The position numbers were made by a program, and so were the translations under genes. This document shows, one piece after another, positions 1 through 34,088 of a stretch of DNA of 34,088 bases. The DNA is from Acidobacteriota bacterium. GTDB lineage: Bacteria; Acidobacteriota; Thermoanaerobaculia; Multivoradales; Multivoraceae. The stretch covers positions 1-34,088 of the forward strand of contig QQVD01000070.1 in the NCBI GenBank assembly GCA_003388555.1. Direction: 5' to 3'. Numbering within the stretch: position 1 is the first letter of the stretch; each line of letters begins with the position of its first letter. The notes beneath the pieces were generated by a model. The model had not been told where the DNA came from and did no database searches. It worked only from the letters and a program-made list of their open reading frames with translations.

Positions 1-711
<711 letters not shown>

Positions 712-1031
712 CGGAGTTTCTCCCGCAGTCGGACGTTTGGTGCGTCGGATCGGCACAGTGAACCGGGGCCGTGACGCGTTCGAGCGGGAGTGGGTGCAGG
801 CCGGAGGCCAGAATTCGTAGGAATTTTCTGATCGGGGTGTGCGCCGAAGCTGACCCGGCTCCGTGTCCACATAGGTCCACATCTGGGAGGAGCGCCGCCG
901 GTCGCGCTGTCCCCGGGCCCGCGGCCGCGGGCCCTGAGCTCGTGCACCATCTCGGCGAGCGGATAGGGTCCCGTCATCCCGTCCGGCCCCGCAGGGGTCG
1001 CGCAGTCCGAACCGAATCCCTGGAGGCAGAG
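712..1031. other. Divergent intergenic region between pseudopilin and permease
   Basis: 320 bases without a convincing gene. Both flanking genes point outward, so promoters for both should lie here, but I see no clear -35/-10 pair. A perfect 20-base palindrome lies at 915-934. Longer upstream reading of the permease frame would add an Arg/Pro-rich segment with no domain, so I treat it as non-coding. Confidence 0.5.
915..934. repeat. 20-bp perfect GC palindrome
   Basis: The sequence GGGCCCGCGG is followed directly by its exact reverse complement. It lies about 100 bases upstream of the permease start. It could be a hairpin in the leader or an operator; there is no T tract to support a terminator. 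Confidence 0.6.
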
Positions 1032-2513
1032 ATGTCGGCAGGTCCCGAGTCCTCCGAGCCCTCCGCTGAGTCAGCGCTGGGCGCTTCGACTCCCCACGCA
1101 CTGCGCCGCGTGCTGGTCGCGCGCCATGTCCTGGCGCTCTGCTTCGGCGCGATGATCGGTTGGAGCTGGGTGGTGCTGGCCGGCAGCTGGGTGCTCGAGG
1201 CCGGCCTCGCGGGCGCCACCCTGGCCCTCCTGGTCGGTGGGCTCGGCATCGTGGTCATCGGCCTGACCTACGCCGAGCTGGCTGCAGCGATCCCGCTGGT
1301 CGGCGGCGAGCACGCCTACTCGCTGCGGGCTCTGGGTCCGACGGCCTCGTTCGTGTGCACCTGGGCGATCGTCTTCGGCTATCTGGCGGTGGTCGCCTTC
1401 GAAGCCGTCGCGCTGCCGACCGCGGTGGAGTACCTGATCCCGGGCTTCTCGGTCGGCCCGCTGTGGACGATCGCGGGCTGGCAGGTCGAGGCGACCTGGG
1501 TCCTGGTCGGCGTGCTCGGCGCCGTGGCGATGACCTGGATCAACGTGCGCGGCGTGCAGGTCGCCGCCGAGGTGCAGACCTGGGTGGTGCGACTGCTGGT
1601 GGTCTCCGGGGCCGTGCTGCTGGTCGGCGCCCTGCTGCGCCCCGGCGCCTCGGGGCCCGCGCCGCAGTTCGAGGTCTGGAGCGCCAGCGGCTGGGGCGGA
1701 GTCGTTTCGGTCCTGGTCATGGTGCCGTTCATGTTCGTCGGCTTCGATGTCCTGCCGCAGGCCGCCGAGGAGGTGAACCTGCCGCCGCGTCGCATCGGCA
1801 CCCTGCTGGTGGCGTCGGTGCTGCTGGCGGTGCTCTGGTACGTGTGCATCGGCCTGGCGGTCGGCACGTCGCTCGATCGTGCCGCCCTCGAGGTCTCGAG
1901 CTCGAGCGGCCTGCCGACGGTCGATGCCGCCGGTGCCGCCTGGGCAGGCATCGCCGGTGGCGGCTGGGCGGTGGTGCTGCTGGTGGTCGCCGGCATCGCC
2001 GGCGTGCTGACCAGCTGGAACGCCTTCCTCGTCGGCGGCTCGCGCGCTGTCTTCGCGCTCGCCGAGTCGGGTCAGCTGCCGGCCTGGTTCGCACGGCTCG
2101 ACGAGCGCACCGGCACCCCGGTCAACGCGGTCGTCTTCCTCGGTGCGTTCTCGGCCCTGGCGCCACTCTTCGGCCGTCCGGCACTCCTCTGGCTGGTCAA
2201 CGCCGGCGGATTCGGCATCGTCGTCGCCTACGCGATGGTGGCGATCTCGTTCCTCGTGCTGCGCTGGCGCGAGCCGGCGCTGGAGCGCCCGTTCCGAGCG
2301 CCGACCGGCAGCTTCGTCGGTTGGCTGGCGCTGGCACTCTCGCTCGGCATCATGCTCCTCTACCTGCCGGGCATCAGTCCGGCGGCGCTGGCCTGGCCGG
2401 CGGAGTGGGCCCTGGTGCTGGGCTGGACGCTCCTCGGCGTCGTGCTCTACCTGGTACAGGCGCGCGGCGCGTCGCCCGCGGTGCGCGCTCCCGACGCGGG
2501 GGCGCCGCGATGA
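1032..2513 (+). CDS. APC superfamily amino acid/amine permease
   Basis: Predicted inner-membrane secondary transporter of 493 residues, the usual size for the amino acid-polyamine-organocation family with about 12 membrane helices. The hydrophobic helices start near residue 35 (LALCFGAMIGWSWVVLAG, in the place of the APC helix-1 motif) and the middle contains FVGFDVLPQAAEEV, a helix-6/7 signature of APC members. The late segment with AVFALAESGQLPAWFARL matches the conserved region before helix 9. I chose ATG 1032 because GGAGG lies six bases before it and the upstream extension is low-complexity. The stop overlaps the next start (ATGA), so transport and the lipoprotein amidohydrolase are probably co-expressed. 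The substrate cannot be read from sequence; an amide- or amine-containing compound is an inference from the neighbour. Confidence 0.88.
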   Translation: MSAGPESSEPSAESALGASTPHALRRVLVARHVLALCFGAMIGWSWVVLAGSWVLEAGLAGATLALLVGGLGIVVIGLTYAELAAAIPLVGGEHAYSLRALGPTASFVCTWAIVFGYLAVVAFEAVALPTAVEYLIPGFSVGPLWTIAGWQVEATWVLVGVLGAVAMTWINVRGVQVAAEVQTWVVRLLVVSGAVLLVGALLRPGASGPAPQFEVWSASGWGGVVSVLVMVPFMFVGFDVLPQAAEEVNLPPRRIGTLLVASVLLAVLWYVCIGLAVGTSLDRAALEVSSSSGLPTVDAAGAAWAGIAGGGWAVVLLVVAGIAGVLTSWNAFLVGGSRAVFALAESGQLPAWFARLDERTGTPVNAVVFLGAFSALAPLFGRPALLWLVNAGGFGIVVAYAMVAISFLVLRWREPALERPFRAPTGSFVGWLALALSLGIMLLYLPGISPAALAWPAEWALVLGWTLLGVVLYLVQARGASPAVRAPDAGAPR

Positions 2514-4264
2514 GCCGCGGAGAGGGCGGCCTGGTGCGAGCAGCTTCGACTCGCCTCGGGCCGGTCGCCGCGATCCTGCTGCTCGGCGTCGCCGGCCTCG
2601 TCGCCTGCGACCGAGGCGCCCACGACGTCGCCATGGCCGACAGCCAGCCGGTCGAATGGCTGCTGCACTCGGGCAGCGTCATGGTCTGCGACGCGGCGGG
2701 CACGGTGCACCAGGCGATCGCGCTGCGGGGCGGACGGATCGTCGCGCTGGGCAGCGACGCCGAGCTGCGCGCCCGCTTCCGCGCCGAGCGCGAGATCGAC
2801 CTCGCCGGACGCTCGGTGACGCCGGGCTTCGTCGACTCCCACACCCACATCATCGGCGTCGCGGCCCGCCACGTCGACCTCGAGGCGGTGCCCTCGGTCG
2901 CGGAGATGCAGCGCCGCGTCGCCGAGAGGGCGGCCGAGCTGGGGCCCGGCGAGTGGATCACCGGCTACGGCTGGTCGGAGGACGAGCTCGCCGAGGCCCG
3001 CCTGCCGACGCGCCACGACCTCGACGCCGCCGCGCCGCACAATCCCGTGGTGCTGACCCGCGCTGGCGCGCACAGCGCGGTGGCCAGCAGCGCCGCGCTG
3101 GCGCTGGCCGGGCTCGACCGCTCGTCGCCCGATCCACCGCGCGGCTTCCTCGGTCGCGACGTCGCCGGGGAGCTCGACGGGATCGTCGGCGAGCGCCAGG
3201 ACCTGCTGCTCGACCTGGTGCCGCCGGCGTCGCCCGAGGAGCTGTCGCGCAGCCTGCGCCACCAGCTCACTGAGCAGTTCGCGCACGGCATCACGACCCT
3301 GGTGCACGCCAACGCCACGCTCGACGAGCTGCCGCTCTGGCGCGCCGCCTACGAGGAGGCCGCGGCGGCGGGAGAGGTGCTGCCGCGGGCGGCTGTGCAG
3401 GTGATCTGGCCGGGGGTGGAAGGCTCGCGAGGATTGCGGGCAGCCTTCGAGGGCATGGTCGGCGTCGAGGCGGACCGCCTGCGTCTCGGTGCGATCAAGA
3501 TCTTCGTCGACGGCGGCTTCACCGGGCCTGCCGCCTTCACCCGGGAGCCCTACGCCAGCGCCGGCCAGCCCGGCGGCACCGAGCCCGGCTACCGCGGCGC
3601 GCTCAACTTCGGTGAGGAGCTGCTGGCGCGGGCGGTGCTCGATGCCCACCGAGACGGCTGGCAGCTGGGAATCCACGCCATCGGCGACGCCGCCATCGAG
3701 CTCACCGTCGACTGGCTGGTCGCCGCGCTCGAGGCGGTGCCGCGAGAAGACCACCGTCACTACCTCAACCACTTCACGGTGCTGCCGTCCGCCGAGACGA
3801 TGGAGCGGATGGCCCGGCACCAGATCGCGATCACCCAGCAGCCGAACTTCACCTTCAGCGTCGAGGGGCGCTACCTGCGGCACCTCGACGGCGAGCGCCT
3901 CGAGCGCAACAACGCCTTGCGCACGCCGCTCGGGCACGGTCTCCACCTCGCGATCTCGAGCGACATCCTGCCGATCGGACCGATGGTCGGTCTCGAGGCG
4001 GCGCTCACCCGGCGCGGCCGCAGCGGGCGGGTCTACGCGCCCGACGAGGCTCTCGGCCTGCAGGAGGCGCTGCGCGCGATGACCTGGGCCGGCGCCTGGC
4101 TGCTCTTCGAGGAGGACGCCTTCGGCACGCTCGAGGAAGGCAAGGTCGCCGACCTCGTGGTGCTGTCGGAGGACCTGCGCCAGGTGCCTCCCGAGGAGCT
4201 CGATCGGGTCGTCGCCGAGCACACCTTCGTGGACGGCGTGCCGGTGTTCGAGCGCCGACGCTGA
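2510..4264 (+). CDS. Lipoprotein amidohydrolase, YtcJ-like (Amidohydro_3)
   Basis: Predicted metal-dependent hydrolase of 584 residues. The N-terminus has a basic segment, a hydrophobic stretch and a lipobox LVAC with Cys33, so it should be a lipid-anchored exported enzyme, which is unusual for this mostly cytosolic family. The TIM-barrel metal ligands are visible: His111 and His113 in SHTH, Lys330 in AIKIFVDGG, His389 in IHAIGDAA, His421 in LNHFTVL and Asp485 in SSDILP. The C-terminal part returns to the small beta-sandwich domain (GKVADLVVL). Family members cleave N-formyl, N-acyl or other amide-type bonds; the substrate here is unknown. The start overlaps the permease stop by four bases (ATGA), indicating translational coupling. 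No second partner gene follows directly. Confidence 0.88.
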   Translation: MSRGEGGLVRAASTRLGPVAAILLLGVAGLVACDRGAHDVAMADSQPVEWLLHSGSVMVCDAAGTVHQAIALRGGRIVALGSDAELRARFRAEREIDLAGRSVTPGFVDSHTHIIGVAARHVDLEAVPSVAEMQRRVAERAAELGPGEWITGYGWSEDELAEARLPTRHDLDAAAPHNPVVLTRAGAHSAVASSAALALAGLDRSSPDPPRGFLGRDVAGELDGIVGERQDLLLDLVPPASPEELSRSLRHQLTEQFAHGITTLVHANATLDELPLWRAAYEEAAAAGEVLPRAAVQVIWPGVEGSRGLRAAFEGMVGVEADRLRLGAIKIFVDGGFTGPAAFTREPYASAGQPGGTEPGYRGALNFGEELLARAVLDAHRDGWQLGIHAIGDAAIELTVDWLVAALEAVPREDHRHYLNHFTVLPSAETMERMARHQIAITQQPNFTFSVEGRYLRHLDGERLERNNALRTPLGHGLHLAISSDILPIGPMVGLEAALTRRGRSGRVYAPDEALGLQEALRAMTWAGAWLLFEEDAFGTLEEGKVADLVVLSEDLRQVPPEELDRVVAEHTFVDGVPVFERRR

Positions 4265-4524
4265 CTCGATCGAGACTGGCTCGGCCCTCTGCGGCGGCGG
4301 AAGCTCCGAGTCCGTGAGTCGGCAGCGAGAGGCAGCGTGATTCGGCGCTGGCGGGCGAAGAGACATGGCGGTGGACCAGCGCTGCGGTGATATGGTCGCG
4401 GCTTCCCTTTCTTCATCATGCGGCCGAATCACGAGCCGATGCGTCGCCGTAGGCGCGGCGACGCCGACTCGGCATCAACGGACGTTGCCGCGGTCTCCTT
4501 CGTTCTCTTCTCCGGGTTTCCCCA

Positions 4525-4938
4525 ATGGCCATCGACTACTCGATCGACGTCGAGCGCGGGCTGGTGCGCGCGACGGCTCTCGGCGAGCTGAATCTGCCCG
4601 ACTCGTTGCTGCACGTCCGGCAGGTGTTCGCCGACGCCCGTTTCCGGCCGGGCATGGACGCGCTGTTCGATCTCAGCCTGTCGTCGGCGCGCGAGTACAC
4701 CGTCGCCGAGCTGCGTCGCCTGGTCGGCGCCCTCGAGAGGCAGTCGTGGGCGTTGCGCAGCGGCGCGCGTTGGGCGATCGTGGCGGGCTGCGACCTCGAC
4801 TTCGGCATGAGCCGTGTGTTCGAGGGGCTCTCCGCCCACCTGCCGATCGAGATCGCCGTCTTCCGCTGCCGCGAAGAGGCGCAGGCCTGGATCGACTCCA
4901 GAGCGGGCGCCGGTTCGGCTGACAGCGAAGGACCGTAG
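4525..4938 (+). CDS. STAS/SEC14 (SpoIIAA-like) domain protein
   Basis: Small soluble protein of 137 residues with no signal or membrane segment. The pattern fits the SpoIIAA-like/STAS-SEC14 fold: an opening beta hairpin (IDYSIDVERGLVRATALGEL), a helix ending in DARFRPGMDALFDLS, a YTVAELRRLV helix, the AIVAGCDLDFGMSRVFE strand-helix and IEIAVFRCREEAQAWID at the end. Family proteins are small regulators or lipid/ligand binders of unknown role. No good ribosome site precedes ATG 4525; the leader is pyrimidine-rich. A TATGGT hexamer at 4391-4396 could be its -10 box. The neighbours give no functional hint. Family assignment is by pattern memory only. Confidence 0.7.
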   Translation: MAIDYSIDVERGLVRATALGELNLPDSLLHVRQVFADARFRPGMDALFDLSLSSAREYTVAELRRLVGALERQSWALRSGARWAIVAGCDLDFGMSRVFEGLSAHLPIEIAVFRCREEAQAWIDSRAGAGSADSEGP

Positions 4939-5118
4939 GGGCCTCAGCTCGGAGCCGGGCCGCGGAATCAACGCGCCGGTCGGTCGCAGGCGGTTCGTTC
5001 GTCGACAGTCCTCCGGCTGGTGGCTGCCGAGACCTGCCTGCCCCGCCTGGCTATCATCGCGGCAGCGCGGTGGCCGTCGCATGCGAGACCGACGGCGGCG
5101 CGAGATGGGAGGGATCGC

Positions 5119-5361
5119 ATGCTCGAGCTACGACCGAACTGCGAATGCTGTGACCGGGATCTGCCGGCGTCGTCGACCGAGGCCAGGATCTGCTCGTTCG
5201 AGTGCACCTTCTGCGCCGACTGTGTCGAACGGGTGCTCGAGAACGTCTGCCCGAACTGCGGCGGCGAGCTGGTGCGGCGACCGGTGCGGCCCGCCGCCGC
5301 CCTCGAGCGCTTTCCCGCCTCGAGCCAACGGGTGCACCATCCCGAGCCGTGCGGTACCTGA
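5119..5361 (+). CDS. DUF1272 zinc-ribbon-like small protein
   Basis: 80-residue protein that closely matches the DUF1272 family, beginning LELRPNCECCDRDLP and containing CSFECTFCADCV and CPNCGGELVRRPVRP. The four Cys clusters strongly suggest zinc binding. Function in the family is unknown. ATG 5119 is chosen because DUF1272 proteins begin exactly here (MLELRPNCE...) and GGGAGGG precedes it; the longer upstream frame adds nothing conserved. A TATCAT hexamer at 5052-5057 may be the -10 box. The last 13 bases overlap the start of the S9 peptidase gene. Confidence 0.88.
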   Translation: MLELRPNCECCDRDLPASSTEARICSFECTFCADCVERVLENVCPNCGGELVRRPVRPAAALERFPASSQRVHHPEPCGT

Positions 5362-7862
5362 GTCGTCATCTGGCGCCGCAGGCTCTGCGCAGCCTGGCGA
5401 TCGCGGCTCTCGCCGGTGCCTTTGCCGCGGCGTCGTCTCCGGCGCTCACCGTGCTGCGGCAGCACGACCTCGAGCGCCTCTACTCACTGCCCAGCCTCGT
5501 CGGCACCGCGCCCGAGCGGCCCACCTGGTCGCGCGACAGCGGGCGCCTCGCCTACCTGTGGAACGACGCCGGCTACCCGACGCGCGACGTGTGGGTGCTC
5601 GACGTGCGTTCCGGCGAGCCGGCCGAGCGCTGGACCCGATTCGCCGAGGAGATGCCCGACCTCGCTGCCGGGGAGGGCGATGGCAGCGTCGGCCTGGCGG
5701 AGCTGTTGGCGCGCGATCGGGCGCAGCAAGAGCCGGGCGTCGTGGCGATCGCCTGGCATCCGGACGGCGAGCGCCTGGTGGCGAGCCGTGGCGGGGGGCT
5801 GTGGCTGATCGGCGCGCCGACATCGGGGCCGCCGCGCCGGCTGGCGACGCCGACGCCGGTCTCGCAGGCGGAGTTCTCGGCCGACGGCGAGTGGCTCGCC
5901 TTCCTGCACCGTGGCGATCTCTGGGCGCTTCCGGTCGCTGGCCTCGACGCCGGCGCGCAGGCCGTCCGGGTCAGCGGGCTGGCCGGGGACGGGGTCGCGG
6001 TGGCCTCGTTCCGCTGGGCGCCGCGCGGCGCCGCCCTGGCCCTGCTCGAGGAGGACGCGCGCCGGGTGACGCAGCGGCACCTCGCCGACCTGCTGCCCGA
6101 GGACCCGACGCTGCGTCCGGTGCGTCGCGCCTTCCCCGGCGAGGCGGCGCCGCTGCACCGGGTGGCGATCACCGCGCTGGCCGTGAGAGACCCGGTGGCG
6201 GGGGCAGAGATCGGCGTGCCGGAGCTCGGGCCGCTGCAGTGGCTCGATCTGCACCACCCCGAGCTCGAGCCCGGCGACCGGGAGCTCGGCCACGGCGACG
6301 CCGGCGCCGCGCACCTCGCCGAGCTGCGGTCTCTGGGTCGTCCCGGCCAGGTGCTGTCGTACGACTGGTCCGCCGACGGCCGTCACCTGGCGGTCGACAC
6401 CAGCGATCTCTACGCCAAGGACCGCCGCGTCTTCGTCGCCGACGTGGATTCCGGTGCGACCAGGATGGTGTGGCGCGACGCCGATGCCGAGAACGAGAGC
6501 TTCTACTTCTGGCGCATCGCGTGGTCGAGAGCTGCGGGGGAGGAGCCCGGCGGTGCGCAGCGGCTCTACCTGCTCTCCGACCGCGCCGACGACTACCACG
6601 TCTACTCGCTGGCGCCCGACGGCAGCGAGGTGCGGCGGCTGACGGCGCCGGCCGCCGGAGAGTCCTGGGCGGTCTCCGAGCTGCACCCGACGCCGCACGG
6701 GCTGCACTTCGTCGCCAACGCTCCGAACGGTGAGCAGCGCCAGCTCTTCCGGGTCCGCGACGGTGCTCCGACGCGGCCAGAGCGGCTGAGCGAGCGTCCC
6801 GGCACGTACGCTCCGACCTTGTCCCCCAACGGCTGGTTCGCCGCTCTGCTGCACTCGAGCGACCTGCAGCCGCCCGAGCTCTGGCTGTCGACCCTGCGCT
6901 TCCTGCGCGACGCCGACCGGGTGCCGCGAGAGCGCCGCATCACGCACTCGCCGCACGAGCACTTCGACGAGTATCTGTGGGTCGCGCCGCGCTACGTGAG
7001 CTTCGAGAGTCACGTCGACGGTGCCACCCTGCACGGCCGCCTCCTGCTGCCGCCCGGATTCGACCCGGAGGCTCCTGGCGTGGGCGATCCCGACGCTCCC
7101 AAGCTGCCGGCCATCCTCGGCTCGGTCTACACCGACTCGGTGCGCAACCAGTGGGGCGGCCGCAACGCCCATCCCACCTGGGGCCTCGACCAGTACCTGC
7201 TGCAGCAGGGCTACGTGCTGCTCAACGTCGACGTGCGCGGCAGCTGGGGTCGCGGCCGCGAGTTCCGTCGCGGCATCCGGCTCGACTACGGCGGCATGGA
7301 CATCGAGGACCTCGAGAGCGGCGTGCGCTACCTCGCCGGCCTCGGCTACGTCGACATGGAGCGGGTCGGCATCTGGGGCTCGAGCTACGGCGGCCTGATG
7401 ACGGCGATGTCGCTCTTCCGCAAGCCGGGTCTCTACGCCGCCGGAATCGCCGGCGCGCCGGCGACCAATGTGCGCCACGCGCTGACCGGGCAGATGGCGG
7501 TGATGATGGAGCCCGCCGACCAGCCGGCCGCCTACGACGACTCCTCTCCGGTGCTGCACGCCGGCGGCCTCGGGGATCCGCTGATGATCGTGCACGGCAT
7601 GCGCGACTGGGTGGTGCTCTACCGCGATTCGGTGGAGCTGGTGCAGCGGCTGCTGCTCGCAGGACGCGACGTCGAGCTGGTCACCCTCCCCGACGCCGGC
7701 CACGGCTGGGACGCCGAGGGCCTGGCCCAGACCCGCTTCGCCTTCCGCCGCATGGTCGACTTCTTCTCCCGGCACCTCGAGCCGTCGCCGATCCGCGGCC
7801 CCGACACCGTCGAGGCGATGATTGCCCCGACAAGCGACGCCGCATCGCCGGACCCGCAGTGA
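5349..7862 (+). CDS. S9 family prolyl oligopeptidase/dipeptidyl-peptidase-like serine peptidase, exported
   Basis: Predicted exported serine peptidase of about 837 residues. The proposed GTG 5349 gives a basic N-terminus and a hydrophobic signal (LRSLAIAALAGAFAAASS). The middle is a beta-propeller with TolB/PD40-like blades: PTWSRDSGRLAYLW, AEFSADGEWLAFLH, YDWSADGRHLAVD. The C-terminal alpha/beta-hydrolase domain carries GSSYGG with nucleophile Ser679, Asp753 in HGMRDWVVL and His785 in DAGHGW. Such enzymes remove dipeptides or cut short peptides, usually after Pro or Ala. The start lies inside the end of the DUF1272 gene and the stop overlaps the Nudix start (GTGA), so the three are probably one transcript. 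The start codon is the least certain part, since the frame is open further upstream into the DUF1272 gene. Confidence 0.88.
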   Translation: MRYLSRHLAPQALRSLAIAALAGAFAAASSPALTVLRQHDLERLYSLPSLVGTAPERPTWSRDSGRLAYLWNDAGYPTRDVWVLDVRSGEPAERWTRFAEEMPDLAAGEGDGSVGLAELLARDRAQQEPGVVAIAWHPDGERLVASRGGGLWLIGAPTSGPPRRLATPTPVSQAEFSADGEWLAFLHRGDLWALPVAGLDAGAQAVRVSGLAGDGVAVASFRWAPRGAALALLEEDARRVTQRHLADLLPEDPTLRPVRRAFPGEAAPLHRVAITALAVRDPVAGAEIGVPELGPLQWLDLHHPELEPGDRELGHGDAGAAHLAELRSLGRPGQVLSYDWSADGRHLAVDTSDLYAKDRRVFVADVDSGATRMVWRDADAENESFYFWRIAWSRAAGEEPGGAQRLYLLSDRADDYHVYSLAPDGSEVRRLTAPAAGESWAVSELHPTPHGLHFVANAPNGEQRQLFRVRDGAPTRPERLSERPGTYAPTLSPNGWFAALLHSSDLQPPELWLSTLRFLRDADRVPRERRITHSPHEHFDEYLWVAPRYVSFESHVDGATLHGRLLLPPGFDPEAPGVGDPDAPKLPAILGSVYTDSVRNQWGGRNAHPTWGLDQYLLQQGYVLLNVDVRGSWGRGREFRRGIRLDYGGMDIEDLESGVRYLAGLGYVDMERVGIWGSSYGGLMTAMSLFRKPGLYAAGIAGAPATNVRHALTGQMAVMMEPADQPAAYDDSSPVLHAGGLGDPLMIVHGMRDWVVLYRDSVELVQRLLLAGRDVELVTLPDAGHGWDAEGLAQTRFAFRRMVDFFSRHLEPSPIRGPDTVEAMIAPTSDAASPDPQ

Positions 7863-8383
7863 GCACGGCGTCGCACCTCGCGGCGGCTGGCGACGGCCGC
7901 CGGTCGGTGCGCGTTGGCGTCGGCGTGGTCGTGGTGCGGGGCGGTGCGGTGCTGGTCGGGCTGCGACGCGGCGCGCACGGCGCCGGCACCTGGGCGTGCC
8001 CGGGAGGTCATCTCGAGTTCGGCGAGACGGTGGCGGAGTGCGCCAGGCGCGAGGTGCTCGAGGAGACCGGGCTGCGCATCGGCGACGCCGTGGCGGCCGG
8101 CTTCACCAACGATCGCTTCACGGCCGGCGAACCGGCAGGGGGCTCCGACGTCGTGACGCGGGAGGCAGCGGAGGCACCGGAGGCACCGGAGGCCATCGGG
8201 CTGCACTACGTCACCCTGTTCGTCGAGGCTCCGTGGCGGGGCGGCGAGGCCGAGGTGCTCGAGCCGCACGCCTGCAGCGAGTGGCGGTGGAGCCCCTGGG
8301 ACGACCTGCCGCGGCCGCTCTTCCTGCCGCTCGAGAACCTGCGCCGGAGCGGCTGGCGGCCTTCCCTCGCCACCGTCCCGTAG
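7859..8383 (+). CDS. Nudix hydrolase
   Basis: 174-residue Nudix enzyme that would hydrolyse a nucleoside diphosphate linked to another moiety. The Nudix box GGHLEFGETVAECARREV continues into LEETG, so all of G-x5-E-x7-RE-x2-EE-x-G is present and catalysis is plausible. The start of the fold (VRVGVGVVVVRGGAVLVGLRR) and the C-terminal CSEWRWSPWDDLP are typical of small MutT-like members with 8-oxo-dGTP or CTP-type substrates, but the substrate cannot be fixed. GTG 7859 overlaps the S9 peptidase stop (GTGA). Between the box and YVTLFVEA lies an unusual insert, REAAEAPEAPEAIG, encoded by near-identical 9-base repeats (about 8161-8193). It is followed by a G-rich intergenic repeat. Confidence 0.9.
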   Translation: MSTASHLAAAGDGRRSVRVGVGVVVVRGGAVLVGLRRGAHGAGTWACPGGHLEFGETVAECARREVLEETGLRIGDAVAAGFTNDRFTAGEPAGGSDVVTREAAEAPEAPEAIGLHYVTLFVEAPWRGGEAEVLEPHACSEWRWSPWDDLPRPLFLPLENLRRSGWRPSLATVP

Positions 8384-8394
8384 CCGGCCGCCGG

Positions 8395-8586
8395 CGGGGG
8401 TTGGGGATCAGGGGTTCGGGTTTAGGGATCAGAGAGTCGGGATCAGGGACTGGAAGTCAGAGCAGAGAGAGGAGAGGGGCCGCGCCCATCGCACTCCTGC
8501 GAGCCTCGTCCGCGCATCTGCCTCGAGCACACGTGCGGAGCGCCCCTTTTCCCTCGTCCCTCGTCCCTCTTCCCTTTTCCCTTCTG
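8395..8586 (-). repeat. Composite G-rich/core/C-rich intergenic element, copy A
   Basis: Lies between the convergent stops of the Nudix gene and the 8587-9342 gene. Read on the minus strand it starts AGCAGAAGGG with G-rich tracts, passes a core containing CTCGAGGCAG, then TCTCTCTGCTCT, and ends in C-rich tracts (CCCTGATCCC, CCCCAACCCC). The same order occurs at 11516-11831 on the plus strand. The first bases coincide with the TAG stop of the minus-strand gene. No gene is seen in it. Confidence 0.65.
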
Positions 8587-9342
8587 CTATGGCTCGATGC
8601 GCACCGCTCGCCAGACGCCGCTGGTCTGCTCGCCGGAGCCGAGCTCGGTGGCGACCCAGGTGCCGCGCAGGGAGCTGCGGTCGGCGGACAGGGTGCCCTC
8701 GAGGGTGCGGTCGCGGCCGCGCTGCGCGTCGATGCGCTCGAGTTGCAACCGGTTGCCGGAGAAGCTGCCGCGCAGCACGCCGCGGCGGCCGCTCTGCATC
8801 GTGTACTGCCCCTCGATGCGGCCCGCTTCGCTGCGCAGGGTGACCCTGCCGGGTCCCTCGTCGGGGCCGAAGTCGATCGTCCAGGTGCCCCACTCGTCGA
8901 CCACCGCCTCGTCGAGCGCGGCCTCGATCTCGCCGAGACGCTCCATGCGATCGTAGATCTCGTGCCGCAATCGCGCCGCCTCGTTCTGGCGGCGGTCGGC
9001 GACACTGCGGGCGATCGCCAGCTCCGACTCGAGCCCGCGCAGGCGTTCGACCGGGATCTCGAGGTTGCCGAGCGCCTGGCGCAGCTCCTGGGTGGCGGCG
9101 GTGGCCTCGCGGGTGGCGCTGATCTCGGCCTCGTGGGCGGCGCGGAACTCGCTGAGCTTGGCCTCCAGCAGCCGCTTCTCGATGTCGCGCAGGGTGACCA
9201 GCGACTGGCCGGACGCCACGCCGGACGCGAGCAGCGAGCCCGCGATCGAGACGGCCAGAACGGCCGCCACCGTTCGCAGCGCCCCCTGGCCAGGGTCGCG
9301 GCTCGGTGGCTTCGGCCTGCGTTTGTCGGTGGGATCGGGCAT
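8587..9342 (-). CDS. Exported or membrane-anchored coiled-coil protein of unknown function
   Basis: 251 residues, no family recognised. A basic, Pro-rich N-terminus is followed by one hydrophobic segment at about 22-45 (TVAAVLAVSIAGSLLASGVA), a signal anchor or signal peptide. Residues about 50-130 are rich in Glu, Arg, Leu and Ala with heptad character (RDIEKRLLEAKLSEF through DRMERLGEIEAALDEA), a likely coiled coil. The rest is beta-rich with recurrent short strands such as GRIEGQYTM and SSLRGTWVATE, resembling a small beta-barrel or lipid-binding domain. ATG 9342 has AGGAG seven bases upstream. A TATCAT on the minus strand at 9469-9474 may be its -10 box. It sits alone, divergent from the VWFA-like gene. 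Confidence 0.75.
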   Translation of the reverse strand: MPDPTDKRRPKPPSRDPGQGALRTVAAVLAVSIAGSLLASGVASGQSLVTLRDIEKRLLEAKLSEFRAAHEAEISATREATAATQELRQALGNLEIPVERLRGLESELAIARSVADRRQNEAARLRHEIYDRMERLGEIEAALDEAVVDEWGTWTIDFGPDEGPGRVTLRSEAGRIEGQYTMQSGRRGVLRGSFSGNRLQLERIDAQRGRDRTLEGTLSADRSSLRGTWVATELGSGEQTSGVWRAVRIEP

Positions 9343-9672
9343 GGCTCGGCTCCTGGCGGGTTCGCTGGTGTCGGCGCGCGGCCGAATCCCCTTTGGCCCG
9401 AGGCAGCCCCGGGCAGAGGTCCAGCCTTCGAGGCCATCGGGTCTAAATGTCCATAGGCCTGCTCGGTGATGATACGTAGCTGCCGCCGGCCGCGCCCAGG
9501 CAACGCGGCGGGTGAGCTCGCGTCGGAGGCTGCGGTAGGAGAGGGGACGAGGCCGACAGCCGCGCGAGGTCGCGCCGGCGCGCGTGCGATGATCCACGGA
9601 GCGGATCCCGGCCGGCACCGAACCGGGGGGCCGGAGAGACCCGCAGAGGTCGACGCGACCGGGAGATCCTCG
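9343..9672. other. Divergent intergenic region
   Basis: 330 bases between two divergent exported-protein genes. The only AT-richer stretch is around 9447-9480; on the minus strand it contains TATCAT (9469-9474). I see no gene or repeat. Confidence 0.4.
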
Positions 9673-11514
9673 ATGAGCCACGCAGCATCCCGAAGCCAGC
9701 ACGACCCGCCGCGCCGCAGTGCGGGCCGGCACGTCCCGCACGGTGAGCTCGGAGGCCTGCTCTCTGCCCTCGCCATGCTCTCGCTGCTCGCGGCGATCGC
9801 GCCGCTGAGCGCCCAGTCGCAGGAGCCGCTGGAGGACGCGGTGCTCGATCGTGTCGACGTCGAGCTGGTGCTGGTCGACATGGTGGTCACCGGCCGCGGC
9901 GGCGAGCTGGTCACCGACCTGCGGCCCGAGGAGCTGCGCATCACCGACGACGGTCGGCCGGTGACCCGCTTCACCCTCTCCCCCCCTGGCCGGATGGAGC
10001 GCGCGGCGCGGGACCGCGAGTGGGCGGAGTCCGAGGCTGCCGTCGAGCTGCCCCAGGTGCAGGGCAACACGCTGGTCGTCTTCCTCGACGAGCTGCATCT
10101 GCGGCCGCCGAACCGCAAGCGGGTGCTCAAGCAGCTGCGCGAGGTGATCCGTCGCGGCATGGGCAGCAGCGACTCGGTGATGATCGTCAGCTTCGACGGC
10201 GAGGTGCGAGTGTTGCAGTCGCCGAGCCGCGACTTCGACGCCGTGCTCGACGTCATCGAGTCCGAGATGGACTCGGTGCGCTCGCCCATGTTGGCCCAGC
10301 TGGCGCGTCCCGAGGAGGCGATGCGGCTGATCGAGCAGTACTACAGCCAGGCGGCCACCGGCGGTCACGAGTCGAACCTCGGCGGCACGGCGCAGGACGA
10401 CCCCTGCGTGCAGATGGGGGCGCTGGCCCGCACCCACGCCGAGCAGGCGCACTCGGTGGTGCTGCGCTCGATCTTCGGCCTGCGCCTGCTGGTCGACTCG
10501 CTGGCGCCGATCGACGGTCGCAAGAGCCTGCTGCACGTCAGCGACGGCATCCCGACGACTCCGGGCAGCGAGGCGTACTCACTGGCGATCGAGCTGTGCT
10601 CGGACACCGGCGACTACGAGACCACGTCGATCCTCGCCAACCAGTCGTCGTGGGACGCCGAGGCGGCCTGGTCCGAGCTCGCCGAGTATCAGACCACCGA
10701 CGAGTGGCGCCAGCTCTCGGCCTTCGCCAACGCCTCGCAGGTCAGCTTCTTCGTGCTCCAGGCCTCGGGGCTCAGCGGCGCCCGCAACGCCGGCGTCGAC
10801 AACGTGCGGGTCACCGCCAACACCGAGGCGCTGCAGATCACCAACCAGCGCGGCGCGCTGCACTACATGGCCGACGAGACCGGCGGCGAGGCGACCTTCG
10901 ACACCAACGACTTCCGCCCCGCGATCGCGGCCGCGGCGAGCGACGCCGAGCGCGCCTACCAGATCGCCTTCGCGCCCGACCGGCCCGCCGACGGTCGCGA
11001 GCACGCCATCGCGGTCGAGGTGCTACGGCCGGGCGTCCGGGTGCGCCACCGCAAGAGCTACTTCGCCAAGCTGCCCGGGCAGGACCTCAACGACCTGGTG
11101 ATCTCGACCTTGGTGCTGCGCCGGGAGCAGAACCCGCTGCGGGTCGACCTCGGCCACGGTGAGGTGAGCGACGGTGAGCGCGGCGAGCGGCTGGTGACCC
11201 TCGAGGTGCGCGTGCCGCTGACCGAGCTCGCCCTGCTGCCGGTGGAGGACGAGATGCAGGGCTCGTTCACCGTCGCGGTGGGCGGCAGACTCTCCAGCGG
11301 CCGCTTCCTGCCGATCGGCCAGAAGACCCTCAGCGTGCGAGCCGCCGACGTCGAGGCGGAGAGCCAGAGCTTCCTCTACGAGGTCGAGATGGCGCTGCGC
11401 GGCTCCGAGGTGCAGCTCGCGGTGGCGGTGCGCGACGAGGTCGGCGGCGACGTGGCGCACCTGCTGCACACCATCGCGCTCGCCGAACCCGCGGCGGCGA
11501 CGTCGTCCGACTGA
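9673..11514 (+). CDS. VWFA-like secreted protein (acidobacterial type)
   Basis: 613-residue exported protein. A twenty-residue hydrophobic stretch (about 35-50, LLSALAMLSLLAAIAPL) ends in AQSQ, a plausible signal cleavage. The opening module VDVELVLVDMVVTGRGGELV then DLRPEELRITDDG is the hallmark of the acidobacterial VWFA-related family. The VWFA-like core begins near residue 135 with TLVVFLDELHLRPPN. There the metal-site motif DxSxS is replaced by DELHL, so metal-dependent adhesion is doubtful. The middle matches the family pattern (KSLLHVSDGIPTTPGS; LHYMADETGGEATFDTNDF; YQIAFAPD), followed by a beta-rich C-terminus. Role unknown; surface or periplasmic binding is likely. GGGAGA precedes ATG 9673. 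A G-rich repeat starts two bases after the stop. Confidence 0.85.
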   Translation: MSHAASRSQHDPPRRSAGRHVPHGELGGLLSALAMLSLLAAIAPLSAQSQEPLEDAVLDRVDVELVLVDMVVTGRGGELVTDLRPEELRITDDGRPVTRFTLSPPGRMERAARDREWAESEAAVELPQVQGNTLVVFLDELHLRPPNRKRVLKQLREVIRRGMGSSDSVMIVSFDGEVRVLQSPSRDFDAVLDVIESEMDSVRSPMLAQLARPEEAMRLIEQYYSQAATGGHESNLGGTAQDDPCVQMGALARTHAEQAHSVVLRSIFGLRLLVDSLAPIDGRKSLLHVSDGIPTTPGSEAYSLAIELCSDTGDYETTSILANQSSWDAEAAWSELAEYQTTDEWRQLSAFANASQVSFFVLQASGLSGARNAGVDNVRVTANTEALQITNQRGALHYMADETGGEATFDTNDFRPAIAAAASDAERAYQIAFAPDRPADGREHAIAVEVLRPGVRVRHRKSYFAKLPGQDLNDLVISTLVLRREQNPLRVDLGHGEVSDGERGERLVTLEVRVPLTELALLPVEDEMQGSFTVAVGGRLSSGRFLPIGQKTLSVRAADVEAESQSFLYEVEMALRGSEVQLAVAVRDEVGGDVAHLLHTIALAEPAAATSSD

Positions 11515-11515
11515 G

Positions 11516-11831
11516 GGAGCAGAAGGGGTCAGGGGTCAGGGGTCAGGGGAGAGGGAGCAGAAGGGGTCAGGGGTCAGGGGTCAGGGGAAAGGGAGCAGAA
11601 GGGGTCAGGGGTCAGGGGAGAGGGAGCAGAAGGGGTCAGGGGTCAGGGGTCAGGGGAACGGGAGCAGAAGGGGTCAGGGGTCAGGGGTCAGGGAGAGAGG
11701 AGAGCGTCTCACTCGAGGCAGGTAGCTCGAGCCCGATGCACCGCACGAACTGGCGCAGCAGCCTCCCGTCTCTCTGCTCTCTGCTCTTTCCCTAATCCCC
11801 AACCCCCAACCCCCAACCCCTAACCCCTTCC
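11516..11831 (+). repeat. Composite G-rich/core/C-rich intergenic element, copy B
   Basis: Fills the convergent gap after the VWFA-like gene. The G-rich arm (about 11516-11700) is five units of GGGAGCAGAA followed by GGGGTCA repeated 3, 3, 2, 3 and 3 times. A core of about 80 bases includes CTCGAGGCAG and TCTCTCTGCTCT. The C-rich arm (about 11783-11831) is made of CCCCAACC-type tracts. Both arms could form G-quadruplexes on opposite strands. Its right end runs into the last codons of the minus-strand gene and provides the TAG stop at 11820-11822. Confidence 0.8.
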
Positions 11832-12884
11832 CCTCCGCTCCACACCTTCGCCGAGCACGAAGTCGGCGCCGAAGAGCTTGCCGGGGGTCTGGAAGCCGGT
11901 GGCGAGCGATCCGTCCCCGGCGCGGTGCGCGGCGAGCACGCGCTCGGCGGCGTCGACCGCCAGGCGCGTCGTCCAGGCGTAGCCCTCGGGACCGGTGAGC
12001 AGAGCCTCCCGCGCCTCGCCGTCCTGCCGCTCGACGCGGGCCCACACGGTGCTGCGACCGGCGCTGCGCTGCTGCTCGCTGGGGCCGCCGGGATCGACGC
12101 GGCTCTTGAGGAAGGCCTGCACCGGACGCGACCCCAGCAGCCAGCCGAACCAGCTCGCCAGGCGCAGGCCGAAGCGCTGCCGCCCGCTCATCGCGGCATA
12201 CACGGTGATGTCGCCGATGCCGGTGGAGCGGTAGGCGGTGGCGAGATCGCCCCAGGGGATCGCGACGCAGTCGCGCTCGCCGTCGCCGAAATCGACGCGG
12301 CGGGTGTGCTCGAGCAGGGCGGCGTCGACCAGGGCGCCGCCGCGCCGCACCCGTCCCGGTCGTCCCAGGTTCTCGATCATGGTGCGGGTGGTGCCGCGCG
12401 ACAATCGTCCTAGCGCCTGGATGGCGATCTCGAGCCGGTCGGCGTCGGGTAGCTGCTCGGCGAGGAAGACCGCGAGGCAGTCTGTCGGCACGACGTCGAA
12501 GCCCACCGCCGGCAGCAGGACGACGCCGGCCTCGCGCGCCGCGGCGTCGCGCCGCGCCAGCGACTCGAGCACGTCGATCTCGCCGGTGATGTCGAGGTAG
12601 TGGGTGCGCGCCGCCAGGCAGCCCTCGACCATCGGCCGGAAGGTGGTGCTGAAGGGGCCGGCGCAGTGCAGCACCACGGCGACGTCCTCGAGCCGGCGCT
12701 CGACGATCGGGCCGGTGTCGAGCTGGAACGGTCGCGATTCGCAGCCGAGCTCGTGGGCCAGCGCGTCGAGCGGCTCGGGGCGCCTGCCGGCCAGGATCGG
12801 CTCGAGGCCGCGCGCCACCGCCTCGCGGGCGATCAGCTCACCGCTGTAGCCGTAGGCGCCGTAGATCATCAGGCGTTCGCTCAT
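11820..12884 (-). CDS. Saccharopine dehydrogenase-like NAD(P)-binding oxidoreductase
   Basis: 354-residue soluble protein of the saccharopine-dehydrogenase/trans-acting enoyl reductase superfamily. The N-terminal Rossmann fold is clear: MIYGAYGYSGELIAREA has the GxxGxxG nucleotide loop, followed by ILAGRR at the end of strand 2 (Arg suggests NADP). Then come VVLHCAGPFS, THYLDITGEIDVLE and VVLLPAVGFDVVPTDCLA, all conserved in the family. The physiological substrate is unknown; related proteins act in lipid or amino acid metabolism. ATG 12884 has GGGAAGAG just upstream; ATG 12911 is an alternative that adds nine unconserved residues. The last residues (RRGRG) and the stop are encoded by the edge of the G-rich repeat element, so the original C-terminus may have been changed. 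Confidence 0.85.
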   Translation of the reverse strand: MSERLMIYGAYGYSGELIAREAVARGLEPILAGRRPEPLDALAHELGCESRPFQLDTGPIVERRLEDVAVVLHCAGPFSTTFRPMVEGCLAARTHYLDITGEIDVLESLARRDAAAREAGVVLLPAVGFDVVPTDCLAVFLAEQLPDADRLEIAIQALGRLSRGTTRTMIENLGRPGRVRRGGALVDAALLEHTRRVDFGDGERDCVAIPWGDLATAYRSTGIGDITVYAAMSGRQRFGLRLASWFGWLLGSRPVQAFLKSRVDPGGPSEQQRSAGRSTVWARVERQDGEAREALLTGPEGYAWTTRLAVDAAERVLAAHRAGDGSLATGFQTPGKLFGADFVLGEGVERRGRG

Positions 12885-13169
12885 CGCTCTTCCCTCATTG
12901 GCTGAACCCATTCGTCGTTCGACGCCACTCTCCGTCGTCTCCGGCCCCCGCCGCGCCCCGCCCGCCGCCCGTGCGAGCCGGTGTGCATCCTCGGCCTGCT
13001 CCTCGTCGAAGCCGCATGCTCAGGCAGCGGTATCGTCGGCCGTGCGCCTCGTCGAGCTGTCTCCGGCGTCGACCGCCGCGACTCTTCCCTGCGGCTGGCG
13101 AAGCTGCCCGACACCCGATCACGGCGACGGACTGCGCCGCATGCCGAAACTTCGCACGGAACCCTAACG

Positions 13170-13904
13170 ATGAACACCCCGACCCGCGACACTGGAAGCC
13201 GAGCGAACGGAGAAGAGATCTCCCTGCTCGAGGGCATGGCGACGATGCGCTCGATCCGCCGCTACAGCGACGAGCCGATCCCGGAGGAGGACCTCAACAC
13301 GATCCTCTGGCACGCGACCCGCGCTCCGTCTGGCACCAACCGGCAGCCGTTCCGCTTCCTCGTGCTGCGCGACGGCCCGCGCGCTCGCGCCGCGCGACGA
13401 CTGCTCGGTGAGGCGTTCCGCGCCGGCTGGGCGACGAAGTGCGCCGAGGAGGGCTGGGAGATCGATCGGGAGGCCACCGGGGGCAGTGCCCGCGACCGCA
13501 TGCTGCGGGCGATGCAGATCTTCGTCGACGAGTTCGAGAAGGCCCCCGTCGTCGTGCTGGCGCTCTTCGTGCGTTACCGCCCGTTGCAGCACATGGAAGG
13601 CGCCTCGATCTTCCCGGCCTGCCAGAACCTGCTGCTGGCGGCGCGCGCACTGGGCTACGGCGGCTGCTTCTCCGGCTGGCATCTCGAGGTCGAAGAGCGG
13701 CTGCGAGAGATCCTCGCCATCCCGGAGGGAGTCGAGATCTCGCTCACCATCACGCTCGGCCGGCCGCAGGGCGGTCACGGTCCGCTGCGGCGTAGGCCGA
13801 TCGGCGACCTGGTCTTCGAGGACGGATGGGAGGAGCCGGCACCTTGGGCGCGCGACCCGGAGGGGACTCGCTTCACCAGTGGCGGACCGCCGCGCCAGGC
13901 CTGA
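13170..13904 (+). CDS. Nitroreductase family protein (FMN-dependent)
   Basis: 244 residues, the normal size for a nitroreductase-like flavoprotein. The N-terminal FMN-binding signature MRSIRRYSDEPIPEEDLNTI is followed by ATRAPSGTNRQPFRFLVLRD; the second FMN/dimer region is seen in GASIFPACQNLLLAARALGYGG. These enzymes reduce nitroaromatics, quinones or other acceptors with NAD(P)H; a coenzyme F420-type role is not indicated. The middle insert (FVDEFEKAPVVVLALF) is standard. ATG 13170 is chosen from the family start; the ribosome site is weak. TATCGT at 13031-13036 may be the -10 box. It is divergent from the saccharopine-dehydrogenase-like gene, and the two could share the 285-base regulatory gap. 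Confidence 0.88.
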   Translation: MNTPTRDTGSRANGEEISLLEGMATMRSIRRYSDEPIPEEDLNTILWHATRAPSGTNRQPFRFLVLRDGPRARAARRLLGEAFRAGWATKCAEEGWEIDREATGGSARDRMLRAMQIFVDEFEKAPVVVLALFVRYRPLQHMEGASIFPACQNLLLAARALGYGGCFSGWHLEVEERLREILAIPEGVEISLTITLGRPQGGHGPLRRRPIGDLVFEDGWEEPAPWARDPEGTRFTSGGPPRQA

Positions 13905-14038
13905 GGCGGCGGCAGGGAACAAGACGGCAGGCCGTGCCGTAGGGTCGGCAACGAGCTCCCCGACGACGTGGCGCTGCGCTCGGCGCCGGGCCCTGGCTGG
14001 ATTCGATCGTCGGGAGAGCGCACTCGGGAGGGACCGGA

Positions 14039-15424
14039 ATGGAGGCGAAGCACCGCAGGATCCTCATCGGCTGCCTCGCCGGCTGCCTGATCCCCGTGGT
14101 CCTGCTGATCGGCTCGTGCGTCGGATTCCAGGCCTGGCTGCGCACTCCCGGCGAGCTGCTCGAGCCGCAACGGCTGCTCGACGAGCAGGCGGTGGGCTAC
14201 GTCGAGTGGCGCATGGAGCTCGAGAACCCGGGGACCCAGCGCTTCTTCGACGCCGCGGTCGACCTGATGGGCGTGCAGAGCCAACAGATGCCGTCGACTC
14301 CGCTGCTCGACCTGTTCAATCGCTGGAACCAGCGCCGCCAGGAGCGCGAGCTGCGACGCCTCTTCCCGGCCACCGGCGCCTGGATGGTCTACCCCCACGG
14401 CTTCACCTCGAAGGGAGCGCTCGAGGACAGCGATCCGGCACGCCTCGGCCACCTCTACTCGTTCAGCTCCGCCCGCATGGCGAACCAGCTGCGTCTGATG
14501 GACTGGATCGGCGGCGTGGTCTTCCGGCGTGCTCTCGGCGATGCGACGCGCGTCTACCGAGGCGAGCGGCTCTACGTGCTCGGCGATCGCGAGGATCGGG
14601 TCGAGGCGGGCAGCGGCGATCCGGTGAGCACCGACCGACAGCGTGAGGTGGAGCTCGCCGAGGCGGCGAGCGCGGCGGAGCAGATCGAAGGGGTCGAGGG
14701 CGAGGTCGTCACCATCGAAGGCCCGCCGCTCGAGCTGCACGTCTTCGTGCGCGGCGAGGGTGTCTTCGTCGCCAACGAGTCGGCGGTCTCGCTGCGCGCC
14801 ATCGACCACCTCGAGGAGCGTCGCGCGCCGGTGGATCGACAGCCGACCCAGCTCGAGCGGCTCTTCGCCTCGGTGCCCGAGGAGTTCCAGGTCCGTGGTG
14901 CGGTGCTCAACCGCGACGGCGAGCTCAGCGAGCTGCTGGCTGTGCTGCTCGCCGGGCTCGAGATGGAGCCGCAGCGCAGCGAGGAGTTGTCGCAGGCGCT
15001 CGAGCGTTCCCGCTCGGCGGCGCTCGGCGCCGGCATCCTGCCCGACGGCGGCGCCGAGATCGAGATCGTCCTCGACGGGCCGAACGAGCTGGTCGGTCAG
15101 CTGGAGGCCTTTGGGGAGGAGGCGCGGGAGCGACTCGCGGAGCGCGACTTCGACCTGCGCAGCGACGCCTACGCCGAAGCGCGCGGCGTGGTCTGGAAGC
15201 TGCGCTTCGAGGACGTCGTCGGCTCGGTGGAGCGCAGCGTCACCCGGGCGATGGAGTCGGCGCGCTCAGAGTTCGAGCGCGCCAGGTCGTCGGGGCGGAG
15301 CGATCGCGCCGGCTCCGAGTCGACCCGGGTCGAGGTCGGCGAAGAGTCCTCGCACGAGGAGAGCGTCGAGACCGAGACGGTGAGCGGGGAAGAGAGCGAG
15401 AGCAGCGGTCCGCCGCCGAACTGA
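14039..15424 (+). CDS. Membrane-anchored hypothetical protein
   Basis: 461 residues, no family recognised. One membrane helix at about 8-30 (ILIGCLAGCLIPVVLLIGSC) follows a short basic start, so the rest is probably outside the cytoplasm. The ectodomain alternates helices and strands and includes YVEWRMELENPGTQRFFDAAVD, RRLFPATGAWMVYPHGF and FVRGEGVFVANESAVSLRAIDHL. It ends in a Ser/Glu-rich, disordered-looking tail (about 415-461). GGGAGGGACC precedes ATG 14039. The GEGVFVANESAVSLRAI part resembles proteins that score viability or quality values in other Acidobacteria, but I cannot name a function. It is convergent with the giant module protein, only 46 bases away. Confidence 0.75.
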   Translation: MEAKHRRILIGCLAGCLIPVVLLIGSCVGFQAWLRTPGELLEPQRLLDEQAVGYVEWRMELENPGTQRFFDAAVDLMGVQSQQMPSTPLLDLFNRWNQRRQERELRRLFPATGAWMVYPHGFTSKGALEDSDPARLGHLYSFSSARMANQLRLMDWIGGVVFRRALGDATRVYRGERLYVLGDREDRVEAGSGDPVSTDRQREVELAEAASAAEQIEGVEGEVVTIEGPPLELHVFVRGEGVFVANESAVSLRAIDHLEERRAPVDRQPTQLERLFASVPEEFQVRGAVLNRDGELSELLAVLLAGLEMEPQRSEELSQALERSRSAALGAGILPDGGAEIEIVLDGPNELVGQLEAFGEEARERLAERDFDLRSDAYAEARGVVWKLRFEDVVGSVERSVTRAMESARSEFERARSSGRSDRAGSESTRVEVGEESSHEESVETETVSGEESESSGPPPN

Positions 15425-15470
15425 GTCACCCCGTCTCCAGCCAGCTCCGGCCAGCTCGGCGTCCTGCCGC

Positions 15471-18400
15471 TCAGGGCAGCACGATCTCGGTCGTCGCGCC
15501 CGCCACCAGACGCACCGGATGCTCCTCCTCGCTGCCGTCGGCGGCGCGGATGCGCAGCACCAGGTCGCCGTCGGGGAGCCCGGGGATCACGAAGGCACCG
15601 TCCTCGGCGCGGCTGGGGGATCCCGGCGCGATGCTCTCGTCGAGCACCGCGGCCCCGAGCACGGCCGTGGTGGACGCCAGGCCCGGTTCGGAGACGATGG
15701 CCGCCGTGCCCTGGGCTCGCGATCCGGTGACGATGCGCAGCACTGCGAACGGCTCGAGGGTGAGGGTGGGGATGGCGCCCTCGGGCGTCGGCACGACGGC
15801 TTCGAAGCGGGCGAAGCCGCGCTCGGTGGTCACCACCGCTCTCCAGGCTCCTACGCCGAGATGTTGGAAGACGACGCTGCCGTCCTCGGATGGGTTGACG
15901 CGGGAGACGCCCTGCACCCACCGGCGCCCGTCGGAGGCGCGCAGCTGCACGTGGCTGCCGTGGGGTGGCGGCGGAGTCAGACGCAGGCGCAGAGCGGTGG
16001 CGCGTTCGAGCACGATGCGGTTCGCAACGGCAGGGTCGAGCACCCCCTGGTCGGCGACGTAGCCCTCGGCCTGTGCCTGGTAGCTGAAGCGGGAGTCGTC
16101 GCGGTTCGTAGCGTCGGGCAAGGTCAGAGCGAAGCTCCCGTCGGCTCCGGTCAGGGCCCGGCCTGCGAACTGGTCGGAGAGCCCGCTCGATGTCCCGCTG
16201 CCCCGGTAGACCACCACCGAGGCTTCCGCGACCGGCGCGCCGGTGCCGGCTTCGACCACCTGCCCGGTCAGCTCGATCCCGCGGAGATCGATCTCGATCT
16301 CACGGTCGCCGTCGAGCGCGACCTGCTGCTGACTCACCGCACCGCTCGGCAGGGAGACGTAGACCTGGTAGTCGCCGGGCGGTAGATCGGCGAGGCGAGC
16401 CTCGCCGTTGGCGTCGGTGCGCACGTTGCCGGCGCCCTGGCTCCGCATCCCGGCTGCCTCGTCGATCGCGTAGACGAAGGCGCCGGCGGCCGGCTCGCCA
16501 CGCTCGCGGACCCGGACCGCGAGCGTGAAGCCGTCCCCGAAGCGCAGCTCGACCGGCTGGTCGAGACCGCCCTCCGTCAGGGTGACGCTCTGCTGGCGGG
16601 TGCGGCCGCTGACCTGTTCCTCGCCCTTGACCAGCCAGGTCCCCGGCCAGAGCTGGCCGAGCTCGAAGCGGCCTTCGTAGTCGGGCGACGCTCCGCGCCC
16701 GAAGTAGGGGTAGGTGCCGCTCATCGGGTGGGCGGTGATCCGGAGCCGCGCCAGCGCGTCGACATCGAGGCCCACCACGACCCCCTCGATCGCGAGGCCG
16801 GGGCGCATCTGCAGCGTGACGCCGGCCGACGGCCGGTGCTCGCTCACTGCGATGCGCACCGGCTCGCTGGGCGCCCAGTCGTGGTGATGCGCCGAGAGGA
16901 CGTGATCGCCTTCGGCGAGGCCTCCGAGGCGGAACGATCCGTCCGCCTGCGTGGTGGCGCCGTCGCCCAGCCTGCCGCCGCCGAAGTTGCCTGGCTCGGG
17001 CGGCCGGGCGCTCACCCGGGCTTCCGCCACCGGATCGCCGTCGGGGGTCACGACCACGCCCGTCACCGTGAGACCGGGTCGCATCTCGATCCGCAGCGCC
17101 AGGTCCTCGTCGCCGGCCGGTACGGTCCGCGTCTCGGTGCGGTGGCCCGGGTGCAGCGCGACGACGTGGATGTCGCGATCGGTCGGCGCGACGAGCTCGA
17201 AGCGACCGAAGTGGGGGATCGCGGCGAGCGAGTGCTGGCCCGAGCGCTGCGCCTCGGCCAGCTGCACCGGATCGTCCATCACCAGCTGGGCATCGATCTG
17301 GGCCTCCTCGAGCGGCAGCCCGGCGGGGTCGACCACCGTCACCAGGATTCGGCGGCCGCGCTCGAGCACCACGGTGACGGTTGGCGGCTCGTCTCCTGGC
17401 GCCAGAGCCGCCAGGTCGAGCTCCTCGGAGTGGGCTAGCCGCCCGGTCGCGTGCACCTGGAGCCGGTATCGCCCGGGAGAGAGCCCCTCGAGCAGCGCCT
17501 CTCCGTTCTCGGTCACCGCGGAGGCGGCGACCGGGACGCCGTCGTAGCGGGTCGGTTGAAGCCTCACCGACGTCGGGTCGGCGGGCTCGGAGCCCCCCGA
17601 TTCGAGACGCTCCTCGACCAGCACCCGCAGATCGGCACCTGGCTGCAGCTCGATCTCGACGTCGCGGGCTCCCGGCTCGATGTCGCGCACCACCTGGGGG
17701 CCGTGGCGCGACGCGCGCACCGCGAGGTGCACCGGGGTCTTCGGAGGGATGCCGGCGATCTCGAAGCGACCGTCGGCGTCGCTGCGGGCGTCGGGCTCTC
17801 GACGAGAGCGCAGCAGGGCGTTGTCGGGCTCGCTGACCCGCGAGAGCTCGGCTCCTTCCAGCGGCGCGCCGTCGGCGCCGAGCACCCTTCCAACCACCGA
17901 CAGCGCGCGGCTGAGGGTGACCTCACCGAGCTCGAGCTCGGCCGGCGCGCCATGCTCTCCGGCCACCGCGTGCTCTTCACTCACCTGCACGCCGGGAACC
18001 GACGCCTCGGCGTAGCGATCGTGCAGCACGATCAGGTCGAAGTGTCCTGCCTGTGCGTGGGGGATGCGGAAGCGGCCGGCCGCATCGGTCTCACCGGTCA
18101 GCCGGATCGAGTGCCGCGCGCCTGTCGAGCGGGCCAGACGCATCGCGTAGCCGGGATCCGGCTGCGCGTCCCGTTGGCGCTCGTACAGCAGGACCCGAGC
18201 GCCGGCCACCGGCCGCAGCTGTTCGTCGACGACGCCGCCGGTCAGCACGATCCCTCGTTGCAGGACGACTTCGAACGGCGAGGCGGCCGCGAGCTTCGCG
18301 AGCGCCTGGTGGGTCTCGTCGTGGGGAACGAAGGCGGGGTGCTCGACCAGCAGTCGGCCGCCTTCCGCTGTCACGCCGTGCAGCACGAAGCCGCCGTCGG

Positions 18401-19769
18401 GGGCCGAGGCGGTCGCGGTCCTCGACGAAGGGCGGCCGCGTCGCACCGTGCCGCCTTCGACGGCGACGGTGGCGCCGGGCACCGGAGTCCCCTGCTCGTC
18501 GACGATCCTGCCGGTGAGTCGCAGGGACGGCTCCACGGAGACCTCGAGGTCGCCGAGCAGCTCGAGGGTGGACGGCAGGCTCTCCGACTTCGGCAGGTAG
18601 TGCGGATGGGCGATCTGGATGGCGCTCCACTGGCGTTCGGCCAACGGCAGGCCGAACTGGCCGCGCCGGTCGCTGCGCACCACGTCGCCTGGCCGCCAGG
18701 TGCTGAACACCAGAGCGTCGGCCACCGGCAGCCCGGAGCTCGCATCGAGCACGGTCCCGTGGACGGCGCGCGGGTTCTCGAGCCGGATCCTCTGCGCAGC
18801 CGGAGATGCCTTCTGTCGCGGCGCCAGCGACAGCTCTGCGAAGGCGGGCGCCGCGGACTCGAGCCGATAGGAGACGGCGCTCTCGGCGTGGGCCATCACC
18901 CGGATGCGGCCCTCCTCGTCGGCGCGGGCGATCGGCACCGAGAAGCGCCCCATGCTCACCACGGCGCCGGCGGCGGGGCGGCCGCCGGGCTCCTCGATGA
19001 CCACGCCTTGGTCCACTCCTGTGTGCAGCTGCAACGTGACGCGCTCGCCGGTGGCGTTGCTCTCGTCCATCAGGTACGCCGGATGCGCGGCGCGCACCCA
19101 GCGCGGGCCCGCGGGGAGGCGCGCGCTGGCGACGCCGTCGGCGTCGGTGCGGCGGACCTGGCGCGTGGTGCGCGGCCGGAACGGTGCGCGAACGGCGGAC
19201 GAGCGCTGCTCTTCGAGCAGATCGGTGCCGCGGCCGTTGACCGAGTCGAAGAGCACCAGTGCCCCTTCTACAGGCGCGCCGCCTGGGCCGGTGACCCTCG
19301 CCTCGACGAGCACGCCGCGCTCGAGCTCGATCGCCGGCAGCACGACGTCGTGCAGCAGCGGCACCAGGTCGACGGCCACCGGCGCCAGGCGGTGCGCGGG
19401 ATCCTCGATCGTGAGGCGCCAGATCCCCGGCTCGGCGGCGGTGACCACGAAGCGTCCGCCTTCGACGATGGAACGCGACGTCGGTTCGGGTGCCAGGCCC
19501 GGTTCGAGCTCCTCGATCCGGCGCTGGAACGACGACGGATAGGGCCGCAGCGTCACCTCCAGATCGCCGAGCATCGCGTCCGAGAAGCCCTCGGCGTGCA
19601 GCGAGCCCTCGATCCGCAGGCCCGTCGCCGCAGACGTGGTCTGCGGTGTCTGCGCGAGACCCTCGTCCGCGGCCGCGCCGCCGAGCAGAAAGGCCAACAG
19701 GATCGCCGCGACGCTGCATGCGACGAGGGTGGAGTGGTCAGCACCGGAGCCCGAGTCGATTCGATCCAT
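15471..19769 (-). CDS. Giant secreted protein of carboxypeptidase-regulatory/CnaB-like modules
   Basis: 1,432 residues. An N-terminal signal (about 14-39, TLVACSVAAILLAFLLGGAA, then ADEGLAQ) marks it as exported. The rest is a chain of beta-sandwich modules of the carboxypeptidase-D regulatory/CnaB type, recognisable by the cycle G-x-V-x-D-x-x-G-x-P-V-x-G-A-x-V followed by D-A-D-G-x-F-x-I/L-x-G-L. Examples are GRIVDEQGTPVPGATVAVEG, GRVLGADGAPLEGAELSRV, GVVVTPDGDPVAEARVSARP and GQVVEAGTGAPVAEASVVVY. I count roughly ten or more. No catalytic domain, sorting motif or C-terminal membrane helix is seen. The role is probably structural or binding at the cell surface. ATG 19769 has GGAGGGGGGAG upstream. 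It may be read divergently from the same gap as the glycosyltransferase-like gene. Confidence 0.85.
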   Translation of the reverse strand: MDRIDSGSGADHSTLVACSVAAILLAFLLGGAAADEGLAQTPQTTSAATGLRIEGSLHAEGFSDAMLGDLEVTLRPYPSSFQRRIEELEPGLAPEPTSRSIVEGGRFVVTAAEPGIWRLTIEDPAHRLAPVAVDLVPLLHDVVLPAIELERGVLVEARVTGPGGAPVEGALVLFDSVNGRGTDLLEEQRSSAVRAPFRPRTTRQVRRTDADGVASARLPAGPRWVRAAHPAYLMDESNATGERVTLQLHTGVDQGVVIEEPGGRPAAGAVVSMGRFSVPIARADEEGRIRVMAHAESAVSYRLESAAPAFAELSLAPRQKASPAAQRIRLENPRAVHGTVLDASSGLPVADALVFSTWRPGDVVRSDRRGQFGLPLAERQWSAIQIAHPHYLPKSESLPSTLELLGDLEVSVEPSLRLTGRIVDEQGTPVPGATVAVEGGTVRRGRPSSRTATASAPDGGFVLHGVTAEGGRLLVEHPAFVPHDETHQALAKLAAASPFEVVLQRGIVLTGGVVDEQLRPVAGARVLLYERQRDAQPDPGYAMRLARSTGARHSIRLTGETDAAGRFRIPHAQAGHFDLIVLHDRYAEASVPGVQVSEEHAVAGEHGAPAELELGEVTLSRALSVVGRVLGADGAPLEGAELSRVSEPDNALLRSRREPDARSDADGRFEIAGIPPKTPVHLAVRASRHGPQVVRDIEPGARDVEIELQPGADLRVLVEERLESGGSEPADPTSVRLQPTRYDGVPVAASAVTENGEALLEGLSPGRYRLQVHATGRLAHSEELDLAALAPGDEPPTVTVVLERGRRILVTVVDPAGLPLEEAQIDAQLVMDDPVQLAEAQRSGQHSLAAIPHFGRFELVAPTDRDIHVVALHPGHRTETRTVPAGDEDLALRIEMRPGLTVTGVVVTPDGDPVAEARVSARPPEPGNFGGGRLGDGATTQADGSFRLGGLAEGDHVLSAHHHDWAPSEPVRIAVSEHRPSAGVTLQMRPGLAIEGVVVGLDVDALARLRITAHPMSGTYPYFGRGASPDYEGRFELGQLWPGTWLVKGEEQVSGRTRQQSVTLTEGGLDQPVELRFGDGFTLAVRVRERGEPAAGAFVYAIDEAAGMRSQGAGNVRTDANGEARLADLPPGDYQVYVSLPSGAVSQQQVALDGDREIEIDLRGIELTGQVVEAGTGAPVAEASVVVYRGSGTSSGLSDQFAGRALTGADGSFALTLPDATNRDDSRFSYQAQAEGYVADQGVLDPAVANRIVLERATALRLRLTPPPPHGSHVQLRASDGRRWVQGVSRVNPSEDGSVVFQHLGVGAWRAVVTTERGFARFEAVVPTPEGAIPTLTLEPFAVLRIVTGSRAQGTAAIVSEPGLASTTAVLGAAVLDESIAPGSPSRAEDGAFVIPGLPDGDLVLRIRAADGSEEEHPVRLVAGATTEIVLP

Positions 19770-19889
19770 TCTCTACTCCCCCCTCCGCTTTCCGAGAGCC
19801 CGTCCGCCACCGCGGGTCGAGTGCTCCGATGAGGATCTGCGCCCGATTGTCGCACGTGGTCGTTGCTGCGTTCGGGGGTTCCCAGAGAC

Positions 19890-19917
19890 TTGGTACGAAC
19901 CGCGTAGCCGCTACAGT
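19890..19917 (+). promoter_or_regulatory. Candidate sigma-70 promoter for the 20040 gene
   Basis: TTGGTA (19890-19895) and TACAGT (19912-19917) are separated by 16 bases, each matching four of six consensus positions. They lie 122 bases before the start at 20040. It is the best -35/-10 pair I can see in the window; no experimental support. Confidence 0.4.
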
Positions 19918-20039
19918 CCACTCCTTCGATCAGACTCCTCCTCCCACGACGTGAGCGCCGCTCGACCATGACGCGCTGGCGCTGATCGCCGGATCGGCTG
20001 GACCGCCGGTCGAGCCGCGAGCCGTCGACGACGAAGACC

Positions 20040-21392
20040 ATGACCTCGCTCGAGCCCTTCGCCCCTGTCGACCTCGCAGTCGCCCTCACCGGCGGTGCCG
20101 TCGCGCTGCTGCTGCAGGCGCCGCTCATCGGCGCCGCGGCGGAGCGCTTCGAAGGCGACGAAGGCGAGTATCTGGCACGGGCCGGCCGGCAGGGACCGTA
20201 CGCGCACGACCGCCACGCTCCCGAGCCCTTCCTGCGTCTGCCGGGCTTCGTCACCTGGATCGCCCTGCTCGTCGGCGGTGCCCGGCGCCGCGGCGAGATG
20301 CCGTCGCCACGGCGCGCGCGCTGGGGGATGTCGCTGGTCGCGGCGTCGGTGGTCGCACTGACGGCGCTCCTCTCGGCGTCGATCGGCGGAACGCCGGCGG
20401 CGGCGTTGAGTACCCTCCTGCTGCTCCTGCTCGCCGAGCGGGCGCTGCTCGCGGTGTGCCTGTGGCCCGACGGCATGCTGGCGCTGTGCGCGGTGCTCGC
20501 TGTGACCCTGGTCGGCGGCGGCGCCGGAGGGATCGGGCGGGCGGTGCTCCTGGGAGCGGTCCTGACGGCGGCGGTGACGGTGCGGATCGACGGTCTCGCC
20601 ATGGCCGCGGGCTCGATGGTCGCCGTCGCGGCTCTGGGCTGGAGGTCGGAGGAGCTGCTCTGGTGCGTTGTGCCGCCGCTGCTCGGCTTGGTCGTGTGGA
20701 CAGTGCGCTCACGGCGGCGCTACGGGGTCCCGGTGCCGGAGACGACCTTCGCCTTCAATCTCGCCGTCGCGGCGCGCGAGCTCGACGGCGGCAGCGAGCC
20801 GATCGAGCGCTCGGTGGTCGAGGTGTGGGCGCACGGCTGGCGCGATCGGACCTGGAGCGAGCGTCGCGGCGCTGCCTGGTGGTCGCTGCGCCGATTGGGG
20901 TCGCGCCCCTTCTCGGCCGCGGCAGCGCTGCTGCGCCGGGTGCTCGTGCTGCTGGGCCCTGACAGCTTCGGTGAGCAGCAGCTGCTGCGCCAGGGCGGCC
21001 TCTTCGACGGCGGAGGCGGCGGCCCGGGCCTCTCCGCGCGCTGGCGCCTGATCCTCGGCGCCGGTGCTCGCTGGGAAACTCCGGCGCTCGTCGGCCTCTC
21101 TCTCGCCGGCGTCGTGGCGATGCTCGCCGGCCAGGCCCCGGCCGGCCCTCTGCCGCGCCTCGCCCTGCTGCCCTTCGCCGCCCACGCCGCGGCGTGCGTC
21201 GCGGTGCACACGCGCACCCGCTACCGCGCCCCCCTGCTGCCGCTGTTCGCTCTCGGCGGGGCCCATGCCGTGGTGGCCCTCGGCGATCTGGTGGCCCAGG
21301 GAGCGGTAGCGGCAGCGGCAGCCGCGGCGGCCCTGGGGGGCGCGAAGACCTTCCTGCTGGTGCGCCATCCCGCCCGCCACGAGCGCACTTAG
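20040..21392 (+). CDS. Polytopic membrane protein, glycosyltransferase-39/ArnT-like
   Basis: 450 residues with many hydrophobic helices, Leu/Ala/Val-rich throughout. The first periplasmic loop carries GDEGEYLARAGR (Asp40, Glu41), in the place where GT-C lipid-linked-sugar transferases have the catalytic acidic pair. Near the C-terminus RTRYRAPLLPLFALGGAHA resembles the Arg-x-Arg-x-x-x-Pro-x-x-P segment of this family. If correct it would transfer a sugar from a polyprenyl carrier to a lipid or protein on the outer face of the inner membrane. The N-terminal motif is somewhat diverged and the protein is shorter than most ArnT-like enzymes, so a non-catalytic relative is possible. ATG 20040 is taken because the candidate promoter lies upstream. 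It precedes the exporter gene by 310 bases. Confidence 0.65.
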   Translation: MTSLEPFAPVDLAVALTGGAVALLLQAPLIGAAAERFEGDEGEYLARAGRQGPYAHDRHAPEPFLRLPGFVTWIALLVGGARRRGEMPSPRRARWGMSLVAASVVALTALLSASIGGTPAAALSTLLLLLLAERALLAVCLWPDGMLALCAVLAVTLVGGGAGGIGRAVLLGAVLTAAVTVRIDGLAMAAGSMVAVAALGWRSEELLWCVVPPLLGLVVWTVRSRRRYGVPVPETTFAFNLAVAARELDGGSEPIERSVVEVWAHGWRDRTWSERRGAAWWSLRRLGSRPFSAAAALLRRVLVLLGPDSFGEQQLLRQGGLFDGGGGGPGLSARWRLILGAGARWETPALVGLSLAGVVAMLAGQAPAGPLPRLALLPFAAHAAACVAVHTRTRYRAPLLPLFALGGAHAVVALGDLVAQGAVAAAAAAAALGGAKTFLLVRHPARHERT

Positions 21393-21702
21393 CGCGCCGA
21401 TCGCGGGCCGCGGGAGCTTCGAGTCGCCGTCGCCGCGCGGCATCCGCTCGAGGCCGACGGCGCGAAGGCGGTGAGGGGCGTACACTGCGCGCCGGGCCGG
21501 CGACTTCGGCGTGCCGATTCCAGCGCCCCACGAGGCACTGGGGCAGGCGCGCTCCATCCCCGCCCTGGCGGTCCGGTGCGTCCGCAGCGCCGCGAGGCAA
21601 CGCCTCCGCCCCGACGACCTTCCTGACGACCCTCTGCGCTGTCGCGCACTCCTCCCGCTCGCGGGCGCTCTCCCTCCAAAGCCCCCACCGTTCCCCAGAA
21701 CG
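21393..21702. other. Intergenic region before the RND exporter
   Basis: 310 bases with no convincing gene. The exporter frame is open from 21511 but the extra 64 residues are Pro/Arg-rich and unlike any family N-terminus. A TACACT hexamer at 21481-21486 in a GC-rich setting may be a -10 box, without a good -35. Confidence 0.4.
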
Positions 21703-24198
21703 ATGCTCCGTCGATTCCTCGAGACCCTCGCTCGCGTCTGCTTCCGCGCGCCGCGCCGCGCCATCGTGCTCGCCACGCTGCCGATGGCGCTGCTCGGGCT
21801 GTGGGCGCTGCGGGTGCCGGTGGATCTCAGCTTCACCGGCATGCTCGACCAGGAGTCGGGCGAGATCGCGCGCTACTTCGAGATCAGCCACGAGCACCAG
21901 CTCGGTGGCTATCTGCTGACGTTGATCGAGCTGCGCCGACCGCTCGCTGCCGGCGCCGCGGAGTCCGCCGAGCAGTCGGCGCGACTCGACGCTGCGGTGG
22001 CGAAGGTCGCCGAGGTGCTCTCGGCGAGCCCGCTGGTGCAGTCGGTGCAGCCGCCGGCGGACCCGCAGTGGTGGGTCGACAACCTGCCCTGGCTGATCGA
22101 CGCGGAGCTCTTCGACGCCGCCACCGGGCTGCTCGAAGGCGGTCTCGATCCGGCGGCGGGCGCGCGCCTGGCCCGCGCCGTCGGTGACGCCCCGCTGCTC
22201 GACGATCCCCCCGGTGTGCGCCTGGTGCAGGTGCGGATGACCAACGATCCGCTCGAGATGGCGGTCGGACGCTGGGACTTCTTCGAGGTCGAGCAGCTGG
22301 TGCGCGAGCAGGTGGAGCCGCTCTTCCCCGAGGTCGCGGTGCGCTTCGCCGGCATGCCGGCGGTGGCGGCGCAGGACCAGGCCTACACCCTCGGGCTGAT
22401 CCGCAAGCTGACCCCGGCCAGTCTGCTCCTGGTGCTCGGGCTGTTCTCGCTGGTGGAGCGGCGCTGGCAGAGTCTCGCGGCGGTGCTCCTTGTGCTGGTG
22501 CTGGCGATGGGCGCGACCCTGGGAGTGGTCGGGCTGCTCACCGGTGGACTGACGCTGATGGAGACCTTCTTCGGGGTCACCGTCTTCGGTCTCGGCGTCG
22601 ACTTCGCGGTGCACCTGTTCGTGCGCTTCCGCGAGGAGCGTGAGAAGTGGCGGGGGGCCGAGGAGGCAGTGGCGGCGACCCTGCGCGGCACTGGCCGCGG
22701 CGTCGTCGCCGGCGCCGTGACCACTGCCGGCGCCTTCCTGATCGTCTCGCTGGCCCCCGACCCGGTGGCGGTGCACCTGGGGCTCTCGGGCGGCATCGGC
22801 CTGCTCCTGTGCCTGCTGCTGATGCTCATCCTGCTGCCGGCGGTCTGGGGTCTCAGCGAGCGTGACCAACCGCTCGACGACGCGGCGGAGGACGCGTCGA
22901 GACCGGACGAGGCGGCGCGGCGGCGCCGTAGCGCCAGCTCCGCCCTGCGCACCCTGCGGCGCTTCGAGGTGGTCTCCGAGCTGGCGGTCCGCCACCCGCG
23001 CTCGACCCTAGTAGCCACCCTCGCCCTGCTCGTCGCGGCGGCGTTCGCGCTGCTCGGCTTCGAGTTCGAGACCGACGTCTCGAAGGTGCTCAACCGCAAG
23101 GTCGACTCTGTCCAGACGGTGGAGCGCATCCAGGACCTCTACGAGCTGAACGGCGCCCCCTGGATCGTCACCGCGGAGGACCTCGCCGAGGCGAGGCGCC
23201 TGGCCAGGGCCTTCCGCGCCTCGGAGGAGTTCAGCTACGCGACGACGCTGGCGGATCTGCTGCCGGAGAGCGACGAGGAGATCGCCCGTCGCCGCGAGCG
23301 GCTCGAGGAGCTGTGGCCGCGCATCGCCGCCCTCCGCTCGCTGCTCGCCGGTCTGCCGCCGGAGGCGATCGCCGCGGCGCCACTCCTGCAGCCGCTGCTG
23401 GCACGGTTGCCCGAGGGATGGAGCGCGGCGGACCTGTCGCGCCAGATGACGCAGCTGCTCGCTGCGCTGGAACAGGCGCCAGGTCGGGAGGCGCCGAGCC
23501 TGGCGACGCTGCCGGCCGGAGTGCGCGAGCGCTTCGAGTCCGAGAGCGGCGAGCAGCTGGTGATCGCCTACGCGCGCGGCAGCAGCCTCGACGCCCTGGT
23601 GGCGCGCCGGCAGCGCGCCGCGGCGCAGGAGATCGATCCCGAGGCGACCTCGCTGAGCGTGCTGCTCGAGACCCTGATGCTCGGCGACCGGCCGTGGATC
23701 CGACCGGTGGCGTTCGCCATCGTCGGTTTCGTCGCCCTGGTGCTCTTCGTCGACTTCCGCCGCCCGCGGCTCGCCCTGCTGGCGCTGGTCCCGGTGCTGG
23801 TGGGCACCGGGCTGACGATCGGCGTGCTCTGCGCCGCCGGGGTGCGCTTCAACATCATGACGCTCACGGTGCTGCCGCTGCTCTGCGGGCTCGGCGTCGA
23901 CGACGGCATCCACGTGGTGCACCGCATGCTCGAAGAAGGGTTCGTGCGCCCGGCGCACTCGGCGGCGGCGGTGGGGCGGGCAGTGCTGATGACGACGCTG
24001 ACCACCTGCAGCAGCTTCGCGGTGCTGCTGTGGACCGATCACCCGGGTCTCGAGACGATGTCTCTGGTGATGCTGGTCGGCCTGCCGATCTGCTGGCTGT
24101 CGTCGATCACCACGCTGCCGGCCCTGGCGGTGCTGCTCTTCCCAGAGACCGGGCGCCGACATCAGGCAGAGTCCGCCGGCGGGCCGGCTGCCGCCTGA
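21703..24198 (+). CDS. RND superfamily (MMPL/HpnN-like) exporter
   Basis: 831-residue inner-membrane proton-driven exporter. It has the two-fold RND layout: helix 1 (RAIVLATLPMALLGLWAL), a large periplasmic loop (about 40-230), five helices, a cytoplasmic linker (DDAAEDASRPDEAARRRR), then the second half with helix 7, loop and helices 8-12. The proton-relay acidic residues are seen in FGLGVDFAVHLFVRFREER and in LLCGLGVDDGIHVVHRM. The length and the motifs are closest to lipid exporters such as MmpL or hopanoid transporter HpnN; no hopanoid gene is in the window. ATG 21703 is the first Met before the family start. It is single-component by appearance, with no membrane-fusion or outer-membrane partner nearby. 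Confidence 0.88.
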   Translation: MLRRFLETLARVCFRAPRRAIVLATLPMALLGLWALRVPVDLSFTGMLDQESGEIARYFEISHEHQLGGYLLTLIELRRPLAAGAAESAEQSARLDAAVAKVAEVLSASPLVQSVQPPADPQWWVDNLPWLIDAELFDAATGLLEGGLDPAAGARLARAVGDAPLLDDPPGVRLVQVRMTNDPLEMAVGRWDFFEVEQLVREQVEPLFPEVAVRFAGMPAVAAQDQAYTLGLIRKLTPASLLLVLGLFSLVERRWQSLAAVLLVLVLAMGATLGVVGLLTGGLTLMETFFGVTVFGLGVDFAVHLFVRFREEREKWRGAEEAVAATLRGTGRGVVAGAVTTAGAFLIVSLAPDPVAVHLGLSGGIGLLLCLLLMLILLPAVWGLSERDQPLDDAAEDASRPDEAARRRRSASSALRTLRRFEVVSELAVRHPRSTLVATLALLVAAAFALLGFEFETDVSKVLNRKVDSVQTVERIQDLYELNGAPWIVTAEDLAEARRLARAFRASEEFSYATTLADLLPESDEEIARRRERLEELWPRIAALRSLLAGLPPEAIAAAPLLQPLLARLPEGWSAADLSRQMTQLLAALEQAPGREAPSLATLPAGVRERFESESGEQLVIAYARGSSLDALVARRQRAAAQEIDPEATSLSVLLETLMLGDRPWIRPVAFAIVGFVALVLFVDFRRPRLALLALVPVLVGTGLTIGVLCAAGVRFNIMTLTVLPLLCGLGVDDGIHVVHRMLEEGFVRPAHSAAAVGRAVLMTTLTTCSSFAVLLWTDHPGLETMSLVMLVGLPICWLSSITTLPALAVLLFPETGRRHQAESAGGPAAA

Positions 24199-24211
24199 GG
24201 GCCCAGGCGGC

Positions 24212-24217
24212 GTACGA
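24212..24217 (+). promoter_or_regulatory. Candidate -10 box, possibly leaderless transcript
   Basis: TACGAT matches four of six -10 positions and would place the transcription start at about 24224-24228, on the proposed GTG. No -35 consensus is visible. Confidence 0.3.
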
Positions 24218-24227
24218 TCGCCTCACC

Positions 24228-24773
24228 GTGACCCCGCCGCCTCCAGCCGCCTCGACGACTCGCAGCGGGCCGACGCCGATGCCCGGTCGGCCGCCGGTCG
24301 AGCTGACCGCCGCGGCGCGCCTTTGGCTGCGGGTCCTCGTGGCGCTCTGTGCGCTGTTCGTGGTCCAGGGGGTGAGCTGGTGCGTGTTCGGCAGCTTCGA
24401 CCCGTTCGGCATCTGGGACACCATGGCGGCGAGGACGCTGTTCGGACAGGGCGAGCTGCCGCCGGAGGCGGCGCGCTTCGGCCGCCTCCTGGTGGTGCCG
24501 CTGGGTGCGACCAGTGCCGGCTTCTTCGCTCTCGCGGCGCTGGTGCTGTGGCGCGGGGTCGGCCGCGAGGGAAGGGCCTGGATCGTCGACGCGTTCGCCG
24601 TCGGCTTCGCGGTCTGGTTCCTGGTCGACTCGCTCTTCTGTGCCGCGATCGGCGCCTGGTTCAACGTGCTCTGGGTGAACCTGCCGGCGCTCGTCCTGGT
24701 CGCCATCCCCACGGCGCTGCTGCGCCGTGCTCTCGGCCAGGTGCTCGCGAGCGAAGATGCGGTGAGCACGTAG
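24228..24773 (+). CDS. Small polytopic membrane protein of unknown function
   Basis: About 181 residues (or 164 from ATG 24279). Four likely helices: LWLRVLVALCALFVVQGVSW, LLVVPLGATSAGFFALAALV, WIVDAFAVGFAVWFLVDSLF and VNLPALVLVAIPTALL. I recognise no family. GTG 24228 lies 11 bases after a TACGAT -10-like hexamer (24212-24217), so the transcript might be leaderless with this start; ATG 24279 is the alternative. Neither has a clear ribosome site. The gene follows the RND exporter by 29 bases but its own promoter would make it independent. Confidence 0.7.
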   Translation: MTPPPPAASTTRSGPTPMPGRPPVELTAAARLWLRVLVALCALFVVQGVSWCVFGSFDPFGIWDTMAARTLFGQGELPPEAARFGRLLVVPLGATSAGFFALAALVLWRGVGREGRAWIVDAFAVGFAVWFLVDSLFCAAIGAWFNVLWVNLPALVLVAIPTALLRRALGQVLASEDAVST

Positions 24774-24868
24774 TGGGGACGTAACGACAGACCTCCCGGC
24801 GCTGTAGAAGCAGACGTGGCAGGGGCTCGTGCGTTTCGAGGGCCTCCGCCGCGACGAGGAGGTGCCCC

Positions 24869-25921
24869 GTGCTCAGCGCTCTGTCCGACGGAGACGGCGT
24901 CCCGGTCGACTGGTTCTTCGTCTACAAGATCCCCTATCGCGCCACCGCGGCGGGAGCGGCGGACGGCGGCGCGGTGGCCACCGGGTTCGAGTACCTCTAC
25001 TTCGACTCCCGCGAGTCGAAGCCGCTCGCCCTGGCGCCGCAGCTGCTCACCGACGCGACCGGCGCGATCCACCGCACTCTGGCCTCGCTGCTGGGTGCGG
25101 CGGGCGACCAGGGCTCGGGATACGGCTGGATCCTCTACAACGACGAGCTGCCCGACAGCACCAGCAACCGCGGCACCGCCGGCCACACCAAGGGGGTGCT
25201 CGGCTACGACGTCGGCAGCGACAGCGCCTTCTGGCTGCTGCACTCGACGCCGCGCTGGCCGCACCCGGAGAAGGTGTTCTTCCCCGAGGACGAGAAGCAG
25301 TACGGCCAGACCTTCCTCTGCGTCACCCTGCCGAGTGTGGCGGAGGCCGAGCAGATCGCGGCGCAGATGCGTCGCGAGCAGGAGCCCCAGACCTACGACT
25401 GCCGCACGCCGCCGGCGCTGGCCAGCGACTCCGAGCTCGCCCTGCTGGCTGCCGGCACCGCGCCGTCCGCTGCCGGTGCGACGACCTCCGTGGTGCCGTT
25501 CTCCTCACGCGGCGGCAGGCAGTTCCGCGCCATCGCCAAGAGCCGCGAGTGGGGCGAGGACTTCTGGATCGACCTGGTGGGCCCGGAGCTCGACACCAGC
25601 CTCAACGTCGAGTCATGGCGACGCGGCACGGTGCCGTCGGAGCTCGAGAAGGCGCTGCCGGGAGAGACGCTGCCGGCCGGTGAGCACACCGACGACGTGC
25701 AGGGCATCGACATGACGCCCCTCGCGGCGCCGTACGCCTGGCCGTACACCAAGGACCACGCCAAGTGGGCTATCGGCGAGGGCAGCGACTGGGTGTGCGT
25801 CGCCGATCTCAACCGCATGGTCTCGCAGGAGAAGCGCGGCGGCGGTGCGATCTGCTTCGAGCACGCCAAGCTCAACGCCTGGCTCCGCAGCGTCGAGAAG
25901 CTGAAGCCGGGCGCCACCTGA
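24869..25921 (+). CDS. Deoxyribonuclease II (acid DNase) family protein
   Basis: 350 residues that follow animal DNase II along most of the length. The N-terminus has GDGVPVDWFFVYKIPY; then come GWILYNDELPD, GHTKGVLGYD, FWLLHSTPRWP, YGQTFLCVTL and, near the end, DHAKWAI and CVADLNRMVSQEKRGGGAIC. His106-Lys108, His125 and His297-Lys299 correspond to the active-site residues of human DNase II (His115/Lys117, His132, His297/Lys299), so an active phospholipase-D-like, metal-independent nuclease giving 3'-phosphates is expected. Perfect AGGAGG (24857-24862) fixes GTG 24869. The in-frame upstream codons hold no other start down to a stop at 24782, so there is no signal peptide, unlike the lysosomal enzymes. 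The Cys next to the human N-terminus is absent. Known bacterial homologues are few. It is convergent with the subtilase across a repeat array. Confidence 0.93.
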   Translation: MLSALSDGDGVPVDWFFVYKIPYRATAAGAADGGAVATGFEYLYFDSRESKPLALAPQLLTDATGAIHRTLASLLGAAGDQGSGYGWILYNDELPDSTSNRGTAGHTKGVLGYDVGSDSAFWLLHSTPRWPHPEKVFFPEDEKQYGQTFLCVTLPSVAEAEQIAAQMRREQEPQTYDCRTPPALASDSELALLAAGTAPSAAGATTSVVPFSSRGGRQFRAIAKSREWGEDFWIDLVGPELDTSLNVESWRRGTVPSELEKALPGETLPAGEHTDDVQGIDMTPLAAPYAWPYTKDHAKWAIGEGSDWVCVADLNRMVSQEKRGGGAICFEHAKLNAWLRSVEKLKPGAT

Positions 25922-26022
25922 ACGGATCGGTGGCTGTCCCGGCGCGGCGGTGTTCGGAGTCCGCCGTTGGCTACGGCGTGGAGGACGACCAGGCGGTGAC
26001 GTCGCCGGATTCGCCGAACACA

Positions 26023-26050
26023 CATCCCGCCCCTGAGAGGGTGCGGGATG
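26023..26050. terminator. Hairpin in repeat unit 1
   Basis: CATCCCGC pairs with GCGGGATG, with an inner CCCT/AGGG stem around GAG and one bulged T. It could terminate either convergent transcript. No T tract follows, so it would be an intrinsic terminator of the atypical kind or an mRNA 3'-end stabiliser. Confidence 0.5.
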
Positions 26051-26127
26051 GATTTCATCGAGAGTCCGTTGACGACTACGCCGTGGAGGACGACCAGGCG
26101 GTGACGTCGCCGGATTCGCCGAACACA

Positions 26128-26155
26128 CATCCCGCCCCTGAGAGGGTGCGGGATG
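26128..26155. terminator. Hairpin in repeat unit 2
   Basis: Identical to the hairpin 105 bases earlier: 8-bp outer and 4-bp inner stem, GAG loop. Confidence 0.5.
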
Positions 26156-26232
26156 GATTTCATCGAGAATCCGTTGACGACTACGGCGTGGACGAAGACC
26201 ACGCCGAGACGTCGCCGGATTCGCCGAACACA

Positions 26233-26260
26233 CATCCCGCCCCTGAGAGGGTGCGGGATG
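26233..26260. terminator. Hairpin in repeat unit 3
   Basis: Third identical copy. It lies 26 bases past the subtilase stop and so would be the first one met by the subtilase transcript. Confidence 0.5.
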
Positions 26261-26285
26261 GATTTCATCGAGAATCCGTTGACGA

Positions 26286-27734
26286 CTACGGCGTGGACGA
26301 AGACCACGCCGAGACGTCGCCGGATTCGAAGCCGTCGGCGAACAGTCCCAGGGCCTGGAGAGCTGCCGCCGCGTTGACCCGGCCGTAGCCGATCTCGAAG
26401 GAGTGGCCCGGCATGCTGCCGTTCCACATGTAGTTGTAGCCGCCGACCTTGTCGGCGGTGTCGCGCAGGATCTGGCGCGCGTCGACGTTGGCGAGCCCGG
26501 GGTCGAGCGAGAACATCAGGGCCACGATCCCCGAGACGATCGGAGCGGCGAACGACGTGCCGCTGCTGTTGGTGTAGCCGTTGCCGAGATTCAGCACCGG
26601 CAACGAAACGCCAGGAGCGGAGACGTCGAGCCCTGATCCGTGGTTGGAGAACGAGGCCTTGAAGTCGGAGGAGTCCGTCGCGCCGACCGCGATGACGCGA
26701 GCCAGCGAGCTCGGGAACCCGACGCTGGTGGAGGTGTCGTTGCCGGAGGCGCAGACGATGACCAGGCCGTAGGTGTCGTGCGCCATCTCGACGGCGGCCT
26801 CGATCGCGGCGCTGAAGCCGACGGTGAGGCTCAACTGCACGATGCGGGCGCCGTTCTCGGCGGCGTAGAGGATCGCGTCGTCGATGACCGAGCCGTTCGG
26901 AGCCAGGTCGCCGACGCCGGCGATCATCAGCTGGGCTCCCGGACCGTTCCAGCCGCCGGCGACACCGGCGTGGCCCAGGTTGTTGTGGGTCTTCGCGCCG
27001 ACCACCCCTGCGACCGCGGTACCGTGGAAGAAGCTGCCGGCACTGTTGTTGTCGCCGTCGCTGAAGTCGAAGCCCTTCCAGTCGTCGATGTAGCCGTTCA
27101 GGTCGTCGTCGATCCCGTTGCCGGTGCTGGGGTCGTCGGGGTCGGACCAGGCGTCCTCACCGGGGTTGAGCCACACGTTCTGGTAGACGTCGCCGCCCAG
27201 GCCGAGGTCCGAGTGGGTGAACTCGGTGCCGGAGTCGAGGATCGCGACCACCACGGCCGGCGATCCGGTCGTGCTGTCCCATGCCGTCTCGGCGTCGATC
27301 CGCGGCAGGTGCCACTGGCCGCCGTAGCCGGTGTCGTCGGGAATGGCCGCGAAGCCGACGTACTCGCCGCGCGTGGTCGGCTCGGCGACCCGCACCATGC
27401 CGCTCGAGGTGTATGCGTCCAGGGCGTCGAAGGGGTCGGTGCCCGGCTGCAGACGCAGGTCGATGAAGCCGGTGCTCGCCACCCGCAGCACCTCGACGCC
27501 GTGAGTGCGATGCAGCGCCTCCAGCGCGGCGTCCTCGACCCCCGGCGCCGGGAGGATGGTGATCACGTCGGGCAGCACCTCGAAGGAGCGGCCGTCCGGG
27601 TCGTGCTGCAGCCAACCGCCGGAGTCGCGGGTGAAGGTGCGCTCGCCCAGGGTCCGGGTCTGGGCGAGCGACGGGCCGGCGCCGACGGCGGCGGTCAGCG
27701 AGAGGGCGGAGAGGACACGGAGAGCTGAGTTCAC
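26286..27734 (-). CDS. Secreted subtilisin-like serine protease (S8) with FESGDVSAWS C-terminal tail
   Basis: 482-residue exported protease. Signal peptide: ALRVLSALSLTAAVGAGPSLAQ. A short propeptide-like region with beta strands (about 25-120) precedes the S8 catalytic domain, whose triad is visible: Asp167 in AILDSGTEFTH, His237 in FFHGTAVAGVVGA and Ser394 in GTSFAAPIVSG; the oxyanion Asn is likely in VCASGNDTS. The C-terminus ends DGFESGDVSAWSSSTP, a short tail that I recall on secreted proteins of several bacterial groups and that may be a sorting tag. GTG 27734 has GGGAGACCC ten bases upstream. TACGCT at 27775-27780 (minus strand) may be the -10 box. The 3' end is tandemly duplicated downstream. 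Confidence 0.92.
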   Translation of the reverse strand: MNSALRVLSALSLTAAVGAGPSLAQTRTLGERTFTRDSGGWLQHDPDGRSFEVLPDVITILPAPGVEDAALEALHRTHGVEVLRVASTGFIDLRLQPGTDPFDALDAYTSSGMVRVAEPTTRGEYVGFAAIPDDTGYGGQWHLPRIDAETAWDSTTGSPAVVVAILDSGTEFTHSDLGLGGDVYQNVWLNPGEDAWSDPDDPSTGNGIDDDLNGYIDDWKGFDFSDGDNNSAGSFFHGTAVAGVVGAKTHNNLGHAGVAGGWNGPGAQLMIAGVGDLAPNGSVIDDAILYAAENGARIVQLSLTVGFSAAIEAAVEMAHDTYGLVIVCASGNDTSTSVGFPSSLARVIAVGATDSSDFKASFSNHGSGLDVSAPGVSLPVLNLGNGYTNSSGTSFAAPIVSGIVALMFSLDPGLANVDARQILRDTADKVGGYNYMWNGSMPGHSFEIGYGRVNAAAALQALGLFADGFESGDVSAWSSSTP

Positions 27735-27774
27735 GAGCTTGGGTCTCCCGTTGCGGGTCGTGCGAGGTCGCGGC

Positions 27775-27780
27775 AGCGTA
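27775..27780 (-). promoter_or_regulatory. Candidate -10 box of the subtilase gene
   Basis: TACGCT read on the minus strand, 40 bases upstream of the GTG, in the same GC-rich setting as other candidate -10 boxes here. No -35 consensus. Confidence 0.25.
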
Positions 27781-27821
27781 CCCCAGCGACCCGCGAACCA
27801 GCCGCTCGATGTCCTCCGCGA

Positions 27822-29306
27822 TCAGCGCCGGGGCTGGCGGCGTCCCTGCGGGCGGCGGTTGCCCCCGAACGGCGGCCGCGGGCCGCGACGCCGCTGCGGC
27901 GGCCGCTCGTTGCGCTCGTTCGTCGGCGGCGCGACGGCGACCGACGGCCGGAAGCCCTCGGGCAGCGACGCGTGCTGGATGTTCTGCCCGATGAGTCGCT
28001 CGATCGAACGCAGGAAGGCGCGCTCGTCGCGATCGCAGAAGGCGATGGCGATGCCGGCGCGACCGGCGCGGCCGGTGCGTCCGATGCGGTGCACGTAGCT
28101 CTCGGGCTCGTTGGGGAGCTCGAAGTTCACCACGTGGCTGATGCCCTTGACGTCGATGCCGCGGGCGGCGATGTCGGTCGCCACCAGCACCGCGAGCCTG
28201 CCGGCCTTGAACGACTCGAGGGCGCGCTGGCGGGCGGTCTGCGACTTGTTGCCGTGGATCGCCGCGGCCTGGACACCGAACCGTTCGAGCTTCTGCACCA
28301 GGCGGTTGGCGCCGTGCTTGGTGCGGGTGAAGACGAGCGTGCTGGTCATCTCCGGGTCCTCGAGCAGCTTGCCGAGCAGCTCCGGCTTGTCGGCCTTCTC
28401 GACGAAGAGCACCGACTGCTCGATCGGCTCGCTGGCCGAGGAGACCGGATCGACGGCGACCGAGATCGGGTCGTCGAGCAGCTCGTGGGCGAGCTCGCGG
28501 ATCTCACCGGGCATGGTGGCCGAGAAGAGCAGCGTCTGGCGCTGGCGGGGGAGCTTGCCGGTGATGCGGCGCACGTCGCGGATGAAGCCCATGTCGAGCA
28601 TGCGATCGGCCTCGTCGAGCACGAAGATCTCGACCGCGTCGAGCCGCACCTCGCCGTCGCCCATCAGGTCGATCAGGCGGCCGGGGGTCGCCACCAGCAC
28701 GTCGACGCCGCGTCGCAGCTGGTCGACCTGCGGCGCCTTGCCGACGCCGCCGAAGACCACCGCGGTGCGCAGCGGCGTGTTGCGGCCGTACTTGCAGAAC
28801 GAATCGGCGATCTGGATCGCCAGCTCGCGGGTCGGCGCGAGGATCAGCGTTCGGATCGGCCTCGGGCCACGCGACGTTCCGTCGTCCTGGCGGCGGTTGG
28901 CGAGGCGGTCGAGGATCGGCAGCGCGAAGGCGGCCGTCTTGCCGGTCCCGGTCTGGGCGCAGCCGAGCAGGTCGCGACCCTCGAGCAGCGGCGCGATCGA
29001 CGCCTCCTGGATGGGCGTGGGGGTCTCGTAGCCGGCGGCGTGCACCGCGCGGGCGAGGGTCGGGCTGACGCCGAGCGCCTCGAAGGCGTCGGCCGAGTGG
29101 CTGCCCGACTCGAGTGCCGGGTACTTGTTGGCGTGGGGCACGCCGGCGGCCTGCCGCGGAGCGGAAGCCGTAGCGCGCGACCGGCTGCGCGAGCGGCCGC
29201 CGTTGCGTCGGCGCCGCTGCGACGGCAGGGCGGAGTCGGAGGATCGGCCGTCGCGGCGTCGGTTGGCCGGGGGCCGGTTCTTGGGGTTCGGGTTGCTGGG
29301 GCTCAT
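27822..29306 (-). CDS. DEAD-box ATP-dependent RNA helicase (RhlE-like)
   Basis: 494 residues. An Arg/Ser/Pro-rich N-terminal extension (1-60) precedes the helicase core. Motifs in order: Q motif at PTPIQ (Gln100), Walker A AQTGTGKT (117-124), PTREL, TPGR, DEAD (231-234), SAT (262-264), and in the second domain [23 protein letters not shown] and [11 protein letters not shown] (406-416). The basic tail [19 protein letters not shown] after 460 would bind RNA. Such enzymes unwind RNA in ribosome assembly or decay, often under cold. ATG 29306 is chosen with AGGA upstream; the frame continues upstream but is not conserved. The gene stands alone with an 868-base gap in front. Confidence 0.93.
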
Positions 29307-30174
29307 CGATTGGTGTTCCTGGGGTTTCGAGAGGGGACGCTCATCTGCCGTCGGCGCGATCCACGAGGTCGTGGACCGGGCGGACGTCTCTCCGGCGGAT
29401 ACCGGGGACGGACCGGCGCCGAGCTGGCGCGGAGAGGTCGGCTCTCGCCGGCCGCTCCACGGTTCGTCGCCTTGGTGTCCGCCGCGTCCCGTCAAAGGGA
29501 GAGGAGCGGAGCTCGAGCGTCTGCGCCGCTACCGGCGCCTGTCCTCGCTGGATTGGGTTCTAGGGTCGGGTCCGTCGATCCCGGTGCGTGTTGCGCTCGG
29601 GGGAGTCGCGGAGCGACCGAGCGGGCGCCTTGGAGACGCTCGCGGTACGTCAGGTCAGAGGGCGGATCCGTTCGCCGTCCCGAGACTGGTGCTCGCGACG
29701 GGCCGGAGCCGTTGGGTCCACGTCCGCCCTACGTGACGTGTGGGTCTTGGCGAGCTCGTCCGCCGACTCTGGCGGATCAGGGCGTCAGGTGAGTTGGTTT
29801 GCCGCGGGCCGACCCGTGTTCGCGGATCGTTTCGGCGCTGCACCACATGCTCCGCAGGGGAGGTGGGCTAGCGGGTCGCCGGCGGGCATCGCCTGCTCGA
29901 GCCGGGCGCAGGCTTTCACAGAAGTGGCTGCGAGTCCAGGACTTTCGCTTCCGCTCAGCGGTGACGTCGGTGGCATCTACCCTGTCTGGCGGCATCGGTG
30001 CCTGTCCGCGCCCGACCCGCCGCGCAGACCGCCGGCCCCGCCTGTGCGCCGCTTATACTGCCGGCTTCTCCCGATCGCTACACGACCCACTGCTCCGCGA
30101 CGCAGGCCCACCGCGCACTGCCGTGCGTGAGGGCTGCGGCTTCGCTGCGGGTCGGCAGGAGAGGAGGCGAGGTC
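29307..30174. other. Large divergent gap between helicase and sulfatase
   Basis: 868 bases, the largest gene-poor stretch in the window. Short frames exist on both strands but none has a ribosome site with a recognisable protein. A long 5' leader of the helicase gene is possible, as seen for cold-regulated helicases elsewhere. TATACT at 30054-30059 is a good -10 hexamer for the sulfatase. Small RNA content cannot be judged by eye. Confidence 0.5.
30054..30059 (+). promoter_or_regulatory. Candidate -10 box of the sulfatase gene
   Basis: TATACT matches five of six -10 positions, about 115 bases before the TTG start. No matching -35 is seen. Confidence 0.35.
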
Positions 30175-31899
30175 TTGACGAGGTCCGGCAGGTCGGTAGT
30201 GCGGCGTAGGGGCATCGCGGCGACACGCTGCGCCGGGCGACTGCCGGCGACTGGCGGCCTGGTGCTGCTCGCGCTCCTCTTCTCCGCGGCGGTCGACGCC
30301 GACGCCGAGCAGCGCCCTTCGCCGCCCAACCTGATCCTGGTGCTGACCGACGATCAGCGTTGGGACGAGCTCGGTTTCCTCGATCCGACCCTCGACACGC
30401 CGGCGCTCGACGCCCTGGCCCGTGACGGGGTGCATTTCCGCAACGCGTTCGTCACCACCTCGCTCTGCTCGCCCAGCCGCGCCTCGATCCTCACCGGCCA
30501 GACGATGCGCAACCACGGCGTGATCGACAACAACAGCCCGCTGCCCGAGGACCTCGAGCTCTTTCCCGGCCGTCTGCGCGACGCCGGCTACGAAACGGCC
30601 TTCGTCGGCAAGTGGCACATGGGGGGCGAAGCTTCACCGCCGCGGCCCGAGTTCGACCGCTGGGTGAGCTTCCCCGGTCAGGGCAGCTACCTGCCGACCG
30701 ACATGCTCGGCCGCCCCGTGATGCTCGACGTCGACGGCAGTGCGGTGCCGCAGCGTGGCTACATCACCGACGAGCTGACCGACTACGCGATCGACTTCCT
30801 GCAGCGGCGCGATCCGGCCAGGCCGTTCTTCCTCTATCTGTCGCACAAGGCGGTGCACGCGCCCTTCGTGGCGGCCGAGCGCCACGCCTCGCAGTACGGC
30901 GGCGCCGAGATTCCGGTCGGCTCGGCGGCGGAGGACCCGGGTGGAGTGCCGATCTGGGTCCAGAACCAGCGCAACAGCTGGCACGGCGAGGAGTTCGCGT
31001 ACCACAGCGAGCTGCCGCTGGCCGAGTTCCGGCGCGAGTACCGTCGCGCCCTGTCGGCGGTCGACGACAGCGTCGCCCGGCTGCGCCAGTGGCTGCGCGG
31101 CGCCGGGCTCGAGCACGACACGGTGATCGTCTTCACCTCGGACAACGGCTTCCTCTTCGGTGAGCACGGCCTGATCGACAAGCGCAACGCCTACGAGGAG
31201 TCGATGCGGGTGCCGCTGCTGGCGGTGGCTCCGGGACGGTTCCCGGCCGGCGGTACACGGCCGGAGATGGTGGCCAACATCGACCTGGCGCCGACCCTGC
31301 TCGAGCTGGCGGAGCTGGCACCTTCGCCCCAGCACGACGGTGTCAGCTGGGCAAAGCTGGCGGCCGGCGAGGAGCTCCCCGACTGGCGCCGGGAGCTGGC
31401 CTACGAGTACTACTGGGAGTACAACTATCCCCACACGCCGACCACCTTCGCCTTGCGCACCCCGCGGTACAAGTACGTGCAGTACCACGGCGTGTGGGAC
31501 CTCGAGGAGCTCTTCGACCTGACGAGCGATCCGCGGGAGCGGCGCAACCTCATCGACGACCCGCAGCATCTGTCGATCAAGGTCGATCTGCGCCAGCGCC
31601 TGTGGCAGGCGGTGGCGCCGCGGCAGGGCGATCGGGTCATCCCGCTGGGCCGCAAGGTCAACCAGGGGGCCGTGTTCCGCAGCCGCGACGGTTCGCCGGC
31701 CGCCGAGTTCCCGCATAGCTGGCTGCGCAGCGGGCACGATGGCGACGAGCTCGAGCACCTGGTTCCCGACGGACCGGCGAAGGAGCAGGTCGTCCGCCGA
31801 CTGCACGAGGTGCTGAGGCCCGAAGGCGGACCGGAGGCCGACGTCGGCCAGGAACCGCCGGCCGGCGCTGCGAGTCAGGGCGACCCGCCGCCGCCCTGA
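30175..31899 (+). CDS. Type I sulfatase (arylsulfatase family), exported
   Basis: 574 residues. TTG 30175 is chosen because GAGGAGG lies seven bases before it; the result is a basic start and a hydrophobic signal (GGLVLLALLFSAAVDADA). The metal-binding opening NLILVLTDDQRWDELGF follows. The activation motif is CSPSRASILTG with Cys98, to be oxidised to formylglycine, and the late motifs GKWHMGG, DNGFLFGEHGLIDKRN and YKYVQYHG are in place. The enzyme should hydrolyse sulfate esters, probably of polysaccharides or aryl compounds, outside the cytoplasm. The Pro-rich C-terminal end (AASQGDPPPP) is unusual but short. No formylglycine-generating enzyme or sulfated-glycan cluster is in the window. 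Confidence 0.92.
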   Translation: MTRSGRSVVRRRGIAATRCAGRLPATGGLVLLALLFSAAVDADAEQRPSPPNLILVLTDDQRWDELGFLDPTLDTPALDALARDGVHFRNAFVTTSLCSPSRASILTGQTMRNHGVIDNNSPLPEDLELFPGRLRDAGYETAFVGKWHMGGEASPPRPEFDRWVSFPGQGSYLPTDMLGRPVMLDVDGSAVPQRGYITDELTDYAIDFLQRRDPARPFFLYLSHKAVHAPFVAAERHASQYGGAEIPVGSAAEDPGGVPIWVQNQRNSWHGEEFAYHSELPLAEFRREYRRALSAVDDSVARLRQWLRGAGLEHDTVIVFTSDNGFLFGEHGLIDKRNAYEESMRVPLLAVAPGRFPAGGTRPEMVANIDLAPTLLELAELAPSPQHDGVSWAKLAAGEELPDWRRELAYEYYWEYNYPHTPTTFALRTPRYKYVQYHGVWDLEELFDLTSDPRERRNLIDDPQHLSIKVDLRQRLWQAVAPRQGDRVIPLGRKVNQGAVFRSRDGSPAAEFPHSWLRSGHDGDELEHLVPDGPAKEQVVRRLHEVLRPEGGPEADVGQEPPAGAASQGDPPPP

Positions 31900-31916
31900 C
31901 GCTCGCGCTCTGAGGC

Positions 31917-32399
31917 TCAGGCCTCCGACAGCCGCTGCCCGTGCACCAGCAGCAGCAGACCCAGGCCGGCGGCGAGCACCAGGGCCAGCGCCGAGCCCGG
32001 CGTCGCGGTGAGCAGCAGCGAGGCGGTCCCGGCCTCGGTTGCCGTCTGGCCATCCGCCAGCGCGGCGAGGAGACGGGAGGCAGGGCCGCGACCGACGAAG
32101 ACCGTCGCGGCGAGGAGCACGACCGCCGCCAGGCCCCACTGCAGCAGGCGCAGGCGGTCGATCCAGGTCACCGTCCGCTCTCTCTCGCGGGACCGTTCCG
32201 TCAGGGCGCTGGAGTCGCGCCAGAGGGCGGCGGCTTCGCGCCGCAGCGCTTCGGCGTCCGTCGTCGGCAGCTCGGCCTCGATCGCCCGCGCCGCTTCGCC
32301 CAGCGCCCAGGCGGCGAGCGCCTCGTTGCCCGGGTCGTCGCCGAGCGGGATCGTCGGGGCGTGGTGCGGCAGGCCGGGAGGACGTTCGGCGGGGCTCAT
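31917..32399 (-). CDS. Small membrane protein paired with the ECF sigma factor (possible anti-sigma)
   Basis: 160 residues. A cytoplasmic N-terminal part of about 85 residues contains helices rich in Ala, Glu and Arg (ALAAWALGEAARAIEAELP, then LRREAAALWRDSSALTERS), followed by two hydrophobic segments (LLQWGLAAVVLLAATVFVG and ALALVLAAGLGLLLLVHG). No zinc-binding HxxxCxxC anti-sigma motif is present. ATG 32399 overlaps the sigma-factor stop (ATGA), so the pair is translationally coupled; that position and topology are typical of an anti-sigma factor, which is my inference. The protein itself matches no family I know. Confidence 0.75.
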   Translation of the reverse strand: MSPAERPPGLPHHAPTIPLGDDPGNEALAAWALGEAARAIEAELPTTDAEALRREAAALWRDSSALTERSRERERTVTWIDRLRLLQWGLAAVVLLAATVFVGRGPASRLLAALADGQTATEAGTASLLLTATPGSALALVLAAGLGLLLLVHGQRLSEA

Positions 32400-33130
32400 C
32401 GCTGCTCCTCTCGGGCGCTGGTCGCACCGTCGCCTTCGGGCTGCGGTGGCGGTCCGACTCCTGCGGCGCGCAGGGCCGCGCCGAGACGCTGGCGTGCCCT
32501 GAACAGCATCGGCCTGACGCTGCCCTCGCGCAGCCCGAGGATCTCGCCGATCTCGCGGTGGCTCATCTGCTCGACGTGGGCGAGCCAGAGCAGCTGCCGA
32601 TCACGCGGCGCCAGGGTCCCGAGCAGACGGCGCACGTCCGCCGCGGCGACCCGGCGCTCCTGCGGCGGAAGGCGTTCAGGCGCCGGCAGCGCGGCGTCGT
32701 TCTGCTCGAGCGGGAACTCGAGGTCGCGTCGCCGGTAGCGGTCGCGCAGCAGGTTGGTGGCGATGCGGAAGAGGTAGGCCCGTGCCGGGGACCGGGGCTC
32801 GAGTGCGACGCCGGCGCCGAGCAGCCGTAGGTAGCTCTCCTGCACCAGGTCCTCGGTCACAGCGGGGTTGCCGGTCGACTGCTGCAGGTAGGCGGCGAGG
32901 GCGCCGCGGGTGTCGTGGTGGAACGCGGCGAACTCCGCCTCGGCGGCCGCGCGTCCGACCGACCGTGCGGCCGGCTCGGCGTAGCCCACGCCGGAGCCGC
33001 CCGGGTGGAGGGGCTTGGCCTCGAGCGCCGCGGCGAGGAAGAGGTCGCGTGCCCTCCCACTCTTCAGCGACTCTCCGCGCGGCGGCGCCAGCGGGCCGGG
33101 GTGGGGCAGGGCGAGCGGGAAGGTGGTCAT
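32396..33130 (-). CDS. ECF-type RNA polymerase sigma factor
   Basis: 244 residues from ATG 33130. Sigma region 2 lies at about 66-134 (VTEDLVQESYLRLL and ARAYLFRIATNLLRDRYRRR, the -10 recognition helix) and region 4 at 165-218 (LAPRDRQLLWLAHVEQMS and REIGEILGLREGSVRPMLFRA, the helix-turn-helix for -35). It would direct RNA polymerase to a small regulon, probably including its own operon. The first 60 residues are Pro-rich and unlike the family, with LALPHPGPLAPPRGESL that looks translated from non-coding DNA. GTG 32989 is an alternative start. The stop overlaps the next gene. Confidence 0.9.
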   Translation of the reverse strand: MTTFPLALPHPGPLAPPRGESLKSGRARDLFLAAALEAKPLHPGGSGVGYAEPAARSVGRAAAEAEFAAFHHDTRGALAAYLQQSTGNPAVTEDLVQESYLRLLGAGVALEPRSPARAYLFRIATNLLRDRYRRRDLEFPLEQNDAALPAPERLPPQERRVAAADVRRLLGTLAPRDRQLLWLAHVEQMSHREIGEILGLREGSVRPMLFRARQRLGAALRAAGVGPPPQPEGDGATSAREEQR

Positions 33131-33193
33131 CCTAGGGGCTTCGCGGTGAGTCGACCGGGAGTCTACGGCTTCGCTGCGGCCGCGTGACTGCGG

Positions 33194-33688
33194 TCACGAA
33201 TCGCTCTCCGCGCGTCGCAGAGCCGCCGGCACTCCCTTCACGTTCTCCTCGAGGCGGCGGCTGAGGTAGATCCCGAGCAGCGACGAGGCGACGAATCCGA
33301 AGCCGAGCGACATCGCCAGCATGCTGAGCACGAAGAAGGGCTCCTGCACCTCGGGCTTGGCGCCGCTCTGCACGAAGAAGAGCCCGAGACCGACGAAGAT
33401 CGAGACGATGCCGATCTGCAGCGAGCCGAGCATGCGCGACAGCGGGTTGGAGCGCTCGAAGGTGGTGGCGCTGGCAAACTCGGCGCCGACTTCCGAGCGC
33501 AGGAACTCGAGCGCCTCGCTCGAGGTGGCAAACCGATCGAGCAGCTTGCCCTGCACCTCGGCGCGCAGCTCGGCGATGCGGCGCTCGCGGCGGCTGCGGA
33601 TCACGCCGTTGAGGATCGAACCCACGGTGAGGGTGGCGGTGACCAGCACCAGGCCGATGAAGAAGCCTTCGGTGATGTGTGGAGCCAT
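33194..33688 (-). CDS. Membrane protein of unknown function upstream of the sigma factor
   Basis: 164 residues. A first helix (FFIGLVLVTATLTVGSILNGVI) is followed by a charged coiled-coil-like cytoplasmic section of about 60 residues (RSRRERRIAELRAEVQGKLL, then DRFATSSEALEFLRSEVG) and two more helices (LQIGIVSIFVGLGLFFVQ and FFVLSMLAMSLGFGFVASSLL). ATG 33688 has AGGAGA upstream; a longer version adds a basic, unconserved segment. Proteins like this recur beside ECF sigma genes in acidobacterial genomes as far as I recall. It precedes the sigma gene by 63 bases, probably in one operon. Confidence 0.8.
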   Translation of the reverse strand: MAPHITEGFFIGLVLVTATLTVGSILNGVIRSRRERRIAELRAEVQGKLLDRFATSSEALEFLRSEVGAEFASATTFERSNPLSRMLGSLQIGIVSIFVGLGLFFVQSGAKPEVQEPFFVLSMLAMSLGFGFVASSLLGIYLSRRLEENVKGVPAALRRAESDS

Positions 33689-33851
33689 GGAACGAGTTCT
33701 CCTGGGGTTTGGTTCTCGCGCGGTCGCTCGGGACCGGCTGGAGTGATTCGTTGGACGTCTGGGCGCCTTGCCGGATGAGGCCGTAGCCGTGCGCGCCCGT
33801 CTGGGCACACAACGGGCGGCGGGTGCGGGCGTTAACAGGGCAGGGAGAGGA

Positions 33852-33980
33852 GGAGGGGTTGGGGGTCAGGGGTTGGGGGTTGGGGAGGCGGAAGGGATCA
33901 GGGATCAGGGATCAGGGGTCAGGGGTTGGGGATCAGGGATCAGGGGTCAGGGGTCAGGGGTTGGGGGTTGGGGAAGAAGG
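33852..33980 (+). repeat. G-rich tandem repeat block, copy C (arm only)
   Basis: Alternating GGGGTCA, GGGATCA and GGGGTTG units, like the arms of copies A and B, but with no core or C-rich partner in sight. Four or more G runs in close spacing could form a G-quadruplex. Confidence 0.8.
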
Positions 33981-34058
33981 AAGAGCTTTGCTTCATGGGA
34001 ACCATCACCTGGCCGGCACGTGTAGCGAGCCGGATGACTGGGAAACCCCCACCTCGAT

Positions 34059-34078
34059 CCTCCCCCTGCAGGGGGAGG
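34059..34078. repeat. 20-bp perfect palindrome
   Basis: CCTCCCCCTG followed by its exact reverse complement. It lies at the window edge; possibly a dispersed hairpin element or a terminator of an unseen gene. Confidence 0.6.
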
Positions 34079-34088
34079 AGGTCGGAGG

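Follow-up and report, generated by a model that had tools for sequence, protein, structure and literature searches.

REP sequences and BIMEs, with their GTAG and CGTC families, are short dispersed palindromes that are mostly located downstream of genes and form tandem clusters; some REPs lie at the ends of coding regions, and the ends of GTAG REPs can supply TAG stop codons (PMC3733652). The repeat analyzed here, which we refer to as the tail unit, is likewise dispersed in many copies mostly at the 3' side of genes and forms tandem clusters. Unlike REPs and BIMEs, it has no constant GTAG or CGTC end, and its palindrome encodes a conserved protein tag of about 100 genes. Rickettsia palindromic elements, which are about 150 bp long, add an in-frame peptide to many unrelated proteins (PMC10969869). 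The palindrome of the tail unit is also read in frame in many unrelated proteins, but it is found at the extreme C-terminus together with the stop codon, in tandem, and on a tag that also occurs where the repeat is absent.

The MIRU repeats of Mycobacterium are tandem units of roughly 50–100 bp that are dispersed over the genome, lie beside or overlap the ends of genes and vary in number. The tail units resemble them in being tandem, dispersed, located at gene ends and variable in number, whereas MIRUs are not known to encode a shared protein tag. Elements that integrate into tRNA genes rebuild the 3' end of the gene that they enter, so that this host gene survives. The tail unit also carries a copy of its target end, but it is non-autonomous, has a size of about 100 bp, and its target is a repeated protein tag. 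Sorting tags of the PEP-CTERM type are short C-terminal motifs on many unrelated proteins, as is the tag studied here, although the ESGD tag is itself the end of the protein and is not followed by a transmembrane stretch or a basic tail.

The remaining comparisons concern systems with hairpins, reverse transcriptases or spacers. Integron attC sites have the boxes RYYYAAC and GTTRRRY at the base of their hairpin; neither box was present in any of 19 tail-unit hairpins, and the integron integrase TIGR02249 was found over cut-off in 6 of 13 genomes, with none in the genome under study (G000), none in G025 and one in G002, all three of which bear arrays. Diversity-generating retroelements and retrons depend on a reverse transcriptase, for which no RVT_1 match over cut-off was obtained in G000 and G025, with three in G002. 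Unlike in CRISPR, the spacers within an examined tail-unit array are alike, rather than different spacers between equal repeats.

Results

The array behind the subtilase gene

The window, by which we mean the whole analyzed stretch of 34,088 nucleotides (contig C52), contains a subtilase gene on the minus strand, the product of which ends in LFADGFESGDVSAWSSSTP directly before a TAG stop codon. The end of this gene is repeated downstream (Table 1), with a TRF repeat at 25971-26328 that has a period of 105, 3.4 copies and 96% matches, and with tag copies that start at 26327 (inside the gene), 26222, 26117 and 26012. The first-pass annotation had described three units of 105 bp; the repeat is real and has this period, but there are only two full 105-mers, and the third downstream copy consists of the tag end alone, without the spacer, followed by unique sequence. 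This distal copy is possibly the displaced original tail of the subtilase gene. The downstream copies were also said to be in the same frame, and all three indeed read as tag and stop, in the order ESGDVSAWSSSTP, ESGDVTAWSSSTA and ESGDVTAWSSSTP. The equal frame has no meaning for translation, since the seventh codon in frame after the TAG of the subtilase is a TGA, which rules out translational read-through into the repeats.

Table 1. Features of the subtilase locus and its array. Units are numbered from the gene to the distal end. Fold energies and z-scores versus shuffles refer to pieces of 105 nt for units 0 to 2 and to a piece of 57 nt (25957-26013) for the distal end. R1 is a model built from G000 hairpins.
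Feature	Position	Strand	Fold energy (kcal/mol)	z-score	Evidence
Subtilase host gene (Peptidase_S8), 482 aa, C-terminus LFADGF-ESGDVSAWSSSTP	26286..27734	-			ORF 27734-26286, Pfam
Unit 0: the gene's 13 terminal codons and stop (26288-26286), then UTR arm of hairpin A and spacer with hairpin B	26223..26327	-	-60.8	-8.1	Fold
Hairpin A of unit 0: tag codons paired with 3' UTR	26271..26327	-			Fold, R1 match
Spacer of unit 0 with hairpin B (CATCCCGC...GCGGGATG)	26223..26270	-			Sequence, fold
Unit 1: complete copy of unit 0	26118..26222	-	-60.8	-8.1	Fold, R1 match 26166-26222
Unit 2: diverged tag part (VTAWSSSTA), weaker hairpin A, near-identical spacer	26013..26117	-	-49.1	-3.8	R1 match 26061-26117
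Unit 3: distal tag end, no spacer, no clear hairpin	25971..26012	-	-18.7	-0.4	R1 match 25956-26012

A 341-base stretch of the window was compared to its own genome and matched itself and mainly tag-end pieces, the sole longer match being that of bases 1-84 at C5:210580. Because mainly tag-end pieces were found elsewhere, the spacer of this array is nearly unique, and it belongs to neither of the two spacer families (T1 and T2) described below. No match to plasmid and phage sequences was obtained at E≤1e-5. The window also contains three related G-rich short tandem repeats of the GGGATCAGG / AGGGGTCA type (TRF; 8397-8449, 11513-11705 and 33854-33973), as well as a long GCCGTT / GCCGCC repeat at the start of the contig (1-280), with TRF scores of up to 240.

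The tag and its host genes

The subtilase gene is not alone in having this tail. The pattern F-E-x-G-[DN]-xxx-W has 104 matches in the 6.8 Mb genome, with places given for 100 among the matches listed, as compared to none for the reversed pattern. At least four tag-like matches are located inside long frames, and a stop codon follows within 70 nt in 96 of 102 tags in the fetched DNA. A slightly longer tag pattern was matched in 37 of 60 genomes, including G000. The genus g2, which contributes 21 of the 60 genomes, had zero tag matches, while the other three genera of the family are tag-bearing.

Eleven host proteins were scanned against Pfam, of which three had no match and eight had domain matches (one subtilase, two reprolysin-like, three FG-GAP, one lactonase-like propeller and one beta-helix). 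A comparison of forty 60-residue tag ends to NCBIfam and Pfam revealed no model of the LFxDGFESGDxSAW tag. Three of the forty matched choice_anch_Q in NCBIfam (best E 1.9e-4), and single ends matched a few other domains; choice_anch_Q is a name for proteins with varying C-terminal anchors. No paper containing DGFESGD or DGFESG as letters was found in a literature search, and searches on the tag itself or on how this group sorts proteins by their C-termini returned nothing on the tag. Within the literature and family models searched, the tag seems to be undescribed. One locus (L211, G000:C3:198228) has a V before ESGD, an early stop codon at the expected Trp and a frame of 85 aa, and looks like a decayed tagged gene.

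Extent and start point of the tandem arrays

For the array counts, 104 tags were collected with a looser pattern and a filter on the residues before Glu, which is a different set from the 104 pattern matches above, and an array was called if the unit match score was above the 99th percentile of swapped pairs. Tandem arrays were identified behind 20 of the 34 tags in G000 with a stem of at least 7 bp, the other 14 being array-less, and behind only one of the 70 other tags. The first-pass annotation had named units of variable copy number behind several tagged genes as support for its interpretation; such arrays follow many tagged genes in this genome and a few in two other genera.

At 19 of 23 loci in three genera (G000, G002, G025), the start of the repeats lies 0–2 nt from the Glu codon of ESGD, a start being accepted if the next unit matched at least 6 nt from the Glu codon and no more than 2 nt leftward of it. 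The match runs were at least 10 nt long at eleven loci (including C7b); the short runs of 6–9 nt at nine loci are weak by themselves, because the search sought the best match to the Glu codon of the gene. Exceptions among the 23 loci are C7b, which matches 7 nt to the left, and C31L, C38b and C5b, for which the second start is doubtful (matches of 2–3 nt). TRF, which is not anchored to the tag, recovered 14 arrays on tags and four elsewhere in the same pieces. In seven of the 14, the repeat begins at position -1 or 0 relative to the Glu codon, and in the other seven it begins 16–56 nt later, the tag part being diverged in these later-starting arrays. At 12 of the 23 loci, the nine bases that open the next unit are identical to those of the gene itself (swap mean 1.0, maximum 5; unit starts set by hand), although concerted evolution within the arrays could be an alternative cause of such matching cores.

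An intact tag is encoded by 14 of 39 downstream units in 22 arrays and has been lost from 25, as judged by a strict pattern and with hand-set unit starts. At least one intact downstream tag with its stop codon is kept at 9 of the 22 loci. The assembled distal ends of the arrays consist of a tag copy or its first bases rather than of spacer, as seen by eye and uncounted. Seven tags, picked by hand from the list, are located less than 500 bp from a contig end, as compared to 1.13 expected; these represent six genes, as the tags on C8 and C35 belong to one gene. Because of this enrichment, some arrays are probably longer than assembled. The longest arrays are at C3:184781 (L125), with 6.9 copies according to TRF, and at C8:206737-207217 and C73:89-508, with five spacers each. 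Contig C73 may be a continuation of the array with which C74 ends.

Spacer families and probable exchange between genes

Two main spacer families, T1 and T2, were identified at ten and nine loci with the looser threshold, and G025 has its own spacer type, common to several genes as judged by eye. Spacer pairs with a score of at least 34 accounted for 49 of 5356 pairs, as compared to 9 of 5253 for upstream DNA. Among 18 hosts of shared spacers, BLASTP gave a single match, between two short untrimmed frames (42 and 49 aa) that still hold the tag; these two hosts were left out of the conclusion, and the nine-member cluster was covered except for one locus. Two host pairs share a Pfam domain across the families, namely reprolysin-like (L085, L123:1924) and FG-GAP (L124, L122).

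The suggestion in the first-pass annotation that genes with the same tail recombine is supported by this finding of a tag and a non-coding spacer common to genes without BLASTP similarity, and by two further observations. The first is codon usage: the Gly codon of the tag is GGA in 9 of 10 T1 members and in 13 of 94 others, and the Gly codon of DGF, which is upstream of the unit start, is GGG in 7 of 10 T1 members and in 9 of 94 others. These shared rare codons point to copying within the tag, and since the GGG signal lies upstream of the Glu start, an exchange inside the tag fits better than an insertion exactly at Glu. The second is the gene at C7:148233, in which the junction codon GTG equals the end of the array spacer (DG-V-ESGD).

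Covariance models of the spacers (R2 and R3) were used to search for further copies. All 17 R2 matches at E<1e-4 were in tag arrays or on contigs that start with array units, and two of three weaker matches (C9, C2) were away from listed tags. R3 gave 23 matches, of which one weak match (C34) was not near a listed tag and five were on C73, an array fragment without a listed tag. Free-standing spacer repeats were rejected, as the matches off listed tags were limited to these weak ones (C9 and C2 for R2, C34 for R3).

These data bear on the most ordinary explanation, a local tandem duplication in which slippage or unequal exchange would copy the gene end and its terminator hairpin at each locus, with no movement between genes. 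It agrees with array sequences and periods that are specific to each locus and with units that are up to 100% alike within an array, and strong hairpins are known to provoke slippage. Local duplication does not predict, however, that spacers are common to genes without BLASTP similarity, that the two spacer models find little outside the tag arrays, that distal tag copies, among them the one in the window, are without the spacer which a duplication would carry along, or that the repeats begin at the same codon in three genera despite differing letters. We consider it an unlikely explanation, albeit one to be taken seriously.

The hairpin in the tag codons

A unit of about 95–105 bp consists of hairpin A, which comprises the last 13 codons, the stop codon and the UTR arm, and of the spacer. 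Some tags, a minority, form one long palindrome with the 3' UTR from their Glu codon onward. The statistics were based on 96 of 102 tags, the other six being dropped because the stop was more than 70 nt away. Stems between tag and UTR that reach 10 bp or more and contain no more than one mismatch were found in 14 of the 96 tags, as compared to 0.45 on average and never more than 2 in 100 UTR swaps, and inner stems of at least 8 bp within the codons were present in 17 of 87 (swap mean 4.7, maximum 10). A test by minimum-free-energy folding (52 of 96; swap mean 42.5, maximum 52) was replaced by that of stem length, because it was too weak in a G+C-rich genome. Compensatory changes in 19 hairpins (alignment A2) amounted to 39 cells versus a shuffle mean of 12.9, a count that is not independent, because the rows were picked for long stems and pairing.

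The stop codons of the 19 hairpins are TAG in 12, TGA in six and TAA in one, with GTAG at the stop in seven, and their first bases are GAGT in 15, GAGA in two, and GAAT and GAAG in one each. CGTC is limited to some of the T1 spacers, in which it stands ahead of the next unit.

The pairing of tag codons with their own UTR, which is far more frequent than with swapped UTRs, could mean that hairpins A and B are a selected structure of the 3' end of the mRNA, such as a terminator or a stabilizer over the stop codon, with the arrays as a side effect. Three of the four pieces of the window fold far below shuffles, and of the copies in the window that of the gene has the strongest hairpin A, with the tag arm replaced in many downstream units elsewhere, both of which agree with an RNA element. 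We nevertheless regard this as improbable, since 70 of 104 tags in G000 have no stem of 7 bp, no Rfam family was matched by the window stretch at E≤0.1, and the common start of the repeats and the shared spacers would be left unexplained.

Tags and arrays in relatives

In three relatives from one family of the order (G052, G049, G057), 20 regions were fetched and 19 tags were found, none of which had a 7 bp stem or an array. In G025, where the regions were chosen as R1 matches, 7 of 19 tags had a stem of at least 7 bp and 2 of 19 had an array. The R1 model, which may miss hairpins of other sequence, had matches at E≤1e-6 in 5 of 72 genomes of the order, including G000, to which 49 of the 56 matches belong. 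The subtilase homolog in G052, which is 56% identical, ends with ESGDTSAW and a stop codon, and no repeat was seen by eye in 330 nt. Similarly, an array gene in G002 has a 55% identical homolog in G000 with the tag and without an array. Further homolog pairs with the tag, with and without an array, and indeed all compared homologs, are 36–57% identical at the protein level, and no filled and empty pair of one locus was found at the DNA level.

The array-less homologs bear the tag anyway, and all 19 sampled tags of the three relatives are array-less, which argues against the cassette of alternative C-termini suggested in the first-pass annotation, in a form in which recombination with the gene would alter the fate of the protein. 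Although 9 of 22 loci keep an intact downstream tag with stop and the junction codon at C7:148233 equals the array spacer end, such a store is very improbable, because only the 14 of 39 downstream units counted above still encode an intact tag by the strict pattern, and these encode nearly one and the same tag.

Discussion

We favor, with slightly better than even confidence, the interpretation that the array exemplifies a dispersed REP- or MITE-like palindromic repeat that resides on a protein tag, is exchanged within the tag and is amplified in tandem. The tail unit has about 95–105 bp and two hairpins, and its first 39 bp encode the tag end ESGDxSAWSxxTP of about a hundred genes, followed by the stop codon, the UTR arm that folds back to form hairpin A, and the spacer with hairpin B. 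In this model, units would spread among tagged genes via recombination inside the tag, and amplification in place would give rise to arrays of the type (tag-spacer)n-tag. Since each unit supplies an equivalent tag end and stop codon, the host gene would lose nothing, and the tag could serve as a safe landing site, as do the 3' ends of tRNA genes for integrating elements that restore them. The units are probably selfish or neutral, and the hairpins may double as the 3' end of the mRNA. Because the fold fades distally and 25 of 39 downstream tags are lost, selection for the tag presumably acts on the gene copy.

A more far-reaching proposal, which we put forward tentatively and consider rather unlikely as a whole, is that of a tail-exchange system, in which a non-autonomous palindromic element would land on a genome-wide tag, restore the tag and stop codon, move between tagged genes and leave behind (tag-spacer)n-tag arrays for recombination with the gene, the C-terminal tags of many proteins being rewritten at the DNA level. 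If the favored interpretation is right, a DNA repeat would have its harmless niche in a repeated protein motif, both using the same 39 bases, and the locus would offer a testable case of C-terminal tags that spread to unrelated genes as well as a system in which to seek a hairpin-acting enzyme.

The agent of the exchange may be a hairpin-acting enzyme, if any, or plain homologous recombination. Y1_Tnp had three low-scoring matches over cut-off in G000, two of which were on C21 at 100285 and 108905, with R1 matches on this contig at 53387 and 96146 only. The Y1 transposase matches are not discriminating, since 50 of 60 genomes have them, and no transposase gene was seen with units on its flanks. 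Apart from the tail units, a second dispersed palindrome, about CCTCCCCCTTCAGGGGGAGG, is found repeatedly behind genes in the intergenic DNA of G000 (e.g., L086, L100, L209).
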